From Acaricomes phytoseiuli DSM 14247 (GTDB taxonomy: Bacteria > Actinomycetota > Actinomycetes > Actinomycetales > Micrococcaceae), in assembly GCF_000376245.1 (NCBI RefSeq), contig NZ_AQXM01000062.1, forward strand, positions 62,001 through 126,000: a stretch of DNA of 64,000 nt, given 5' to 3'. Shown in pieces: positions 1-64,000 of this stretch. Each line of letters starts with the position of its first letter. Position 1 is the stretch's first letter. A program made the translations under genes and the position numbers. A model generated the notes under the pieces. The model saw nothing but the letters and a program-made list of their open reading frames with translations, did not search any database and was not told where the DNA came from.

Positions 1-1
1 C

Positions 2-448
2 CTCGATGACCCGCATATGCCGTACAAGCTGGAATGGTTGCGCGTGCTGAATGAGCAGGCCCGGCAGTGGCTGGATTCCGATGGCCAGGCGCAGATCGCG
101 CTCACCGGGGACTGGAACATCGCCCCGCGGGACGAAGACGTCTGGGATATCGAATACTTCCGCACCGAAGGTCTCACCCATATCAGCCCGGCGGAGCGTG
201 CGGCCTTCGCCGCTTTCGAGGACTCGGGGTTCACGGATATCGTCCGGCCGCAGCACCCCGGGCCCGGCGTGTACACGTACTGGGATTATCAACAGTTGCG
301 CTTCCCCAAGAAAGAGGGAATGCGCATCGACTTCATCCTGACCTCCCCCGCTCTGACCGAGCGAGTCGGGGAAACCACTATCGATCGTGAGGAGCGCAAG
401 GGCAAGAGCGCCTCGGATCACGTCCCGGTCATCGCCGAGTTCAAATAA
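2..448 (+). CDS. xthA: Exodeoxyribonuclease III, C-terminal part (5' end outside window)
   Basis: Open from the first bases of the window to the TAA at 446, so only about the last 148 codons are present. Exonuclease III is a class II AP endonuclease / 3'-5' exonuclease of base-excision repair. Visible family motifs are GDWNIAP (metal and phosphate binding), RIDFILTSP and the terminal SDHVPV, which holds the catalytic Asp-His pair of the endonuclease/exonuclease/phosphatase fold. The following gene starts one base after the stop, so the two are probably cotranscribed. Confidence 0.93.
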   Translation, partial: LDDPHMPYKLEWLRVLNEQARQWLDSDGQAQIALTGDWNIAPRDEDVWDIEYFRTEGLTHISPAERAAFAAFEDSGFTDIVRPQHPGPGVYTYWDYQQLRFPKKEGMRIDFILTSPALTERVGETTIDREERKGKSASDHVPVIAEFK

Positions 449-449
449 T

Positions 450-1283
450 ATGATCTCCGGCGAACTGTACCTGGGGCATAGCAGTCTGCCTTTTCTCTCC
501 ACGCTGCGCCTGTATCTTCCACCGAGCGCGTTCACTGATGCTGAGCGGACGCTGATCGAGCAGAACTCACCGCTTGTCACAGAGCGGATGCAGACCGATG
601 TTCAAGAACTCGCCGACTCTTTGAACCGCACGGTGTTCAGGTGGCCCGCACTGATCCCGCCGCCGGATACGGAGAGGGTCCGGAGCCTGCAGTTGCACGA
701 AGGCTCCCCCGTGATTTTCAATATCAGCCAGCTACGCCTGCGAACGGTGGAGACCATGGTCCATTTGGCTTCCGGCCCTTCCCGACCACTGGCTGAGCTG
801 ATCTTCGATCGGGAGACCATCGCGGAGCTCGAGGCGCAACTGCCCGACGGGCAGGAACCTCTGACCCGCACCTCAAGCTGGGGCATCCCCTTCAGCTGGT
901 TCGTACTGATCTCTGAAGGCGACCGGACCGAAGTGGTGGAATCCCAGACGAAAGTGATCACGGTGCGCGTCCAAGTCCCACTGCCGGTAGCAGTCGAACG
1001 CCTGGAGGGTGCGATATCGATCTTGGAGAACTCAGCCCCGGAACTCGATCTACTGGAAGAGCTGCGCTCGCTGCGGGCCTGGATCGACGGCCTCGACCCG
1101 GAAGGGGCGATGGAACTGGACTACGGCGCCATCGCGGACCGGATCTACCCGGACGATTCGCCCATGGACGTTCGCTTGGGCCTGGAATCGATTGCCGAGG
1201 GGGATCTCACCGGGGCCGCGGCGGCTTACCGGAGGCTGGCTTCGCGCTGGATCCCGATCCGTCAGCTCGCCAGGGCCTCTTGA
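450..1283 (+). CDS. Hypothetical protein, 277 aa
   Basis: I do not recognise a family. The ATG at 450 lies one base after the exonuclease III stop; an upstream open extension in the same frame would overlap xthA and is not favoured. The product is acidic and soluble, with no signal peptide or membrane segment. A middle part is rich in beta-forming residues (around SWGIPFSWFVLI and VITVRVQVPLPV). The C-terminal 80 residues look helical (SILENSAPELDLLEELRSL, then a GDLTGAAAAYRRLA segment that resembles one TPR-like helix pair). It is convergent with the LacI gene, with only 4 bp between the stop codons. Confidence 0.6.
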   Translation: MISGELYLGHSSLPFLSTLRLYLPPSAFTDAERTLIEQNSPLVTERMQTDVQELADSLNRTVFRWPALIPPPDTERVRSLQLHEGSPVIFNISQLRLRTVETMVHLASGPSRPLAELIFDRETIAELEAQLPDGQEPLTRTSSWGIPFSWFVLISEGDRTEVVESQTKVITVRVQVPLPVAVERLEGAISILENSAPELDLLEELRSLRAWIDGLDPEGAMELDYGAIADRIYPDDSPMDVRLGLESIAEGDLTGAAAAYRRLASRWIPIRQLARAS

Positions 1284-1287
1284 GAAA

Positions 1288-2325
1288 TCAACCAGCCGCC
1301 GGGCAGCTGATTCCACTGCTGGGCTTCGCGGTACTGGATCTCAGCACGAGCTCTATCGGGGCTTGAATACTGCGCAAGGGCGTCTCGTCCTGAAGGTGGC
1401 TCAGAAGCAACTCAGCGGCTTGCCGCCCCTGCGCCAGAGGATCCTGCCGGATCGTGGTCAGACCGGCGGCGGCTGAAAAATCGTGATCGTCGATGCCGAT
1501 CACCGAGAGTTCCTCTGGCACCGAGATGCCGCGGCTGCGAGCCTCCCAGATGACGCCCAGCGCCATCTCATCCGAGGCGCAGAAGATCGCAGTGGGTCGC
1601 GGAGCAGCTGCGTCGAATAGCTGGGAGGCGGCGCGCTGGCCGCCGGTCACCGTGAACCCGCCGCGCAGCTGCCATTCCGGCCGAACCGGCACTCCCGCGC
1701 TCTTCAGGGCGTCCAGATAGGCTGCGCTGCGCAATCGCGGTACCGCGAAATCCCGATGATCCTGACCATCACCGCCCAGTATGGCGATCTCCCGGTGGCC
1801 AAGCTCAAGAAGATGGTCGACAGCGCGCCGGGCCGCCTGGTAATCATCGATGCCCACCTTATGCACCCCCTCCACTGGGCCGCCCAGAGCCATCAGGGGG
1901 ATCTCGGTGCGATGCAAATGCTCCAGTTCCGAAGTATTCAGATCCAGGCAGAGCACGACCAGCGCATCGATCTGCTTCCGCAGCATAGTGTGCTCGAACA
2001 ATCTCTCCCGGCTGCCCCGGTAATCGCCGAGGTTGATCAGCATCAGGCTGTACCCCTGGTCTCGCAGGGCTTCATCGATGCCCTCGGTCGTCCGGACGAA
2101 GAACCAGCGGCTGATATACGGGGAGAGCACCCCCAGCGTCTTCGTCCGGCCGGTCGCCAAACCGGACGCGGAGGAGGATGCGACATAGCCGAGTTCGGCA
2201 GCAGCCGCCAGAACCCGTTCTCTGGTCTGCGGATTCACCCTGGGAAGCCCTCGGATGGCGCGGGAGACCGTAGCCGTAGACACCTTGACGGCGGCGGCTA
2301 CGTCGTCAATGCTCGCAGCGATGAT
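1288..2325 (-). CDS. LacI-family transcriptional regulator of the alpha-glucoside locus (non-canonical start)
   Basis: LacI/GalR repressors have an N-terminal helix-turn-helix plus hinge and a periplasmic-binding-like sugar domain. The motif IDDVAAAVKVSTATVSRAIRG is complete only if translation begins at an ATC or ATT between 2310 and 2325. The first canonical start in frame, GTG at 2283, would delete the first HTH helix. No ATG, GTG or TTG lies between that GTG and the upstream in-frame TGA (2326-2328). A GAGGGAAAGG purine tract on the coding strand lies just upstream of the two ATC codons. Effector-domain motifs include GVLSPYISRWFF, GIDDHDFSAAAGLTTIRQD and the LVLRSSTA tail. It is the last gene of the leftward transporter operon and probably binds the palindrome at 6070-6085. 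Confidence 0.85.
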   Translation of the reverse strand: MIAASIDDVAAAVKVSTATVSRAIRGLPRVNPQTRERVLAAAAELGYVASSSASGLATGRTKTLGVLSPYISRWFFVRTTEGIDEALRDQGYSLMLINLGDYRGSRERLFEHTMLRKQIDALVVLCLDLNTSELEHLHRTEIPLMALGGPVEGVHKVGIDDYQAARRAVDHLLELGHREIAILGGDGQDHRDFAVPRLRSAAYLDALKSAGVPVRPEWQLRGGFTVTGGQRAASQLFDAAAPRPTAIFCASDEMALGVIWEARSRGISVPEELSVIGIDDHDFSAAAGLTTIRQDPLAQGRQAAELLLSHLQDETPLRSIQAPIELVLRSSTAKPSSGISCPAAG

Positions 2326-2655
2326 TCACGCCTTTCCCTCACGGCTTCTTCCCCAGTGAAGCGAATCAACTCTCTGATCATACCGACTTCTTACCGAAGA
2401 GCTCGTGCCCTCACGAGATCTCAACTGCATTTTGCGCCGCCATCGCAGCATCCACCACACCACTGCGGTGACTGCTGCGAGCAGCAGCGACCACCCCACC
2501 GCATTCTGGCCGCTGAACTGCTGCCAGATGATCACCACGACAAGCACGACGCCCCAGAAGCCCAGGAAGCCGATCGCAGTCTCCAGGTGCTCCGTGGTCC
2601 GGGTAGCCCTGTCCCGCTCCTTGCCCCGTTCCCTGTTCCGGGGGCGTCCGCTCAT
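2326..2655 (-). CDS. Small membrane protein of the alpha-glucoside operon, 109 aa
   Basis: ATG at 2655 overlaps the stop of the upstream permease (ATGA junction), so translation is probably coupled. The N-terminal 25 residues are strongly charged (SGRPRNRERGKERDRATRT). Two hydrophobic segments follow (about 29-48 and 53-70) around QFSGQNAVGW, then a basic C-terminus. The likely form is a two-pass membrane protein with both ends in the cytoplasm. Its TGA is followed in the same frame by the LacI gene, so only that stop separates them. I do not know a function; the position suggests an accessory of the sugar transporter. Confidence 0.75.
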   Translation of the reverse strand: MSGRPRNRERGKERDRATRTTEHLETAIGFLGFWGVVLVVVIIWQQFSGQNAVGWSLLLAAVTAVVWWMLRWRRKMQLRSREGTSSSVRSRYDQRVDSLHWGRSREGKA

Positions 2656-3536
2656 TTGACCCCGCCCGAGGTGAGCCCGGCGACGATCTTGCGCTGGAAG
2701 ATCAGCACCATGATCACGAGCGGAACCGTGACGATCGTCCCGGCGGCCATCACCGCGGTGTAGGGTTCCTGATTCGGCAGGGCTCCGGAGAAGGAGGCGA
2801 TCGCCACGGTGACCGTCTGCGTGGCCTGATTCGACAACTGACTGGCGATGAGGAACTCGTTCCAGGAGGCGATGAACGCCAGGATCGCGGTGGTGAACAC
2901 CGCGGGCGCCGCCAGCGGCAGAATCACCTTACGGAAAGCCTGCGCCGGAGTGCAGCCGTCCATCCGGGCCGCTTCCTCGAGCTCCCAGGGCATCTCCCGG
3001 AAGAAGGAGACGAGCGTATAGACCGTCAGCGGCAGTACGAAGGAGATGTTCGGGATGATCAGCGCCTGGTACTGACCGATCCAGCCCAGCCCCGTGAACA
3101 ACTGGAACAGCGGGGTGATCAGGGCGACACCCGGAAACATCGAGGCCCCCAGGATGATCCCGAGGACCATGAATTTGAACCGGAAGTTCAACCGGGCCAG
3201 AGCATAGGCCGCGAAGACCCCCACCACCAGGCCGAGCACCGTCACGATGATGCCGACGAAGAAAGAGTTGAAAAGCGCCAGGCCGAACTGATTGCCCATG
3301 CTGGTATCGAAAGCCGTGCGGAAGTTGCCCAACGTCGGCTGCGTGGGCCAGAGCGTGGTCTCGAAGGTCAGATCCACCGGGCGGAAAGCAGTAGCCACCA
3401 TCCAGTAGAACGGCAACAAGCACCAGATCACGATGATCGCGGCCTGGATGTAAGTGCGGGCCAGGAACCAGTTTTCCTTGCGAGAAGTACGGGAGGCTCG
3501 GGAAGCGGCAGTGCGGGCCGGAGCGGTAGCACTCAT
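2652..3536 (-). CDS. Carbohydrate ABC transporter permease (MalG type)
   Basis: This is one half of the membrane channel of a CUT1-family sugar importer. About six hydrophobic segments are visible, and a typical EAA loop, EEAARMDGCTPAQAFRKVIL, contacts the ATPase. The N-terminus is basic and cytoplasmic. It starts at the ATG at 3536, 2 bp after the stop of the other permease, and overlaps the next gene by 4 bp. No ATPase gene is in the operon; CUT1 systems of actinobacteria often share a distant MsiK-type ATPase. The substrate is inferred from the adjacent alpha-glucosidase (maltose, trehalose or isomalto-oligosaccharide). Confidence 0.92.
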   Translation of the reverse strand: MSATAPARTAASRASRTSRKENWFLARTYIQAAIIVIWCLLPFYWMVATAFRPVDLTFETTLWPTQPTLGNFRTAFDTSMGNQFGLALFNSFFVGIIVTVLGLVVGVFAAYALARLNFRFKFMVLGIILGASMFPGVALITPLFQLFTGLGWIGQYQALIIPNISFVLPLTVYTLVSFFREMPWELEEAARMDGCTPAQAFRKVILPLAAPAVFTTAILAFIASWNEFLIASQLSNQATQTVTVAIASFSGALPNQEPYTAVMAAGTIVTVPLVIMVLIFQRKIVAGLTSGGVK

Positions 3537-3538
3537 GA

Positions 3539-4579
3539 TTATTTCCCCTTCCGGTTGCCGGTTGCCGATTCCACGGCGTTAGCGCCCAAGAATCTGACGA
3601 AGATGAAGGCCACCAGGAAGATCACCAAGAAAGTGATCGTCGACAATGCCGAGGCCAGATTGAACCCGGACCTGATCTGATCGATGACCAGGATGGACAA
3701 GGTGGTGGTGCCATTGGCGCCTCCGGTGAGGATGAAGGGCAGATCGAACATCCGCAGCGCATCCAGAGTGCGGAAGAGAATGGCTACCATCAGTGCCGGC
3801 TTGACCATGGGCAGGGTGATCATCCGGAACCGCTGCCAGGCGGTGGTTCCATCGACCTTCGCCGCCTCGTAGACCTCCTTGGGGATCATCTGCAGGCCGG
3901 CCAAGATCAGCAACGCCATAAAAGGCGTGGTCTTCCAGGTGTCGGCGATGATGATCGCGAACTTCGCCGGCCACTCTTCCCCAGTCCAAAGGATCGCGGT
4001 GCCGAAGGTCTTGTTGATCACCCCGTCGAAGGCGAACATGAAGAAGAACAGCTTCGCGGTCACCGCGGTGGGAATCGCCCAGGGCACCAGCACCGCAGCA
4101 CGGACCAACCCCCGGCCGCGGAAGGTGCGCGCCATGATGACGGCCATCCAGAAGCCGATGATCGTCTCCAGGATGACGGTGACGATGGTGAAGAAGAAGG
4201 TGTTGCCGGTCGCCTCCCAGAACTGCGCGCCAAGAGTTCCGGCGGGGCAGCTTTGCGTCCCTTCCGCTGCCGGGCACTGCTGGAAGATCCAGGCGATGTA
4301 GTTGCCGAAGCCCGCGAAACCGCCCGGAGCGAAGAAGCCCTGCTCGTTGAGCACCGGGTCCTGCTGGAAGGACATCGCCACAGCGCTGACCACGGGGTAG
4401 CCGATCACCACCGCCAGCAGGAGCATGCTGGGGGCCAGAAGCCAGAACGCTGCCCGGTTCTGGAACTTAGGCGGCCTGCTGGCCGGCCCCGGTGAGGCCT
4501 TCTGCCCTTTTCCTGGAGGCGGTGCGCCGGCCTCCGCTTCGGTGTCCGTCATGACCGGCTGCTCTCTCGTGTTATCCAC
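3539..4579 (-). CDS. Carbohydrate ABC transporter permease (MalF type)
   Basis: Partner channel subunit of the CUT1 importer, 346 aa. The first 45 residues are hydrophilic and rich in Gly, Pro and Ala. Six or so transmembrane segments follow, and the EAA loop YEAAKVDGTTAWQRFRMITL is clear. The start shown is GTG at 4579; an internal ATG at 4552 (MTDTEAE) is an alternative. The long periplasmic loop containing CPAAEGTQSCPAGT has two cysteines that could form a disulfide. It lies downstream of the binding-protein gene after a gap of about 90 bp and immediately upstream of the MalG-type gene. Confidence 0.92.
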   Translation of the reverse strand: MDNTREQPVMTDTEAEAGAPPPGKGQKASPGPASRPPKFQNRAAFWLLAPSMLLLAVVIGYPVVSAVAMSFQQDPVLNEQGFFAPGGFAGFGNYIAWIFQQCPAAEGTQSCPAGTLGAQFWEATGNTFFFTIVTVILETIIGFWMAVIMARTFRGRGLVRAAVLVPWAIPTAVTAKLFFFMFAFDGVINKTFGTAILWTGEEWPAKFAIIIADTWKTTPFMALLILAGLQMIPKEVYEAAKVDGTTAWQRFRMITLPMVKPALMVAILFRTLDALRMFDLPFILTGGANGTTTLSILVIDQIRSGFNLASALSTITFLVIFLVAFIFVRFLGANAVESATGNRKGK

Positions 4580-4672
4580 GCTGTTCCCTCTCCCCCGCGA
4601 ATGCTCCGCTCCTCGTCGAGCGGATCATGGTGTGCCCCCCCCGGTGCGAACTCGTCAGAGCTCGAACCGGGC

Positions 4673-5965
4673 TCATTTCACCCCGGCTGCCTCCATCGAC
4701 AGCTTCATATCCTGTATCGCCTGCTCCACGGTCTTCTCTCCGCGGATCGCAGCGTAGGCATTGGTCTGGACAGCTTTGGTCACCGCCGGGTAGAAGGGCG
4801 TGACCGGCCGCGGCACCGCCGAGTCGAGCGCCGTCCGCAGATCCGGCAGGTAAGGCATCTGGGCGACGAGCTCGGGATCGCTGTAAAGGCTCTCTCGGAC
4901 CGGTGCCAGGCTGCCTCCCATCGCCATGAAGCGGCCGCTGTCCTCGCTCATCATGAATTCGACGAAATCGCGCGCCGTGGCTTTGTTCTCCGAGAAGACG
5001 CTGATCGCCGAGCTGGAACCGCCCAGCGTCGATGCCCCCGGCCCGTCCTGCCCGGGAATCGAGGTAACCCCGAACTTGCCGGCCACCTCGGAGGAACCCT
5101 CTTTGCTGACCAGCGAGAAGACGTAGGGCCAGTTGCGCAGGAACATCAGCTGCCCGCTCTGGAAAGCCTGGCGGCTCTGCTCCTCCTGATAGGTCACCGC
5201 CTGCACGGGAATGTTGCCGTCCTGATAGGCGGTGGCCAGTGCTTGCAGGCCGGCCTTGGCTTCAGGGGTATCCAGGCTGAGGTTGCCGTTCTGATCCAGG
5301 ATGCGCCCGCCCGTGGAGTTGATCGCCTCGGATGCATTCACGGTCAAGCCCTCATAGTTGGCCAGCTGCCCTGCATAGCAGCCAATGCCATTCTCCTTGG
5401 CGATAGGGCACATGGCCATCATCTGATCCCAGGTGGTCGGCGGCTCAGGAACCAGATCCTTGCGGTAGTAGAGCAGCGCCCCATCGGTGAATCGTGGTGC
5501 GGCGAAGAGCTTGCCCTGGTAACTGGCAGCATCGATGGTCGCCGGTATCACTCCGGTGGTGTCAACCGCTAAAGGGCCTTCAAGCGGCTGGATCCAGCCA
5601 CGCGCAGCGAATTCGGCAGTCCAGACCACATCGACATTGACCACGTCGTAGTCGGAGTTCTGTGCCTGGAAATTGCGGACCAGATCGCTGCGCTGCTGAT
5701 CGGCCTGATCGGTCTGCTCTTTGAAAGTAACCTGCTCATCGGGCCGGGCTTCATTCCAGCGTTCCAGCAGTGGCCGGATGATGTCGTTATTGTCCTTGCC
5801 GCTGACGAAGGTGATCGGCCCGCGGCCTTCCAGGTTCTGCGTAGCGAACTCGGGATCCGTCACCGAGCTGTATGCGGCCAACGTGCCCGCTATCAAAGCC
5901 CCGGCGAAAACCGGCACCAAAATTCGAGCCCAGGGCCGCCGGCCCGGCTTGCGCTGATATTTCAC
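4673..5965 (-). CDS. Sugar ABC transporter substrate-binding protein, altered lipobox
   Basis: A 430-aa extracytoplasmic binding protein of the CUT1 (MalE-like) type, first gene of the leftward operon. The GTG start at 5965 has a GGGGAGAG ribosome-binding site 7-8 bases upstream. The N-terminus is basic (KYQRKPGRRPWAR), followed by the hydrophobic segment ILVPVFAGALIAGTLAAYSS. In actinobacterial relatives this position reads as a lipobox ending in Cys. Here residue 32 is Tyr (codon TAC at 5870-5872), so lipid attachment is not expected and the segment would act as a membrane anchor or ordinary signal. The rest is intact, including SDYDVVNVDVVWTAEFAARGW and the C-terminal YPAVTKAVQTNAYAAI. Confidence 0.9.
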   Translation of the reverse strand: MKYQRKPGRRPWARILVPVFAGALIAGTLAAYSSVTDPEFATQNLEGRGPITFVSGKDNNDIIRPLLERWNEARPDEQVTFKEQTDQADQQRSDLVRNFQAQNSDYDVVNVDVVWTAEFAARGWIQPLEGPLAVDTTGVIPATIDAASYQGKLFAAPRFTDGALLYYRKDLVPEPPTTWDQMMAMCPIAKENGIGCYAGQLANYEGLTVNASEAINSTGGRILDQNGNLSLDTPEAKAGLQALATAYQDGNIPVQAVTYQEEQSRQAFQSGQLMFLRNWPYVFSLVSKEGSSEVAGKFGVTSIPGQDGPGASTLGGSSSAISVFSENKATARDFVEFMMSEDSGRFMAMGGSLAPVRESLYSDPELVAQMPYLPDLRTALDSAVPRPVTPFYPAVTKAVQTNAYAAIRGEKTVEQAIQDMKLSMEAAGVK

Positions 5966-6069
5966 GCTTCTCTCCCCATCGAGACTGCGGATGCGACGCT
6001 TCCGGCACCTCCGGGCACCCCAGATCCGCTTGAGTGATTTCGCTCATACTAATAAGCTGCTCACGGAAA

Positions 6070-6085
6070 GTGCAAGCGCTTGCAC
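6070..6085. promoter_or_regulatory. LacI/GalR-type operator between the transporter operon and alpha-glucosidase
   Basis: The sequence GTGCAAGCGCTTGCAC is a perfect 16-bp palindrome around the central CG step typical of LacI/GalR operators. It lies in the divergent intergenic region, about 105 bp from the start of the binding-protein gene and 83 bp from the glucosidase start. A single dimeric repressor could therefore control both directions. The LacI protein encoded at the end of the operon is the obvious candidate. Confidence 0.85.
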
Positions 6086-6167
6086 AACCTCGATCGTGTT
6101 ACGTTCGACGAAGTCCGCTCAATCTCTGCCCGATGCCTGCCCGATGAAGAAGAGGTGTACGTTCCGG

Positions 6168-7937
6168 ATGAATCAGCCCGATGCACAGCAGTGGTGGCGT
6201 GATGCGGTGATCTACCAGGTCTACCCGCGGTCCTTTGCCGATGCGAGCGGCGATGGCATGGGAGATCTAGCCGGTGTTACCGCGAAACTGGACTATCTGC
6301 AGCAGCTGGGCGTCGATGCCGTCTGGCTCTCTCCCTTCTACCGCTCCCCGCAGGCTGATGCCGGGTACGATGTCGCCGGCTACCGCGACGTGGATCCACT
6401 GTTCGGCAGCCTCGCTGATTTCGACGAGATGCTCGCCGCCGCGCATCAGCGCGGGCTGCGGATCATCGTGGACCTGGTGCCCAATCACACTTCCGATGAA
6501 CACGAATGGTTCGTCGAGGCCAAAGAATCAGCCCCCGGATCAGCTGCTCGGGAGCGCTATATGTTCCGGGAAGGCCGCGGCGAGAACGGCGAGCTGCCGC
6601 CGAACAACTGGCAGTCCATCTTCGGCGGCCCCGCCTGGACCAGGCTCACCACCCCCGATGGCAGCCCGGGCCAGTGGTACCTGCACCTCTTTGACGCCAA
6701 GCAGCCGGACCTCAACTGGGAGAACCCCGAGGTCTGGGCGGAGATGGAATCCGTGCTGCGGTTCTGGTTGGACCGCGGCGTCGATGGTTTCCGAGTCGAT
6801 GTAGCCCACGGGATGATCAAGGCTGAAGGTCTGCCGGACTGGGACGGTGCCGCAGCAATGGTGGAAGGCCAGAGCAGCGAGTCTGATGAAGCCGCTCCCG
6901 CGAATTCCGGCTCGGAGAGTCATATGAACCCGCCCTCGCCGTTCTTCGACCAGGACGGCGTGCATGAGATCTACCGGGCCTGGAACCGGGTGCTCGCCGA
7001 ATACGACGGCGATCGGATGCTCGTTGCCGAGGCCTGGGTGGAGCCGGCGGCACGCTTGGTCCGTTATATCCGCCCGGATGAGATGCAGCAAGCGTTCAAC
7101 TTCGAATTCCTCCTGGCCGGCTGGGACGCCGCGCGCATGCATGAGGCCATCTCGAATTCACTGGAAGCAGTTGCCGAAGTGGGCGCTCCCAGCACCTGGG
7201 TGCTGTCGAATCACGATACCGTGCGGCATCCCAGCCGTTTCGGGCTGAGCGACCCCACCTCGTACCCGAAAGGCATCAGCGCCGAGGCGGAGCAGCCGGA
7301 TGAGTCCCTGGGCTTGGCCCGGGGCCGCGCTGCGGCAGCCATCGAGCTGGCCCTGCCGGGCTCCGCCTATGTGTACCAGGGAGATGAACTCGGCCTGCCG
7401 GAGCACACCACGCTGCCCGCAGAGGCCCGGCAAGACCCTGCTTTCTTCCGAACCGAGGGCGCAGAGACCGGACGGGACGGCTGCCGGGTCCCCTTGCCCT
7501 GGCGCGCTGATGAACCCGGTTACGGCTTCAGCCTGAAGGCCGCAGCCAACGGGCAGGCCCCAGTTGCTCCCTGGCTGCCGCAGCCGGAATCCTTCGCGAA
7601 CTATGCCGCTGCGAGCGAAGAAGGCGTTCCCGGCTCCACCCTGGAGCTCTACCGCCGGATGCTCGAACTGCGCAGGGAGTACCAGCTGGGGCTCGGCGAG
7701 CTGCGCTGGAACGATGCGAACGATCCGGCCCAGGGCATCCTGAGCTTCGATAACGGCCCGGTAACCGTAATGACGAACTTCAGTGAGAGCGCAGTAGCGC
7801 TGCCCGAAGGCCGGAACGTCATTCTGCACACCCTGCCGCAGGGCGACGACGGTTCCGGCGCTGAAGCGGCCGTATCGGTCGAGGAGCTTCCTGCCCCACT
7901 GGTGCTCGCACCGAACGCCACCGCCTGGCTCCTCTGA
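6168..7937 (+). CDS. GH13 alpha-glucosidase (oligo-1,6-glucosidase / maltase type)
   Basis: A 589-aa cytoplasmic glycoside hydrolase that would release glucose from imported alpha-glucosides. The ATG at 6168 is preceded by AGAGGTG; an ATG at 6144 is a possible alternative. The GH13 regions are in order: DLVPNHTS (about 102-109), GFRVDVAH with nucleophile Asp211, VAEAWV with acid/base Glu288, and LSNHD with Asp350. The stretch between regions II and III contains the acidic loop GQSSESDEAAPANSGSE common in actinobacterial members. The C-terminal beta domain is present. It is divergent from the transporter operon and shares its operator. Confidence 0.94.
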   Translation: MNQPDAQQWWRDAVIYQVYPRSFADASGDGMGDLAGVTAKLDYLQQLGVDAVWLSPFYRSPQADAGYDVAGYRDVDPLFGSLADFDEMLAAAHQRGLRIIVDLVPNHTSDEHEWFVEAKESAPGSAARERYMFREGRGENGELPPNNWQSIFGGPAWTRLTTPDGSPGQWYLHLFDAKQPDLNWENPEVWAEMESVLRFWLDRGVDGFRVDVAHGMIKAEGLPDWDGAAAMVEGQSSESDEAAPANSGSESHMNPPSPFFDQDGVHEIYRAWNRVLAEYDGDRMLVAEAWVEPAARLVRYIRPDEMQQAFNFEFLLAGWDAARMHEAISNSLEAVAEVGAPSTWVLSNHDTVRHPSRFGLSDPTSYPKGISAEAEQPDESLGLARGRAAAAIELALPGSAYVYQGDELGLPEHTTLPAEARQDPAFFRTEGAETGRDGCRVPLPWRADEPGYGFSLKAAANGQAPVAPWLPQPESFANYAAASEEGVPGSTLELYRRMLELRREYQLGLGELRWNDANDPAQGILSFDNGPVTVMTNFSESAVALPEGRNVILHTLPQGDDGSGAEAAVSVEELPAPLVLAPNATAWLL

Positions 7938-7949
7938 ACTCTCAACTGC

Positions 7950-8012
7950 CGCTGAGCGGTCGGGTGTGGCGACTTAGACGGGATCTAAGTCGCCACACCC
8001 GACCGCTCAGCG
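7950..8012. repeat. Long perfect inverted repeat (family member 1), terminator-like
   Basis: Two perfectly complementary 29-nt arms (7950-7978 and 7984-8012) flank a 5-base loop, CGGGA. The inner half of each arm contains GTGGCGACTTAGA or its complement. It lies between the convergent glucosidase and AmaP-like genes, where a bidirectional terminator would be expected, but the stem is far longer than a normal terminator and has no U-run. Close relatives occur at 52797-52869 and 58518-58574. Confidence 0.9.
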
Positions 8013-8026
8013 CGTTAAGCGCGGGC

Positions 8027-8599
8027 TTAAGCGACGATGCGCAGCAGAACCGGCACCGGTTGGCCGAGTAGGTCCTCCACCGCCTCCGCGATCTCGGAGA
8101 CATTCGCCGCGATGCTCTGCAAGGCCGCGCCCTGGCTTGGAACCAGGCGGATTCTGAGCCCCGGCTCTCCTTTGAACTCGTAGGCGCTCACCGTAACACT
8201 GTGCACCTCAGGCCGCTCTGCGATGGCCTGGCGCAGCATGCGTTCCGCGACGCTGCCATTGATGGATACCAGCCCCTCGACATCGCCCAGATGCTCATCG
8301 GCGGCCAGGATCGGGGTGCGGCCCCGGCCCTGGCCCGAGATCCAGAGCACCATCGCGATAATCAGCAGGATGAGCAGCACGGCGACGCCCATCCAGAGAA
8401 AAGAACTCGACTGACTCGCGATCCTGGTGCTTTCCGCAAGATTCGCCACTGAACGAGAGAATCCGGTGGCGATGCTCTGCCACCACTGCGCGACCGAAGG
8501 CAGCAGCAGAATCGCCAGAATGCCGGTACCGATACCGAGCAGTACAACACCGAAAACTGCTAAGAGGAAGCGGTTGAGCAACCGGGGCGTCTCGTTCAT
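8027..8599 (-). CDS. AmaP-like alkaline-shock membrane protein, 190 aa
   Basis: The two hydrophobic segments (about 10-33 and 66-87) and the C-terminal soluble domain (LVSINGSVAERMLRQAIAERPEVHSVTVSAYEFKG) match the AmaP arrangement, in which the protein anchors Asp23-type proteins to the membrane. It overlaps the upstream gene by 4 bp (ATGA). It is the last gene of a four-gene leftward operon that begins with an Asp23/Gls24 protein. Function is inferred from this context and the topology; pairwise identity to AmaP is usually low. Confidence 0.75.
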   Translation of the reverse strand: MNETPRLLNRFLLAVFGVVLLGIGTGILAILLLPSVAQWWQSIATGFSRSVANLAESTRIASQSSSFLWMGVAVLLILLIIAMVLWISGQGRGRTPILAADEHLGDVEGLVSINGSVAERMLRQAIAERPEVHSVTVSAYEFKGEPGLRIRLVPSQGAALQSIAANVSEIAEAVEDLLGQPVPVLLRIVA

Positions 8600-9234
8600 A
8601 TTGCTACCGTCCCCCGCTCCTGGATCTCCAGCCGTACACGTGGCATAGGTGCCGGCGCCATCTCGGCGAGCTCAGCTTCAACCGCCCGGCGCACCTGATC
8701 CGGATCGATCGTGATTCCGGAGGTCGGCTGCAACTCGACCGTGACGGTTGTGCGTGAGGTGACGACCCGGACCTGCTGGCTGGTGACCCCGGCGGCACGC
8801 TGCGCAACCTGCGCCAGCACCGAGGCGATCACTTCATCGTCCACCACTACGGCGATTCCGGGAGCTTCGAGGGAATGCCTGGCCCGGCGTCCCGGTAGCA
8901 CCGCGGTCAGTAAGAAAATCACGCCTGCAATGACCAGAAGCACCCCGGCACCACCGAGAACCAGGGGTGGCACATCAGCGGGCCACCCGGCGATGTGGTC
9001 CAAGGCGCTTTGCGGGTCGATGAGCCATGCGGGCTGGCCGGTGATGCGCAGCCCGCATTCCAACAATCCATAGAGCCCCGCCACGATGATCAGTGCGGCG
9101 GCTATCGTCGAGGGCACCGCTCGGGATGAGAAGAGTTCCCGACGTTCGGCCCGTTTCAAGTCGATTCGCTCTAGTTCCTGCTCAACCACCTCTACTTCTG
9201 GGGTAGGGGCGTCATCTGGACGTTCGTCAGTCAT
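8596..9234 (-). CDS. DUF6286-type membrane protein of the Asp23 operon, 212 aa
   Basis: The first 45 residues are charged. Two hydrophobic segments follow (about 46-66 and 92-113), then a soluble C-terminal domain of alternating strands and helices (GIAVVVDDEVIASVLAQVAQR, VRVVTSRTTVTVELQP). This is the arrangement of DUF6286 proteins found beside Asp23 genes in actinobacteria. The C-terminal part resembles the Asp23 fold itself. It overlaps both neighbours by 4 bp. A role in envelope-stress response is inferred from the operon. Confidence 0.72.
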   Translation of the reverse strand: MTDERPDDAPTPEVEVVEQELERIDLKRAERRELFSSRAVPSTIAAALIIVAGLYGLLECGLRITGQPAWLIDPQSALDHIAGWPADVPPLVLGGAGVLLVIAGVIFLLTAVLPGRRARHSLEAPGIAVVVDDEVIASVLAQVAQRAAGVTSQQVRVVTSRTTVTVELQPTSGITIDPDQVRRAVEAELAEMAPAPMPRVRLEIQERGTVAI

Positions 9235-9635
9235 CGGACCCTCCGCTGGGCGCTGGGGTGGACCGCGATGATCCGGATATCCACTCTGCTGATCTGGGAA
9301 CCCGAGAGTTCATTGACCCGCTCACGGATGTATTCCTTGGCGGCTAAGGTGCGCTGCCAGACAGAGCCTCCGCTTGCGACGATACAACCGCGGTCCCGGA
9401 GCACCTCCGTAAGGGATGGGGCCGCGACGGGGGTGGCGATCGAAATAGCCAGTTCTCCGGATTCGTCCTGCAACCGGACCCGCACCTCCGCAGGCTTCAC
9501 GATGAAAGCCTCGGCGGTAGCAGCCTGGACGAGAGTGGTCAGAGCCTCACTACTCAGCCGGGTGTGGCCGAGCTGCTCCTGCGGCGCAGGGGCTGGGCCG
9601 GCAGCACCTGCACGGCTGGTATGCGGACCGCGCAT
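9231..9635 (-). CDS. Asp23-operon hypothetical protein, 134 aa
   Basis: A soluble protein with a Pro/Ala-rich N-terminus (RGPHTSRAGAAGPAPAPQEQ) and one compact domain. The strand-helix pattern (VRVRLQDESGELAISIATPV, then helix YIRERVNEL, then strand ISRVDIRIIAV) resembles Asp23/Gls24-like domains. The start codon touches the stop of the Asp23 gene and the end overlaps the DUF6286 gene. No catalytic motif is evident. It probably forms part of the same membrane-associated stress complex. Confidence 0.65.
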   Translation of the reverse strand: MRGPHTSRAGAAGPAPAPQEQLGHTRLSSEALTTLVQAATAEAFIVKPAEVRVRLQDESGELAISIATPVAAPSLTEVLRDRGCIVASGGSVWQRTLAAKEYIRERVNELSGSQISRVDIRIIAVHPSAQRRVR

Positions 9636-10036
9636 CAGGAAAGCCGTCGTCCTGATGCCCCGGTTTTCCGGGCATCCTGCGGATTCGGGCGGTTATCGGG
9701 CGGCGCTTTCGAGGATAGGCTCTCTGGCAGGTACACCCGGCTGATCTCCACATTGACTTCCATCACCTGCATGCCGACGATCTGGAGCATCTCGCGGTAG
9801 ACCGCATCGCGTACCCGGTCCGCCAGGTCTTGCAGTGACGTCCCGTATTGCGCCACCAACTGGATATCCACGGCCACCTGGGTCTCGCCGACGACTACCC
9901 GCACGCTCTGAGGAGCCAAAGAAGCAACGCCGGAAATCCGCCGGGCGGCAGCACGAGCGATCTTGGCAACCGCGGTGTGTGAAACGCTAGTCCGTCCCCG
10001 CGGTACGGTAGGGGCAGCGGATGACTGGTGATCCAC
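9635..10036 (-). CDS. Asp23/Gls24 family envelope stress response protein
   Basis: First gene of the leftward operon, 133 aa, GTG start at 10036 with GGAGG six bases upstream. The core HTAVAKIARAAARRISGV ... VRVVVGETQVAVDIQLVAQYGTSLQDLADRVRDAVYREMLQIVGMQVMEVNVEI is typical of Asp23/Gls24 proteins, which collect beneath the membrane under alkaline or envelope stress. The C-terminal 35 residues are hydrophilic and variable. The following genes encode likely membrane partners. Confidence 0.88.
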   Translation of the reverse strand: MDHQSSAAPTVPRGRTSVSHTAVAKIARAAARRISGVASLAPQSVRVVVGETQVAVDIQLVAQYGTSLQDLADRVRDAVYREMLQIVGMQVMEVNVEISRVYLPESLSSKAPPDNRPNPQDARKTGASGRRLS

Positions 10037-10139
10037 TGGAAACCTCCTTCACTGCGGCGGACGAGACGGCTGATCCCAGCCTACTGCCCGACTAGCGCTC
10101 CCGGAAAAGGGCGCACCTGGACAGCGAAGCCTTATTAAA

Positions 10140-10177
10140 AAGCCCCTACCTTCCGGTTTACCGGAAGGTAGGGGCTT
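10140..10177 (-). terminator. Intrinsic terminator after the lipoprotein gene
   Basis: Two perfect 18-nt arms (10140-10157 and 10160-10177) form a hairpin with a tiny loop. On the minus strand a short U-run follows (GGGGCTTTTTAATAAGG). It therefore ends leftward transcription from the broken lipoprotein gene before the Asp23 operon. Confidence 0.85.
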
Positions 10178-10233
10178 GAGTTCGTTTGCGAAGCTTCGTA
10201 CTCGGCTAGGAATAACAGTGGAAAGCAGAGGCA

Positions 10234-10869
10234 TCAGCGGCAGAGTCTCTGGCAATTAGCATTCATCCAGTCGGTAATGGGCTGAAGAGTGATATCCACT
10301 ACAGCCGGGGCAGCATTTCCTTCCGGAGCTTGCGTCGCGGTTTCCGCCGCAGCCTCCGCTGTCATGAAAGCGGAATCGAGTTCAGCTGCCGTAGTGCCGC
10401 TGAGTTCGGCCTTCGCCGCGTTGAAGCTGGTGATATCCGTGATCTTCTTCGATTCCGCGTCCCTCAGAATGCTGATGGGCAGCACAGCGGTACGGCACTG
10501 CGGGGTCGCCTGCTCATACCCCGGCTGCTCTTTCAGTTCTTTTTGCTGCTGTACCAACAGCTCGAACTGGGGTTGGAAGCTCGCTGAGACCCGGGCAGTA
10601 TCCGTCTGATTCTCAGACTGGCTTCCGGAACCGGATCCGGAATCCGAACTTCCACCGGCGCCGCCGTTCTGCCCTGAACCGGCCTGACCGTCAGAGCCCG
10701 AGTCACCAGCTTCGGTGCCGTTCGCCGAAGCTGAGCTGGACTGTGTCGAATTGGATTGCGTCTAACCGGACGCGGAGGATTCCGCATCCTGGTTTTCATG
10801 GGACGCACAAGCGGATAAGAGCAGAGTGGAAAGCGCCAGCGCGACAATGGGCAAGCGGTACCGCGACAT
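10234..10869 (-). pseudogene. Lipoprotein gene interrupted by an in-frame amber codon
   Basis: From the ATG at 10869 the frame encodes a typical lipoprotein signal (MSRYRLPIVALALSTLLLSACAS; lipobox LSAC, Cys21) and then a Ser/Gly/Gln-rich linker. Codon 36 is TAG (10762-10764). After it the same frame continues without interruption through the linker and a globular domain (ASFQPQFELLVQQQKELKEQ ... DWMNANCQRLCR) to a stop at 10234. Without the TAG the product would be 211 aa. A CAG-to-TAG change in a Gln-rich linker is the simplest explanation. Three cysteines at the C-terminal end could form a disulfide. The function of the mature domain is unknown. Confidence 0.85.
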
Positions 10870-11038
10870 ATTGACTTCCTTGAGAGCAGGGCCAGCTCAA
10901 ATACTGGCAGAGATGCACTCGCTCAGCTGGCGAGTCATGGTACCGAAAACTGTATCGTGAAAAAGAGGAGCGATGATCTGAATTCCAGGTTTATGCCACA
11001 CGGTGCCGATATGTACGCAATATTTCCGGGCTCATTGT

Positions 11039-11436
11039 TCAGACCTTCCGCTGTAACGAGAATCCACTGTCCGAGGTGATCACCTGCCCCGCCACCCAGC
11101 GGCCTTCATCACTGACCAACCAGGCCACGAGCCGGGCCACACCATCCGGGGCTCCGAAACGGCCGAGCGGCATCATTTCCAACACTCTGTGCAGCGTTTC
11201 AGCCGCGCGATCAGTAGAGCCTTCATCCAGGTAACCGGTGTTGACCGGGCCAGGATTGATGGCATTCAACAGGATTCCCAGACGGACCAGCTCGAAGGCC
11301 GTCGTCGGAATCAGCCCGGCCAGGGCGGCTTTGCTCAGAGCATAGGCTGTTTCTCCCGGCATCGGCCGGGCTTGGCCAGACGTCAGCCAGATGACTCTTC
11401 CGGTTGCGTGCTCGCTGACCTCATGACTGCCCGTCA
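11039..11436 (-). pseudogene. Short-chain dehydrogenase, C-terminal part, cut off by the prophage
   Basis: Encodes the C-terminal portion of an SDR: the catalytic Tyr-x-x-x-Lys motif is in GETAYALSKAAL, followed by LLNAINPGPVNTGYLDEG and the C-terminal VAGQVITSDSGFSLQRKV. It ends at the 13-bp attL core. The N-terminal portion, with the Rossmann motif, lies beyond the prophage at 44455-44954. Joining them through one copy of the core gives a continuous frame of 294 codons, so prophage insertion is the only lesion. A GTG at 11440 could in principle start a short residual protein. Confidence 0.9.
11424..11436. other. attL: attL core, 13 bp
   Basis: TGACTGCCCGTCA, identical to the attR copy at 44455-44467. 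The core is itself an interrupted inverted repeat, TGAC-n5-GTCA, as expected of a tyrosine-recombinase crossover region. Chromosomal SDR sequence lies on its left and prophage DNA on its right. Confidence 0.88.
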
Positions 11437-11461
11437 ACACACAAGCAGATAAAACCCCAGT

Positions 11462-12598
11462 TCAGGGCATCTTGCCATGATCTTGTGGCGGTTTTGTGGC
11501 GTTTGCGGCTTCACGGCCCAACCCATCCATATGATCGGCGACACTGTCTAAGTCTTGGTCGAAAAGCTCTGCATACACCTCCAGGGTAATCCTCGGAGAG
11601 GCATGCCCCAGGAGTCGCTGGACGGCGAGGACTGATGCGCCTGAGCGTATCGCCCAAGATGCGGCTGTGTGCCTCAGGTCATGGACACGGAAGCCTGCAG
11701 GGAGATCAGCAGCTAGTACGGCTTGGTCGAAGTGGCGACGCTTGAAGTTCCTGGGATCAACTCGTGACCCTCGTGCCGAGGTGAATATGAGGTCGTCTCG
11801 TGACTTTCCGACGGTGTGACGTTGGAGCATTTCTTCAACGATGGCACCTACCGCAATAGTTCTAGGCTTACCGCTCTTGGGCGGTCCTACCTGCACTCCC
11901 CCGGGAAGGAATACAGCGGAGCGATTTATGGTCAGCCTCTTATGCCGAGCTTCGAGATCCCGTATACGTAATTCAATTGCTTCCCCGATCCGAAGCCCTG
12001 TCAGAGCTAGGAAGAGTGTGAGGTCTCGATAATCCGGCGTAATGACTGAGGTGAGGTGGCTGAGTTGCTCCGGCGTGAGGTAAACCTTTTCACGGGTAGG
12101 GGTTTTAGGGAGCTTCAATCCCGCTGCAGGGTTCTCAGCTATCCGTTTCCCGGCGATGGTCCATGCGAAAAATTGATAGAGGAACGTGCGCAATAGCTCC
12201 TTGGTCCGGGCTCCACGCGCCAATTCATTAAGCCATGACTGGAGTTGTGGCTGTGTTACTGCAGACAGGACTTCTCCACCTAGCTCGGGTTTTAGTGTGG
12301 TTGAGACTTGGCTCTTGACGCTTTCGAGGCTTGACGGTCGCAGGTGCACAAGCGTCTGAATCCAATCATCAAGGAGCGGACCCAAGAGTACGCGACCACT
12401 CTCTGGTGATATGTAAGTTCCAGACCGTCGATGGTGCTCAACCCACGTCAAATACTCTTCGGCGGCGGTCTTCGATTTGAAAGACTTCTTGCGCACCACT
12501 CCACCGGCAGTCCAGGTAGCCTGCCACCTGGAGCCGGTGCCGTAGCGGCTGGTACGTTTCCGGTCTTTGGTATGCCAAAGGTCAACTACTCTAGCCAT
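11462..12598 (-). CDS. int: Phage tyrosine-type site-specific integrase
   Basis: A 378-aa integrase with three parts: an N-terminal arm-binding domain (about 1-60, beginning MARVVDLWHTKDRKRTSRYG), a SAM-like core-binding domain (about 70-150) and a C-terminal catalytic domain. The catalytic residues are all present: Arg203 (TGLRIGEA), Lys241 (GPPKSGKPRT), His306 and Arg309 (HDLRHTAASW), His332 (LGHASP) and nucleophile Tyr342 (LEVYAEL). It is read towards attL, and its stop is 26 bp from the core. The protein should both insert and, with an excisionase, excise the element. Confidence 0.96.
   Translation of the reverse strand: MARVVDLWHTKDRKRTSRYGTGSRWQATWTAGGVVRKKSFKSKTAAEEYLTWVEHHRRSGTYISPESGRVLLGPLLDDWIQTLVHLRPSSLESVKSQVSTTLKPELGGEVLSAVTQPQLQSWLNELARGARTKELLRTFLYQFFAWTIAGKRIAENPAAGLKLPKTPTREKVYLTPEQLSHLTSVITPDYRDLTLFLALTGLRIGEAIELRIRDLEARHKRLTINRSAVFLPGGVQVGPPKSGKPRTIAVGAIVEEMLQRHTVGKSRDDLIFTSARGSRVDPRNFKRRHFDQAVLAADLPAGFRVHDLRHTAASWAIRSGASVLAVQRLLGHASPRITLEVYAELFDQDLDSVADHMDGLGREAANATKPPQDHGKMP
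11482..11504. promoter_or_regulatory. Left arm-type integrase binding repeats
   Basis: Two direct copies of the motif TTGTGGCG, 11 bp apart in register, lie inside the 3' end of the integrase gene near attL. The same motif occurs twice at 44270-44292 and twice inverted at 44341-44361 near attR. Such short repeats flanking the core are the usual arm sites for tyrosine integrases. Confidence 0.7.
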
Positions 12599-12681
12599 GT
12601 AAGCACCTGGATCGCTTCTCGATTGATCGCAATTTCATGTTGCTTCACCTAGCCTATTAGCAGTTGTTCGTTAAATGGGGC

Positions 12682-12713
12682 GGGGTAGGCAAACTTCGAA
12701 GTCTGCCTACCCC
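12682..12713. terminator. Hairpin between integrase and DUF4190-like gene
   Basis: GGGGTAGGCA and TGCCTACCCC flank the self-complementary ACTTCGAAGT, giving an almost continuous stem with one mismatch. It lies downstream of the leftward gene at 12739 and upstream of int. There is no strong U-run, so termination is likely but partial. Confidence 0.6.
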
Positions 12714-12738
12714 ATCCAGGTATCCGCCTTAGCTCAGG

Positions 12739-13320
12739 TTATTTACCCACGCTGTTTCCAGTACAGCTGATGGACGATGTTCCGGAGTTCTTGGAGACGC
12801 TTTCTCCGTTGATGAAGAGCTCGCAGGTCATCTGGGCGGTGCTGTTAGTGATGTCCTCAGGCATGACGGTAACGTTAGCCATCACGGAGCCTTTCACTTC
12901 GATCTCTCGCTCGAGGCTCCCTGTAAATGGTTCGTTTGAGGTGCCGTCGCCCTTCCAGTAGCTGGCTTTCGCTGGTGCGTCAGAGGTCAGAACGTATTTG
13001 ACTGTGCTGGGTTTGTTAAGCGAGTCGTCAACAGATATAACGACTGCTGCGGTCATTGCGGTGACGATGCCAGCAATTATCAGAGCAACAATTGCCAGGA
13101 CTGTTCCGGCGACTGCCATTGCTTTAGCTGAGGTCTTACGTACAAGGGCGACGATGCCCAGGATGAGCGCGATGGATCCTAGAATGAAAGCGAGAGTGCC
13201 AATGAGCGGGATGAAGCTAAAAAGTACTGCGATGATGCCGAGCACTAGAGAGGTCACGGCTAGCCCAACTTTTGTTTCTGCTGGGGTAATGGGTGCTGCC
13301 TGCTGTTGTTGATCTGTCAT
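12739..13320 (-). CDS. DUF4190-like membrane protein with MmpS-like extracellular domain, 193 aa
   Basis: The first 15 residues are polar and Gln-rich. Two or three hydrophobic segments follow (VGLAVTSLVLGIIAVLFSFI, LAFILGSIALILGIVALV, AMAVAGTVLAIVALIIAGIV), typical of DUF4190. The C-terminal part of about 85 residues is beta-rich and likely extracellular; it has a Cys pair (MTCELFING, SISCTG) and a pattern resembling MmpS-like domains. The gene lies between int and the repressor, where temperate phages often carry lysogenic-conversion or superinfection-exclusion genes. That role is an inference. Confidence 0.75.
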   Translation of the reverse strand: MTDQQQQAAPITPAETKVGLAVTSLVLGIIAVLFSFIPLIGTLAFILGSIALILGIVALVRKTSAKAMAVAGTVLAIVALIIAGIVTAMTAAVVISVDDSLNKPSTVKYVLTSDAPAKASYWKGDGTSNEPFTGSLEREIEVKGSVMANVTVMPEDITNSTAQMTCELFINGESVSKNSGTSSISCTGNSVGK

Positions 13321-13458
13321 TCCAAGGATTCCTTTCGAACATGTTCTGCGTCACAAATCAGTACTCCTGTGAACAAGCTAAGAGTAACCCAACTAAGCGG
13401 CATGATCACGAAATATTCTCAGAGTTCAGATGCGATGTTGCCGCACTCAAGCTCTCGA

Positions 13459-14049
13459 ATGAAGGACTCATCTAAAGTTAGCTCCGTGGAAAAAATCGCC
13501 CGAATCCTTACCGAGGCCTTCTCACCTATCGTTCTCACCGCAGGTTTCATCATTGCTATTGGCTTGAACGAGGGCGCTTTCTGGGCTGGAATTATCTGCG
13601 CAGTCCTCGCAGCGGGAATTCCGGGGGTGGCGTTGGAAGTCGTCCATCGTCGCGGCTCAACTGACCGGCACGTGAGAGAGCGCGACCGCAGGGGACCGTT
13701 TATCGCGCTCATGATGTTCGCTCTTGTCCTCGCTGGGATCGTTGCTGCTCTCTTGGCAGCATGGCGGGTGCTAGCCGCTGAGGCAGCTGTGTTCGCGGGG
13801 GTTTTGATTGTCGGGATAGTCACCAAGGTTTGGAAGATTTCCGCGCATGCGGCTATGGCTACTTTCGTGGGAGTAGCCGTGGCGATTACAGCCTTTCCTA
13901 TCGGTTTGATGGCGGTTGTCGTGCCGGTCGCGGTGTCGTGGTCTCGCGTCCGGCTTGGGTACCATACACCGGCACAGGTAGTCGCTGGTTCAGTTTTAGG
14001 TGTCCTCATCGGTGTCACCTATTCGATAGTGGCGGTGAGTACGCGCTGA
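13459..14049 (+). CDS. PAP2-superfamily-like membrane phosphatase, about 196 aa
   Basis: A multi-pass protein. The loop KISAHAAMATFV and the C-terminal SRVRLGYHTPAQVVAGSVLG correspond to the SxxH-type and SRxxxxxHxxxxV motifs of the phosphatidic-acid phosphatase 2 superfamily; the first motif is partial. The start is uncertain: ATG at 13459 is shown, with GTG at 13486 and ATG at 13432 as alternatives, and no strong ribosome-binding site. It is the only rightward gene in the lysogeny region and overlaps the convergent gene at 14019 by 31 bp. PAP2 enzymes act on lipid phosphates; the role in the prophage is unknown. Confidence 0.7.
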   Translation: MKDSSKVSSVEKIARILTEAFSPIVLTAGFIIAIGLNEGAFWAGIICAVLAAGIPGVALEVVHRRGSTDRHVRERDRRGPFIALMMFALVLAGIVAALLAAWRVLAAEAAVFAGVLIVGIVTKVWKISAHAAMATFVGVAVAITAFPIGLMAVVVPVAVSWSRVRLGYHTPAQVVAGSVLGVLIGVTYSIVAVSTR

Positions 14050-14750
14050 CGCATTAGATAACCCCACCACGTCAATGCTAGTCCAGAGACCATTGCCGTT
14101 ACAGCTATGAAGTCTAGGGCAACTGAAAATATAGCGGGGGTTCCCAGCGTCGCGTGCTCGATTGCGACCGCCGCAGACGCAATCAGCGTGAAGCAACAAG
14201 CACTTATAAAACCCGCTGCGAGCCTCCGAATAAGCGGCGAGGGTTTTTGCAATGTGGGTCGTCTGAAAATTGCCGGTATTAGTGCCACGAGCAGTGCGAA
14301 GCAAACATAGACTGAATATGCCCGCCAAGACGTGACATAGACAATGTTTGAAAGGCTAAGGACTCGCCCTACATTGCCGGGTTGGGCTCCTAGAATGAAG
14401 GCTACGACGAGTGCTCCCATGCATAGGCCGAGCATCCACCAGCCCAAGCGCCCCTTAATCAATGTTTCAGACTGCATTGAATCGAAGGCTGTCGCGATGG
14501 CCCAGCCGAGATTTAGAAAGATTGCGAACATCAAGGCTCGCAGGATCAGGTTTGCCCAGCCCGCTCCGAGAAGAACCGAATCTACAAAAGCATAAACGGG
14601 ACTCATGGATAGCAAAATCGCTGATGCCAGCATCAAAACGGAGTGAAAAACAGGTCTTCCAACTCCCATGAGAAAAGCCCGCCACCGCCAAATCAAAATC
14701 CCTGCACAGGCTAGGAAGCCTGCAAGTTGTATGCCAAGAGCCAGTGTCAC
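14019..14750 (-). CDS. Seven-pass membrane protein coupled to the repressor gene, 243 aa
   Basis: Seven hydrophobic segments span the whole protein, with no large soluble domain. The pattern (IWRWRAFL ... FVDSVLLGAGWANLILRALMF ... YVTSWRAYSVYVCFALLVAL) recalls the N-terminal membrane part of MAB_1171c-type putative transporters, but this is a weak impression. The GTG start at 14750 overlaps the TGA of the XRE-family gene (GTGA junction), so the two are likely translated together. It overlaps the convergent PAP2-like gene at its 3' end. Membrane proteins cotranscribed with a prophage repressor are expressed in lysogens and often act in superinfection exclusion; here that is inference. Confidence 0.7.
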   Translation of the reverse strand: MTLALGIQLAGFLACAGILIWRWRAFLMGVGRPVFHSVLMLASAILLSMSPVYAFVDSVLLGAGWANLILRALMFAIFLNLGWAIATAFDSMQSETLIKGRLGWWMLGLCMGALVVAFILGAQPGNVGRVLSLSNIVYVTSWRAYSVYVCFALLVALIPAIFRRPTLQKPSPLIRRLAAGFISACCFTLIASAAVAIEHATLGTPAIFSVALDFIAVTAMVSGLALTWWGYLMRQRVLTATIE

Positions 14751-15274
14751 AGGTTGTCAAGCATTCTGTCTGTTGGTTCGTCTCTATCAGTTAGACGTTC
14801 ACGGAGTCGGCGCTTCTGAAGTGGCTGAGCTTGCGCTTTTTTCTGGGTTTTAACACTGGAGAGGCCTTCGCTTGTAGGGGCTTCGTTTCGCTGAACCTGA
14901 CTCGGTATCTCCTGCTCCTGTTTTGGTTTATTCATCTCAACGAGAGTCCGCAGCATCTCAATGGCCGACCTCCTTGCCTTAGGCGGAAGGTAATCAACAC
15001 CGGGCGGCAGTTCATCAGCAAATGGTGGACCAGGAGTTGGGCGTCCTGCAGCAGCGAACGCAACATCTTCATGTACACCGGCGAGCCAAGCGATAGCTCG
15101 CAGGGTCTCGTCTCGAGGCTGAGACTTGTATGTCCCTGCTTGGAGCTGACTCAAGGTCGTGTAGACGATCTTAAACCCATGATCTTGAGCGATTTTGCTC
15201 AGATGCCTAGCTGATGCCTGGCGTCGATGCGCTGCTTGGTTGACAAGCTCTTGGAGAGTCGGTGTTTCACTCAT
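14747..15274 (-). CDS. XRE-family regulator, probable prophage repressor, 175 aa
   Basis: ATG at 15274 has GGAAGG eight bases upstream; a longer open frame exists but lacks such a site. Residues about 5-65 form the DNA-binding domain (LQELVNQAAHRRQASARHLSKIAQDHGFKIVYTTLSQLQAGTY). The C-terminal half is polar, Gln- and Lys-rich and ends RLTDRDEPTDRMLDNL. It lacks a LexA-type peptidase Ser/Lys pair that I can see. It is divergent from the cro-like gene at 15502, the usual layout of a lysogeny switch, and is coupled to the membrane protein downstream. Confidence 0.8.
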   Translation of the reverse strand: MSETPTLQELVNQAAHRRQASARHLSKIAQDHGFKIVYTTLSQLQAGTYKSQPRDETLRAIAWLAGVHEDVAFAAAGRPTPGPPFADELPPGVDYLPPKARRSAIEMLRTLVEMNKPKQEQEIPSQVQRNEAPTSEGLSSVKTQKKAQAQPLQKRRLRERLTDRDEPTDRMLDNL

Positions 15275-15365
15275 GTCTAGAACCTTCCAGCACCAAACTC
15301 CACTTATTGAAGCGGCGCACCCAAGCATGTGACAAGTAACAAGAACATCATCCCAGGCCAATGTG

Positions 15366-15447
15366 GGTATAGGCCACTTTTCGACTTGACAACTAGTGAC
15401 AGTTATTGCAGACTCTTCTTGTCAATATGATTAGAAGGGTGGTAAAA
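15366..15447. promoter_or_regulatory. Divergent lysogeny-switch promoters with inverted TTGACAA/TTGTCAA arms
   Basis: TTGACAA (15386-15392) and TTGTCAA (15419-15425) are inverted repeats. Read leftwards, the first arm supplies a TTGTCA-like -35 with TATACC (15366-15371) as -10. Read rightwards, the second arm supplies TTGTCA with an A-rich -10 near 15442-15448. A protein bound to this repeat would cover both -35 boxes. Promoter calls are from inspection only. Confidence 0.6.
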
Positions 15448-15501
15448 ATGATCACATCATCAAAGCGGCAGTACACGCCATTCCCGCAGAAGGAGGTATG
15501 G

Positions 15502-15795
15502 ATGGAAGTCATTGCTCCAGAAAAAATTAGGCGAGGTCGGCTCCAAAAGGGTTATTCCCAGCGCGACTTGGCCCACCTCGTCAGACGCTCACAGGCCGCA
15601 ATCCAGCTCTTAGAGTCCGGAAAAATGCGAACCTGCACCGAGGCTCTGGCCCTGAGCATTTCGAACCGCCTTGACATCCCCTGGGAGGACATCTTCCGAG
15701 CCCACGAGCGATTCCAAGCGCCATTGATGTCAACTAAGTTAAACATTATTGAACATGTTCCATCTGTAGGCAGTTCAAGAAAAGACGTGGCGTGA
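15502..15795 (+). CDS. Cro-like XRE-family regulator, 97 aa
   Basis: ATG at 15502 follows a strong AAGGAGGT site. The HTH region is clear: IRRGRLQKGYSQRDLAHLVRRSQAAIQLLESGKMRTCTEALALSISNRLDI, followed by a short tail. It starts the rightward early operon and faces the repressor gene, so it probably acts as the Cro/antirepressor side of the switch. A leaky terminator follows it. Confidence 0.85.
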   Translation: MEVIAPEKIRRGRLQKGYSQRDLAHLVRRSQAAIQLLESGKMRTCTEALALSISNRLDIPWEDIFRAHERFQAPLMSTKLNIIEHVPSVGSSRKDVA

Positions 15796-15821
15796 TAAAT
15801 GCGCCGGTTCATAACTAAAAA

Positions 15822-15851
15822 GGCCCCCATCTGCGGCAACAGATGAGGGCC
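15822..15851 (+). terminator. Hairpin between the cro-like gene and the early operon
   Basis: GGCCCCCATCTG and CAGATGAGGGCC flank the loop CGGCAA, with a single mismatch. An A-run precedes it (on the minus strand this would be a U-run), so it could end leftward read-through better than rightward transcription. Rightward read-through would feed the early operon. Confidence 0.65.
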
Positions 15852-15877
15852 ACTACCCCAATGAAGGAGTAAGAAAC

Positions 15878-16087
15878 ATGTCCAGAATATCAGCAACACC
15901 ACCAGCAATACCACAAGAGGCGCTGCCTTCCGTCGGTGGTGGGCGTCGCTCGACCGGCTATTACGGGAGCCTGGAGAAGTTCGCCGAGCGCCACCCTAAG
16001 CCGCAGGCGAAGATCGAACGCGGCAGGCTCCGTGCAGGCAAGGCGAAGCATCGCGCGCACCGCGAGCTATTGCGAGGTGCAGCATGA
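15878..16087 (+). CDS. Small basic phage protein, 69 aa
   Basis: ATG at 15878 with AAGGAGT nine bases upstream; the end overlaps the next gene by 4 bp (ATGA). The N-terminal third is rich in Pro, Ser and Gly. The C-terminal half is strongly basic (KPQAKIERGRLRAGKAKHRAHREL), which suggests nucleic-acid binding. I recognise no family. Confidence 0.65.
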   Translation: MSRISATPPAIPQEALPSVGGGRRSTGYYGSLEKFAERHPKPQAKIERGRLRAGKAKHRAHRELLRGAA

Positions 16088-16296
16088 GTCGAGATCTCAC
16101 GGTGACCGAGCTAGCTAAGCGCATCGGCGTCCACCGGGTCACAGCAGGGAGGCTCGTCCTCCAAGGCTATTTTCCCAACGCCTATAAGACCGGCTCCGGC
16201 GGGGAAACCAGTCCCTGGGCAGTCCCTGAATCTGACATTCCGGTCTACATGAAAACGCAGCCGCACCCCGAGATCACAAGGCGCGCGCATGGCTGA
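16084..16296 (+). CDS. Excisionase-like helix-turn-helix protein, 70 aa
   Basis: The N-terminal MSRDLTVTELAKRIGVHRVTAGRLVLQGYFPNAYK is a short winged HTH of the type found in excisionases and MerR-like phage regulators, with residues for reading a DNA target. The length is right for Xis. It is the second gene of the early operon, overlapping both neighbours, and could act with the integrase to excise the prophage or serve as an early regulator. Confidence 0.7.
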   Translation: MSRDLTVTELAKRIGVHRVTAGRLVLQGYFPNAYKTGSGGETSPWAVPESDIPVYMKTQPHPEITRRAHG

Positions 16297-16390
16297 ACTA
16301 CTCATCGTCAGCGTCTTCCTCCTCATCCTCGGTATCGGCGACTGGATCATCGACCGTCCCCGAAAGCACAAGAAAGCAGACCCATCATGA
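16289..16390 (+). CDS. Tiny single-pass membrane protein, 33 aa
   Basis: ATG at 16289 overlaps the end of the HTH gene and its TGA overlaps the ATG of the next gene (ATGA at 16387-16390). The product starts MAELLIVSVFLLILGIGDWI, one hydrophobic helix, followed by a basic tail IDRPRKHKKADPS. The tight overlaps on both sides and the sensible topology argue that it is real. Function unknown. Confidence 0.6.
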   Translation: MAELLIVSVFLLILGIGDWIIDRPRKHKKADPS

Positions 16391-16728
16391 GCACTGAGCT
16401 AGCAGAAGACCTTGACGTTACCGCGTTGGCTGCCGAGTATGTGGCCGCTGAAGAAATGGCCGAACACTGGATCCTCAAAGCCAAGGCCATCAAAGAAAAG
16501 CTCCTAACCCTTGATCTGGGTACGTATGAGGCTGGGCCGTACAAGGTAATGGTGAAAGCTGGTGCGCGCCGGTTCAACGCGAAAGCCGCCGAAGCCGCCT
16601 ACCCAATCGACAAAAACCCGGCCTTCTACAAGCCCGCCTTCGACCGGGCGAGCTTCGAGAAGCTGATCGCCCCTGCCGTGGTGGAGCAGTACCGGACCAC
16701 AGGTCAGCCGTCGGTGGTGATCAAATGA
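16387..16728 (+). CDS. Phage early protein, 113 aa, unknown
   Basis: A soluble, helical, mildly acidic protein; the first 45 residues (ELAEDLDVTALAAEYVAAEEMAEHWILKAKAIKEKLL) probably form a long helix pair. A small beta part follows (TYEAGPYKVMVKAGARRFN). Proteins of this size and pattern occur in early regions of actinophages, but I cannot name a family. Both ends overlap neighbours by 4 bp. Confidence 0.7.
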   Translation: MSTELAEDLDVTALAAEYVAAEEMAEHWILKAKAIKEKLLTLDLGTYEAGPYKVMVKAGARRFNAKAAEAAYPIDKNPAFYKPAFDRASFEKLIAPAVVEQYRTTGQPSVVIK

Positions 16729-17075
16729 ACACGCCACAGATGGGCGATGCCATCCAAACGCAGATCCTGGACCATTACGAGAGCTACGGCTCATCCGAGC
16801 AGCACAGAACCGTAGCGGAACTGCGTCAGGATATCAGCGCAGCTATTCGCCGGGATTTCTCAGACCCAGTGCGGGCGGAGCAGGAAATCAACGACATTCT
16901 CACAGCCCTGGCTATCCTCACCGCCCTGGGCAATGAGGTTGACACCATTGAGCACCGACACCCTGACGCTGACGTGACCACCCTGGAGCGGCGCATGGAC
17001 GACCTCTGGGACGAAATCAGCAAATCCCTGTCCACGCTGGTCATGCTCATCCAGACACCAAAGGCCGTGGCATGA
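16725..17075 (+). CDS. Phage early protein, 116 aa, unknown
   Basis: Helical throughout (ILDHYESYGSSEQHRTVAELRQDISAAIRRDF, TTLERRMDDLWDEISKSLSTLVMLIQ), acidic, no cysteines. It is embedded by 4-bp overlaps between the previous gene and the exonuclease gene, so it is translationally coupled to both. No family is recognised. Confidence 0.7.
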   Translation: MNTPQMGDAIQTQILDHYESYGSSEQHRTVAELRQDISAAIRRDFSDPVRAEQEINDILTALAILTALGNEVDTIEHRHPDADVTTLERRMDDLWDEISKSLSTLVMLIQTPKAVA

Positions 17076-17914
17076 GCATCGCAACCGCTCCCCCAATCGA
17101 TTGGGACTACACCCAGGCAGCACCCATGTATCAGGCACCGGACGGAACCACCCCGGACCAGGCCTGCAAAGACCTGCGCCTAGTCATTGAGCACGGCATC
17201 AACAACCAGCCGCGTTCCCTGCAGAAAGTCATTGGGCCGTCTGAGATCGGCACTGAATGCGATCACTGCCTGGCGGCAAGGCTCGCAGGCTGGGAATCCG
17301 TGGAGCACGAAACCCCCTGGCTGCCTTTCGTCGGCACTGCCGTCCACGCTCAGCTAGAAGAACTCGTGCTCCGTTACGAGAATCAGCGGAACGCGGTCAA
17401 TACCACCGGAAGACGGTACCTGGCCGAGGCGCGGACCATGGTGGGAACGATTGACGGCACCGAAATCTGGGGATCGACAGATCTCGTGGACCTCGTCGCC
17501 AAGACGACGTTCGACTACAAGGTCGTGGGTGTGACCACGTTGCGCTCGGTGAAGTCCGGTCCGTCGATGCGGTACCGGGTGCAGCAGCAGCTCTATGCCA
17601 AGGGCTGGAACGACGCCGGGCACCCTATCGAGCATGTGGCCATCGCCTATCTGCCGCGAAACTCGATCTCACTAAGGGATGCGATCTGGTGGCACGAACC
17701 CTACAACCGCCAGACCGCGCTGGATGCCCTCACCCGGGCTAGCCAGTTCGCCGTCGACATCCGGGCACTCAAAAGCCTTGGCGAGGAAGCAGTCACCGAT
17801 TACGTGACCTCCCAGGCCAGGGCGGCGGACTGCAAAGACTGCCACCGATACGCAGACTCGCCCCTAGCAAGCCCCCGCGAAACAGACATTTTCGCAGGAC
17901 TCCCCACCAAGTAA
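17072..17914 (+). CDS. Cas4/RecB-like PD-(D/E)XK exonuclease with probable Fe-S cysteines
   Basis: A 280-aa nuclease, likely a phage recombination exonuclease. The PD-(D/E)XK core is seen as GTAVHAQLEEL (His92), GSTDLVDLVA (Asp137), FDYKVVG (Asp148 and Lys150) and the following QQQLYAKGW helix. Two cysteine pairs, Cys63/Cys66 (TECDHCLAARLAG) and Cys254/Cys257 (ADCKDCHRY), flank the core as in Cas4 and AddB, where they hold a 4Fe-4S cluster. The next gene encodes an SSB-like protein, which suggests a two-component recombination module. Confidence 0.85.
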   Translation: MSIATAPPIDWDYTQAAPMYQAPDGTTPDQACKDLRLVIEHGINNQPRSLQKVIGPSEIGTECDHCLAARLAGWESVEHETPWLPFVGTAVHAQLEELVLRYENQRNAVNTTGRRYLAEARTMVGTIDGTEIWGSTDLVDLVAKTTFDYKVVGVTTLRSVKSGPSMRYRVQQQLYAKGWNDAGHPIEHVAIAYLPRNSISLRDAIWWHEPYNRQTALDALTRASQFAVDIRALKSLGEEAVTDYVTSQARAADCKDCHRYADSPLASPRETDIFAGLPTK

Positions 17915-17941
17915 TCAAGCAAAAGCAGAAAGGCACAAGAC

Positions 17942-18613
17942 ATGAACAACAACTCAGTTCTCAACGACGCCCTCACCGGCGGCGGAAGCAAGTCAGCATT
18001 CACCAAAGAAACCCCCGTTGGCACCAGCATCACGGGAACGATCCTAGAAGTCTCAGTACAGCAGCTGAGAGACTTCGCCAACGGGAAGCCCAAGTTCTGG
18101 GACAACGACCGACCCCAACTACAGATCGTCATCACCATCCAAACCACGCTAAAAGAGGACCCAGAAGATGACGGCATCAGGTCGATTTACATCAAAACCT
18201 GGGGGGTCTGGAAGCAAGCCCTCATGGAGGCCGTCAAAGCAGCTGGAGGACGCCAGGCAGCCGATGTACTCGTACCAGGTGCGGTTTTCACGGACACTTT
18301 CACGGGCACGAAGCCATCTACACAGGGGTCCGATACCAAGGTTCATGCGTACAAGATCACACCTGCGCAGTCCAGCCTAGACGACGCCCTCGGCGGGACC
18401 GTGAACACCACAACCGGCGAAATCACCCCACCACCGGCTGCAGCGCCACAGCCATCCGCTGTCCCTGCAGCCCAGGCTGCACCGGCACCGGCTGCTGCCG
18501 ATCCAGTCGACGTTGCGAGGCAGCTCATCGCGATCAACCTGCCGGACAGCGTCATCCAGGACCAGACCGGCCTGTCCGCCACGGTCATCGCCGCACTGCG
18601 AAACGCCGCCTAA
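17942..18613 (+). CDS. Probable ssDNA-binding-like phage protein, 223 aa
   Basis: The first 135 residues look like a beta-rich OB-type domain (GTSITGTILEVSVQQLRDF ... PQLQIVITIQTT ... GVWKQALMEAVKAAG). A Pro/Ala-rich linker (about 150-185) leads to a C-terminal helical domain, DPVDVARQLIAINLPDSVIQDQTGLSATVIAALRNA, similar in pattern to UBA-like or HTH three-helix units. Proteins of this layout are next to Cas4-like exonucleases in actinophages. The SSB role is inferred. Confidence 0.65.
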   Translation: MNNNSVLNDALTGGGSKSAFTKETPVGTSITGTILEVSVQQLRDFANGKPKFWDNDRPQLQIVITIQTTLKEDPEDDGIRSIYIKTWGVWKQALMEAVKAAGGRQAADVLVPGAVFTDTFTGTKPSTQGSDTKVHAYKITPAQSSLDDALGGTVNTTTGEITPPPAAAPQPSAVPAAQAAPAPAAADPVDVARQLIAINLPDSVIQDQTGLSATVIAALRNAA

Positions 18614-18651
18614 CCAAGAAACACCCCTATAGAGAAGTAAGGAACACGCCC

Positions 18652-19017
18652 ATGACAGAGCAACAGAAGGAAGAGAAGTTCGCGCGGCCTTTCGCGGACT
18701 TCCTGCAAGACCAGGCCCGGGCGCACGGTGAACTCACCGATGGCCTCCACGACCTTATCGCCGCAGTAGAAGACACTGGCAAACCCGGCACGCTCACCCT
18801 GAAAATCAAGGTCGAACCCGACAAGGGCGGCGCAGGGGTTCTCAGGGTCTCTGACACCGTCACCGTGACCAAACCGGCCCATGATCGACCTCGCCGCATC
18901 TACTACAAGGACAAGGCTGGCAACCTTTCCCGGACCGACCCTAACCAGCTCGAACTCTCCGGCCTCAGGGACGTGTCCGCCCCTGCCGTCCCAGCCGAGC
19001 TGAAGGAAGTGAACTAA
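18652..19017 (+). CDS. Phage early protein, 121 aa, unknown
   Basis: Starts at ATG 18652 after GAAGTAAGGA. The N-terminal helix (QQKEEKFARPFADFLQDQARAHGELTDGLHDLIAAV) is followed by a beta-rich part (GTLTLKIKVEPDKGG, VSDTVTVTKPAHDRPRRIYYKDKAGNLSR). It is directly upstream of the DUF2303 gene, an arrangement common in phages. No catalytic residues are evident. Confidence 0.7.
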   Translation: MTEQQKEEKFARPFADFLQDQARAHGELTDGLHDLIAAVEDTGKPGTLTLKIKVEPDKGGAGVLRVSDTVTVTKPAHDRPRRIYYKDKAGNLSRTDPNQLELSGLRDVSAPAVPAELKEVN

Positions 19018-19019
19018 AC

Positions 19020-19841
19020 ATGTCAACGATTGAAGAAGCACAAACAGAAGCGCAAGTCGTCGCGCGGCTCGCTGCTGAGGCTGCATCTGCTGAAGAGCTG
19101 ACTCCTGGCAGGATCTATAAAATCCAGAACGCTGCAGGCGGTTACACCACACTGGATACCCAGGACTATTCCGACCGGCCCCGCCGTAAAGACGGCAGCT
19201 TCACCGTTGGCGACACCGAATCACTCATCGCATACCTCAGCAAACACGGCATCACCGGCGAAACCGAGATCTGGTCCCTTGAGAACCAAAACCAGGTCAT
19301 GGCTGTGATCGACTCCGGAACTGAAGTTGAGGCAGGCTGGCAGAAGCACCGAGTAAGTCTGGAGCTCAATTACACACCGGAATGGATTGCCTGGGTAAGA
19401 GCTTCTGGTGGGCTCATGGATCAAGAGGGATTCGCCGAATTCATCGAGGACCACGCCGCCGAGGTCGCCTCACCATCAAGTGCCGAAATCCTTGAAATCG
19501 CCCAGTCTCTGCAAGTGACCAAGGGCGTGGATTTTGAATCTGGCAAGCGGCTCTCTGACGGTGAAATGCGATTCTCCTACCGCGAAACCCAAACAGCAAC
19601 AGCTGGCCGTGCAGGCGAGCTAAAGATCCCGGACACATTCACTCTGGCCTTATCACCATTCGTTGGCGGCGAGCAGTTCAAAGTAACGGTGGCCTTCCGT
19701 TACCGGCTTAACGGCAACAACTTGCGGCTCGGTTTCAAAGTCCAGGACATAGAGAAGATCCGCAAATCGGCCTTCGACACCGTCACCGAAGTCATCAAAA
19801 CTCACGCCACCGAAAACGGCTACCTCTTCCTCAACTCATAA
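19020..19841 (+). CDS. DUF2303 family phage protein, 273 aa
   Basis: Matches the DUF2303 pattern: an N-terminal part with YSDRPRRKDGSFTVGDTESLIAYLSKHG, a central HRVSLELNYTPEWIAWVRASGGLMDQEGFAEFIEDH and a C-terminal beta-rich part FTLALSPFVGGEQFKVTVAFRYRL. DUF2303 proteins are found near phage recombination genes; their activity is not known. The start is 2 bp after the previous stop. Confidence 0.85.
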   Translation: MSTIEEAQTEAQVVARLAAEAASAEELTPGRIYKIQNAAGGYTTLDTQDYSDRPRRKDGSFTVGDTESLIAYLSKHGITGETEIWSLENQNQVMAVIDSGTEVEAGWQKHRVSLELNYTPEWIAWVRASGGLMDQEGFAEFIEDHAAEVASPSSAEILEIAQSLQVTKGVDFESGKRLSDGEMRFSYRETQTATAGRAGELKIPDTFTLALSPFVGGEQFKVTVAFRYRLNGNNLRLGFKVQDIEKIRKSAFDTVTEVIKTHATENGYLFLNS

Positions 19842-19945
19842 CCCCTCTGTCAGAGGTTCGCTGGTGCCACCATGCGGTGCAGCCCGATCACGTCAGGGCC
19901 ACCAGCACAAGAAAAACAAAAAACCATTTTCAGAGGAGAAGTGTC

Positions 19946-20092
19946 TTGAAAAAGAAAAGTCCCTCCCTCGCCCAGGGCGTGGAGCGGCTCCGTGCGTTCT
20001 TCGCAGCAACTACCACGTCGATGGGAGAAGCGATGAGGCGCTTGGCTGAAGCGTTCAAAACCAAAGGGCGTAAGGAGAACCCTAATGACTAA
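19946..20092 (+). CDS. Small basic phage protein, TTG start, 48 aa
   Basis: TTG at 19946 is preceded by AGAGGAGAA at about six bases, a much better site than for any upstream start. The product is MKKKSPSLAQGVERLRAFFA... ending GRKENPND, strongly basic with an amphipathic helix. The end overlaps the next frame (ATG at 20085). Function unknown. Confidence 0.55.
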   Translation: MKKKSPSLAQGVERLRAFFAATTTSMGEAMRRLAEAFKTKGRKENPND

Positions 20093-20345
20093 ACCCACTT
20101 ACGAGGAGCTTCAAGCCCTCAACGAGGACCTGGCTCAGCAGCTTGTCGGCATGTCCGGCAGGTTACAGGACTCAGCGCTAGGGATCGCCGCACGAGCATG
20201 GTAAGAAGGGGCCATCGCCGGGATGGTTTACGCACACGGATTGAGCCCCAATGAAAACCCCCCTCGCCTCGAAAACCCCTACCTACTAAAAATTCTGGAA
20301 GCACACCGCCTGAAAGACCTAACCCAAGAGAGCTCTAATGACTGA
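20085..20345 (+). pseudogene. Phage early gene with in-frame TAA
   Basis: From ATG 20085 (AAGGAG upstream) the frame gives MTKPTYEELQALNEDLAQQL... up to a TAA at 20202-20204 after 39 codons. Directly after it the same frame runs on for another 46 codons (EGAIAGMVYAHGLSPNENPP...) to a TGA at 20343-20345 that overlaps the next gene as ATGACTGA. The reading on both sides of the TAA looks like one protein; a Tyr codon (TAT/TAC) at the stop position would restore it. Alternatively two mini-proteins are made, the second from ATG 20223. Confidence 0.6.
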
Positions 20346-20940
20346 TTTCAAGTTGCCGGTGATCCGGCACCTGACCGCCGACGAAGTAGAACCCGGCATG
20401 ACCATCGCGGGCAAAGCACTACCTGAAAGCGAAACAAGAGTCATAGGTGTAGCTGATCATCGCTACCGGAACGTCGCTAATGCGTGGGTAGATAAGACCG
20501 GAAATGCCATAGGTGACCCGGCATACGGTTATGACCTGCTAGCCGAAGCACCAAAACCGGACGTAGAACTGCCACAAGAAGCCGGTGCGGTCATCCGGTA
20601 CACGGACTCTGACGGAGGGGTTCAGCTCGCCTATCGCACTGCACAGGAGCCTCGCCCGTGGGGCATGGACGGGTACACCGGAGAATACTCTGACATTGAA
20701 ATCCTCGAGCTAGGCGCACGCGACGGCTACGAGGTCGCTCACTGGCGTAAACCCGGTCAGGGGCCGGGCATCCCCAAAGAGCTGCATAAGAAGTTGCGGG
20801 GCATGGTCCTGCGCGGCCTCCTTTTCAGGGCAGTAGCGGGACCAGCCCGACCTTTCAGCGACAGTGTTTACCCAGAGCATCTTATTCTTGATGTTCTCCG
20901 CTGGGCCGCTTCTCAGCCGGTACAGGACGGTGAAGCATGA
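20338..20940 (+). CDS. Phage early protein, 200 aa, unknown
   Basis: The N-terminal 70 residues are beta-rich (DFKLPVIRHLTADEVEPGMTIAGKALPESETRVIGVADHRY), then an acidic middle and a helical C-terminus (PKELHKKLRGMVLRGLLFRAVAGP ... LILDVLRWAASQP). Both ends overlap neighbours by 4 or more bp. No known family is recognised. Confidence 0.65.
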   Translation: MTDFKLPVIRHLTADEVEPGMTIAGKALPESETRVIGVADHRYRNVANAWVDKTGNAIGDPAYGYDLLAEAPKPDVELPQEAGAVIRYTDSDGGVQLAYRTAQEPRPWGMDGYTGEYSDIEILELGARDGYEVAHWRKPGQGPGIPKELHKKLRGMVLRGLLFRAVAGPARPFSDSVYPEHLILDVLRWAASQPVQDGEA

Positions 20941-21128
20941 GCGCCACTTTAGATGCGACCCCGGACATAAAGTACTTGACACTCATCAACCGACTTATGG
21001 CTCCGGGAATGTCATATTCACAAGCCGAGGAATTCCTGCACGACGCTACGGGCCTCGCTGCTATAGGAATGACCCCTGAGGCCCTGGGGTCCCTTATCAA
21101 TAAGATTTCGCACGGAGGGCAGATATGA
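20937..21128 (+). CDS. Small phage protein, 63 aa
   Basis: A mostly helical, soluble protein (LTLINRLMAPGMSYSQAEEFLHDATGLAAIGMTPEALGSLINKI). It is coupled by ATGA overlaps to genes on both sides. No family or function recognised. Confidence 0.6.
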   Translation: MSATLDATPDIKYLTLINRLMAPGMSYSQAEEFLHDATGLAAIGMTPEALGSLINKISHGGQI

Positions 21129-21313
21129 ACCGCCCCCGTAGCCGTGAGCACTTCCCCCGCATGAAAGAACGCGGCAAACGACGACGAGCAAGGCACCAGT
21201 GGGAAGTAGTCCTGGTCCCCTGGAAAAAGATCGCGGCAGCAGCACACGAGACGCGCAAGGAGATGGAGGCCCTCAACAAGGCCTTCCAGAAGCAGCGAAC
21301 CTACGAAGAATAA
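21125..21313 (+). CDS. Small basic phage protein, 62 aa
   Basis: Very basic N-terminal half (NRPRSREHFPRMKERGKRRRARHQW), followed by one amphipathic helix (KKIAAAAHETRKEMEALNKAFQKQ). Nucleic-acid binding is plausible. It ends 62 bp upstream of the primase-helicase gene. Confidence 0.6.
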   Translation: MNRPRSREHFPRMKERGKRRRARHQWEVVLVPWKKIAAAAHETRKEMEALNKAFQKQRTYEE

Positions 21314-21375
21314 CCCCGTCCAGGAGCCTACCTACCCCCAGGGACAGGTAAAAACCAGCACAGAAAGACCCCATC

Positions 21376-23835
21376 ATGACCACAAACCCCGCCCTGGACA
21401 CCGCCCTCACCCTCCACAAGCACGGCATCGCAGCAATCCCCGTCGCCACGGACGGCACCAAACGCCCCGCCATCCCCTGGAAACGCTTCCAAAAAGACCA
21501 ACCCGTGCTCGCTGAGCTGGATAGCTGGTTCGGACAGGATGGGTACGGCCTTGGGGTTATCACCGGCAAAGTGTCCGGAAACCTCGAAATGCTCGAAATC
21601 GAAGCCGCCGCCATCCCCCACCTAACAGAACTCGCCAAACTCGCACACGACACCGGCCTCGGACCCCTCTGGGACCGCATCAACACCGGATGGCTAGAAG
21701 CAAGCCCATCAGGCGGCATCCATTGGTTTTACGGCACCACCGAACCAGTACCCGGAAACACCAAACTCGCCAGCACCGTCACACACCAAACCCTCGCCGA
21801 AACCCGAGGGGAAGGCGGCTTCGTCGTTATCGCACCCACCACCGGCACCGCACACCCCACCGGCAAACCCTGGACCCGACTAGTCGGCGGACCAAACACT
21901 ATGCCGACCCTCACCACCGACGAACGCGACGCCCTCCACGCCCTCTTCCGAACCCTCAACCAGGCCAGACCCCATGAAGAGCACGGAAATCTATTTGACC
22001 CCCTAGACCAAGCCCTCACCACCCACGACGCCAGCAGCCCCGATGACGGTGTGCGCCCCGGCGACGACTACGAAAACAAAACCACCTGGGCGCAGATCCT
22101 CGAACCCCACGGATGGACGAAACTCTTCACCAGCGGCACCACCACCTATTGGCGTAGACCCGGCAAAACCACCGGCATCTCAGCCACCACCGGCCACGCC
22201 CAAGACCGCAACCGACTATTTGTTTTCACCACCTCCAGCATTTTCAACCCAGAAACCCCGTACACGAAGTTCGCCGCCTACGTCCTGCTCAATCATGGCG
22301 GGGACTACACCGCAGCAGCCCGCGAACTCAAAAACGCCGGGCACGGAAAACCGCCCACCACCAAGGCAAAAACCCGGCAACGAAACCTCACCCTCGCACC
22401 GCCAGCACCCGCCACCGACGGTACAGCAGCCTTGGCTACCGTCACCGAACTCAACCCACCTAGAAAAGTCACCCTCACCGACCACGGAAACGCCCAGCTC
22501 TTCATCACCAGACACGGCCACCAGCTCCGTTACGCCCCCTCACGTGGAAAATGGCTCCACTGGGACAACACCCGCTGGGCATGGCAAGAAGACGACTCCG
22601 AAGCCGTCCAGGCCGCCTGGGAAACCATCACCGCCCTAGAACCCCAAGATGACGCAGAACGCACCCACCAACACCGGTCCTTATCCCGCCGCGCCCTGGA
22701 AGCAACGGCAGCCCTCGCACGCCGCAGCAACGAAATCCGTGTCACCTCAGACCAACTCGACAACGAACCCCTACACCTCAACACCCCCACAGGGATCATC
22801 AACCTCACAACAGGCGCCACCGAACCACACGACCCCGCACGAATGCACACAAAAACAACGCTCATCGCTCCTGACCTGGACCTGCCAACGCCCCTCTGGG
22901 ACCGGCTACTCAACTACGCCTTCGAGACCCAACCCGAAACCATCACATTCATTCAAGACCTCATCGGATACGCCGCCACCGGCCAAGTCACCCACCACGT
23001 CCTCCCCTTCCTCTACGGCGCAGGCGGCAACGGCAAATCCGTATTCCTCGACACCATCACCGCCATCCTCGGCGACTACGCCACCTCCGCCCCCGCCGGA
23101 TTCCTCATGGCAGGCAGAGAACAACACGAAACCGAAATCGCACGCCTCGCAGGCACCCGCCTCGTCGTCTGCTCCGAAGTCAACCAACGCGACCGATTCG
23201 ACGAAGCAAAAGTCAAACTCCTCACCGGCGGCGACCGACTCACCGCCCGATTCATGAGACAAGACCACTTTTCATTCACACCCACCCACACCCTCTTCAT
23301 GATGGGCAACCACCAACCCCGCGTAGAATCCGGCGGCGGAGAATCCTTCTGGCGACGCCTACGCCTACTCCCCTTCACCCGGATCGTCCCCGAAAAAGAC
23401 CGCATCGAAAACCTCACACAACGCCTTTTAGCAGAGGAAGCCCCAGGCATCCTCGCCTGGATCATCAACGGAGCCCTCAACGTCCACCAGAACGGACTCA
23501 AAGCCCCCCAAGCAGTCCTAGCCGAAACCCAAGCCTACGCAGACGAAGAAGACGCACTAGCGCGCTTCGTAGCCGACCACGTCCACATCGGCGGCGGTGA
23601 CATCGTCAGAACCAACACCACCCACATACGAACCACCTACACCGCCTGGTGCCGGGCAAACGGCGAATACGAAGTATCCCCCCAAGTCTTCGGACGGGAA
23701 CTCAGAACCCGCTTCAACGTCCAACAAATACGCTCCAACGGCAAACGCTTCTACACCAACATGACACTCCTCGACACCGACGATTTAGACGAAGAGCAGA
23801 AGGCCGAAAACTGGCTAGACAGGCTCGACAAATGA
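21376..23835 (+). CDS. P4-family primase-helicase (Prim-Pol + SF3/D5 helicase), 819 aa
   Basis: The replication initiator-type enzyme of the phage. Residues about 1-190 form a bifunctional primase/polymerase domain (ALTLHKHGIAAIPVATDGTKRPAIPWKRF, then YGLGVITGKVSGNLEMLEIE). After a linker and D5_N-type region, the SF3 helicase has Walker A GAGGNGKS at residues 548-555, the Walker B-like segment RLVVCSEVN and the sensor-type FMMGNHQPRVESGGGESFWRRLRLLPF. A C-terminal winged-helix part follows. The coding strand is extremely C-rich and G-poor. The stop overlaps an ATG and is followed at once by an iteron array. Confidence 0.94.
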   Translation: MTTNPALDTALTLHKHGIAAIPVATDGTKRPAIPWKRFQKDQPVLAELDSWFGQDGYGLGVITGKVSGNLEMLEIEAAAIPHLTELAKLAHDTGLGPLWDRINTGWLEASPSGGIHWFYGTTEPVPGNTKLASTVTHQTLAETRGEGGFVVIAPTTGTAHPTGKPWTRLVGGPNTMPTLTTDERDALHALFRTLNQARPHEEHGNLFDPLDQALTTHDASSPDDGVRPGDDYENKTTWAQILEPHGWTKLFTSGTTTYWRRPGKTTGISATTGHAQDRNRLFVFTTSSIFNPETPYTKFAAYVLLNHGGDYTAAARELKNAGHGKPPTTKAKTRQRNLTLAPPAPATDGTAALATVTELNPPRKVTLTDHGNAQLFITRHGHQLRYAPSRGKWLHWDNTRWAWQEDDSEAVQAAWETITALEPQDDAERTHQHRSLSRRALEATAALARRSNEIRVTSDQLDNEPLHLNTPTGIINLTTGATEPHDPARMHTKTTLIAPDLDLPTPLWDRLLNYAFETQPETITFIQDLIGYAATGQVTHHVLPFLYGAGGNGKSVFLDTITAILGDYATSAPAGFLMAGREQHETEIARLAGTRLVVCSEVNQRDRFDEAKVKLLTGGDRLTARFMRQDHFSFTPTHTLFMMGNHQPRVESGGGESFWRRLRLLPFTRIVPEKDRIENLTQRLLAEEAPGILAWIINGALNVHQNGLKAPQAVLAETQAYADEEDALARFVADHVHIGGGDIVRTNTTHIRTTYTAWCRANGEYEVSPQVFGRELRTRFNVQQIRSNGKRFYTNMTLLDTDDLDEEQKAENWLDRLDK

Positions 23836-24095
23836 AACAAAATATCGGTCACTGCCCCAAAAACATAGCAGTGACCGACAGTGACCGATCAGTGACAGTA
23901 AAAAACGGTTACTGTCACTGCGAAAAACCGCTAAACCAAGCCTCAAAAGAAGGTGCAGTGACCGATAGTGACCGATATTTCTCCCGATCCGGCTATATCA
24001 AGATCATAGTTAACGCTAATCAGCGACAACTTAAACGCGCGCAGGGCGGGCTTATGAAATATCGGTCACTGCTGTCACTGCAAGGCACCACATGA
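23832..24095 (+). CDS. Possible small protein overlapping the iteron array, 87 aa (doubtful)
   Basis: The frame opens with an ATGA overlap on the primase stop and ends in an ATGA overlap on the next gene, as real genes do here. However its sequence is largely dictated by the iterons (VTDSDR occurs twice, VTVKNGYCHCEK between) and it is AT-richer than its neighbours. It may be fortuitous coding across the putative origin. Confidence 0.3.
   Translation: MKQNIGHCPKNIAVTDSDRSVTVKNGYCHCEKPLNQASKEGAVTDSDRYFSRSGYIKIIVNANQRQLKRAQGGLMKYRSLLSLQGTT
23842..24080. repeat. Iteron array, putative phage replication origin
   Basis: About nine copies of a CAGTGACCGAT-type motif occur in both orientations. 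Plus-strand copies begin at 23869, 23879, 23890, 23956 and 23967. Complementary copies lie at 23842-23854, 23909-23920, 24059-24071 and 24072-24080. The outer two copies share ATATCGGTCACTG. An AT-rich stretch (about 23975-24020) lies between them. Position directly after the primase-helicase gene fits an initiator-binding origin. Confidence 0.7.
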
Positions 24096-24553
24096 AACAG
24101 CAAATCCTCTTCCACGCCACCCCAAGTCCAATCAAAAAACCATGGGCCGCTGGCATCCCCGACTGGGTCATCCAAGCCACCCAGGCCCAGCCCACCCGCA
24201 TAAGCGCCACAGCCAGACTCGAACCCTGCCCACGATGCCAGCAACCGACCCTCCACGCACTCGACGCAGGACACGACAACTGCGACACCACCCGGATAGA
24301 CCTAACACTGCTCACCAACACCGACGAACTCCAGGCACTCGTCAACGGAAGAACCACCCACGAACTCATCACACGTATCACCGGCATCAGCCTCCACATC
24401 CGCAACAGCTCACGCATCAGCTGGAACCCCGCCAACACCAGCACCACACCCGTCGCACCCAGCCACCAATGCGGACAAATCCTTGGCTACCCGATCCCCT
24501 GGAACCTCATCTACACACAACCGAAAGGAACCAACCATGAACCGCCCTTCTAA
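24092..24553 (+). CDS. Phage protein with zinc-binding cysteines, 153 aa
   Basis: Starts MKQQILFHATPSPIKKPWAAGIPDWV. A zinc-ribbon-like element PCPRCQQPTLHALDAGHDNC (about 46-65) has Cys-x2-Cys and His/Cys ligands. A helical part follows (TNTDELQALVNGRTTHELITRI), and SHQCGQ near the end adds a further Cys. The coding strand is C-rich like the primase. A nucleic-acid-binding role is possible but unproven. It overlaps the next gene by 17 bp. Confidence 0.7.
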   Translation: MKQQILFHATPSPIKKPWAAGIPDWVIQATQAQPTRISATARLEPCPRCQQPTLHALDAGHDNCDTTRIDLTLLTNTDELQALVNGRTTHELITRITGISLHIRNSSRISWNPANTSTTPVAPSHQCGQILGYPIPWNLIYTQPKGTNHEPPF

Positions 24554-24737
24554 CGACCAGCCAGAACGCATCGTCGAATACCGCGACACCACCGGAAATG
24601 GCCTCACACTCGCCAAACTCAGAGCCTTCATACAATCCGCCGACGACGCCAACACACCACCCGAAACCATCCTCCGGGTCCGCGTCGGCTTCCGCTCCCA
24701 AATCAAAGCCATCACCACCGGAAAGAAAACCCCATGA
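24537..24737 (+). CDS. Small phage protein, 66 aa
   Basis: ATG at 24537 follows GAAAGGA. The product begins MNRPSNDQPERIVEYRDT and ends in the basic VRVGFRSQIKAITTGKKTP. A compact beta-helix-beta fold is possible. It is coupled by overlaps on both sides, directly before the RuvC-like gene. No family known to me. Confidence 0.6.
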   Translation: MNRPSNDQPERIVEYRDTTGNGLTLAKLRAFIQSADDANTPPETILRVRVGFRSQIKAITTGKKTP

Positions 24738-25285
24738 CCACCACACCAAAAACCATCATCGGCATCGACCTATCCCTCACCAGCACCGGAATTGCCACCC
24801 TCCACAACGGCCAGATCACCCTCAACACCTTCCGCACCAAAGGAACCAAAAACGACACATGGAAACAGCGCGCAGACCGAATCATCAACACCTCACACCA
24901 AATCGCCGGGTCCGTACCCCCAGGAGCAACCGTAGCCATCGAAGCTCCGGCATACGCTTCCACCACCGGATCACAACATGACCGCTCCGGCCTCTGGTGG
25001 TACACCTACACCACCCTCCACCACGGGTTCGGCTGCCCAATCATCGCCATCACCCCAGCCCAACGAATGATCTACGCCACAGGAAAAGGAAACACCACAA
25101 AAGACCAAGTCCTCGCCGCAACCATCCGCCGCTACCCACAAGCCAACATCACCAACAACGACGAAGCAGACGCCCTCATCCTCGCCGCCATCACCGCCAG
25201 GCTCCACAACAACCCCATCGAAAACCAGCCACTCCCCCAAACCCACCTACGAGCCCTCAACAAACTCCAGGAGAACCCAAAATGA
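24734..25285 (+). CDS. RuvC-like Holliday-junction resolvase, 183 aa
   Basis: The RNase H-fold catalytic acids are all visible: Asp12 in IIGIDLSLTSTG, Glu70 in VAIEAPAYA, and Asp143/Asp146 in NNDEADALILA. The segment KDQVLAATIRR is also typical. It would resolve branched phage DNA before packaging. It overlaps the next gene by 4 bp, and its coding strand is C-rich and G-poor. Confidence 0.9.
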   Translation: MTTTPKTIIGIDLSLTSTGIATLHNGQITLNTFRTKGTKNDTWKQRADRIINTSHQIAGSVPPGATVAIEAPAYASTTGSQHDRSGLWWYTYTTLHHGFGCPIIAITPAQRMIYATGKGNTTKDQVLAATIRRYPQANITNNDEADALILAAITARLHNNPIENQPLPQTHLRALNKLQENPK

Positions 25286-26040
25286 CCACTAAGAAAGCGA
25301 CCAGTCAGGGTGGTTCGGGCGTGCGTGAGTGTCCGTGTTCGCGGGTTGTTCGTGATGTGTTTTTGTGTCAGTCGTGTGTGGGGAGGTTTGAGCGGTTGAT
25401 GGTGCAGGCCTTGGGTTTGTTGGAGGATTTGACGGTGACGATGTCGCGGTTGGATCAGGTCGGGGTTGCTGGTTTTCGTGGGGGGTCGGGGCAGGGGCGG
25501 GTGCTGCCTTTGCGGTTGGATGCGTCGAAGGCTCATGAGGAACTCCGCAAGGCTCTCGGTGGCGTTTCCCGTCCTGTGAGGGAGTTGGCGGCCTCCAGTG
25601 AAGGCCCGGCAGTTTTGGAGCGCTTAGAGGGCGCTGTGGCGGCTGCGGTGCGTGTTGTCGATCTTCCGCCCGAGATGATCCACATTGGAGCTTGCGGGAA
25701 GGTCTTTGAGGGCGTCGAGTGTGAGCAAGAGCTTTTCGTCACGGTCGAGCAGGCGTCAGTGGCGTGTGAGGTCTGCGGGACGCTCTGGGATGTTTCGGAC
25801 CGGCGGTCGTCGGCTATCCGGTCTGCGTGGAAGGCTATTGCTCCGCCGCGTGTGATTGTCGCGGCGTTGCAGAGTCAAGGCGTTCGGGTGGCGGTGAAAG
25901 ACATTGAGAATTGGGCGCAGCTAGGGCACTTGAGCAGGGCTGTTGATCCTGTTTCGGGTGTGTCAGGGTTTCGTGTTTCGGAGGTTTTTGTCGTAGCGCA
26001 GCGCATGGTTGCTAAGCGGGCAAAGACACGCTCAAAGTGA
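25282..26040 (+). CDS. Cys-rich DNA-binding-like phage protein with inverted base skew, 252 aa
   Basis: The ATG at 25282 overlaps the resolvase stop. The N-terminal part has a zinc-finger-like cysteine cluster (RECPCSRVVRDVFLCQSCVGRFERL). A second cysteine set lies near the middle (GACGKVFEGVECEQEL, VACEVCGTLWDVSDRR). A C-terminal HTH-like region follows (VIVAALQSQGVRVAVKDIENWAQLGHL). Codons end in G or T, whereas all upstream genes are C/A-ending; the change occurs within the first 10 codons. It is the last early gene. A role in regulating the late operon would fit but is inference. Confidence 0.75.
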   Translation: MTTKKATSQGGSGVRECPCSRVVRDVFLCQSCVGRFERLMVQALGLLEDLTVTMSRLDQVGVAGFRGGSGQGRVLPLRLDASKAHEELRKALGGVSRPVRELAASSEGPAVLERLEGAVAAAVRVVDLPPEMIHIGACGKVFEGVECEQELFVTVEQASVACEVCGTLWDVSDRRSSAIRSAWKAIAPPRVIVAALQSQGVRVAVKDIENWAQLGHLSRAVDPVSGVSGFRVSEVFVVAQRMVAKRAKTRSK

Positions 26041-26049
26041 CAAATGATG

Positions 26050-26077
26050 TTTACATCACTAACTTTTAGGGTAAAGT
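26050..26077 (+). promoter_or_regulatory. Candidate promoter after the early operon
   Basis: TTTACA, a 16-base spacer and TAAAGT. It directs rightwards into a roughly 130-base unit that holds a 29-codon frame and ends at the terminator at 26215-26267. No other gene is served by it. Confidence 0.45.
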
Positions 26078-26122
26078 GAAACTAGCATCGGCAGTACTGG
26101 GGATAGCTGCAGATCAGAAAAA

Positions 26123-26212
26123 ATGCCAACCTCGTCGGCCCATGCCACGAAAGGCGTGGCAAGTCCCACCGCGTTGACTTCACTGTCTGTAGCCGTGGAA
26201 GAACACAACTGA
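26123..26212 (+). CDS. Possible 29-aa microprotein or part of a small RNA
   Basis: ATG at 26123, TGA at 26210, product MPTSSAHATKGVASPTALTS..., no charged pattern or helix of note and no good ribosome-binding site. It lies between a candidate promoter and a strong terminator, so the region is probably transcribed; an untranslated small RNA is equally possible. Confidence 0.3.
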   Translation: MPTSSAHATKGVASPTALTSLSVAVEEHN

Positions 26213-26214
26213 AT

Positions 26215-26267
26215 AAAAGACCTTGACCCTCTTCACTACCCACAGACCAAGAGGGTCGAGGTCTTTT
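26215..26267. terminator. Bidirectional terminator before the packaging genes
   Basis: AAAAGACCTTGACCCTCTT (26215-26233) and AAGAGGGTCGAGGTCTTTT (26249-26267) form a 19-bp stem with one mismatch, with A-run and U-run on either side. It ends transcription both from the early side and from the leftward gene at 26267-26521, whose TGA overlaps its right edge. Confidence 0.88.
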
Positions 26268-26521
26268 CACGACTTACGATTACGCCATAGTTCCTTGATT
26301 TCCGCCCAGCCTTCCTGGGGGGTCGGCTTCTTAGTTTTCGCGGGAGCCTCAGACTTGAGCCGACGCAACGTCACCGTTGATACCGCGCTCAAACGGTTTT
26401 TCTCAGCCATAACTTCCCAGCCTTCAGCGATGAGGTCTTCCAAAGTCTTTCGCGAACGATACCCGCGATTCTTGCCTGGATAGTAGTCAATTGTCTTTGT
26501 CTCGAACTTTGCCTCATTCAT
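26267..26521 (-). CDS. Small leftward phage protein, 84 aa
   Basis: ATG at 26521 with GGTAGGG upstream. The product MNEAKFETKTIDYYPGKNRG...KTLEDLIAEGWEVMAEKNRL... resembles small DUF4177-like phage proteins (strand, helix LEDLIAEGWEV, strand) with a basic C-terminal tail. It is the only leftward gene in the structural/early right part, and its expression may be timed differently from the late operon. Confidence 0.65.
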   Translation of the reverse strand: MNEAKFETKTIDYYPGKNRGYRSRKTLEDLIAEGWEVMAEKNRLSAVSTVTLRRLKSEAPAKTKKPTPQEGWAEIKELWRNRKS

Positions 26522-26552
26522 GCCAAACACCCTACCGGAGGTGACACCTCTT

Positions 26553-27038
26553 GTGGCCCGCATCACTAAAACCCAACGTAATGAAGTCGCCACCCTCCAC
26601 AAAGCCGGTCACACACGCAACCACATCGCCAAAACCGTCGGCATCAGCGCAGGCTCAGTCACCAAAATCTGCCAAGAACTCGGCCTCAACTTCAACCGCG
26701 ACCACACCCGTGCCGCCGTCGCCGCCAAACAAGCCGACGATAAGCACCGCCGCCAACAGCTCAAAACCCACCTCCTCGAAGACGCCCACAAGCTCCGCGA
26801 ACAACTCTGGACACCTACCCAGCTCGTCAACTTCGGCGGCAAAGACAACACCCTAAATTCGACGACCATTTCGGAACCGCTCTTCGTCGACAAGAAAAAC
26901 ATCATGACCGCCATCGGCACCGCCATCGACCGCTACATCCGCCTCGACGCCATCGACAACAACAACGGCCAGGCCGACGCCGAGTCCATGCTCCACCAAC
27001 TCGCCACACAGCTAGGCCTGCCCGATGACCAGCCCTAA
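26553..27038 (+). CDS. Terminase small subunit-like HTH protein, 161 aa
   Basis: GTG at 26553 is preceded by GGAGGTGA at eight bases; an ATG at 26520 is less likely. The N-terminal HTH (QRNEVATLHKAGHTRNHIAKTVGISAGSVTKICQELGL) would recognise the packaging site. A helical oligomerisation part follows (KHRRQQLKTHLLEDAHKLREQLW ... MTAIGTAIDRYIRLDAI). It overlaps the large subunit gene by 14 bp. Confidence 0.82.
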   Translation: MARITKTQRNEVATLHKAGHTRNHIAKTVGISAGSVTKICQELGLNFNRDHTRAAVAAKQADDKHRRQQLKTHLLEDAHKLREQLWTPTQLVNFGGKDNTLNSTTISEPLFVDKKNIMTAIGTAIDRYIRLDAIDNNNGQADAESMLHQLATQLGLPDDQP

Positions 27039-28272
27039 ACAGCAAGACTTCCTCAAACACTCCACGGCCCGTGTGAACGTCCTCGAAGGCTCTATCCGAT
27101 CCGGTAAAACCATCGCCTCCCTGCTCCGCTGGCTGATCTACATCGCCCGGGCACCCCTCGGTGGCGAACTCGTCATGGTAGGAAGAACCCGCGACGCCGT
27201 CTGGCGGAACTGCATCGCACCACTCCAAAACCCGGCACTCTTCGACACCGCCGCGAATCACGTCATAGGTAACCATGGCGCGCCCACTGTCACTATCCTG
27301 GGCAGAAAAATCCACGTCCTCGGAGCATCCGACGCCAAAGCCGAAAAGGTCATTCGAGGCATGACCGTCGCCGGAGCCTACGTAGACGAAGTCACCGTCG
27401 TACCCGAAGAATTCTTCACACAGCTCCTCGGCCGTATGTCCGTCCCCGGGGCCAAGCTCTTCGGAACCTCCAACCCGGACTCCCCGTCGCATTGGCTCAA
27501 ACGTAAGTTCCTGGACCGCATCAACAAGCTCCCTGACTGGGCTTCCTGGCATTTCACTCTCGACGACAACCCGGCACTGACCGAGGAGTACAAGAACTCG
27601 ATTAGAAACGAGTTCACCGGCCTCTGGTACCGCCGCTTCATACTCGGCGAATGGGTAGCCGCCGAAGGCGCAATCTACGACATGTGGAACCCAGAGAAGC
27701 ATGTGATCACCTGGGACAAGCTGCCCGCCATGCAACGCCTCCTCGGCGTAGGTGTGGACTACGGCACGACCAACGCAACATCCGCCGTACTCCTCGGCCT
27801 CGGCGACAACAACCGCCTCTACCTCGTCGATGAATGGCGCTACGACGCCGTACAAGCCCAAGCACGGCTCACCGACGCGCAAATCAGCCAAAGGCTCCAC
27901 GACTGGCTCACCCAACCTCACCTGCCGAACCTGGACCATGCGGTTCCGGAGTGGACCATCGTGGACCCCGCCGCCGCATCATTCAAAGTCCAGCTCGCCG
28001 ACGACGGCATCCGCAACGTCATCAACGGCGACAACAACGTCCTCTACGGGATCAGGACGACAGCCTCACTCCTTGCAACAGGGAAGCTGCAAGTGTCGGA
28101 CCGGTGTACAGGGTTCATCAACGAGGTCGCCGGGTACTCGTGGGACCAGAAAGCCACCGAAGCCGGGGAAGACAAGCCCATCAAAACCGCTGACCATTCA
28201 CTCGACGCCGCCCGGTACGCCATAGCCACCACGGAGACGAACTGGCGCAACGTCGTTGATCTCGCCGCCTGA
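27025..28272 (+). CDS. terL: Terminase large subunit, 415 aa
   Basis: The DNA-packaging motor. ATPase: Walker A EGSIRSGKT (21-29), Walker B AYVDEV with Asp121/Glu122, and coupling motif FGTSNPDS. Nuclease (RNase H fold): GVDYGTTN with Asp245, IVDPAAASF with Asp314 and HSLDAARYA with Asp394. The PBSX/Terminase_6 type and full length suggest a working motor. No HNH endonuclease gene is nearby, so headful packaging is more likely than cos, but this is not decided by sequence. Confidence 0.96.
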   Translation: MTSPKQQDFLKHSTARVNVLEGSIRSGKTIASLLRWLIYIARAPLGGELVMVGRTRDAVWRNCIAPLQNPALFDTAANHVIGNHGAPTVTILGRKIHVLGASDAKAEKVIRGMTVAGAYVDEVTVVPEEFFTQLLGRMSVPGAKLFGTSNPDSPSHWLKRKFLDRINKLPDWASWHFTLDDNPALTEEYKNSIRNEFTGLWYRRFILGEWVAAEGAIYDMWNPEKHVITWDKLPAMQRLLGVGVDYGTTNATSAVLLGLGDNNRLYLVDEWRYDAVQAQARLTDAQISQRLHDWLTQPHLPNLDHAVPEWTIVDPAAASFKVQLADDGIRNVINGDNNVLYGIRTTASLLATGKLQVSDRCTGFINEVAGYSWDQKATEAGEDKPIKTADHSLDAARYAIATTETNWRNVVDLAA

Positions 28273-28286
28273 AAGGAGGCCACGTC

Positions 28287-29861
28287 ATGCCCTTGCCCGA
28301 AGCTAACACCACGTGGCCACCCGCAAGCCTCACGCCGATCTTCCGCCAAATGGGTGCATGGTCAGCCCTCTACACCAACGACACCGGGAACTTAGGCGTT
28401 ACGCTCAGTCAGGGCAAAACAGACCGGCAAGGCGTCATCAACCAATTCTTGAAGTTCTTCTGGAACCAAACCAGTACGGATCTCACTAAACCCCAAGAAC
28501 GCAAGCTGCATATCCCCATCGCCTCAGATATTGCCTCGGCCTCCGCTGATCTGCTCTTCTCCGAACCGCCAACAGTCACCGTAGCCAACACCGAAGACAC
28601 CGACGAGAAGACCGTCGAGCGCCTCGGACTCATCACCGGACCGGACTTTCAACAGCTCCTCACCTCCGCCGCTGAAACCTCCGCAGCACTCGGCGGCACC
28701 TACCTCCGCGCCATCGTAGACGACACCATCGCCGACCACCCGTTTATCACCAAAGTAGATGCCGACGCGGCAATACCCGAATTCAAGCACGGCAGGCTTG
28801 TCGCCGTGACGTTCTGGCACGTAGTCGCCTCCGACAACGGAATGGTCACCAGGCACCTAGAACGCCACGAAACCGACGTGAACGGCACGGGCCTCATCGT
28901 CCACGGCCTCTACCGAGGTACCCGCGACAACCTTGGACAGCCGGTCCCTTTCACCGAATCACCCGCCACAGCCTGGCTTACCGAACCAGGCACTGTCGAG
29001 CACCTGATAGACGGCAACACGATCAGCACCAGAACCCCCGGACTCGCCGTCGCCTACGCCCCGAACGTCACTCCCTCTAGGACATGGCGGAACAACCCTG
29101 TGGGGGCACACCTGGGCCGCTCGGACTTCGACGGCATAGAACCCCTCATGGACGCTCTTGACGAAGCGTTTTCGTCACTCATGCGTGACATCCGTCTCGG
29201 TAAATCCATGCTCGTCGTACCCGCCGCAATGCTCGACAACAACGGACCAGGCCAAGGCGCATCATTCAGCCAGGATGAGATCTTCACCCCGGTCAACGCT
29301 GCACCGGCTACCGCTGCTGATAGCAAAATGGCCGTCGAACAGGTGCAATTCAACATCCGCGTGACTGAGCATGAGCAAACGATCATGTTGCTCTGGAACC
29401 GGATCATTGCTTCGGCTGGGTATTCTGCACAGACTTTTGGTGAGTCCATGGAATACCGGGCGACAGCGACCGAGGTTACCTCCCGGGAACGGCGCTCCTA
29501 CATGACTCGTGACCGCAAGATCCGGTCGTTTCAGCCCGCACTGGAGGCCATCGTGGCTAAGGCGTTAGCTATGGACGCGGAGATCTTCAAGAGTGGCGCT
29601 AAGTCCGCCCCGGTTCGTGTGCAGTTCGCTGACGGTGTCCAGGACGACCAAGAGGCCCTGGCCAGGACAGCTTCACTGCTCGCTGCTGGACTCTCATCAT
29701 CCATTGAAACCCGTGTCCGCCTTCTCCATAAGGACTGGGATGAGACGGCCATCGCCGAGGAGGTCGAGCGGATTCGGGCAGAAAACCGCGTACCCGAGCT
29801 AGCTGACCCAGACTACATCGGTGTCCAGGGAACTGCACTTTCCTCGCAATACCAGGAGTAG
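28287..29861 (+). CDS. Portal protein, SPP1 gp6-like, 524 aa
   Basis: Forms the dodecameric ring through which DNA enters the head. Strong AAAGGAGG site before ATG 28287. Typical features are the early LKFFWNQTSTDLTKPQERKLHIPIASDIASASADLLFSEPP, the central SRTWRNNPVGAHLGRSDFDGIEPLMDALDEAFSSLMRDIRLGKS and the C-terminal TATEVTSRERRSYMTRDRKI. The minor capsid gene follows 4 bp downstream. Confidence 0.93.
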   Translation: MPLPEANTTWPPASLTPIFRQMGAWSALYTNDTGNLGVTLSQGKTDRQGVINQFLKFFWNQTSTDLTKPQERKLHIPIASDIASASADLLFSEPPTVTVANTEDTDEKTVERLGLITGPDFQQLLTSAAETSAALGGTYLRAIVDDTIADHPFITKVDADAAIPEFKHGRLVAVTFWHVVASDNGMVTRHLERHETDVNGTGLIVHGLYRGTRDNLGQPVPFTESPATAWLTEPGTVEHLIDGNTISTRTPGLAVAYAPNVTPSRTWRNNPVGAHLGRSDFDGIEPLMDALDEAFSSLMRDIRLGKSMLVVPAAMLDNNGPGQGASFSQDEIFTPVNAAPATAADSKMAVEQVQFNIRVTEHEQTIMLLWNRIIASAGYSAQTFGESMEYRATATEVTSRERRSYMTRDRKIRSFQPALEAIVAKALAMDAEIFKSGAKSAPVRVQFADGVQDDQEALARTASLLAAGLSSSIETRVRLLHKDWDETAIAEEVERIRAENRVPELADPDYIGVQGTALSSQYQE

Positions 29862-29865
29862 CCCC

Positions 29866-30915
29866 GTGGTGATGCGTCCAGATGATGCAATTAACCTAGC
29901 CAAAGGTATCCGCGAGATATACCTCGAAGCCGAGTTGATCCTCCTGCAGAAGATCGCCAAAACCCTCTCAGGAGGCCTTGACTCCCCCGCCTGGGCAGAA
30001 GAAAAACTACTACAAACCGGAGCCGTGCTAGCCGCTACGGAAAAGATCATCAACCGGCTGGAGCACAAAACAGCTCAGCAACTCCTGGCGATCCTCAGCG
30101 GCGCTTACCGACTGGGCGCAGACAGCGCGATCAAGGAGTTAAAGGCCAGGCGGTTGATTGGCGGGCTCGGAGGTGTCGCACCGTCACCTGGTGTTCTTGC
30201 CCTTGTTACTGCCACTCTCGGCGGGCAAGCGCAGGCCTTCCAGATACGCCGCTCCGTTATCGACGCTTATCAGGAGATCATTACCCAAGCCACGGCCCAG
30301 GCTGTGGCCGGTGTCCTGACAATACGTGAAGCCTCAAAGTCACTCCTTCTGGGGCTGGCTAAGACCGGTATCACGTCTTTCACAGATCGGTCTGGGCGGT
30401 CATGGGAAATGGGTGCTTACGCTGAAATGTCCGTGAGGACTGCCAGCATGAACGCCTATCTGCAGGGCACCGTAGACCAGATAACGGACTTCGGCGAAGA
30501 CCTCGTCATCATCTCGAACGCCCCCGAAGAATGCCGCCTCTGCCGACCCTACGAACACCGGGTCCTGTCAATTAGTGGAAACAGCCCCGAAAGGACCTCT
30601 CTTGAAGAAGCCCGGAACCGAGGACTCTTCCACCCGAACTGCCGCCACTCAATGTCGCTGTACATTCCCGGAGTCACCAAACGCACCAGTCACACCGCCG
30701 ACCCGGAAGGCGCGGCGCTCAGGCAGAAACAGCGTGCGTTTGAGCGCAGAGTCCGGGAATTGAAACGCCAGGTAGCAATTGCTGACGGTTTCGGCGAACC
30801 CGAGGCTGCTACGGCTAGGTCGAAGCTCAGGGCTAAACAAGCTGAGTTCAAGCAGTGGCGAGACATCAACGACAGGAAGAACCTGTCATATCGAACGAAC
30901 GTCAACTACCGCTAA
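29866..30915 (+). CDS. Minor capsid protein (Phage_min_cap2 type), 349 aa
   Basis: GTG at 29866 with CAGGAG seven bases upstream. The protein is helical, and a cysteine/histidine cluster near the end of the core (EECRLCRPYEHRVLS ... GLFHPNCRHSMSLYIPG) is typical of minor head proteins of this group. It ends in a basic helix (RQKQRAFERRVRELKRQVAIADG). These proteins sit inside the head near the portal. Confidence 0.87.
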   Translation: MVMRPDDAINLAKGIREIYLEAELILLQKIAKTLSGGLDSPAWAEEKLLQTGAVLAATEKIINRLEHKTAQQLLAILSGAYRLGADSAIKELKARRLIGGLGGVAPSPGVLALVTATLGGQAQAFQIRRSVIDAYQEIITQATAQAVAGVLTIREASKSLLLGLAKTGITSFTDRSGRSWEMGAYAEMSVRTASMNAYLQGTVDQITDFGEDLVIISNAPEECRLCRPYEHRVLSISGNSPERTSLEEARNRGLFHPNCRHSMSLYIPGVTKRTSHTADPEGAALRQKQRAFERRVRELKRQVAIADGFGEPEAATARSKLRAKQAEFKQWRDINDRKNLSYRTNVNYR

Positions 30916-30938
30916 CCACCTTGGAAGGAACAGCAATC

Positions 30939-31574
30939 ATGGACACCTCTGACGCCACAAGCACACCAGACACCGCAGAGCAGGGCTCAGCGGAAGGCCT
31001 GGACCAGGCGAGGCAGCCAAGCGGAACACAGCCAGCACCCGCAGAGGATGCCCAGGAGTCTCCTGAGGCGACCATCGCCCGACTCACTGCCGAAAACTCT
31101 AAACTTCGCGCTGAGAACGGCAAGGACCGCGTCAACGCCAAAACTCAGGCAGCCGAGGAAGCCCGCAACGACCTCGTCCAAGAACTCGGCAAAGCCCTCG
31201 GACTCGTCAAAGAAGGCGACAAGCAGCCCACCGCAGAAGAGCTAACTACGAGTCTCGCTCAGGCCAACGAAGCCTCCAACGCCCAAGCTCTTCAACTAGC
31301 GGTCTTCCGTGCAGCATCGAAGAACGGGGCACACGGAGACGCCCTACTCGACTCCACAAGCTTCCTCGCCGCCGTCAAAGGGCTGGACCCGAACGACGGC
31401 GAGAAGATCGACGCGGCGATCAAGAGCGCCGTCGAAACTAACCCCCGGTTCCGTGCAGCCCAGGCGGCAGCACGGACCAGCGCAGAATTCAACGGCGGGA
31501 CCGGCGAACCGCGCAATAAACCCACCACTCTCAGCGGCGCAGTAGACCAGTATTACCTCGCCGCGAAACAGTAA
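30939..31574 (+). CDS. Capsid scaffolding protein, 211 aa
   Basis: Acidic N-terminus rich in Ser/Thr/Gln, followed by a long coiled-coil (ATIARLTAENSKLRAENGKDRVNAKTQAAEEARNDLVQELGKAL) and a polar C-terminal part. Composition and position directly before the major capsid gene are those of phage scaffolds. AAGGAA precedes ATG 30939. It should be absent from mature particles. Confidence 0.87.
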   Translation: MDTSDATSTPDTAEQGSAEGLDQARQPSGTQPAPAEDAQESPEATIARLTAENSKLRAENGKDRVNAKTQAAEEARNDLVQELGKALGLVKEGDKQPTAEELTTSLAQANEASNAQALQLAVFRAASKNGAHGDALLDSTSFLAAVKGLDPNDGEKIDAAIKSAVETNPRFRAAQAAARTSAEFNGGTGEPRNKPTTLSGAVDQYYLAAKQ

Positions 31575-31583
31575 GGACCAACC

Positions 31584-32528
31584 ATGCCTGTAACACTTGC
31601 CCAGGCGTCACAGAACGCCGCCTCCGCCGTCAATACCCAGGTCATCGACGAATTCCGAACCTCCGCACTGCTCGACCAACTTGTCTTCGATGACGTAGTC
31701 AACCCGGCAGGCGGCGGAGCCACTCTCACCTATTCATACCGGCGACTGGCCACTCTGTCAGACGCCCAGTTCCGAGCCATTAACTCCGAGTACGCGCCGA
31801 CCGAAGTTACCACGACCCAGCATTCCAGCGACCTCAAAGTGCTTGGCGGAAGCTTCCAGATCGACCGGGTACTCGCAAAGGTCGGCCCTTCCGCGACGGG
31901 TGAAGTCTCGCTTCAGATGTCGCAGAAAATCAGGGCAGCCAAGGCAGCCTTCTCGGATGCGGTCATCAACGGCGACTCTTCCGCCAACGCAGACTCCTTC
32001 GACGGCCTGTCGAAAGCTCTGGCTGGGTCTAGCACCGAAGTTGGCGATACTTTCGACTGGTCCAGCGCCATGGACGAAAGCAAGTCTTTCCAGGTACTCG
32101 AAGACCTCGACAATCTGCTGTCCGTCATGGACGGTGAACCAACCCTGTTGATCTCAAATCAGAAGGGACTAGCGAAGATCCGCTCTGCCGCCCGCCGATC
32201 CTCGATGTATGTCACGGCTCCAGGCCCTGGAAAGTCGTCCTTAGAGCGGTATGGGAATGTGCTCCTCTTTGATGCTGGGAAGAAAGCTGGAAGCAACGAG
32301 GACATCATCCCGGTCACTGGTGGCTCGACCGCTCTGTATGCGGTCCGTATTGGCCTCGATGGCTTCCACGGTGTCAGCACGGTTGGCGGCAGTCTTGTCC
32401 AGACGTGGCTTCCGGACTTCACGAAGCCTGGTGCTGTGAAGACTGGTGAGGTTGAGATGGGCCCGGTGTCCGTGGCTTTGAAGGCAACGAAGGCTGCTGC
32501 TGTGGCCCGGAACGTCAAGGTCGCCTAG
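31584..32528 (+). CDS. Major capsid protein, 314 aa
   Basis: HK97-fold capsid subunit by position and pattern: SALLDQLVFDDVVNPAGGGATLTYSYRRL, GSFQIDRVLAKVGPSATGEVSLQMSQKIRAAKAAFSDAVINGDSS, GEPTLLISNQKGLAKIRSAARRSSMY, and a long beta-rich P-domain-like end. It has no protease domain, so it works with the separate scaffold. A hairpin follows the gene. Confidence 0.92.
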   Translation: MPVTLAQASQNAASAVNTQVIDEFRTSALLDQLVFDDVVNPAGGGATLTYSYRRLATLSDAQFRAINSEYAPTEVTTTQHSSDLKVLGGSFQIDRVLAKVGPSATGEVSLQMSQKIRAAKAAFSDAVINGDSSANADSFDGLSKALAGSSTEVGDTFDWSSAMDESKSFQVLEDLDNLLSVMDGEPTLLISNQKGLAKIRSAARRSSMYVTAPGPGKSSLERYGNVLLFDAGKKAGSNEDIIPVTGGSTALYAVRIGLDGFHGVSTVGGSLVQTWLPDFTKPGAVKTGEVEMGPVSVALKATKAAAVARNVKVA

Positions 32529-32541
32529 TCGGCAAAAGCTG

Positions 32542-32581
32542 TGGGGTGCCGTCGAGGTCAGGAGTACTCGACGGCACCCCA
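32542..32581 (+). terminator. Hairpin downstream of the major capsid gene
   Basis: Perfect 15-bp arms (32542-32556 and 32567-32581) around a 10-base loop, without a U-run. It may lower transcription of the connector genes relative to capsid, or protect the capsid mRNA 3' end. Confidence 0.7.
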
Positions 32582-32602
32582 CTTGCCAGTAAGGAGTCAC
32601 GC

Positions 32603-32839
32603 ATGACTATCAAGATTATTTCTCCTATTGAGGGGCACACCGCGAAAACGGAATTTGGGCCTGCCCACATCGAGTTCATCGATGGTGAAGCGCATGTTGA
32701 TGAGCTTCCTGACGGTGTACGGGCTTACCTGCTGCAGGTGGGGTATGAGGTGACTGAGGACACCGAGGTGCACGCTAAACCGAAACGGCGCGGGCGTTCA
32801 GCGAAACAGCAAGAAGAGGAGGCCAAAGATGACGCTTGA
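32603..32839 (+). CDS. Small phage head protein, 78 aa
   Basis: AAGGAG before ATG 32603. The core is IISPIEGHTAKTEFGPAHIEFIDGEAHVDELPDGVRAYLLQVGYEV, a compact beta-rich domain like the short proteins often located between capsid and connector genes. The C-terminus is Lys/Arg/Glu-rich. Function not known. Confidence 0.7.
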   Translation: MTIKIISPIEGHTAKTEFGPAHIEFIDGEAHVDELPDGVRAYLLQVGYEVTEDTEVHAKPKRRGRSAKQQEEEAKDDA

Positions 32840-33131
32840 TCCACGAGACGTAAAACCAGAACTCATCGGCACACCGCTGCGCGACGCCGCAGTAAACCCG
32901 AAAGAGTCGGACTTCTTGCCACCAATCAACGCAGGGAAACCGGGCGAAGAGGGCAACCCGCACGGGCCGAACGTGATCTCCCCAGGCATCCACGCCCTAG
33001 AGGAGCAACACCCCATCCGTCCCGGCCTCGTGTCCTCCGACCCGGCAACTCAATCCATCGAAGAGACCGAACACCTTCTCAAGCACAGGGCCAACGACAC
33101 TACGGACCCGGCTCCTGAGCCAACTGAATAA
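32829..33131 (+). CDS. Hypothetical phage head-region protein, 100 aa
   Basis: A Pro/Glu/Asp-rich, probably unstructured protein with no hydrophobic core. It overlaps the previous gene by 11 bp. Unstructured proteins at this place sometimes decorate heads, but there is no sequence support for that here. Confidence 0.55.
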   Translation: MTLDPRDVKPELIGTPLRDAAVNPKESDFLPPINAGKPGEEGNPHGPNVISPGIHALEEQHPIRPGLVSSDPATQSIEETEHLLKHRANDTTDPAPEPTE

Positions 33132-33153
33132 ACAGGAGGAGAGGAGGCTGGCA

Positions 33154-33585
33154 ATGTACCGTGTCTACGCCACGAAAGCCGATCTAGAAAAGTGGATGAG
33201 CCCTGATATGGCTCCCGATAATGCGGTCAGCCTCCTCTCCTCGGCATCGGCTCTTGTGGAAGATGCAACGCTTACCGCTATTTACACGACAAAAAGCGAC
33301 GGAATGCCCCGAAACAAATACATTTCGGGGGCATTCCGGGACGCGACCTGCGAACAGGCGAAATTCTGGGCAACTAATGGTCTCGATCCGGAAAAAGACG
33401 CGTACAGCATCGGGGCACGTGCGGGTGCCTCATCTAAATCCATAGCGGGGGCGAGCTTTTCTTACGACTCCACCGAATTAACCCGAGTCACTAGAGCTAA
33501 ACTCGCCGCGCTGCAAACACTGTGCCCTAACGCTGCTCGCATACTCCGCAACGCAGGTCTACTGACTACCACGGTCCAGTCATGA
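33154..33585 (+). CDS. Head-tail connector (adaptor) protein, 143 aa
   Basis: A helical protein with the pattern of gp6/gp15-type adaptors: MYRVYATKADLEKWMSP ... AVSLLSSASALVEDATLTAIY ... FRDATCEQAKFWATNGLDP, then a C-terminal helix. Several GGAGG repeats precede the start. It attaches beneath the portal. Confidence 0.78.
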   Translation: MYRVYATKADLEKWMSPDMAPDNAVSLLSSASALVEDATLTAIYTTKSDGMPRNKYISGAFRDATCEQAKFWATNGLDPEKDAYSIGARAGASSKSIAGASFSYDSTELTRVTRAKLAALQTLCPNAARILRNAGLLTTTVQS

Positions 33586-33905
33586 TTGACGAGTTGGAAG
33601 ATTTCTGGGTTCACACCGTGACTGTTGAAACCTATATGGGTAATACAGCTTGGGGCCAGAAATACGAGCAAAAAAGCCCCCCGATCCCTTGCTTCGTTTC
33701 TGATAAGCGGAGGCTTATTCGGACACCGTCTGGTGACACCGAGGTTTCAGAATCGACGGTTACTGCGAATCGTAAATATGCTCCGCTATTTGCCGAAGGG
33801 TCTATAGTCCATCTGCCCGGACGGACAGCTGTAGTGCTCAAACTCGCTGACAATTCTTCCAGCAACTTAGAACTACCTGACCATATGCAAGCGTCACTTT
33901 CCTAG
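33582..33905 (+). CDS. Head-closure protein, 107 aa
   Basis: Beta-rich small protein (FWVHTVTVETYMGNTAWGQKYEQKSPPIPCFVSDKRRLIRTPSG) of the type that seals the portal-adaptor channel. Overlaps the adaptor gene by 4 bp and is followed by the gp10-like gene. The role is assigned mainly by order and size. Confidence 0.7.
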   Translation: MIDELEDFWVHTVTVETYMGNTAWGQKYEQKSPPIPCFVSDKRRLIRTPSGDTEVSESTVTANRKYAPLFAEGSIVHLPGRTAVVLKLADNSSSNLELPDHMQASLS

Positions 33906-33917
33906 AGGGGGGCAAAA

Positions 33918-34265
33918 GTGTCCTCTGGGTTCAAGTTCACACCGAACAAAAGCGTTATGCGCACGATCAGGGCAGCTGAGAAGAAGGGAATGTTCGAAGC
34001 CGCCGAACATGTCAGAAAGGAATCTAACGAGGTCGTACCCATAGAGAAGGGCGACCTCGGAGGGTCCGCCGTGGCCAGTGTCGATGACAAAGGCACTCGT
34101 GCGGCTGTCTCTTACGACACCCCCTACGCCGTGAAACAACACGAAGACCTCTCCCTCCGCCATGACGACGGACGTGAAGCAAAATACCTTGAGAAAACTT
34201 TGGCGAGAGAACGCGGCGCGGTCAGAAAAGTTATTGCCGATGAAATTAGGCGAGTAACCAGATGA
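33918..34265 (+). CDS. HK97 gp10-like tail-completion protein, 115 aa
   Basis: GTG start at 33918 after AGAGGGG. The pattern AAEHVRKESNEVVPIEKGDLGGSAVASVDDKGTRAAVSYDTPYAVKQHEDLSL is typical for HK97 gp10-like or minor capsid proteins of this gene order. Overlaps the next gene by 4 bp. Confidence 0.78.
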   Translation: MSSGFKFTPNKSVMRTIRAAEKKGMFEAAEHVRKESNEVVPIEKGDLGGSAVASVDDKGTRAAVSYDTPYAVKQHEDLSLRHDDGREAKYLEKTLARERGAVRKVIADEIRRVTR

Positions 34266-34699
34266 GCTTCCAAACCACACTTCTAACCGCCATCGGTGAG
34301 CTGCTGGAAGCTGAGCAAATAGGTCAGTGGAAACCCAGTGATACCTACTCGCGAAACAGGACAGCTATCACCGTCCTGTCACTGCCTCAAGCCACCGATC
34401 GGGCAATCACGATGAACCTTTACCCGGTCCAAGACGACGCCACCACTGACTCAATCGTCGGCCTGCAATTCCGCATCCGGGGAGCACCGAACGACCCACA
34501 CAACGCCCTGAACACCATCGACGCGATTTTTAACGCACTCCACGACCTGAGAAACACCTCACTCGCCAATATCCCGGTAGTCCGGATGTGGAGACAGTCC
34601 GGGGCGAATCTCGGCAAAGACGAAAAAGACCGGCCAGAGCACACCGAAAACTATTACATCCAGCTCACCCGCACCGGAAAACACAGATCAGACAACTAG
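34262..34699 (+). CDS. Tail terminator protein, 145 aa
   Basis: N-terminal helix (TLLTAIGELLEAEQIGQW) and a beta-rich part with RAITMNLYPVQDDATTDSIVGLQFRIRG, matching the size, order and pattern of tail terminators, which cap the tail tube and join it to the head. It lies directly before the major tail protein. Confidence 0.75.
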   Translation: MSFQTTLLTAIGELLEAEQIGQWKPSDTYSRNRTAITVLSLPQATDRAITMNLYPVQDDATTDSIVGLQFRIRGAPNDPHNALNTIDAIFNALHDLRNTSLANIPVVRMWRQSGANLGKDEKDRPEHTENYYIQLTRTGKHRSDN

Positions 34700-34707
34700 G
34701 AGTAAAC

Positions 34708-35319
34708 ATGAGCGTCGAACCATATGACGAAACGAACCCGATCACACCCGGACAGCTTTCTGACTGGGTTGTCGAGGTCGCAAAAGATCTGACCGATAAA
34801 ACCAAGGTTGAATATAAGCGACTGCGTGGCATCACGGAGTTTACCCCGCCAGCTGTCGAGAAAAATCTTGAAGACGACGGAGATTACGACATGGGCTCGT
34901 GGGCGTCGCAGACCGCTACCGGCCTGACCTGGACATCTGAAGGGACCGTGAAAATCCCCCGTGGTGGAATGCCAAGTGACCCCGGCCAGGAAATCCTCAA
35001 AGCCGCTGGGCTGGGCGTAGCCGAAGAAGGCTATGTTCTTTTCCGCTGCTACAACAAAAAGACCGGCACCGGGTGGAAAGGCATAGCCGACGCCTCCCTG
35101 ACCTCAAACGGCGGCCCGAAAACTGATCTTACGACCGCTGCTTTTAAACTGACTGGCCGTGGCCCGCTGCATTCCTACGTTAAGGATATGTCTGCATCGG
35201 CACCAGATGTAGCCCCCCAGGGTGACCCGGACTCCCCAGAAAGTCCGGCTAGTCAGGATGCCACTAACTCGACGGATAAGCCCGCTGCTAACGCGCCAGA
35301 TAAGAGCAAGAGCAAGTAA
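34708..35319 (+). CDS. Major tail tube protein, 203 aa
   Basis: AGGAGT precedes ATG 34708. The beta-rich core (TDKTKVEYKRLRGITEFTPP ... LTWTSEGTVKIPRGG ... GWKGIADASLTSNGGPKTDLTTAAFKLTGRG) fits siphovirus tail tube proteins. A Ser/Pro/Lys-rich unstructured tail ends DKSKSK. A hairpin follows, as after the capsid gene. Confidence 0.85.
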   Translation: MSVEPYDETNPITPGQLSDWVVEVAKDLTDKTKVEYKRLRGITEFTPPAVEKNLEDDGDYDMGSWASQTATGLTWTSEGTVKIPRGGMPSDPGQEILKAAGLGVAEEGYVLFRCYNKKTGTGWKGIADASLTSNGGPKTDLTTAAFKLTGRGPLHSYVKDMSASAPDVAPQGDPDSPESPASQDATNSTDKPAANAPDKSKSK

Positions 35320-35330
35320 CCCTGTAGTCC

Positions 35331-35366
35331 CCTCGGTGCGGCTGGTCCAAGGCAGTCGCACCGAGG
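35331..35366 (+). terminator. Hairpin downstream of the major tail gene
   Basis: CCTCGGTGCG and CGCACCGAGG form a perfect 10-bp stem with a 16-base loop and no U-run. It probably modulates rather than ends transcription of the chaperone and tape-measure genes. Confidence 0.6.
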
Positions 35367-35385
35367 CCCAACCTTGGAAAAAACA

Positions 35386-35865
35386 ATGAAACTGAATGAC
35401 CTTAGAACCGACGCACCACTTGAAGTGCCTATTGGTGGCAAGACTTACAAAATTGACCCGATCAGCGCGGACCTCGGACTCCGGTTCCAAGACCTCATGG
35501 CCGTCACGTCCAAAGCCGAACGAGGCAAAGAAGCCAGCGATGACGACATAGAGATCCTCTCCGACGCCGCCGAGTACGACTTTTACATGGAAGCTCTCGG
35601 TGCAGCCGGTGAGCAGATGCTGGAGGACAAGGCCACCTTTTCCGAGCTTAAAACCGCTGCGCTCTTCGCGATCCTCCATGCCATCTATGGGGAGGATGTG
35701 GCGGAGAGGTTTTGGAATTCGGGGGGAAAATCGCAGCCGCCGAACAGGGCGGCGCGCCGAACGGAGACCCGGACCCGCACGGGCGCGGCCACTACGACCC
35801 GGAAACAGGCCTCTCAGACACGTACGAGTACCCGGAAGGCCACGCCCAAAAAGGCGGCGGGGTAA
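35386..35865 (+). CDS. Tail assembly chaperone, unshifted product (gpG-like), 159 aa
   Basis: Main product of the chaperone pair that loads the tape measure protein. ATG 35386 is the start shown; TTG 35374 is possible. The N-terminal domain is KTYKIDPISADLGLRFQDLMAVTSKAERGKEASDDDIEIL ... FSELKTAALFAILHAIYG. After the slip site the frame-0 product ends in a basic tail (RRTETRTRTGAATTTRKQ...). The shifted product is given separately. Confidence 0.85.
   Translation: MKLNDLRTDAPLEVPIGGKTYKIDPISADLGLRFQDLMAVTSKAERGKEASDDDIEILSDAAEYDFYMEALGAAGEQMLEDKATFSELKTAALFAILHAIYGEDVAERFWNSGGKSQPPNRAARRTETRTRTGAATTTRKQASQTRTSTRKATPKKAAG
35724..35730 (+). other. Programmed -1 ribosomal frameshift site G GGA AAA
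   Basis: In the chaperone frame the codons read GGA AAA with a preceding G, giving the X XXY YYZ heptamer G GGA AAA. Both tRNAs can re-pair one base back on GGG and AAA. The -1 frame then stays open to 36095. The position, in the last third of the first chaperone and ahead of the tape measure, is that of the lambda G-T slip site. Confidence 0.9.
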
Positions 35866-36095
35866 GCCTCACCGAGGTTCTAAACCACTGGCCAGCAATC
35901 CAGGCAGACCTGCACGAACGCTACAACATCGACACCAGCACCGGAATCCTGGCGGAACGGTCCTGGAACTGGCTGATAACCCGCATAGTCGGTCTTCTCA
36001 ATGTTCCGCCGGGATTTACCCCAGACGGGCGCGCCGTGCATTCCACACGGCTCGCCCTAGCCCTCTACCCCGTAGAGGCACCTAAAAAAACCTAG
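35730..36095 (+). CDS. Tail assembly chaperone, frameshift extension (gpT-like)
   Basis: Translated only after the -1 shift at 35724-35730. The fused product would be about 236 aa: 115 from frame 0 and 121 from this frame. The extension begins IAAAEQGGAPNGDPD and has a helical part (LTEVLNHWPAIQADLHERYNID ... SWNWLITRIVGLL) typical of the T part, with VHSTRLALALYPVEAPKK at the end. No ribosome-binding site for independent translation is evident. Confidence 0.85.
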   Translation: MAAAEQGGAPNGDPDPHGRGHYDPETGLSDTYEYPEGHAQKGGGVSLTEVLNHWPAIQADLHERYNIDTSTGILAERSWNWLITRIVGLLNVPPGFTPDGRAVHSTRLALALYPVEAPKKT

Positions 36096-36110
36096 ATATT
36101 GGAGGCCCAC

Positions 36111-38762
36111 ATGGCGCTCACCGTTGGTGAACTCGTGGGCTACCTCAACCTCGACGACAAAGGCTTCGAGCAAGGCGTGGGGAAGGCACAGACCAGGCTC
36201 AGCGGCCTCGGTTCGGGGGTGAAGAAATTCGCGGGCGCTGCCGGTGTAGCTATCGGTGCCGTAGGCGGTCTCATCGCCGGGATGGCCATCAAGGGTGGCA
36301 TCAGCCGTGCGTTGCAGATCGAAGACGCCCAGGCGAAACTCAAGGGTTTAGGCCACGACACAGGCACAGTCGAGTCGATCATGAAAAACGCGACAGCCGC
36401 CGTGAAAGGCACCGCTTTTGGCCTGGGTGAGGCCGCGACCTCGGCAGCCGGTGCAGTAGCTGCTGGCATCAAACCGGGTCAAGATCTTCAACGGGTTCTG
36501 GGATTGGTAGCGGACTCGGCGACTATCGCCGGAACCGACATGGCCTCTATGGGGTCGATCTTCAACAAAGTTGCGGCATCAGGAAAACTACAGGGCGATG
36601 TCATCAACCAGCTCCAGGATGCTGGTATCCCGGTGTTGCAGTTCGTAGCCAAAGAGATCGGCAAGACCGCTGAAGAGACATCTGATCTTGCGTCCAAAGG
36701 CAAGATCAATTTCGAAACCTTCTCCAAGGCTATGGAGAACGGCCTGGGCGGCGCGGCACTGAAGTCCGGTGAAACATTCCGGGGCGCGTGGAAAAACACG
36801 TTGGCGGCCTTGTCTCGTATCGGCGAAACCCTCATGGTGCCTGTACTGGGCGCGGTAAAAAACATTTTGAACGCGGTTATGCCCTTGTTTGATGGGATCA
36901 ACGCAGCTTTGAAACCGGTGATGGCTTCGCTGGCTCCAGGTATTGAAGCGGCGGCTAACCGTGTGGCGGGTGCTCTGGGGGCTATCCCTGCCGGTGTGCA
37001 GTCGATGATGGCACCTATTGCTGGAATTGTTCAGGGGTCTCTTGGGTCTGTCAGTGGTTCGGTGGCTGGTTTTGCAACAGTTCTAGGGCCAGTCATTGGT
37101 GGGCTGAGCGGAATGTTCGGCTCCTTGTTAGGACAACTGCCACTCATCGGCCCGCTATTCAAAGGAATTACAGGTCCAATCGGCCTTGTCATCGGTGCCA
37201 TTGGTGGCCTCATTGCAGCGTCTCCTGAGCTTCGGGCAGCCCTCGGCGACGCCCTCGGGCAGGTCATCCCAGTTGTCGCTCAGCTGGCCGCAGCGTTTAC
37301 CCCGCTCATCGGCGTAGTAGCTCAGCTGGCACCAGTTTTGGGGCAGACGATCGCTGCAGCAATTCCACCCGTTACCGCAGCGATCACTGTTCTCGGCGGG
37401 GCGCTCAGCGTGGTTATCGGCGCTATCAGTACCGCTGTCTCTTGGTTCACGAACCTCAACGGCGGCGCGCAAGCCCTAGGAGCAGGACTGGTTGCACTTG
37501 CCGGTGGCTTCGCGGCATATCGGGCCGGGCTCACCGCTTACGTGGCGATCATGGGCATTGTCCGGGCGGCTACCGGAGCCTGGGCAGCAATCCAGGCCGT
37601 CCTGAATGTTTCCATGTGGGCTAACCCTATTGGTCTCGTTATCGCAGGTATCGCCGCACTCATCGCTGTCATCGTGCTACTCATCGCGAACTGGGACTCT
37701 GTCGTCAGTTTCCTCCGCGACACCTGGAACGGTTTTGTGTCCTGGTTCCGCAGCGTAATGGACGGATTCATCAGCTGGTGGAACGGAGTCTGGGCCCCGT
37801 TCGCAGCACCAGTCAGCGCCATCTGGAACCAAATTAGCTCCATCATCAGCACTGCCTGGGGAGTCATCCAGACCATCATCAGCGCGGCATTCGGTGTCAT
37901 CTCAACAATATTCAACGCAGCCTGGTCCACGATCAAGACCATTGTCGCCACGGCGCTAGCTGTCATCATCGCGATCTTTACCGGGAACTTCGCTCAGGTA
38001 GGCAATCTCGTAACCGCTGGCTGGCAGAAAGTCGCGGCAATCTTCGGCAATGCTGCCCGGCAGATCCAGTCCATCGTGACCACGGCCTGGAACCTCGTCA
38101 CTAGCGCCATCGCAAGCGCACTTAGCAATATCTGGAGCCGCATCCAAAGCGTCCTACAGGCGATCACAAGCCTCTGGAATTCTGCCTGGAATTCAGCCGG
38201 TGCGCTTATCGGTCGGGTCTGGAACGGGATCATCTCAGGAGTCAGCAGCGGCATTAACGGGGTTCTTGGATTCGTTCGTGGTCTGCCCGGGCAGATCATG
38301 GGCTTCTTCGGTGGTGCCGGTTCCTGGCTTGTCGGGGCCGGGCGCAACATCATTAACGGGTTTCTCAATGGTCTTCGCTCAGCGTTCGAGAACGTCAAGA
38401 GTTTTGTCGGCGGTATCGGTGATTGGATCGCCGCGAACAAGGGCCCGAAGGCATACGACCTCGCACTATTGGTGCCTGCTGGTGGGTGGATTATGGACGG
38501 CCTCGAAAAAGGTCTCCGGGACTCCATACCTTCGCTAAGGGCGACGCTGGGCGATATTTCCTGGATGGTCGCCAACGGCATTGACCCGCAGCTCGGCGCA
38601 CCGGGTGGCTTCGGCCTCCACGAGGCTGGCGGAGCAACTGCCCGTGGAGGGAACACCACCATCGTGAACAACAACATGACAGTGAACCCGTCCGAACAAA
38701 TGTCCGAGGAGAACCTAGCCCGGATCGCAGCTGAGCAGCTGGAATGGAAGGCGCGGACATGA
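36111..38762 (+). CDS. Tape measure protein, 883 aa
   Basis: The longest phage gene; it sets tail length and enters the cell during infection. GGAGG precedes ATG 36111. The N-terminal domain (VGKAQTRLSGLGSGVKKFAGAAGVAIGAVGGLIAGMAIKGG ... ATAAVKGTAFGLGEAATSAAGAVAAG) is typical. A long Gly/Ala/Ile-rich stretch with hydrophobic segments occupies the middle, and Trp repeats (TAWGVIQTIISAAFGVISTIF, NAAWSTIKTIV) follow. The stop overlaps the next ATG. Confidence 0.95.
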   Translation: MALTVGELVGYLNLDDKGFEQGVGKAQTRLSGLGSGVKKFAGAAGVAIGAVGGLIAGMAIKGGISRALQIEDAQAKLKGLGHDTGTVESIMKNATAAVKGTAFGLGEAATSAAGAVAAGIKPGQDLQRVLGLVADSATIAGTDMASMGSIFNKVAASGKLQGDVINQLQDAGIPVLQFVAKEIGKTAEETSDLASKGKINFETFSKAMENGLGGAALKSGETFRGAWKNTLAALSRIGETLMVPVLGAVKNILNAVMPLFDGINAALKPVMASLAPGIEAAANRVAGALGAIPAGVQSMMAPIAGIVQGSLGSVSGSVAGFATVLGPVIGGLSGMFGSLLGQLPLIGPLFKGITGPIGLVIGAIGGLIAASPELRAALGDALGQVIPVVAQLAAAFTPLIGVVAQLAPVLGQTIAAAIPPVTAAITVLGGALSVVIGAISTAVSWFTNLNGGAQALGAGLVALAGGFAAYRAGLTAYVAIMGIVRAATGAWAAIQAVLNVSMWANPIGLVIAGIAALIAVIVLLIANWDSVVSFLRDTWNGFVSWFRSVMDGFISWWNGVWAPFAAPVSAIWNQISSIISTAWGVIQTIISAAFGVISTIFNAAWSTIKTIVATALAVIIAIFTGNFAQVGNLVTAGWQKVAAIFGNAARQIQSIVTTAWNLVTSAIASALSNIWSRIQSVLQAITSLWNSAWNSAGALIGRVWNGIISGVSSGINGVLGFVRGLPGQIMGFFGGAGSWLVGAGRNIINGFLNGLRSAFENVKSFVGGIGDWIAANKGPKAYDLALLVPAGGWIMDGLEKGLRDSIPSLRATLGDISWMVANGIDPQLGAPGGFGLHEAGGATARGGNTTIVNNNMTVNPSEQMSEENLARIAAEQLEWKART

Positions 38763-39655
38763 GTAACTACCCCTCCGGCGTTCCAGTCTACGTTCTGCCT
38801 GAAAGACAAGCCCGAATCACCCTCGCCAACCTCATTTTCAACGAATGGAACAGTCGAGGCTACCTCTTTAAAGCCCTGAAAATCAGGGGTTGGAAGGGCA
38901 AGCCGGGGGTTCGACGGCAACAGACGGAACGGCTCTGGGCCCACGGCGTTTTCACCGAACGAGGATACTCCGACGCACGGCCTATCACCATCGAAGGCCG
39001 GGCATTCCTGCCAACCGAAGAGGCCGTCCGCAACGCAACCATCGACTACGGGGCGATCCTGCAAGAGGGCGGATTCGATCAGCTGATTGTCGATGATCCA
39101 ATCATGGGTGAGCAGTGGGCAACCGTTGGGCTAGAGGCTGGCTCAGACGCCGACTGGCATGTACCCGGAATTTATCCTTTCCAGCTGCAACTGTTCGCTC
39201 CGGACCCGCGCAAATACAGTGCGCCGTTGAGCGGCTCGACCGGCATCCCGGTTGATGGTGGCGGCCTGCAGTATGACCTGTACACAACAACACCAGGTGT
39301 CCTGGATTATGCCGAATCGGGCAGTCCGGGAACTGTTACCCTCACCAATCCGGGCAGCGCTCCTGCCTCGCCAGTCTTCACTATTACCGGTGAAATTCCT
39401 GAGCAATTCTCTGCTACTGAGATCCGAACAGGACGGCGACTCATCTACGAGGGGGCACTGGTTCCTCAGTCTGTCATCCGGATTGATAGCAGAACGGGTT
39501 CAGTCACGCTCAATGGCGAAACGGACCGCTCCGCGAACCTGGTACGTCGGGAATGGCAGCAATTAGGCCCGCAGGCTACAGGAACATGGCTTTTTGAAGC
39601 ACCTCGCTCCACAAACGCCAGAATGAGTGTGGAGGTAACTCCGGCATGGTGGTAG
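38759..39655 (+). CDS. Distal tail protein-like (Dit), 298 aa
   Basis: Follows the tape measure with an ATGA overlap. The N-terminal beta domain includes YVLPERQARITLANLIFNEWNSRGYLFKALKIRGWKGKPGV and WAHGVFTERGYSDARPITIEGRAF, as in siphovirus Dit proteins. A second beta-rich galectin-like part (GTVTLTNPGSAPASPVFTITG) follows. It would form the hub between tail tube and baseplate. Confidence 0.82.
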   Translation: MSNYPSGVPVYVLPERQARITLANLIFNEWNSRGYLFKALKIRGWKGKPGVRRQQTERLWAHGVFTERGYSDARPITIEGRAFLPTEEAVRNATIDYGAILQEGGFDQLIVDDPIMGEQWATVGLEAGSDADWHVPGIYPFQLQLFAPDPRKYSAPLSGSTGIPVDGGGLQYDLYTTTPGVLDYAESGSPGTVTLTNPGSAPASPVFTITGEIPEQFSATEIRTGRRLIYEGALVPQSVIRIDSRTGSVTLNGETDRSANLVRREWQQLGPQATGTWLFEAPRSTNARMSVEVTPAWW

Positions 39656-40791
39656 ACGACGACTTCGAGGTTTTAGTCGGCTCTCAGGTCACCGGAAAAA
39701 TCGATGCCTATCTCAACCCCAGCAATGTTGGCGCAGGGATGCGGTACAACGATGCCGGGCCACTGGATGTCGCGATTCCGATCAAAGCCTTTGAAAATAA
39801 ACGGCTCAACCCTGCCTCTACCTGCGCCGCGCTGCGCCAGTTCATGGCCGTTTCCTACCAAGGAAACATCATCGAGGCCGGGCCAATCTGGAAACAGGCC
39901 TATGACCCTAAGAAAGAGGTCATTAAACTGACAGGAGCCGGGCTATGGACTCTCCTTGACGCAGTCAAGGCCCTGCCCTGGTATGCCATGGCTGTAGGGG
40001 TTTCACCAACGACGCTCACGCTCAATGTGGTGAATAAAGCTCTTGGCAGCATTGCCCGTGAGTTCGTCCGCATCGCAGTCTACACCAACCCCAAGAATCC
40101 TGGGTTACCAATTGTGCTGCCCGAGATCATCCCGGACATCAACGAACGAAACCCCCCAGGATACTCACTCCCCTGGCTTGGCGACCTCCTTCGGAATCTA
40201 ACCGGAGTCAAGGGCGGCCCCGACATTCGATTCAGGGCAGAACGCCGTCCTGACGATAACCGATACGTCCAATGGGTGATGTCCCATGGTACCCGTGAAA
40301 ATCCGTTGCTGACTCAGCATGGTCCGGACTGGATATGGGACGCCACCGTACCGCATTCAACGATTGGCGACTTCGGATGGCAGCAGGACGCAACAAGGAT
40401 GGCCGCCCGCGCATGGCAACCCGGCGCAGGGTCTGAGCAAGAGATGAAACTCAAATGGGCAGATGACACCACGTTGATTGAGACTGCTGGATACCCGTGG
40501 ACCGAAGTGGATATAGCGATGAAAGACATCGAGGACGAAGACTTACTTCAAGAATACGCGGATGCAGGTATCTCTGCGGCACGGTTCCCGATGGAGACAT
40601 GGAACACCACGGTCCGCGCCGATGAAACCCCAAAACTGGGCGAATTTTTGCCTGGAGACTGGTCAAAACTCATCATTCCCGATGATCACCCCATCATTCC
40701 AGGGGAACATCGCGCCCGAATCATGTCCGTGGATGTCGATGGGACCAGAGACGTCAAAGTCGTTTACGCACCGATCCAAGGGAGGCCCTAA
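39646..40791 (+). CDS. Tail protein, Gp37-like (ReqiPepy6 type), 381 aa
   Basis: The N-terminal part (EVLVGSQVTGKIDAYLNPSNVGAGMRYNDAGPLDVAIP) and central ETWNTTVRADETPKLGEFLPGDWSKLIIPDDHPIIPGEHRARI match the tail-associated proteins of actinophages that sit on the hub. Overlaps the Dit gene by 10 bp and shares one base with the next gene. Confidence 0.78.
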   Translation: MVVDDDFEVLVGSQVTGKIDAYLNPSNVGAGMRYNDAGPLDVAIPIKAFENKRLNPASTCAALRQFMAVSYQGNIIEAGPIWKQAYDPKKEVIKLTGAGLWTLLDAVKALPWYAMAVGVSPTTLTLNVVNKALGSIAREFVRIAVYTNPKNPGLPIVLPEIIPDINERNPPGYSLPWLGDLLRNLTGVKGGPDIRFRAERRPDDNRYVQWVMSHGTRENPLLTQHGPDWIWDATVPHSTIGDFGWQQDATRMAARAWQPGAGSEQEMKLKWADDTTLIETAGYPWTEVDIAMKDIEDEDLLQEYADAGISAARFPMETWNTTVRADETPKLGEFLPGDWSKLIIPDDHPIIPGEHRARIMSVDVDGTRDVKVVYAPIQGRP

Positions 40792-41534
40792 TGAGCGAAG
40801 CTGGCATACCCCGGTTCCGGTATGAGCCTGACCCAATTTTAGCCAGCATCAATAGAGGAAATGCTGTTGATCGGCGCGTATCTATCGTAGAACGTGCCGC
40901 ACCGCAAAAGTCTATGTCTATCAGCCAGGGCGGAAAAAAACGTGTTGGTATAGGCGCATTTTCATCAGATGCAGCAAAGTTCGGTATCGAAATCTTCGAC
41001 GATAGCGGCGCTGTCCAAGCCAGGCTCGGAGAGCTGACCACACAAGACGGTGTGTATGGATTAGAAGTCCTTGTCCCTGATGGTTTTTACGTGCCCGTCG
41101 CCTCTCTGGTCGCCGGAGGAGATCGGAGAACCATCGAGGGTGAATACCGGCGAGAAGTAAAAGCTGGAACATCAATGGGGTGGGCCAATATCGGTCCGTC
41201 AATTCTGGTCTCGACGGTGACCGGAAAGATTGATGTCACTGTCGGCGGTGGGCTGTCTATCACTGGGAACAAGGCCACTGTCACATACAGCTACCAGATA
41301 GTCCGGGCAGATGGTGAAGAAGAGATCGTCCCCGCCATAAAACGCGGCGTTTTCTGCACACAAGACGGCTCCGGGATGGACAACTCACAATCCTCTGACC
41401 GAACTCAACGTCACCTGGTTGCCCCAGGTGAATACAGAGTCAACGCTCTTTTTCAGGTTTTTTCCGGTGCTGGAACGAACGGTGACGGCTATGGAGCTAT
41501 TTTTGACCGAACTCTAGCTGTCCAAGGCTACTAA
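40791..41534 (+). CDS. Minor tail protein, 247 aa
   Basis: Beta-rich throughout (KFGIEIFDDSGAVQARLGELTTQDGVYGLEVLVPDGFYVPV, then GGGLSITGNKATVTYSYQIV). The C-terminal HLVAPGEYRVNALFQVFSGAG looks like a jelly-roll edge. The order suggests a baseplate or fibre component. No exact family recognised. Confidence 0.65.
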   Translation: MSEAGIPRFRYEPDPILASINRGNAVDRRVSIVERAAPQKSMSISQGGKKRVGIGAFSSDAAKFGIEIFDDSGAVQARLGELTTQDGVYGLEVLVPDGFYVPVASLVAGGDRRTIEGEYRREVKAGTSMGWANIGPSILVSTVTGKIDVTVGGGLSITGNKATVTYSYQIVRADGEEEIVPAIKRGVFCTQDGSGMDNSQSSDRTQRHLVAPGEYRVNALFQVFSGAGTNGDGYGAIFDRTLAVQGY

Positions 41535-41557
41535 CCCCGATATTGAAGGAGACAAGC

Positions 41558-42610
41558 ATGGCAGCGAATCGCGGTGTCGGCGTGCGCCAAATCGACACGA
41601 CCGGAACTACCCCCAAAGAACACCGGCTAGCCATCGCAGGTTTAGTCGCTGAAAACGCTCAGGGAGAACCACGTTCTGGGCTACTAAATCCGGGCACATC
41701 GAACATCGTTGTCCCTAAAGCCAACATGTCCTACGACATACTCCCCTGTCAGGCCGTCATAGCTAGATCGCAAGATGAAGGCGTATACACGCCAACCCTG
41801 ACGAGTATCACTAATGTGGCGACAAGTCCCGCCCCGGCAGCAGGCTCCAGATGGGATCTTGTCTGGATCAAGCAAAACGATCCAGAAAAGGGCGACACCG
41901 CAAATCGGGAACCTGCCAATACGGCTGTAGTCGGGGTGACATCTGGTGAAGCAGCGGCGTCACCAGTGAAACCCGAAAATTCGGTGCCTGCTGGCGCACT
42001 AATCCTGTCCGAGCACCAAATATTTTCCGGCACTGCATCCACCAATCAAAGCCCTAACACCTCGACCCAGAGGTGGCTATACACTGTCGCACGAGGCGCT
42101 CCAATCCCTCTAAGGAACCAGTCAGAACAAGAGAAGATTTCACCCAGCATTGGCGTGACGGTGGCCCGTCAAGACCTCGGAGGCAGGGTCCTGATAGGCG
42201 ACGGCACAGGCTGGGCCTCAGCACCCGCCATAGCCTCGATGCGGTGTGCTGAGGTTCGATGGGAAGCGGGCAGGACTACTGGCATTGGTAGTCCTGGATT
42301 CATTGCCGCAGAGACCGTAAACAATGATTTCGTTGAGCTAGGCGTCCAAGACGGTTTCCGTATATCTCAGGCTGGTGTATACGCAGTAGAAGTCTGGCTG
42401 GCAGGACGCACACAGTCTACTGGCGGCAACGTTCAAATCTTGCGCAACGGCGGACAAATATCTGAGACAGGGCTATCAACGACTAGCTCGTGGTCCACAA
42501 GTCTGACCACATTATTTTTTGCGCCGTCCGGAACGCAGGTACAGGTGCGCGGACGATCAGTGAACACATATTTTACGATCCCCTACCTCCGTGTAGCAAA
42601 AATCGGATAG
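41558..42610 (+). CDS. Minor tail / receptor-binding-like protein, 350 aa
   Basis: GAAGGAG precedes ATG 41558. The N-terminal part (NRGVGVRQIDTTGTTPKEHRLAIAGLVAE ... GTSNIVVPKANMSYDILPCQAVI) should attach to the baseplate. The C-terminal 110 residues (FVELGVQDGFRISQAGVYAVEVWLAGRTQSTGGNVQILRNGGQ) have the beta pattern of C1q/TNF-like receptor-binding heads of actinophages. It is the last tail gene and so the best candidate for host binding. Confidence 0.75.
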   Translation: MAANRGVGVRQIDTTGTTPKEHRLAIAGLVAENAQGEPRSGLLNPGTSNIVVPKANMSYDILPCQAVIARSQDEGVYTPTLTSITNVATSPAPAAGSRWDLVWIKQNDPEKGDTANREPANTAVVGVTSGEAAASPVKPENSVPAGALILSEHQIFSGTASTNQSPNTSTQRWLYTVARGAPIPLRNQSEQEKISPSIGVTVARQDLGGRVLIGDGTGWASAPAIASMRCAEVRWEAGRTTGIGSPGFIAAETVNNDFVELGVQDGFRISQAGVYAVEVWLAGRTQSTGGNVQILRNGGQISETGLSTTSSWSTSLTTLFFAPSGTQVQVRGRSVNTYFTIPYLRVAKIG

Positions 42611-42615
42611 CCACT

Positions 42616-42978
42616 ATGCCCGGTCTGGATGAAGTTTTAATCACGGTTTACGGGGCTGCTCTGGCGATACTCGCAGCAGGGCTCAGGATAGCGGCAGCAA
42701 GGCTGAAGCGCATAGGTGAGGATGCCCAGGCCGCTAGGCATCAGGTCGAAAATGACCACTCAGAAAATTTGAGAGATGACCTCGACAGGCAACATGGAGA
42801 ACTGCAGACCAGCCTGAGCCGCGTATTGGCTGAGCTACGGACCCAGTCGGTAGGGCTTATGGAGCTCCGTGAAGATCTCCAGGATCTTCGTGAAGACGTC
42901 CAGCAGCAGAGGACAGAAATGCACGATTTACGAAAATTTTCGTCAAGACCTCCTCACACAAAACGAAGGAACCTATAA
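42616..42978 (+). CDS. DUF2746-like membrane protein with coiled coil, 120 aa
   Basis: ATG 42616 lacks a strong ribosome-binding site but follows the tail gene by 5 bp. One transmembrane helix (VLITVYGAALAILAAGLRIAA), then a long coiled coil (DDLDRQHGELQTSLSRVLAELRTQSVGLMELREDLQDLREDVQQQ). DUF2746 proteins are found before actinophage lysins and may regulate lysis, which is an inference. The stop directly abuts the amidase start. Confidence 0.7.
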   Translation: MPGLDEVLITVYGAALAILAAGLRIAAARLKRIGEDAQAARHQVENDHSENLRDDLDRQHGELQTSLSRVLAELRTQSVGLMELREDLQDLREDVQQQRTEMHDLRKFSSRPPHTKRRNL

Positions 42979-43929
42979 ATGCTCTTTCTTACCGATTTAG
43001 CCGACGTTGCCCGGTCAGCGGGGGTGAATGTTGTGGAGTGTCCCGGCTGGCAACGTCGGGGGTTCAACGGCTGGGGATTCTCAGAGGTGCGTGGGGTGTT
43101 GTGGCATCACACCGCCGGGCCCAGGTCCGGGAACATACCCTCCCTGAACGTTCTCAGAGACGGCAGGGCGGGGCTGGCTGGGCCTTTGTGTCAACTCGGC
43201 CTGGCTAGGGACGGCACCGTGTATGTGATCGCCGCTGGCTGGGGCAACCATGCCGGAACGGGCTCAGCCCCAGGCATACCCCGCAACCAAGGCAACGCCT
43301 ACCTCATCGGGGTGGAGATGGAATCCGCCGGGCTACCCCCATATGACTGGACAGCAGCCCAACTCGATGCCGCTCCCCGTCTAGGAGCAGCCCTGGAACG
43401 AGCCTACCTCAGCCATCTTCCTGAATCGCAGCGTCTTCAACTGGGCCACTATGAGTACTCCGATGCCGGGAAGATCGACCCCGCCGGGTGGCCCGGCGGC
43501 ATGGACGGGCTCCGAGCCCACATCAACAAAGCCCTGACCGGGGCACCAAACACCGAAAAGGACTGGTTCGACATGGCAACCGAAAACGACCTCAAAGCAG
43601 CTATCCGTGCAGTACTCAACGAGAAATTCTCCCGGCAAGGCGGCGTGCCCGGCCAGGCATCCATTCAGGATATTTTCGCCTGGTTCGACGCAACGATGAG
43701 ATCCGTCGCCGCTCAGGCTGCTTCGGCTGCAGCCCAGGCTGTTCTCAATACTCCGATCCAGCGTGCAGGCAAAGAAGGCGCTACTACTCTTGCCTCTCTG
43801 CTGGCCTACTACGACACGAACAACGACACACTCGGGAACGTCCAGGCCGGTGCCGTGCAGGAAGCTGTACAGAAAGCGCTCACTGACGGGACCGTGAAGG
43901 TCGATGTCAACGTCACGGGAGGCAAATAA
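42979..43929 (+). CDS. Endolysin, N-acetylmuramoyl-L-alanine amidase (Amidase_2), 316 aa
   Basis: The zinc amidase domain covers about 1-180: His43 or His44 in VLWHHTAGPR, His157 in LGHYEYSDAGKIDPAGWPGG and Asp167 as third ligand, with catalytic Lys165. It would cut the peptide from muramic acid. The C-terminal 110 residues are Ala/Gln-rich with a repeated helical pattern (MRSVAAQAASAAAQAVLNT ... AGAVQEAVQKALTDGTVKVDVNV), not a known wall-binding repeat. The holin-like gene follows with overlapping stop and start. Confidence 0.92.
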   Translation: MLFLTDLADVARSAGVNVVECPGWQRRGFNGWGFSEVRGVLWHHTAGPRSGNIPSLNVLRDGRAGLAGPLCQLGLARDGTVYVIAAGWGNHAGTGSAPGIPRNQGNAYLIGVEMESAGLPPYDWTAAQLDAAPRLGAALERAYLSHLPESQRLQLGHYEYSDAGKIDPAGWPGGMDGLRAHINKALTGAPNTEKDWFDMATENDLKAAIRAVLNEKFSRQGGVPGQASIQDIFAWFDATMRSVAAQAASAAAQAVLNTPIQRAGKEGATTLASLLAYYDTNNDTLGNVQAGAVQEAVQKALTDGTVKVDVNVTGGK

Positions 43930-44210
43930 TGATGGCTAGGTATCGTGCCGAGGGCCCGTCGCAAACCCGCTACCCAGGGCGGGCTACCATCCGCACCGCC
44001 CTCGCCCTACTGCTACCCCTCATCGCAGGTGCTCCGCTGATCTACCAAGCCGCCACCGGACACGACCCCGCAGCAGCCGGTGGCATAGCAGCCGGTATCC
44101 TCGCCCTAGCAGCCGGTATTACCCGAGTCATGGCCCTACCCGTAGTCAACGATTTTCTCTCCCGGATCGGCCTCGGCGCTGAACCACCCCAAGGCAAGGA
44201 GCACACATGA
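43929..44210 (+). CDS. Holin-like membrane protein, 93 aa
   Basis: Two hydrophobic segments (TALALLLPLIAGAPLIY and AGGIAAGILALAAGITRVMAL) with a short loop and a charged C-terminus (SRIGLGAEPPQGKEHT). Size, topology and position after the amidase fit a class II holin. It starts at ATGATG overlapping the amidase stop. This is the last phage gene before attR. Confidence 0.8.
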   Translation: MMARYRAEGPSQTRYPGRATIRTALALLLPLIAGAPLIYQAATGHDPAAAGGIAAGILALAAGITRVMALPVVNDFLSRIGLGAEPPQGKEHT

Positions 44211-44269
44211 GACCCTGCCCACCAAACAGTATTCGTCCCGTCTCATCATCGTAGGCGTCACGCACAAAC

Positions 44270-44292
44270 TTTGTGGCGTTTTTGTGGCGTTT
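44270..44292. promoter_or_regulatory. Right arm-type integrase repeats, direct pair
   Basis: TTTGTGGCG occurs twice in direct orientation 12 bp apart, matching the repeats at 11482-11504 by attL. Confidence 0.7.
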
Positions 44293-44340
44293 CAATCACT
44301 GCAGGCCGCTGCAAATCGTTGTAAATAAAGGGCTCTTTAT

Positions 44341-44361
44341 CGCCACAAAAACGCCACAAAC
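44341..44361. promoter_or_regulatory. Right arm-type integrase repeats, inverted pair
   Basis: CGCCACAAAAACGCCACAAA is the complement of the arm motif, again two copies. With the direct pair at 44270-44292 it brackets about 48 bases. Integrase and Xis are expected to bind here. Confidence 0.65.
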
Positions 44362-44366
44362 ATACG

Positions 44367-44415
44367 AAACCCCGCCAGTTCAAGGCCTCTAGTTCCTTGA
44401 ATTGGCGGGGTTTTT
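44367..44415. terminator. Terminator of the captured tRNA 3' end, also facing the lysis genes
   Basis: A 19-bp stem (44367-44385 with 44395-44413), one G-U pair, followed by TTTTT on the plus strand and an A-run on the other side. On the minus strand it lies just downstream of the tRNA-like fragment, as in a real tRNA gene, and on the plus strand it ends the late phage operon. Confidence 0.85.
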
Positions 44416-44422
44416 CGTGTTG

Positions 44423-44455
44423 TCGGGATGACAGGATTTGAACCTGCGACCCCTT
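44423..44455 (-). pseudogene. 3' tRNA fragment (tRNA-Pro-like) carried in the attachment site
   Basis: Read on the minus strand, this is a variable loop, a T-arm GCAGG-TTCAAAT-CCTGT and an acceptor 3' strand CATCCCGA. The sequence resembles the end of actinobacterial tRNA-Pro. The core repeat TGACTGCCCGTCA lies where the anticodon arm would be. The 5' half is missing because beyond the core lies SDR sequence. Confidence 0.75.
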
Positions 44456-44467
44456 GACTGCCCGTCA
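44455..44467. other. attR: attR core, 13 bp
   Basis: TGACTGCCCGTCA, identical to attL (11424-11436). Prophage DNA with the tRNA-like fragment lies on the left and the SDR N-terminal part on the right. Confidence 0.88.
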
Positions 44468-44954
44468 GAACATCTCCCGGGACCACCGCAGGTCCAGTAG
44501 CAGCCCCCGAGAACGTCTGAGCGAAGAGCTTGGTCAGAAGCACTGCGGACCGCGTATTGGTGAAGAAATGGCGATCCAGCATGCCGGAATCGACATCTAG
44601 GATCGATCCATCCGATCCGCTCATCGCATGATTGCAGACAAGGATGTCCAAAGAACCGGTGAGAGTTCGAGCCTGCTCGATAAGAGCTGATGGAGCATCC
44701 GGTTCGGCAAGATCGACGGAGAGCTCACCGAAAGCCGCACCATCAGTCAGACTTTCGGCGAGCTCCTTGCGTAATGCCTCGAAGTCATCGCCACCCCAGG
44801 GCTGCTGTTCATCATGAGGTGAATAGTGGGCGATGAAGACACTGGCCCCATCTTCGACGAACCGCTTAGCGATAGCGAAGCCGATGCCCTGCCTGCGTGA
44901 AACCCCCGTGACCAAAGCCGTCCGCCCGGATAACGGCAATGCGCGCTCAGTCAT
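44455..44954 (-). pseudogene. Short-chain dehydrogenase, N-terminal part, cut off by the prophage
   Basis: ATG at 44954, Rossmann fold motif TGVSRRQGIGFAIAKRF and the NAD-binding core LDILVCNHAMSG. At attR the frame enters phage DNA and continues as a foreign tail (QGVAGSNPVIPTTRKT...) to a stop at 44337, so a fusion of 205 aa lacking the catalytic Tyr-Lys pair could be made. With the left part the gene restores a 294-residue SDR. Confidence 0.9.
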
Positions 44955-44990
44955 ACAGATACTGTAGCGATCCCGATCGTGCAGGAGAAT

Positions 44991-45021
44991 AAAAATCCCC
45001 GCAGAGCATACGCTGCGCGGG
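44991..45021 (-). terminator. Terminator of the tRNA operon
   Basis: CCCCGCAG (44997-45004) and CTGCGCGGGG (45012-45021) form an imperfect hairpin; on the minus strand GGGGATTTTTATTC follows. It ends the leftward Glu-Asp-Phe tRNA transcript. Confidence 0.75.
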
Positions 45022-45033
45022 GTATTTCAGTGG

Positions 45034-45106
45034 TGGCTCCGACCGGCATCGATCCGGTGACCTTTCGATTTTCAGTCGAACGCTCTACCAACTGAGCTAC
45101 AGAGCC
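45034..45106 (-). tRNA. tRNA-Phe(GAA)
   Basis: 73 bases, acceptor GGCTCTG/CGGAGCC, anticodon loop CTGAAAA with GAA, T-loop TCGATGC. All stems pair. CCA is not encoded. Third gene of the leftward tRNA cluster. Confidence 0.96.
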
Positions 45107-45154
45107 TTGGTGCACTTGTCACCGGACCTTCTCCGGATAACCGGAGAGATCGAG

Positions 45155-45228
45155 CGACCCTGACGGGACTTGAACCCGCGACCTCCGCCGTGACAGGGCG
45201 GCGCGCTAACCAACTGCGCTACAGGGCC
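45155..45228 (-). tRNA. tRNA-Asp(GTC)
   Basis: 74 bases, acceptor GGCCCTG/CAGGGTC, anticodon GTC in loop CTGTCAC, T-loop TTCAAGT. Second gene of the cluster; a short inverted repeat lies between it and tRNA-Phe. Confidence 0.96.
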
Positions 45229-45287
45229 TTGTTCTTTTATTCAAGAGCTATCAGCTTACCAGTTTTCACCGGCAAACTAGCCTTGCG

Positions 45288-45360
45288 TACCCCCAACGGG
45301 ATTCGAACCCGTGCCGCCGCCGTGAAAGGGCGGTGTCCTAGGCCGCTAGACGATGGGGGC
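45288..45360 (-). tRNA. tRNA-Glu(TTC)
   Basis: 73 bases, acceptor GCCCCCA/TGGGGGT, anticodon TTC in loop CTTTCAC, T-loop TTCGAAT. First gene of the leftward cluster. Confidence 0.96.
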
Positions 45361-45496
45361 ATCAGTCACTTCCCAAGGAAGACCTCTAAAACTATAGAGC
45401 CTTCGGCAGTATTCCGGCAAACCGAGAATGACTGGAGTGCACTACTCTACGCTCCGAGTAGGGATGCCTACGGCATCGCACTTATAAACTGGAAAC

Positions 45497-45901
45497 ATGA
45501 AAGACCCTCTGGCCGGCATGCCTCACTTCGGCAGATACGAGATGAGCCTGGCCGAGTTCGAGCAAGCCACCGATGAAGCCGTAGCGCAGCTGCCTCCGGA
45601 ACTCGCCGAGGCCATGAACAACGTGGCGATCGTGATCGAGGAACGCTATGCACCGGGGCCGGATGAAGACCCTGGCCTCGTCCTGCTGGGTCTTTACCAA
45701 GGCGTCCCGCTGACCGAACGGACAGAGTGGTCTGATGCCGGAACACTGCCGGACAAGATCAGCATCTATCGGCAGCCCATCATGGATCTCGGCTATAACC
45801 GGGACGAGATCGTCGCGCAGATCCGGATCACCGTCATTCACGAGATCGCACACCACTTCGGTATCGATGACGACCGACTCCATGAACTCGGCTGGGCTTG
45901 A
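45497..45901 (+). CDS. Zincin-like metallopeptidase family protein, 134 aa
   Basis: Small cytoplasmic protein with the zinc site HEIAHHFG (His-Glu-x-x-His) near the end and the family core VAIVIEERYAPGPDEDPGLVLLGLYQGVPLTER and LPDKISIYRQPIMDL. Members of this minimal zincin family are widespread in actinobacteria; substrates are unknown. The tRNA cluster is divergent from it. Confidence 0.88.
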   Translation: MKDPLAGMPHFGRYEMSLAEFEQATDEAVAQLPPELAEAMNNVAIVIEERYAPGPDEDPGLVLLGLYQGVPLTERTEWSDAGTLPDKISIYRQPIMDLGYNRDEIVAQIRITVIHEIAHHFGIDDDRLHELGWA

Positions 45902-46102
45902 GGCTGGGCTTAACCCAGCACCGAAAACTTCCCCGAATATCCGACACGCCAGCGCAAATGAGCCCTCCGGGCCTACGTGTTGCTTATGTTGTTAATGAGG
46001 TTCCTGTTGCCAAAGTGACTCTTGATTCCGTAACCTGGGGATTGGCTGTGCCGGAAAGCTGCTGTTTCCGGCAAAAGTTCCTGGTTGAGAGTTGCATACA
46101 TC

Positions 46103-47524
46103 ATGGCGAAAAATGTTCCCCCGCAGTGCACCCGTCTGGCAGCGATAACGCTGACCTCCTGCTTGGCCCTGGGCCTGAGTGCATCACTACTCCCTGCCCA
46201 GGCGCTTCCCTCGCAGACGCAGCCCGGGACGACTTTCGGAGCATCCCGGCCAGCGATTCCCTCCGCCCAGGACATCGAGAACGCCAAGCAGAATGAAGGC
46301 AGCACCGCGGCAGAAATTAACAAGGTCGAAGGCCTCATCAGCGCCGCGAGTGAGGATCTGCAGAAAGCCGCCTCGGACAGCTACCGGGCCGCCGATAGCT
46401 ACAGCGATTCCCTGGTCGCCCTAACCGAGCGGCAAGCAACCGCCTCGAACGCCCAGGCCAAAGCCGACGCCGCCGCAACGATCTACGACAAGGCCCGAGA
46501 AGACCTAGGCGATCTCGCCGGGGAGATGTACAAGACCGGCGGCATGAATGTCGCTATGCAGACTCTGCTCGGGGGCGACGATGACGCGCTGCACCAGGCA
46601 TCGACGCTCCAGGCAGTCGGCGAGCACCGGGCCCAGACGGTCGCCCATGCCCAGCTCGCGGCCAATACCGCGAGCACTCTGCAGGAAGCAGCTCAGCAGG
46701 CGCAGCAGGCAGCCGATGAAGCCGCCGATCAATCCACGCAGGCCAAGGACCGCGCTGAGCAGGCTTATGCCGCTCAGAATGAGGCGGTCACCCGGGCTCA
46801 GGAGCAGCGAAGCACCCTGATCGGGCAGCTCGCCACCCTCAAGAACAGCACCGTGGCTCTGGAAACCGCCCGGATCGAAGGGCTGGAGAGGCAGCGGCAG
46901 CAGGAGCAGCTGGCGACGATCATCGCCGATTCCCGGACGGTCACGCCACCTGCGCCGAATGGCTCTGGAGGCGGCAGCTCCGTAGCACCGCCAGCGGTTC
47001 AGCCGCCTGTCGTGCAGCCGCCAGCAGTGGTCACGCCTCCGACGGTTCAGCCGCCTGTCGTGCAACCTCCCACTGTGCAGCCGCCGATCGCCCCGCCACC
47101 GCCGCCTGTGCAGCCGCCCGTCCAACCACCGGTGGTCACTCCCCCGCCATCTGGCACGAATATCCAGGGCATGGTGAACTTCGCGATGTCCAAAGTGGGG
47201 TCGGCATATGTCTGGGGCGGCACCGGGCCCGGCTATGACTGCTCCGGCCTGATCTGGGCGGCCTTCCGCTCAGTGGGCGTGAACGTACCGCGTACCGGTA
47301 GCCCGCAGTTCTGGAATGCGCCACAACGCGTTCCGGTGGCCCAGGCCCAGTACGGCGACATCCTCGCCTTCAACGATGATGGTTCCGGGAACTTCAGCCA
47401 CGTAGGCATCTACATCGGCAACAACAAGATGGTCAACGCGTTGAACCCGCAGCAGGGCGTGCTGGTGGTAGACCTCAACGATCTGATCGGGCTCAAGCTC
47501 TACCCGCTCGCAGCCCGTTACTGA
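46103..47524 (+). CDS. NlpC/P60 peptidoglycan endopeptidase with coiled-coil domain, 473 aa
   Basis: A secreted cell-wall hydrolase like RipA/RipB. Signal peptide with cleavage near LPAQA-LP (about residue 35). Residues 55-280 form a long Ala/Gln-rich coiled coil that usually controls activity. A Pro-rich spacer of repeats such as VQPPVVQPP (about 295-350) spans the wall. The NlpC/P60 domain has Cys380 (YDCSGLIW), His433 (FSHVGIYIGN) and a polar third residue. Upstream, GCCGGAAA/TTTCCGGC near 46050-46073 forms a small hairpin. No c-di-AMP riboswitch could be recognised. Confidence 0.93.
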   Translation: MAKNVPPQCTRLAAITLTSCLALGLSASLLPAQALPSQTQPGTTFGASRPAIPSAQDIENAKQNEGSTAAEINKVEGLISAASEDLQKAASDSYRAADSYSDSLVALTERQATASNAQAKADAAATIYDKAREDLGDLAGEMYKTGGMNVAMQTLLGGDDDALHQASTLQAVGEHRAQTVAHAQLAANTASTLQEAAQQAQQAADEAADQSTQAKDRAEQAYAAQNEAVTRAQEQRSTLIGQLATLKNSTVALETARIEGLERQRQQEQLATIIADSRTVTPPAPNGSGGGSSVAPPAVQPPVVQPPAVVTPPTVQPPVVQPPTVQPPIAPPPPPVQPPVQPPVVTPPPSGTNIQGMVNFAMSKVGSAYVWGGTGPGYDCSGLIWAAFRSVGVNVPRTGSPQFWNAPQRVPVAQAQYGDILAFNDDGSGNFSHVGIYIGNNKMVNALNPQQGVLVVDLNDLIGLKLYPLAARY

Positions 47525-47554
47525 TAACAGCCGTCTGGCTCGGCTACAGCAGAC

Positions 47555-48565
47555 TCAGACGTTGCCGAGCATGGGGCCGAAGCGCTCCCGATCATCCAGC
47601 CTCGGATCTTCTTGATCGCGGACCACCATGACCGGACCTTTGGCGTGGTGCAGCACCCCGTCTGTCGTCGAGCCGAGGATCATCCCGGCGAAACCGCCAT
47701 GACCACGGGTGCCGAGCACCACCAGCTCGGAGGTCTTCGTCGCTTCGACCAGGGTTTCCACCGGCACACCATCAACCACATCGGCGGTGATCTCCAGCTG
47801 TGGGAAGTGATGCTGCAACCAGGCTTTACCGGCTTCCAGTTGCTCGGCGATTTCCTTCAGGAGCTCCTCCCGGTTCGCCCCTGAAGGCAACCAGGCCGCA
47901 GCACCGGTCAAGGGCGGCACCGCACAGAGAACGCGCAAGGAGTATCCGCAGCGCTGAGCTTCCTCCGCCGCCTGGAGCACGGCATAACGCGCCTGCTGGG
48001 AGCCATCGACGCCTACACTGACCATCGGATGGATCCGAGCCTGCGCCGGGGTCTGCGCCGTCTTGCCCGGCTCGTTCAGGCGGTCCGCACAGCTGAGCGG
48101 TACCGTGACCGTGGGGCACAAGGAATGGGCCGGCAGAGCCGAGGAGACGGAGCCGAGCAGACGCCCTACGAAGCCGCCCCGGCCGCGCGAGCCGAAGACT
48201 AGCAGCTCAGCGGTTTTCGACATCTGCTGCAGAACACTGGAGGGATCCCCCGAGACAACCCTGGCATCAAAGTCCACACCGGCCCCAGCAACCCTCTGCA
48301 TGGCCTGTTCCACGATGGCGCGGGCACCCTGCGCGATCACTTCTTCATCTACCGTGGCAGAGCCGCCGTCCAGCCCGGAAGCGGCGAATATCGGCACCGA
48401 ATAAGCGGTGACGATATGCAAGGTCTGCTGCCGCTGGCGGGCTTCCTGAACCGCCCAGAGCAAAGCGCAATCACCGTGCTCGGAACCATCCACGCCGACG
48501 ACGATGCCGGTGGGTGCCACGGGCGCAGATTCTGCTTCGACTTTTGCGTCGCCGGAATCTGTCAT
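47555..48565 (-). CDS. Tandem universal stress protein, 336 aa
   Basis: Two Usp domains in one chain. Each begins with IVVGVDGSE or VSVGVDGSQ and ends with the ATP-binding pattern: FGSRGRGGFVGRLLGSVS in the first, GTRGHGGFAGMILGSTT in the second. Such tandem proteins in actinobacteria bind ATP and respond to hypoxia, stationary phase or other stress. ATG 48565, single gene. Confidence 0.94.
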   Translation of the reverse strand: MTDSGDAKVEAESAPVAPTGIVVGVDGSEHGDCALLWAVQEARQRQQTLHIVTAYSVPIFAASGLDGGSATVDEEVIAQGARAIVEQAMQRVAGAGVDFDARVVSGDPSSVLQQMSKTAELLVFGSRGRGGFVGRLLGSVSSALPAHSLCPTVTVPLSCADRLNEPGKTAQTPAQARIHPMVSVGVDGSQQARYAVLQAAEEAQRCGYSLRVLCAVPPLTGAAAWLPSGANREELLKEIAEQLEAGKAWLQHHFPQLEITADVVDGVPVETLVEATKTSELVVLGTRGHGGFAGMILGSTTDGVLHHAKGPVMVVRDQEDPRLDDRERFGPMLGNV

Positions 48566-48663
48566 GATCTTCTCCTTGCTCGGCCGATGCGCTGGTTACC
48601 TCGACTATTGCGCGCGCTCCGCTCCTCGTCAAGGATGTCGGCGCAAGGATCGCAAGGATATCC

Positions 48664-48690
48664 GGCCCGAGCAGGCAAACTGCTCGGGCC
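48664..48690. terminator. Hairpin downstream of the CopC-like gene
   Basis: GGCCCGAGCAG and CTGCTCGGGCC form a perfect 11-bp stem with loop GCAAA, without a U-run. Typical of the short GC-rich hairpins that end genes in high-GC actinobacteria. Confidence 0.65.
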
Positions 48691-48700
48691 AGCGACTTGT

Positions 48701-49423
48701 CTATCTGCCCTCGCCGGTGTCCTGGTCTTCGGCCTTCTGGCTCTGCGCCGACGCGGAAGCCTGCTGGTTCTGCCTGCGCCTCGCGGTGATCGCCAGCCAG
48801 ACGATCATCGCCGCCGCGACTACGGCGAAAGCGACGATGATCCATATCCCGTTATCCGCTGTGCCCACCGGAGTGCCGGAATCGCTCTCTACGCCGGTGG
48901 TAGCAGCAGGCGAGCTGGGCTTGGTGAGTTCCCCGCTGGGGCCGACCACCGGAGCCTCAGCAGAATCCGAGGCACTTGCCGTGGAACCCGGTGAAACCGG
49001 GGCCGTCACGGATCCGGCGGTCACGGTAAAACGGAAATTGCCTTCAGTGGGATGACCATCGGAGGAGACCAGGCGCCATTGCACAGTGTATGTGCCCGTA
49101 GGGGCATCAGCATCCAGCTTCTGGACGAGGGACCGGCCCTCGATCTGGGGCTCACCTTCTGCCCGATCTTCACCAGAAGGATCGAGGACCTGGATCTTGG
49201 CACCGATGGGAGAGGGCTCCTCATCCATTGCGATGCTCACCGTGGCCGGAATGCCGGCAACGGTTTCACCGTCGCTCGGGCTCGTCTCCAGTACCGCATC
49301 GTGGGCGCTGGCGGGCACGGCTTGGCCGATCATGAGGAAGCCGCAGAACAGCACGGCGACCAGAAGGAACAGCAACCGGAAAGGGCTACGGACGGACGAC
49401 GGGAAGGGCGCGTATGCGCGCAT
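48701..49423 (-). CDS. CopC-domain copper-resistance-like protein, 240 aa
   Basis: ATG at 49423 with GAGGTG six bases upstream; an earlier start has no such site. Signal peptide followed by a mature N-terminus HDAVLETSPSDGETV, whose first His is a copper ligand in CopC, and the second site motif VSSDGHPTEGNFRFTV. A Ser/Pro-rich linker, one C-terminal membrane helix (GIWIIVAFAVVAAAMIVWLAI) and a charged tail follow. No CopD or YcnI gene lies next to it. Confidence 0.9.
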   Translation of the reverse strand: MRAYAPFPSSVRSPFRLLFLLVAVLFCGFLMIGQAVPASAHDAVLETSPSDGETVAGIPATVSIAMDEEPSPIGAKIQVLDPSGEDRAEGEPQIEGRSLVQKLDADAPTGTYTVQWRLVSSDGHPTEGNFRFTVTAGSVTAPVSPGSTASASDSAEAPVVGPSGELTKPSSPAATTGVESDSGTPVGTADNGIWIIVAFAVVAAAMIVWLAITARRRQNQQASASAQSQKAEDQDTGEGR

Positions 49424-49623
49424 GATCAGCACCTCACGAAATCGGATATTCCAGGCCTGTGGGGCCATGCCCAGCTTACCGTCCAGGATGCTCGCAGCGC
49501 TGTGTAAATTACTGCTGCGTGGATTAAGATCAAGCTGAACCACACGCTCAGGCTCCGGCACGAGGCACCGCCTCTGTCCTGTTTTTTGTACTGCTAGAGC
49601 CCCATTCAGCTCCGGAAGGTGCC

Positions 49624-51066
49624 ATGGCCACTTTGACCGCCGCCCTGGATCGTTATTTCAAACTGAGTGAACGCGGTTCCTCGTTCTCCCGCGAAATCCG
49701 CGGCGGATTCGCCACCTTCTTTGCTATGAGCTACATCGTGGTGCTCAACCCGCTGATCCTCGGCGGCCCGGATTCGACGGGAGCGGTGCTCGGTGGAAAC
49801 CGGGTCGCCGCAGTGACCGCGCTCGTCGCCGGCGTGCTGACCATCGCCATGGGCGCCTGGGCGAAGCATCCCTTCGCGCTGGCCGCCGGGCTCGGCGTGA
49901 ACGCCTTCGTCGCGGTCACCGTGGCCAGCAATCCGGGGCTGACCTGGCCGGACATCATGGGCCTGATCATGCTCTCCGGAGCGACCATGCTGGTCCTGGT
50001 CATGACCGGTTTCCGCACCGCGGTTTTCCGTGCGGTCCCGGAGGGGCTGAAGACCGCGATCGTGGTCGGCATCGGGCTCTTCATCGCGCTCATCGGCCTG
50101 GTGAACGCCGGTTTCGTGCGGCGCATCCCGGATATTGCGGGAACCACCGTGCCGGTGGGCCTGGGCTTCGAAGGCAAGCTGATCGGCTGGCCCACGCTCG
50201 TCTTCGTCTTCGGCCTCGTGCTGACCGTCGCCCTGGTGGTCAGGAAGGTCAAAGGCGCGATCCTCATCGGCGTCCTCGCCGCCACGGTACTGGCCAATAT
50301 CCTGGAGCAGATCTTCGCCATCGGACCGAGCTTCGACGGGCAGACCGCCAATCCCGAAGGCTGGTCCCTCGTAGTGCCTTCGCTCAGCCAGTTCTCGCTG
50401 CCCGATCTGAGCCTGATCGGCGAGGTCAACCTGTTCGGCTCATTCAGCCAGCTGGGCATCATCGCCGCCACGCTGCTGGCGTTCTCGATCCTACTGAGCA
50501 TCTTCTTCGACGCCATGGGCACAATGGTGGGCCTGGCCAGTGAAGCCGGAACTATTGATAAGAAGGGCAATATCCCCAATGTGGACCGGGTGCTCTTCGT
50601 GGATGCGGTAGGCGCTATTGCCGGCGGCGGGGCCTCGGTTTCCTCGAATCAGATCTACGTGGAGTCCGGGGCCGGTATCGGCGAGGGCGCACGCACCGGC
50701 ATCGCCTCCATCGTCACCGGGGTGCTGTTCTTGATCGCGATGTTCTTCACCCCGCTGATCTCCCTGGTCCCCTTCGAAGCCGTGGCCCCGGCGCTCGTCG
50801 TAGTGGGGTTCATGATGGTCTCCCAGGTCAGCAAAATCGACTGGTCCGACTGGGGCATCGCGATCCCGGCGTTCCTCACGTTCACGCTCATGCCGTTTAC
50901 CTATTCCATTGCGAACGGCCTCGGCGCCGGGTTCATCTCCTATGTGCTGATCCGCTGTGTTCAGGGACGGGCCAGGGAAATCCATCCGCTGCTCTGGGCG
51001 GTGGCCGTGGCGTTCCTGATCTTCTTCGGCATCGGGCCGATCGAGGAAGCAATCGGCATGGCCTAG
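49624..51066 (+). CDS. NCS2 / AzgA-type purine permease, 480 aa
   Basis: A hypoxanthine/guanine/adenine permease with about 13-14 hydrophobic segments. Family motifs: RGGFATFFAMSYIVVLNPLIL, the N-terminal GLGVNAFVAVTVA and IFFDAMGTMVGLASEAG, and GGGASVSSNQIYVESGAGIGEGARTGIASI. GGAAGGTG precedes ATG 49624. A proton-coupled uptake role is assigned from family knowledge. Confidence 0.93.
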   Translation: MATLTAALDRYFKLSERGSSFSREIRGGFATFFAMSYIVVLNPLILGGPDSTGAVLGGNRVAAVTALVAGVLTIAMGAWAKHPFALAAGLGVNAFVAVTVASNPGLTWPDIMGLIMLSGATMLVLVMTGFRTAVFRAVPEGLKTAIVVGIGLFIALIGLVNAGFVRRIPDIAGTTVPVGLGFEGKLIGWPTLVFVFGLVLTVALVVRKVKGAILIGVLAATVLANILEQIFAIGPSFDGQTANPEGWSLVVPSLSQFSLPDLSLIGEVNLFGSFSQLGIIAATLLAFSILLSIFFDAMGTMVGLASEAGTIDKKGNIPNVDRVLFVDAVGAIAGGGASVSSNQIYVESGAGIGEGARTGIASIVTGVLFLIAMFFTPLISLVPFEAVAPALVVVGFMMVSQVSKIDWSDWGIAIPAFLTFTLMPFTYSIANGLGAGFISYVLIRCVQGRAREIHPLLWAVAVAFLIFFGIGPIEEAIGMA

Positions 51067-51094
51067 GCACATCCGTGGCTAAGCCGCTGCTTCA

Positions 51095-51910
51095 TCAGTC
51101 CCGGTAGGGCTCCTGGCCCGCAGCGAAACGGCGTACTGCGGCGTCATCCCAGATCGTGGCAGGCATCGCTCCGGAAAGGAGCTCCCGGGCCAGCCACGTC
51201 CCCCGGGCGAGCGGGGCCGCCGAGCCGGCCATCACGATATTGCCGTAACGGCGCCCCTTGAGCATGGGCGGATCCGCGATGATCGCCGTGTGCTGGAAAG
51301 CGGCGGCCATCGTCGCCGCCTCCCGGCGGGCGTGTCGCAGAGAGGGGGCGTCGCCACAGTTGAGCAGGTAGATCCCGGATTCGCTCAACACCCGTTTAGC
51401 CTGCTCCGTGAACTCCGCGGTGAGCAGCGGAGGCGGGGTGAACCGGCCGGAGAACACGTCCCGGATCACCACATCCCGGCTTCCGGCACTGAGCTGCTCG
51501 GTAACCTCCCGGGCTTCGCCGACCCGGATCTTCAGCAGAGGAGCCTGCGGCAGGCCGAACCAGTCACGCACCAGCGCGGCGAGCGTGGCATCAATTTCCA
51601 CCACGGTGTTGCGGGAATCCGGGTAAGTCGCGACCAGGTACCGAGCCAGGGCGCAGGCACCGCCGCCTAGGTGCAGCACCCGCAAACGGGTATTGCGCTC
51701 CGGCCAGCGGTCCAGGATCAGGCTGGCCATCCAGCGCATATATTCGAATTCCAACCGCAGAGGGTCGCTCAGGTCGATATGCGAGCTCTGCATCCCGTTG
51801 ATCGTCAGCAGCCAGGAATCAGGGCTGCCCGGCTCCTGCTGTAGTTCAGCGACCCCGGTCTCGATGGAGTGTTCACCAGCACGCGGTTCCGGGGCGCGGC
51901 GGTCCGGCAT
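51095..51910 (-). CDS. Spermidine synthase-like methyltransferase-fold protein, 271 aa
   Basis: ATG at 51910 overlaps the stop of the GNAT gene. The Rossmann fold of the spermidine synthase superfamily is visible: RVLHLGGGACALARYLVATYP, NTVVEIDATLAALVRDWFGL, DVVIRDVFSGRFTPPPLLTAEF. The Asp expected to bind putrescine is not placed clearly, so the activity may be another transfer. It is last in a three-gene leftward operon. Confidence 0.85.
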   Translation of the reverse strand: MPDRRAPEPRAGEHSIETGVAELQQEPGSPDSWLLTINGMQSSHIDLSDPLRLEFEYMRWMASLILDRWPERNTRLRVLHLGGGACALARYLVATYPDSRNTVVEIDATLAALVRDWFGLPQAPLLKIRVGEAREVTEQLSAGSRDVVIRDVFSGRFTPPPLLTAEFTEQAKRVLSESGIYLLNCGDAPSLRHARREAATMAAAFQHTAIIADPPMLKGRRYGNIVMAGSAAPLARGTWLARELLSGAMPATIWDDAAVRRFAAGQEPYRD

Positions 51911-52452
51911 CAGCCGCGGACCATCTGGATTTCGAACAGCGAGTTCCATTCCGGCGGCAGCTCTTTACCGACCCCGTTCTCCTGGAAACCCAGTTTGCGG
52001 TAGAACGCCTGGGCCCGCGGATTGTCCCGGAGCACCCAGAGGTAAGCTGCACGGTCTGCGAGCGCAGCCGCCACAAGGGCCTGCCCCACGCCCCGACCAT
52101 ACACCCGGGCCAGTGAGTACAGCCCTTGGAGCTCCTCAGGGTGCGGGGTCGGAACCCCCTCGACGGGACGCGCGGGGGCGGAATGCGCGAAGCCGACGAT
52201 GCCCTCGGCGTCCCGGGCGATCCAGTGCTGGCCACCGGAATGTGCGGTCTCCTCGATGATCTTGCGCTGCGTGACCATGCGCCCGGGAAGCTGTGCCTCC
52301 CTGGCAGTGAAGAATTCTTCCGAGAACAGGTGCCCGTAGGCTTCCCGGTGCGCAGCCAGGTGCATCCGCACCAGTTCCGGGCAGTCCTCGGCTTGTGTGG
52401 GGCTCAGTTCGATCCCTGCCAGCTCGATCCCCGGATGCGCCGATGAGCTCAC
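51910..52452 (-). CDS. GNAT family N-acetyltransferase, 180 aa
   Basis: Acetyl-CoA fold: WIARDAEGIVGFAHSAP (strands 2-3), GLYSLARVYGRGVGQALVAAALA (the R/Q-x-x-G-x-G/A site, here RGVGQA) and VLRDNPRAQAFYRKLGFQENG. The substrate is not predictable. ATGA overlaps at both ends couple it to the thiamine-binding-like gene and the methyltransferase gene. Confidence 0.9.
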   Translation of the reverse strand: MSSSAHPGIELAGIELSPTQAEDCPELVRMHLAAHREAYGHLFSEEFFTAREAQLPGRMVTQRKIIEETAHSGGQHWIARDAEGIVGFAHSAPARPVEGVPTPHPEELQGLYSLARVYGRGVGQALVAAALADRAAYLWVLRDNPRAQAFYRKLGFQENGVGKELPPEWNSLFEIQMVRG

Positions 52453-52769
52453 GGAGTTTCGCCCGGGGATTGCCGGAGTGCGGTTTCCAGCCGCTCCACT
52501 TTGCCCTCGAGCTCTCCGCTGTATCCGGGCCGGATATCGGCTTTGATCACGAGCGACACCCTAGAGCCATAGGGCAGCACCGCATCGGTGGCCTGCTTCA
52601 CCACGGCGAAGACTTCGTCCCATTCGCCTTCGATGGTAGTGAACATCGCGTCCGTATGGTGCGGCAAGCCGGAGGCGCGGACAATCTGTACCGCAGCGGC
52701 AACAGCATCGTGCACCGAACCGTCGTCACGGCCCGTGCCGGAAGGGGCAATAGAGAAGGCAAGCAACAT
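52449..52769 (-). CDS. MTH1187-family thiamine-binding protein, 106 aa
   Basis: Matches the small ferredoxin-like family: LLAFSIAPSGTG, SVHDAVAAAVQIVRASGLPHHTDAMFTTIEGEWDEVFAVVKQAT and VSLVIKADIRPGYSGELEGKVERLE. Members bind thiamine in structural studies of the family. First gene of the operon; the long inverted repeat lies just upstream. Confidence 0.9.
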   Translation of the reverse strand: MLLAFSIAPSGTGRDDGSVHDAVAAAVQIVRASGLPHHTDAMFTTIEGEWDEVFAVVKQATDAVLPYGSRVSLVIKADIRPGYSGELEGKVERLETALRQSPGETP

Positions 52770-52796
52770 ACCCCTACCTTATCTCCGCACCCCCGC

Positions 52797-52869
52797 ACCC
52801 CCGCTGAGTGGTCGGCTGTGGCGACTTAGACCTCGTCTAAGTCGCCACAGCCGACCACTCAGCGGGGGT
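52797..52869. repeat. Long perfect inverted repeat (family member 2)
   Basis: 35-nt arms (52797-52831 and 52835-52869) match perfectly around the loop CTC. The inner arm contains GTGGCGACTTAGAC and the outer part CCGCTGAGTGGTCGG. Most of the arm is the same as in the copy at 7950-8012. Here it lies between two leftward genes rather than between convergent genes. Confidence 0.9.
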
Positions 52870-52878
52870 TAACGTCGA

Positions 52879-53289
52879 CTAACGGCCGGCGCGCCAGGCC
52901 CAGATGACCAGGGGCACCTGGAGCGGCAGGCGTAGCATCGCGAAGGCCTTCTCGTTCGGGCGCAGCGGCCTCGCTCCCGGTTGGCGGCGCAGAACATCGC
53001 GCAGATGCGAGACATGAGCCACCGTGAACCCCGCGAACATCACCGAGGTCGCCCGGGCGGCGAAGGTGCGCGTCCCGGGGATTACCAGCCCCGCCGCCAG
53101 GGCGAACTCCACCGTCCCGCTCAATTCGACCCATTCCCGGCGGCTCGGTAGCACAGTGGACCACGGCTGATCCCCTGGGGTGAGCTCCCGCGGGATCACC
53201 GGGTAGTAGAAGCGAGGATTCCGCCGATGCTGCACCGCGCTCACGGTGAGCAGCCCGGCCAGAGCCCAAGCGGACCACGGCCTGCTCAT
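52879..53289 (-). CDS. DoxX-like small membrane protein, 136 aa
   Basis: ATG at 53289 overlaps the GH15 stop (ATGA). Four hydrophobic segments (AWALAGLLTVSAVQ, ELSGTVEFALAAGLVI, SVMFAGFTVAHVSHL, LPLQVPLVIWAWRAG) and the ending ...NEKAFAMLRLPLQVPLVIW resemble DoxX-type quinol-oxidase-like proteins. Role unknown. Confidence 0.75.
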   Translation of the reverse strand: MSRPWSAWALAGLLTVSAVQHRRNPRFYYPVIPRELTPGDQPWSTVLPSRREWVELSGTVEFALAAGLVIPGTRTFAARATSVMFAGFTVAHVSHLRDVLRRQPGARPLRPNEKAFAMLRLPLQVPLVIWAWRAGR

Positions 53290-55079
53290 GAGCAAGCCTC
53301 GATCCGGTGCAGCGCATCTGCGGCCCGGACCAGGGCCAGATGCGAAAAAGCCTGCGGGAAGTTGCCGGCCATCCGGCGCTCTTCCGTATCGTATTCCTCA
53401 CTGAACAGGCCGAGCTCATTACCCAGGTTGATCAGCTTCTGCATCAGCTCCCGGGCCTCGTCAACCCGCTGCGAATAAGCGTATTGCTCGACCAGCCAGA
53501 AAGAGCAGGCCAGAAAGGGATGCTCCCCCGGCTCCAGCCCGTCCACGCCCTCTTCCGTCCGGTAGCGCAGCAGCAGCCCGGCGCTATCCAACAGCTCGTC
53601 TTCCATCCGGGCGACGGTGCTCAGCATCTTGGGGTCGTCATAGCTCAAGAAGCCCACGTGCGGCAGCACCAGCAGCGAGGCATCCGTCGTCGCCCCACCA
53701 TAAGTCTGGGTGAACGATTCGATCTCCTCGTTGTATCCGTGCTCCATGACCTCGTCGTAGAGCCGATCGCGCAGCTCGATCCAGCGCTCCTCGGGACCTT
53801 CCAGCCCGTACTCCCGGATCGCTTTAATGCCGCGGTCGAAGGCCGCCCACATCATCACCCGGGAATGCGTGAAGTACTTCGGCTCCGAGCGCATCTCCCA
53901 GACGCCCTGATCTTTATCGTCGAAATGCCGCTCGGCGAAGCCCAGCAGCGCCCTCTGCAGAGACCAGGAGAACTGGTCCTCGGCAACGCCGCGCTGCCGC
54001 AGTTTGTCGAGGGCCACCATCACCTCGCCCACCACATCGGCCTGATACTGCTCCACCGCTCCGTTGCCGATGCGCACCGGGCGGGAATCCTCATAGCCCG
54101 GCAGATACTCCAGGATCTGCTCCGTCAATTCGCGTTCGCCGCCCAGGCCGTACATGATCTGCAAGTCCTCCGGATCCCCGGCCACCGCCCGCAGCAGCCA
54201 ATTGCGCCAGGTGAGCGCCTCCTGGGCGTAACCGTGGGTGAGCATCGCCTCCAAGGTCAGCGCGGCATCGCGCAACCAGCAGTAGCGGTAATCCCAGTTT
54301 CGGGACCCGCCGAATTCCTCGGGCAGGGAGGTGGTCGCCGCCGCGACAATCCCGCCGGTGTCCTCATGCGTCAACGCGCGTAGCACCAGAAGAGAGCGCT
54401 GCACCTGATCGTGATACAGACCGCCCTGCTGACACTCATCGGCCCAGGTCTGCCAGAAATCCAGGGTGACCTGCAGAGAAGCATCGATATCGATGCCCCC
54501 GGGCACAGGCCGGTGGGAGGGGAACCAGACCAGCTCGAAATCAGCTTTCTCTCCGGCCGAGACCGAGATTTTCCCGATATGCCGATGGTCGACGGACTCG
54601 GGAAGCTCCGGGCCGCGCAGGGCCACTGCAGCCGGCCCGGCGATGGCCAGCAGTACCTCATGGCCCTGCGTATCCTCGGAACGGTAGACCCAGGGCAGGG
54701 CTCGCGCATAGTCGAAGCGCATGGTCAGTTCTTGACGCATCGGCACGGTGCCGCTGCGGCCCTCGATCCGCCGGACGATCGACGCCCGGCGGTCCCCCAG
54801 GGGCATGAACTCGGTGACCGCGACCTCGCCCTCGGGGGTGCGCCACAGAGTCTCCAGAACGAAACTGCCCGGCAGGTAGCGGCGCTGCACCACTTCGGCC
54901 TCGTCATGATCGGGAACCAGCAACCACCTGCCGTGCTCCTCGGTGCCCAGCAGCGCTGCGAAGATCGATGGCGAGTCGTACCGCGGGAAGCACAGCCAGT
55001 CGATGCTCCCTCCGCGGGATACCAGAGGGCCGGTATGCATATCCGAAAGCAGCGCGTAATCCTTGATGGGCGTCGACAT
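53286..55079 (-). CDS. GH15 glucoamylase/trehalase-like glycoside hydrolase, 597 aa
   Basis: Begins PIKDYALLSDMHTGPLVSRGGSIDWLCFPRYDSPSIFAALLG, the N-terminal beta-sandwich of GH15. The (alpha/alpha)6 catalytic domain has NWDYRYCWLRDAALT, a probable general acid in DQGVWEMRSEPKYFTHS, and LACSFWLVEQYA near the second catalytic Glu. Actinobacterial members include trehalases and dextran or isomaltose glucosidases. No secretion signal is seen, so it is cytoplasmic. Confidence 0.93.
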   Translation of the reverse strand: MSTPIKDYALLSDMHTGPLVSRGGSIDWLCFPRYDSPSIFAALLGTEEHGRWLLVPDHDEAEVVQRRYLPGSFVLETLWRTPEGEVAVTEFMPLGDRRASIVRRIEGRSGTVPMRQELTMRFDYARALPWVYRSEDTQGHEVLLAIAGPAAVALRGPELPESVDHRHIGKISVSAGEKADFELVWFPSHRPVPGGIDIDASLQVTLDFWQTWADECQQGGLYHDQVQRSLLVLRALTHEDTGGIVAAATTSLPEEFGGSRNWDYRYCWLRDAALTLEAMLTHGYAQEALTWRNWLLRAVAGDPEDLQIMYGLGGERELTEQILEYLPGYEDSRPVRIGNGAVEQYQADVVGEVMVALDKLRQRGVAEDQFSWSLQRALLGFAERHFDDKDQGVWEMRSEPKYFTHSRVMMWAAFDRGIKAIREYGLEGPEERWIELRDRLYDEVMEHGYNEEIESFTQTYGGATTDASLLVLPHVGFLSYDDPKMLSTVARMEDELLDSAGLLLRYRTEEGVDGLEPGEHPFLACSFWLVEQYAYSQRVDEARELMQKLINLGNELGLFSEEYDTEERRMAGNFPQAFSHLALVRAADALHRIEACS

Positions 55080-55226
55080 GCTCCTACCTAATCACAAGCC
55101 GACAGATTTACTCGTAAGATCGGCTCCAGCCCGAGGGCAATCTGGTGAAGTTCTCAGATACGCTTCCTGAGGAGTACCAGGTAGGAACACCAGGCCCGCA
55201 GGCGATATGAAAGGCCGGATGCGCAA

Positions 55227-56270
55227 ATGAACCCTAGCATGACCGATGAACTGCCGGAGCTGATGCGCGCAGCGGTGCTGACACCGGAGCAGCAGATCAT
55301 CCTGGAACAGCGCCGACGCCCCGATCCGGGGCCCGGTGATGTGCTGGTCCGCGTGCGTTCCGTGGGCGTTTGCGGCTCCGATGTACATTACTTCCGCCAA
55401 GGTCGCATCGGCGAATTCGTGGTCGAAGCTCCCCTGGTGCTCGGCCATGAGGCGGCGGGCGAAATCGCGGCGGTCGGCGCGGATGTGGATCCTGAGCGGA
55501 TCGGACAGCGCGTGTCGATCGAGCCGCAGCGCCCCCGGCTTGATTCACCGCAGAGCCTGGCCGGGCAGTACAACCTGGACCCCGATATCGAGTTCTACGC
55601 GACGCCACCGGTGGACGGCGCTTTTGCGGAGTACGTACTGATCCCCGCGCATTTCGCGCATCCTGTGCCGCAGGAACTCAGTGACGACGCCGCGGCGCTC
55701 CTGGAGCCGCTGTCCGTGGGCATCGCGGCACTGCGGAAAGCTGCACTGACGGTCGGCGAGCGCGTGCTGATCACCGGGGCAGGCCCGATCGGGCTGATCC
55801 TGGTGCAGCTGGCACGGGTCTACGGCGCGCAGCGGATCGCGGTCACGGACCTGGACCCACAGCGGCTGGCCTTGGCCTCAGAATTCGGAGCGACAGAAAC
55901 GCACGACGCTGGGGCCGGAACTGTCGCGGAAGAACCCGGTTTCGAGGTTTTCCTCGACGCCTCGGGGGCCGGATCAGCGGTGCGCTCCGGGCTGCGCTGC
56001 CTGGCGCCTGCGGGCCGGGCCGTGCTGATCGGGATGGGCGCGGAGGAGTATGCGCTGCCGGTGGCGGTGATTCAGAATCGGGAGCTCACGGTGCAGGGAG
56101 TCTTCCGCTACGCCAATACCTGGCCCGCGGCCATCGACCTGGTGGCCCGGGGGCTGGTGGACCTGGACTCCCTGGTCACGGAACGCTTCGGTCTGGCAGA
56201 TACGCAGAAAGCACTGGAGACCGCGGGGGATGCCGCCGTTCTGAAGAACATGGTGCTGCCGGATCAGTGA
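55227..56270 (+). CDS. Zinc-dependent polyol/sorbitol dehydrogenase-like MDR, lacking structural-zinc cysteines, 347 aa
   Basis: Medium-chain dehydrogenase. The catalytic zinc site is kept: Cys49 (VGVCGSDVHY), His74 and Glu75 (LGHEAAG) and Glu160 (LLEPLSVG). NAD-binding GAGPIGLILVQLA and TDLDPQRLALA follow. The loop that in relatives carries four Cys for the structural zinc reads RPRLDSPQSLAGQYNLDPD and has none. YNL, EFYATPPVDGAFAEY and the substrate lobe match sorbitol/xylitol dehydrogenases. The exact polyol is unknown. Confidence 0.9.
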   Translation: MNPSMTDELPELMRAAVLTPEQQIILEQRRRPDPGPGDVLVRVRSVGVCGSDVHYFRQGRIGEFVVEAPLVLGHEAAGEIAAVGADVDPERIGQRVSIEPQRPRLDSPQSLAGQYNLDPDIEFYATPPVDGAFAEYVLIPAHFAHPVPQELSDDAAALLEPLSVGIAALRKAALTVGERVLITGAGPIGLILVQLARVYGAQRIAVTDLDPQRLALASEFGATETHDAGAGTVAEEPGFEVFLDASGAGSAVRSGLRCLAPAGRAVLIGMGAEEYALPVAVIQNRELTVQGVFRYANTWPAAIDLVARGLVDLDSLVTERFGLADTQKALETAGDAAVLKNMVLPDQ

Positions 56271-56279
56271 GAAAACCCG

Positions 56280-57167
56280 CTAGCCCTGGGCGGCCAGCAG
56301 TCTCCTGATGCCTGCCGGGCGGTTGGTGGTGACTTCCTGAACCCCGAAATCCAGGCATACTGCCAGCTGCTCCTGCGTGTCGACGGTCCAGACCCGGAAG
56401 TGCCGGCCCTGGTTCGCCCACTGGCGGCAGCGCTGCGGGTAGTTCCGCAGATAATCCACACCGGGCCCGGCCAAGCCGGCGTCACCGGCATCCAGCAGCC
56501 TTTCGCCCGCGGCCCTGGACCATCGCAATGCTGCCGCGGCAGCTGCGGTGGCTAAGGGGCCGGTGCCCCATTCGTCCCTGATCTGCTCCGCATTTACCGC
56601 TTCGACGAGTTGGCAGAGGTGTTCCGCGGGAACCCTGCTGAGCATGAAACTAAGCGAAGCGGCTTCGAAGCTCATAAAAGAGACCCGGATCTGCCCGAGG
56701 CGAGAGCGCTGGGGCTTCCAGCCGCGAGCACCGAGGATGTCCAGAGTCCTCTGCTCCAGTTCCGTGCCGTGCGGCATGATTCCGAGGGGATGCTTGAACT
56801 CGATCGCCAGCCCGAGGGGACGGCCGGCACTTTCGAGAATGTCCAGGAGTTCATCGAGCGTGAGCAGTTGCTCGGAATCAGCCCCGTATTCGAGGGGAAT
56901 GTCCGCACCCTTCCAGGAGCTGAAATCCAGGTCCCGCAGCTGCGCCAAGGTCCGCTCGGCCACCGGACCGGTGCCGTCAGAGGTCCGGTCCAAGGTGGCA
57001 TCGTGCAGCAGAACCACCTGACCATCCGCGGTGAGCCGGATATCGCATTCCACACCATCGGCCCCCTCAGCGAGAGCCTGTAGATAAGCGGCCCTGGTGT
57101 GCTCGGCGTACTGCTCACTGGCTCCGCGGTGGGCGTAGATCTGCGGCTGGCGTGCATCGGCGGTCAT
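56280..57167 (-). CDS. Glycerophosphodiester phosphodiesterase family protein, 295 aa
   Basis: TIM-barrel GDPD: metal and catalytic motif AHRGAS, VECDIRLTADGQVVLLHDATLDRTSDG, and LAIEFKHP and VWTVDTQEQL later. It hydrolyses glycerophosphodiesters to glycerol 3-phosphate. No signal peptide, so cytosolic. Convergent with the dehydrogenase gene, 10 bp apart. Confidence 0.93.
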   Translation of the reverse strand: MTADARQPQIYAHRGASEQYAEHTRAAYLQALAEGADGVECDIRLTADGQVVLLHDATLDRTSDGTGPVAERTLAQLRDLDFSSWKGADIPLEYGADSEQLLTLDELLDILESAGRPLGLAIEFKHPLGIMPHGTELEQRTLDILGARGWKPQRSRLGQIRVSFMSFEAASLSFMLSRVPAEHLCQLVEAVNAEQIRDEWGTGPLATAAAAAALRWSRAAGERLLDAGDAGLAGPGVDYLRNYPQRCRQWANQGRHFRVWTVDTQEQLAVCLDFGVQEVTTNRPAGIRRLLAAQG

Positions 57168-57231
57168 AGCCGACAGCTTAGCCGCCGGCTCCGCTGAGAA
57201 CGGAACACCGGACGTGGCCTAGGCTTACCGT

Positions 57232-58515
57232 ATGGAGCCCCGGACTGAGATCCAGCTGACCCCGGCTGAAACGGAGAAGCTGCGCGGACTGCGCCGGATG
57301 AAGACCCTAGCGCTGTCCCTGCTGTTCGTCGCCGCGGTGATCTTCGCGATCTCCTTCGCGCTCCAGGGGACTAACCCTTGGCTACAGTATGTGCGGGCGG
57401 CTTCGGAAGGGGCGATGGTGGGTGCCCTCGCCGACTGGTTCGCCGTGACGGCACTGTTCCGCAGGCCCATGGGATTGCCTATTCCGCATACCGCGATCAT
57501 CCCCAACCGCAAAGACGCCATCGGGGTCAGTCTGGGCGATTTCGTGGAGAGCAATTTCCTCTCGGAGGAGGTCGTGCGGCAGAAGCTGGCCAGTGTGGGC
57601 ATGGCACAGCGGCTTGGGCAGTGGCTGTCGCGGGAAGCGCCCGATACCGCGGAGAATATCGCCTCCGAAGGTGCGGTGGCGATCAAAGGTGCTATGGAGG
57701 TCATGCGTGACGATGATGTGCGCGAGGTGCTTGACTCCCTGCTGCAGCAGTATGTTCTGAACCCGCCCTGGGCACCGCCGCTGGGCCGGGTTGCGGGGCA
57801 GGTCTTCGCGGACGGCCATCATCGTCAGTTCATCGATGTGCTCGTGGATCGTTCTGTCGATTGGGTGCAGGACAACCGGGAAACGGTGATCCGGATCGTG
57901 ACCGACCGCTCGCCGTCCTGGGTGCCCGGTTTCGTCGACGGCCTCGTCGGGGACCGGCTCTACGGCGAGACGCTGAAGTTCGTGCTCGCGGTTCAGGCCG
58001 ATCCTGAGCACGAGGTGCGTCATAGCATCGACGGTTACCTGGTGCAGCTGGCCGAGGATCTGCAGGAGGATCCGTCGATGATCGCCCGGGTCGAGGACAT
58101 CAAGGCTCAGCTTCTGGATTCGCCCCGGCTCCAGGAGCTAACGGGGCGCACCTGGCAGACGCTCAAGGCTGCTCTGATCGAGGCCATCGAGGATCCGGAA
58201 TCCGCGCTGCGCCGCAAGTTCGTGGCGGTGATCCGGGAGTTCGGCGGTCGCCTGGCCACCGATGCTGAGCTGGGGGCGAAGGTCGATGGCTGGATCACCG
58301 AAGCCGTGGCCTATATCGTGCGCAATTACCGGCATGACATCGCATCGATCATCACCGATACGGTGGAACGCTGGGACGGCCGGGAGGCCTCCCGGAAGAT
58401 CGAGATTCAGGTCGGCCGGGATCTGCAGTTCATCCGGATCAACGGCACCGTGGTCGGGGCGCTAGCCGGGCTGACGATTTTCAGTCTCGCCAAGTTCTTC
58501 CTCGGCTACCCCTGA
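57232..58515 (+). CDS. DUF445 family membrane protein, 427 aa
   Basis: The N-terminal helix (KTLALSLLFVAAVIFAISFALQ) and the motif ASEGAMVGALADWFAVTALFRRPMGLPIPHTAIIPNRKDAIGVSLGDFVESNFL are the hallmark of DUF445. Long helical soluble part follows, and a C-terminal membrane helix (INGTVVGALAGLTIFSLAKFFLG). The role is unknown; members may link to the envelope. Followed by a long inverted repeat. Confidence 0.92.
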   Translation: MEPRTEIQLTPAETEKLRGLRRMKTLALSLLFVAAVIFAISFALQGTNPWLQYVRAASEGAMVGALADWFAVTALFRRPMGLPIPHTAIIPNRKDAIGVSLGDFVESNFLSEEVVRQKLASVGMAQRLGQWLSREAPDTAENIASEGAVAIKGAMEVMRDDDVREVLDSLLQQYVLNPPWAPPLGRVAGQVFADGHHRQFIDVLVDRSVDWVQDNRETVIRIVTDRSPSWVPGFVDGLVGDRLYGETLKFVLAVQADPEHEVRHSIDGYLVQLAEDLQEDPSMIARVEDIKAQLLDSPRLQELTGRTWQTLKAALIEAIEDPESALRRKFVAVIREFGGRLATDAELGAKVDGWITEAVAYIVRNYRHDIASIITDTVERWDGREASRKIEIQVGRDLQFIRINGTVVGALAGLTIFSLAKFFLGYP

Positions 58516-58517
58516 GG

Positions 58518-58574
58518 TGAGTGTTCGTTTGTGGCGGCTCAGACGCGTTCTGAGCCGCCACAAACGAACACTCA
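58518..58574. repeat. Long perfect inverted repeat (family member 3)
   Basis: 26-nt perfect arms (58518-58543 and 58549-58574) around the loop CGCGT. The inner part GTGGCGGCTCAGA matches the other two copies at most positions, but the outer half differs. It lies between the convergent DUF445 and pxpC genes, a bidirectional-terminator position. Confidence 0.88.
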
Positions 58575-58597
58575 GCGGGATCGCTCAGCGGGCTCAG

Positions 58598-59473
58598 TCA
58601 GCGGGTTCCGGAGAGGAAGCGCAAGCGCTGACCGGGGCGGAGCTGCGCCAGAACGTCCAGATCCGCTGCCGCGACGACCGCGATCACGGGATACCCTCCG
58701 GTCACGGGTCGGTCTGCGTGGAAGATCACCGGAAGGCCCGATGGCGGAACCTGCACGGCCCCGGTTACTACACCTTCACTGGGCAGCTGCTGCTCCCGGG
58801 CCAGATGCAGCGGTCGGCCCGATAGTCGGATGCCGATCCGGTTGCTCTCCGCCGAGACTTCCCAGGGCTGCCGGAGCAATCGCTGCCGGGACTCCGAGGT
58901 GAACCAGTCCAACCTCGGGCCAGGAGTGACCCGCACTGCCGCCGTCTGTTCTCCGGCCGGTGCTAACCGGATCAGCGGGACAGCGGCGGGAGCAGAGACA
59001 GCGAAGTCTCCTGCTGGCAGTCCGGTGCCGAGCAGATCCCCCGCCACAACGGGAGGCGGCCCCATCCCCGCGAGGGTGTCTCTTGCCGCAGAACCGGCGA
59101 AGGAATCGGCGTGGAAACCACCTCGGATCGCCAGGTAGAAACGCATCCCGGCCCGAGCGTGCCCGATCTCCAGATTCGACCCCGAGCTCACAGGCAGCGG
59201 AGTATTGAGCGATACGGCCTTTCCGTCCAGAAAGAACGGCCCACTGGCACCGGTCACGGAGATCCGCGCGGGCTGCTCGAACACTGCGTTGAACCCGCCG
59301 GAGAGGATCTCCAGCACGGTGGCATCCCAAGGGTTGCCGAGCATCTGATTGGCAACGGACATCGCCCGGCGGTCCATAGCGCCGCCCGGCCCCAAGCCCC
59401 AGTTGGCGCGGCCCTGGCGGCCGCCGTCCTGGAACAACGTCAGCGGCCCGGCCGCGACGACTCGCAGCACCAT
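58598..59473 (-). CDS. pxpC: 5-oxoprolinase subunit PxpC (biotin-dependent carboxyltransferase-like), 291 aa
   Basis: ATG 59473 overlaps the pxpB stop. Family motifs: VVAAGPLTLFQDGGRQGRANWGLGPGGAMDRRAMSVANQMLGNP, LEILSGGF, RFYLAIRGGFH and the C-terminal LPSEGVVTGAVQVPPSGLPVIFHADRPVTGGYPVIAVV. With PxpA and PxpB it forms the ATP-dependent 5-oxoprolinase that returns 5-oxoproline to glutamate. Confidence 0.94.
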   Translation of the reverse strand: MVLRVVAAGPLTLFQDGGRQGRANWGLGPGGAMDRRAMSVANQMLGNPWDATVLEILSGGFNAVFEQPARISVTGASGPFFLDGKAVSLNTPLPVSSGSNLEIGHARAGMRFYLAIRGGFHADSFAGSAARDTLAGMGPPPVVAGDLLGTGLPAGDFAVSAPAAVPLIRLAPAGEQTAAVRVTPGPRLDWFTSESRQRLLRQPWEVSAESNRIGIRLSGRPLHLAREQQLPSEGVVTGAVQVPPSGLPVIFHADRPVTGGYPVIAVVAAADLDVLAQLRPGQRLRFLSGTR

Positions 59474-60198
59474 CAGAAATCCTCCTCCGCCTCGGATGCC
59501 TCGACCTCGACCTCGACCTCGACCTCGACGAAGCGAACCCGGGCCCCAGGAACGATCAAGGCGGGAGAAGGCTGCCGGGACATATCCCAGAGCACCGCGG
59601 CTGTGCTCCCGATCAGTTGCCAACCCCCTGGGGATGCTGCGGGATAGACGGCACTGAACTCCCCGGCCAATGCCACCGAACCGGCGGGAACCGCAGTACG
59701 GGGGCTGGACCGTCGCGGTACCTGGAGGCGCTCGTGGTCGGTCACCAGATACGCGAAGCCGGGGGCGAATCCGGTGAACGCCGCCGTCCAAGTCGACCCG
59801 GTGTGTAAAGCGATCAGCTCCTTCGCGCTCATCCGCAAAGCCTCTGCGGTTGCGGCTAGATCAGGCCCGTCGTAACGGACCGGGATGCGGATTTCGGAAC
59901 TCGTCGGCCTCGAGCCAAGCCCGTGATCAGCATCAGCACCGCGCCACCAAGCGGTGTTCAGCCAGTGCTCGATATCCGCGCGGGCAGTGAGCTCCGGGGA
60001 GAAGATCACCAGTACGGTACAGGCGGCCGGAACAAGATCGACAATCCCCGCCGGCGGTTCCCCGAGCTGCTGATAGAGCCGGAGCACCGACTCCAAATCC
60101 GGTAGTTCCGCCAGAACCGCAGCCTCGCCATAAGGCAGCAGGCGCAGCGACTGGGACGTCTCGCCGAGACCCGACTGATCAGCTGCTGAAGGGCCCAA
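59473..60198 (-). CDS. pxpB: 5-oxoprolinase subunit PxpB (allophanate hydrolase subunit 1 fold), 241 aa
   Basis: Carboxyltransferase-domain subunit: LRLLPYGEAAVLAELPDLESVLRLYQQL, EIRIPVRYDGPDLAATAEALRMSAKELIALHTGSTWTAAFTGFAPGFAYL and RRSSPRTAVPAGSVALAGEFSAVYPAASPGGWQLIG. The C-terminal VRFVEVEVEVEVEASEAEEDF carries a repeat-encoded Val-Glu tract. Overlaps pxpA by 20 bp and pxpC by 1 bp. Confidence 0.94.
   Translation of the reverse strand: MGPSAADQSGLGETSQSLRLLPYGEAAVLAELPDLESVLRLYQQLGEPPAGIVDLVPAACTVLVIFSPELTARADIEHWLNTAWWRGADADHGLGSRPTSSEIRIPVRYDGPDLAATAEALRMSAKELIALHTGSTWTAAFTGFAPGFAYLVTDHERLQVPRRSSPRTAVPAGSVALAGEFSAVYPAASPGGWQLIGSTAAVLWDMSRQPSPALIVPGARVRFVEVEVEVEVEASEAEEDF
59501..59530. 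repeat. Hexanucleotide tandem repeat within pxpB
   Basis: Five tandem TCGACC-type units (last one imperfect) encode the VEVEVEVE tract near the C-terminus of PxpB. Length change by whole units would keep the frame. Confidence 0.85.
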
Positions 60199-60934
60199 CT
60201 GGAACTCCTGCTTGGTCTAATGACTCCCGCACCGCCCGAGCCATCGCCACCGCGCCGGGGGTGTCTCCGTGAACGCAGAGCGAATCCGGGCGGACTTCGA
60301 TCTCGGTTCCGTCAGTCGCGGTAACCCGGCGCTCCGTTACCATCCGCACGGCTCGGGCCGCGATCTCGGCGACGTCGTGGAGGATCGCCCCCGGCTGATC
60401 CCGGGGCACCAATCCCCCTCCCGGGGTGTAGCCGCGATCCACGAAAGCCTCCTGGTAGAACGGCACCTCCGCCGCTATACAAGCTTGCTGGATCTGGGTA
60501 CCGTTGAGGCCCAGCACGGGTAGCCCGGCCCGGAAATCTCGCACCGCAGCGCAGACGGCTGCGGCTTGGTCACGATCATGGCCGATGCGATGATACAGAG
60601 CCCCGTGCGGTTTGACGTAAGCGACCCTGGTGCCGACCGTCTGCAGGATCCCGTCGAGCGCGGCCAGCTGGTAGAGCACATCGCCGTAGACTTCCTCCGC
60701 GGAGGCGTCGATGGCCCGTCGCCCGAAACCAGCCAGATCCCGGTAGCCGGGGTGCGCTCCGACGGCGACCCCACGCTCCGCTGCGACCCGCGCGGTTCGC
60801 AGCATGGTCAGCGGATCCCCCGCGTGGAAGCCGCAGGCTACGTTGGCGCTGCTAACCACCTCCAGCAGGGCCTCGTCGTCGCCCATCCGCCAGGAGCCGA
60901 AGGACTCGCCGAGGTCGCTGTTGAGATCGATCAT
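60179..60934 (-). CDS. pxpA: 5-oxoprolinase subunit PxpA (LamB/YcsF), 251 aa
   Basis: Motifs IDLNSDLGESFGSWRMGDDEALLEVVSSANVACGFHAGDP, AVGAHPGYRDLAGFGRR, YVKPHGALYHRI and SLCVHGDTPGAVAMA show a complete LamB/YcsF protein. It is second in a four-gene leftward operon and coupled by overlaps on both sides. Confidence 0.95.
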   Translation of the reverse strand: MIDLNSDLGESFGSWRMGDDEALLEVVSSANVACGFHAGDPLTMLRTARVAAERGVAVGAHPGYRDLAGFGRRAIDASAEEVYGDVLYQLAALDGILQTVGTRVAYVKPHGALYHRIGHDRDQAAAVCAAVRDFRAGLPVLGLNGTQIQQACIAAEVPFYQEAFVDRGYTPGGGLVPRDQPGAILHDVAEIAARAVRMVTERRVTATDGTEIEVRPDSLCVHGDTPGAVAMARAVRESLDQAGVPVGPFSS

Positions 60935-61833
60935 GGCGCGATGCCTCCTGCTGTGCGGCCATTTTTGCGACGCGACCCGGGGATTTTGCCCGCCACCGCT
61001 CCCACCTGGCGGCGTGTGCTGGCCAGGAATCCGCTGGGCAGCTCCTCTGCTGCCGGATCCGCAGCCGGTAAAGCCCCCAGCTCCAGCGGAAAAGCCGGGG
61101 GCGGCGGGCCGAAAGCGATCTTGGTGGCGCGGATGACGGAACGGCCCAGCAGCCGGTTCCCGGCACCACCGATCACCGCACCGATACCGAAAGGCACGAG
61201 CCGGCCCAGCATAGAAGCACCCTGGCTGACCAGCATCCTGCGGAAGAAAGCCTTCTGGATTCTGCTGCTGATGAATTTCATGGCACTGGTCGGAACGTTC
61301 TTACCCAGTACGGTTCCCCAGGTTTTCACCGGTGCCACCGCATTGATCGCCCCGCCGTTGCGACCCAAGGCGTGCCCGGCGAAGGACTGCATCAACGCGG
61401 TTCCCTCCTCGCCAAGCATGATCGCCATCACCGTGGTCTGCGCTCGTTCCGGATCCTTCAGATGCACACCGTGGAGTTCCGCGACGGAGAGCGCGTAAAG
61501 TGCCGTGGCTTCCATGAACAGCACCGTGGCAGTCGCGGAAAGTCCCAGGGACACCGCGGTGCCAATGCCCGGCACGATCGCGGTGGCGCCGACGGCCGCC
61601 CCGGAGCCGGTGACCGTAGTCAGGAAATCGCGGTCCAGGCGCAGTGCCAGTTCGGCCGGGGACTCTTGCGGATGGGCCCGGCGCATCCGGCGCAGATTGG
61701 CGCGTACCAGAGGGCGCTGGCTCTCCACGGCCCGCAGTAGCGCCGCTTCTAAGGCTGGTTTCGGCTGGCCGTCCGGGGTGAAGGCCGCACCCGTGGCGAT
61801 GCGAACCGTGCGCGGGGGCTTCTGCTTGGCCAT
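60931..61833 (-). CDS. Hypothetical membrane-associated protein upstream of pxpABC, 300 aa
   Basis: First gene of the operon, ATGA overlap with pxpA. A basic N-terminus and a conserved-looking segment LDRDFLTTVTGSGAAVGATAIVPGIGTAVSLGLSATATVLFMEATALYALSVAELHGV with two hydrophobic stretches; a second Gly-rich amphipathic part (GRLVPFGIGAVIGGAGNRLLG) follows and a basic C-terminus. This resembles EcsC-like proteins in pattern only. A link with 5-oxoproline use is suggested by coupling, not by sequence. Confidence 0.65.
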   Translation of the reverse strand: MAKQKPPRTVRIATGAAFTPDGQPKPALEAALLRAVESQRPLVRANLRRMRRAHPQESPAELALRLDRDFLTTVTGSGAAVGATAIVPGIGTAVSLGLSATATVLFMEATALYALSVAELHGVHLKDPERAQTTVMAIMLGEEGTALMQSFAGHALGRNGGAINAVAPVKTWGTVLGKNVPTSAMKFISSRIQKAFFRRMLVSQGASMLGRLVPFGIGAVIGGAGNRLLGRSVIRATKIAFGPPPPAFPLELGALPAADPAAEELPSGFLASTRRQVGAVAGKIPGSRRKNGRTAGGIAP

Positions 61834-61869
61834 ATTCTTAGCCTAACCGGCACAGCTGACAGGTTCTGT

Positions 61870-62523
61870 TCACGGTGTTGAACCGGTTGTTGAACCGGGG
61901 ACAAACGGCACCTGCGATACCAGGAAAGAGCCGGCATCGATCAGCTCCGCCGCGCCGATGCCGTGGCCCATACCGGGGTAGAGCTCTTCTTGGAGCCGGG
62001 TGTTCTGCTCGAGCCATTGCGCGGTATACGCCACGGCATCCGAATTGATCACCAGATCAGCCGGATCCCGCCCCCAGAAGAACGGGGTTCGCGAAGGTAG
62101 CGGATCCGAGGCCTCCATCAGCGGGTTCGCCAGCACGAAACCGGAAAGCCCCGCCACGGCCTGGAAGGCGTGCGGCCGGAGCCTGAGCATGGTGCTGGCC
62201 ATGGCCATTCCCTGAGAGTGCCCGAGCAGGCTGACGCTGCTGAATCCGTACTCCCGTTGTGCTGCATCCAGCCAGGCGAAGACCTTATTGACGGCTTCGA
62301 TCACCTGGGCGAAGTCATTATTGAGGAAGTAGTCCAGGAGGAACCAGCCGTAACTGGCGTCCATCTCGAAGCTCCCTCGGACTGCGGCGCAGGTGAAAGT
62401 CGATGGCATCTCGGCGAACCGGGCCGCCAGCACGGACTCGTCTGCACCGTAGCCGTGCAGCATCATCAGCAGCGGGGTACCGGGGCGCTCCGCTTCCGGG
62501 CGTGACCAGACGGCTTCGAGCAT
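61870..62523 (-). CDS. Alpha/beta hydrolase (carboxylesterase/phospholipase type), 217 aa
   Basis: ATG at 62523; an upstream open stretch overlaps the tRNA-Ser and is not coding. Motifs: MMLHGYGADESVL with the oxyanion hole, nucleophile Ser in LLGHSQGMAMAS, and His in YPGMGHGIG. It resembles bacterial carboxylesterase/YpfH-like proteins. The substrate is unknown. Confidence 0.88.
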   Translation of the reverse strand: MLEAVWSRPEAERPGTPLLMMLHGYGADESVLAARFAEMPSTFTCAAVRGSFEMDASYGWFLLDYFLNNDFAQVIEAVNKVFAWLDAAQREYGFSSVSLLGHSQGMAMASTMLRLRPHAFQAVAGLSGFVLANPLMEASDPLPSRTPFFWGRDPADLVINSDAVAYTAQWLEQNTRLQEELYPGMGHGIGAAELIDAGSFLVSQVPFVPGSTTGSTP

Positions 62524-62644
62524 GCTCCTATAGTAGGGGCCCGGTAACGGACGATGTAGCGGACGATATTGAATTGGTGCAGTCCGCTGGACATGAAACA
62601 CTAGTAACCGGTACTCGGGTGTTTTCAGGCGCTCAGGTACTTCA

Positions 62645-62732
62645 GGAAGGTTGTCCGAGCGGCCTAAGGAGCTGGTCTTGAAAACCAGTGTGCGGCGAAC
62701 CCGCACCATGGGTTCAAATCCCATACCTTCCG
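62645..62732 (+). tRNA. tRNA-Ser(TGA)
   Basis: 88 bases with a long variable arm (GTGCGGCGAACCCGCACC), acceptor GGAAGGT/ACCTTCC, anticodon TGA in loop CTTGAAA, T-loop TTCAAAT. A class II tRNA, complete. Confidence 0.95.
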
Positions 62733-62833
62733 CGATGACCATTCGATGGCGCTGGATCCGGATCCAGCGCCATCGTTGGTTCGGCCTACGCAGAGCAGCC
62801 CAGCATCTAAGACTGACGGTCTAGGCTGAAGCT

Positions 62834-63631
62834 ATGCAGATCGATCTGAGCGGGAAGACCGCACTCGTCACCGGTTCCACCCAGGGCATCGGCTCCGCTA
62901 TCGCCGCAGCCCTGGCAGAGGCCGGGGCCACCGTGGGTGTGAACGGCCGGGACGCGGATCGGGTGGCGGCCGCGATCCGGCAGATCGGCGCCGGACTCGA
63001 AGACTCTTCCCGGCTAATTCCCGCACCGGGTGATGTCACCACCGAGACGGGAGTCGAAGCTGCTCTAGCCGCACTGCCTACCGTGGACATCCTGGTCAAC
63101 AGCCTGGGCGTCTTCGGTGCTGCTGACCCGCTGGAGATTCCCGATGCGGAATGGCTGCGTTACTTCGAGACCAATGTGCTCACGGCGGTTCGGCTGACTC
63201 GGGCGACGATGCCCGCGATGATCGAACGAGGCTGGGGCCGGGTGGTCAACATCGCCAGTGACTCGGCCATCGTCATCCCGGCGGAGATGATCCATTACGG
63301 GATGACTAAGACCTCGCTCCTGGCGGTGTCCCGCGGATTCGCCAAAGCATGTTCCGGCACCGGAGTCACGGTCAATTCGGTGATCGCCGGGCCGACGCAC
63401 ACCGCAGGCGTGGAGGACTTTGTGTACCAGTTAGTGGACAAGAGCCTCCCCTGGGATGAGGCGCAGCGCGAATTCATGAAGGAGTACCGCCCGCAGTCAT
63501 TGCTGGGGCGGCTCATCGAGCCGGAGGAGATAGCCGCGATGGTCGCCTACCTGGCCTCGCCCCTGGCGTCTGCTACCACCGGCGGCGCGCTGCGGGTGGA
63601 CGGCGGCTATGTGGATGCCATCCTGCCCTGA
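62834..63631 (+). CDS. SDR family oxidoreductase, 265 aa
   Basis: Classical SDR: TGSTQGIGSAIAAALAEAG (cofactor site), DILVNSLGVFG, catalytic Ser in NIASDSAIVI and Tyr-x-x-x-Lys in YGMTKTSL, and the C-terminal ASATTGGALRVDGGYVDAIL. Unlike the split gene at attL/attR it is intact. The substrate is not predictable. The plus-strand tRNA-Ser is upstream. Confidence 0.93.
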   Translation: MQIDLSGKTALVTGSTQGIGSAIAAALAEAGATVGVNGRDADRVAAAIRQIGAGLEDSSRLIPAPGDVTTETGVEAALAALPTVDILVNSLGVFGAADPLEIPDAEWLRYFETNVLTAVRLTRATMPAMIERGWGRVVNIASDSAIVIPAEMIHYGMTKTSLLAVSRGFAKACSGTGVTVNSVIAGPTHTAGVEDFVYQLVDKSLPWDEAQREFMKEYRPQSLLGRLIEPEEIAAMVAYLASPLASATTGGALRVDGGYVDAILP

Positions 63632-63710
63632 GCTAAGCTTTTCCGAGCGACTGGCAACCGCATCGTCAGCCTGATTCACACCCTGAGTCACCCGATTCGA
63701 AGGGCCTTCC

Positions 63711-64000
63711 ATGCGCAGCGTATTCAAACCTCTTCTGCTGATCGGAGCCTCGATGCTCACGATCGTCCTCAGCGCATGCGCGCCGTTCGGCAACGGGTTC
63801 GGTGGGTTCGGTAGTGGCGCAGATGCGCCCAGGAACTCCGAGGGCGAAGTCACTTCCTCGGCAACAGCGGCGACGACGAAGATCAATGTCGGCGACTGCA
63901 TCCGGAATCCGGGGGTCGATACCGGCGCTGAAACCCCAGCCCCGAGTTCCGGGAGCATCGAGATCGAGAAGGTGCTCCAGCTGCCCTGCGCACAGCCCTC
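63711..64000 (+). CDS. Septum_form-like lipoprotein, N-terminal part (3' end outside window)
   Basis: ATG 63711 with GAAGGGCC upstream. Lipoprotein signal with lipobox LSAC (FKPLLLIGASMLTIVLSACAP). Gly/Phe-rich spacer, then INVGDCIRNPG and KVLQLPCAQP, where the GDC ... PC pair is the Septum_form pattern of actinobacterial secreted proteins. The frame is open at the window edge. Confidence 0.8.
   Translation, partial: MRSVFKPLLLIGASMLTIVLSACAPFGNGFGGFGSGADAPRNSEGEVTSSATAATTKINVGDCIRNPGVDTGAETPAPSSGSIEIEKVLQLPCAQP

Follow-up and report, generated by a model that had tools for sequence, protein, structure and literature searches.

An iteron array directly behind a prophage primase-helicase gene of Acaricomes phytoseiuli is a likely phage replication origin

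Introduction

The Rep helicases of SaPI elements recognise, by means of a C-terminal domain, iterons that lie directly downstream of their own gene, and residues 400–538 of SCCmec Cch2 bind AAGTG iterons directly downstream of the Cch2 gene (PMC7581432). The alpha protein of phage P4 binds the repeats of the P4 origin and then unwinds and primes; its primase part is of the bacterial (Toprim) type, a difference from the protein considered here (PMC4234260). ORF904 of pRN1 joins a PrimPol part and an SF3 helicase to a C-terminal winged helix, and a stem-loop origin is found just downstream of its gene (PMC4234260).

Annotated origins are also present in two phage records. The rep_origin of Lactobacillus phage A2 (AJ251789) starts where the primase gene ends, and in Streptococcus phage Sfi21 the annotated origin, a 302-bp non-coding region (phage inhibitory sequence), follows a putative primase gene. 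Origin annotation was absent from all of the actinophage records examined. The locus described here lies in a 64-kb stretch of the A. phytoseiuli genome (the window, meaning the whole stretch that was analysed), for which a sequence-only reading had suggested a likely phage origin behind a primase-helicase gene. That suggestion is supported by the conservation of repeats with the primase, by the iterons of the nearest relative and by the annotated A2 and Sfi21 origins, which occupy the same place.

Results

The iteron array and its prophage setting

The prophage in which the window lies is temperate and has genes for an integrase (11462–12598, minus strand), an exonuclease (17072), a Holliday-junction resolvase (24734), a terminase (27025) and a portal protein (28287), as well as a tape measure protein and an endolysin. 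Two minus-strand genes, for a FabG-like reductase (44337–44954) and a universal stress protein (47555–48565), probably belong to the host and lie close to the right end of the prophage or outside it. The array, annotated here as a putative replication origin on the basis of motif scans and conserved placement across relatives, spans 23842–24080 with no strand assigned. It follows at once upon the primase stop codon at 23835, as had been claimed from the sequence, and ends ahead of the next start codon at 24092; the 256-bp gap between the two genes is non-coding and holds the repeats.

Reading from the left, the array opens with an exact ATCGGTCACTG in reverse orientation (23844–23854, minus strand), followed on the plus strand by CAGTGACCGAC (23869–23879) and, 10 bp after it, CAGTGACCGAT (23879–23889). 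An iteron-like CAGTGACAGTAA and its inverted copy TTACTGTCACTG (23890–23920) then form a perfect inverted repeat of 12 bp whose loop is 7 nt long. The core consists of a left tandem pair, CAGTGACCGAT and TAGTGACCGAT, 10 bp apart on the plus strand (23956–23976), and a right tandem pair, ATCGGTCACTG and CTGTCACTG, 9 bp apart on the minus strand (24061–24080), which faces the left pair across a moderately AT-rich spacer (23977–24060).

All four exact copies of CAGTGACCGAT in the window fall inside 23844–24071, and six of its seven copies with up to one mismatch are in the array, as are 10 copies of CAGTGACCG with up to one mismatch. The shorter motif CAGTGAC occurs eight times exactly in the array, counting both strands, and seven times in the other 63.7 kb of the window; in 5000 first-order Markov shuffles of the 239-bp segment, the mean count was 0.03 and the maximum 2. 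The 12-mer CAGTGACCGATA has three matches in the whole 2.42-Mb genome, all of them inside the array. The motif counts against shuffles and the genome-wide uniqueness of the 12-mer rule out chance, and the roughly nine motifs in both orientations noticed in the sequence-only reading are real. Its near-symmetric (mirror) outer pair did not hold: the outermost 16-mers (AAATATCGGTCACTGC, at 23840–23855 and 24057–24072) are identical direct repeats, and the inverted pairs are the inner ones. The AT-rich middle was right in direction, with up to 70% A+T per 30 bp near 23993, but the enrichment is moderate only (53% over the 92-bp gap, compared with 40% for the window).

The primase-helicase and its predicted winged helix

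The candidate initiator is an 819-residue primase-helicase (21376–23835, plus strand), assigned using Pfam, PHROG and AlphaFold2. It comprises an N-terminal PrimPol-like part, D5_N (residues 373–516), an SF3-type DUF5906 core (546–661) and a C-terminal winged helix (approximately 726–799). Pfam matches were obtained for D5_N (E 2e-24) and DUF5906 (E 3e-12), and the PHROG match was to DNA polymerase/primase (E 3e-178), which relates the N-terminal half to DNA primase/polymerase proteins of phages. By sequence, residues 462–777 match 7ola, a DNA primase chain of solved structure (profile E 7e-18).

The predicted winged-helix DNA-binding domain is encoded at 23551–23772 (plus strand) according to the structure model. 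For residues 690–819, an AlphaFold2 model built with 37 homologues gave a confident winged helix (mean pLDDT 88). Structural alignment placed RFX DNA-binding domains at the top (Z 10.9 and 10.6), followed by the origin-binding domain of phage P4 (1ka8; Z 8.7, 2.6 Å over 80 residues) and by the C-terminal part of PrimPol from African swine fever virus (Z 8.2); by Foldseek alone, RFX and viral PrimPol ranked first, with a best E of 3.8e-3. The match to the P4 fold is functionally telling but of medium strength, and a winged helix alone is no proof of origin binding. No Rep family was found among the neighbouring genes searched with Pfam and PHROG, and the gene adjacent to the array is the primase-helicase; a RepA or RepB gene beside the iterons, the mark of a plasmid-type RepA/iteron origin, was not seen.

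Arrays behind homologous primases

A search of public genomes, IMG/VR and phage records for homologues of the primase gave 153 non-redundant relatives. An array was scored where a 7-mer, counted on both strands in the first 350 bases past the primase stop codon, was over-represented with at least five copies and beat every shuffle. Arrays were scored behind the primase in 49 of the 153 relatives, and almost none in control segments: 0/144 in the 350 bases upstream of the gene, 4/155 in its last 350 bases, 2/110 at 1.5 kb and 2/89 at 2.5 kb away. An independent set of 75 homologues, in which no primase is 85% or more identical to one of the first set, gave arrays in 39, with 1/72, 4/75 and 1/54 in the control segments. 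Conservation of the repeat with the primase in related phages, which had been proposed as a check, was thus found. By this 7-mer shuffle test, about half to two thirds of the relatives have no array; the counts are lower bounds, because the test misses the true arrays of A2, TM4, L039 and L048. A scan of genome contigs with the single primase protein gave no match.

Iterons vary from phage to phage (CAGTGACCG, GGTGGCACA, AGTGACACAACTTT, GGTGCCGGTT, AGTGTCGGATA, AGCACAGAT, AGGGACAT and ACGGGAGGAT), with a G-N-C pattern, often followed by GAT, common to many. Although the iteron sequence changes, the layout and the 9–11-bp tandem spacing remain constant between phages; same-strand neighbours are 9 bp apart in 56 of 128 pairs, and mainly 10–12 bp apart in the remainder. 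Similarity between iterons tracks similarity between primases (Mantel r 0.24–0.36, p<0.001). Partial correlations were about equal for the helicase core (r 0.15) and the winged helix (r 0.18), so that co-evolution of the iterons with the winged helix in particular is inseparable from overall relatedness. A universal GTG priming site within the iteron was considered because the pRN1 primase starts at GTG (PMC4234260); it was rejected, since many arrays are without GTG (ATGACGC, AGGGACA and AACGGCA).

In the nearest relative (L062/L228), the primase is 56% identical and the array follows the gene at a distance of 1.7 kb. The array repeats the order seen in the window, with one reverse iteron, three forward, two reverse, two forward and then a reverse one, and its left pair, AGTGACCGATAGTGACCGAT, is the counterpart of the left tandem pair of the window. 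Alignment of the window with L228 gave 93% identity in the iteron cores and 48% in the spacers. Binding sites that are kept while the array shifts relative to the gene are most simply recognised by a protein acting in trans. A GGGTGCCGCA array is likewise present about 350 bp after the primase in Gordonia phage GMA4 (L048, approximately 5720–6035); from these two displaced cases, the array need not touch the gene. In Mycobacterium phage TM4 (L051), ATGACGGAT iterons at approximately 3860–4040 overlap the primase gene at its end and gp71 at its annotated start; this array is a candidate origin, its count falling just under the threshold of the test. On contig 3 of G844, two primase homologues (L293 and L307) lie about 9 kb apart, one of them with an internal TGA, and are possibly tandem prophages or include a broken copy.

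The search was also run from iteron to protein, using the pair pattern CAGTGACCG..AGTGACCG against IMG/VR. This matched 68 stretches, compared with a rough chance estimate of 27; eight of the 68 were array-like, and four of these eight carry a homologous primase, one being L062/L228. CAGTGAC arrays were also observed on stretches where no D5 primase was seen in the part examined: L263 (2354–2786) and L274 (69–991), both listed under IMGVR_UViG_3300007764_000003, L277 (3982–4043; near-perfect 10-bp tandem copies) and L289 (nine copies on a single strand). These may serve another initiator or a repressor.

An alternating purine-pyrimidine tract between convergent iterons

Most array-bearing relatives carry an alternating purine-pyrimidine tract, mainly of CG/CA steps, in the space that separates the last forward iteron from the first reverse one. 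The sequence-only reading had not anticipated this element; in most actinobacterial relatives, the iterons stand as two convergent pairs on either side of it. Alternating runs of at least 12 were present in 32 of 51 arrays (63%), compared with 16% of shuffles and 2–6% of control segments from the same loci, and runs of at least 16 in 17 of 51 arrays and no control segment. Among tracts of at least 10, 26 of 37 lie between a forward and a reverse iteron, where 7.9 would be expected, and the gap from the left iteron pair to the tract had a median of 20.5 bp (interquartile range 19–22) in the first set. The pattern was seen again in the independent set: a tract was found in 32 of 39 arrays, 30 of 34 tracts of at least 11 lie between oppositely oriented iterons, and the left gap had a median of 21 bp (interquartile range 20–24). 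Alternating runs of at least 16 were also observed in 12 of 100 relatives in which no array was detected, an enrichment behind primases which suggests that diverged iterons were missed by the test.

By nearest-neighbour energies, 29 of 32 relatives have a tract that is more stable than the DNA around it. An easily melted tract was therefore ruled out for the relatives, and simple melting is no explanation for it. The tract of L228 is longer than that of the window, and phage A2 has (TA)n at the tract position. The window itself carries a rudimentary 9-bp alternating tract, ACGCGCGCA (24035–24043, no strand assigned), which ends 21 bp before the right pair; it sits where relatives have tracts of 12–29 bp, and by itself is within chance and not significant. 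No description of alternating or Z-DNA tracts at phage origins was found in a literature search, most subscription journals being outside its reach.

Taken together, the tract data tip the balance somewhat towards an undescribed origin element shared by actinobacterial PrimPol-SF3 phages, in which convergent iteron pairs would frame a (CG/CA)n tract of 12–29 bp placed about 20 bp, or two helical turns, after the left pair. The tract, stabler than its surroundings and so no ordinary AT-rich melting element, could switch to Z-DNA or serve as a flexible pyrimidine-purine hinge at the meeting point of two hexamers. Relatives of low GC content seemingly have (TA)n at this position, and the 9-bp tract of the window would be a remnant.

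Alternative explanations for the array

The repeats could instead be regulatory, an array of the operator or stoperator type to which a phage repressor binds in place of the primase. Repressor arrays, too, typically consist of short asymmetric repeats in both orientations, and the CAGTGAC arrays of L263/L274, L277 and L289 occur where no D5 primase was seen. Against this, the copies in the window are confined to one 240-bp non-coding block and are not spread over promoters, with a single weak promoter-like match (23816–23843), and the position of the array tracks the primase across hosts and motif types and coincides with annotated origins. A repressor array is consequently considered unlikely.

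The array strand folds far better than shuffled sequences (−59 kcal/mol, z −9.7), as would be expected if a large hairpin were the recognised element and the repeats merely its arms. Such a stem-loop lies downstream of the PrimPol-SF3-winged-helix gene of pRN1, and the same has been proposed for phage BIP-1 (PMC4234260). The pRN1-type origin is a large stem-loop without iterons, whereas the strong fold seen here is built from tandem and inverted iterons. We regard a pRN1-type origin as improbable, because inverted iterons must give a strong fold as a consequence and the tandem copies would be left unexplained; same-strand copies 9–11 bp apart, which are irrelevant to a hairpin, are the commonest feature in the relatives. 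Conservation points the same way, the spacers falling to 48% identity while the iteron cores remain at 93%.

A transcription terminator, an attenuator or another RNA element behind the primase gene would also account for a strong fold between two same-strand genes. No terminator-like site was found in 23700–24300, however, and the L062/L228 array is conserved though 1.7 kb from the gene. An RNA element would again leave the tandem same-strand repeats unexplained, and we consider it very improbable.

An overlying frame (GTG start, 23649–24095, 148 residues) is open across the array, and it matches L062/L228 over 39 residues at 59%. That the frame is a real gene and the repeats coding can nevertheless be dismissed with near certainty: its G+C by codon position over the array (0.52/0.43/0.48, against 0.63/0.48/0.71 for the primase) lacks a coding signature, the L228 match is to the iterons themselves in DNA where gaps of 1 and 23 bases break the frame, and no match was found in any other locus, in keeping with the earlier suspicion that the frame is non-coding.

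Discussion

The array is very probably the lytic replication origin of the prophage, with the primase-helicase encoded immediately upstream as its initiator. In the mechanism that we infer from the protein families named above, the primase-helicase would load itself at the origin: the C-terminal winged helix of the primase would bind the 10–11-bp iterons (core AGTGACCGAT), and the outer forward cluster would recruit the primase-helicase. The convergent tandem pairs (forward at 23956–23976 and reverse at 24061–24080) would then place two SF3 hexamers on the spacer in head-to-head orientation. There the hexamers would distort the DNA and open it, and the first primers would come from the N-terminal PrimPol part. 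Iteron binding, assembly of a double hexamer, melting of the spacer, priming and the start of replication at the array are all predicted steps.

An origin behind the primase gene is an arrangement known from a few viruses, and the arrangement recurs here in dozens of relatives with a shared, rarely noticed layout. The resulting rule, 10-bp iterons in convergent pairs in the gap after a PrimPol/D5 gene, predicts origins for dozens of such phages. The predicted origins include those of phages that serve as genetic tools (TM4, for example) and supply small replicons to test. With a Z-DNA-prone tract fixed between the convergent pairs, the question also arises as to how SF3 double hexamers open a GC-rich origin without an AT-rich melting element.

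The locus belongs to a kind of origin that is already known (SaPI/P4/A2-like), and what may be new is the family-wide tract between convergent iteron pairs. As in SaPI Rep/ori and SCCmec Cch2, an SF3/D5 helicase has iterons adjoining its own gene, here with a primase in the same protein and a predicted C-terminal winged helix, and the staphylococcal element PI-Sepi-HH2 similarly carries seven copies of ATAAGAC after its homologue. The SaPI and SCCmec systems differ in being low-GC satellite elements with different iterons and an AT-rich centre. The winged-helix origin-binding domain of P4 alpha has the same fold as the predicted C-terminus of the window's protein, and the iteron sequence differs. 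Compared with pRN1, which has a stem-loop without iterons, the window has tandem and inverted iterons. Like the window, Sfi21 has repeats after the gene in non-coding DNA of about 300 bp, here annotated as the origin; its GTTACT/AGTAAC repeats are within the shuffle range and its centre is very AT-rich, and the likeness is one of position. For A2, the primase immediately upstream is homologous to that of the window, 31% identical over 98% of the helicase-winged-helix half (E 9e-63). A2 differs from the window in its iteron sequence, its AT-rich centre, its low-GC host and the separate helicase and SSB genes that precede the primase, but shares with it several iterons, ACGGGAG(GAT), in both orientations and in excess of shuffles, with an alternating TA tract between them.
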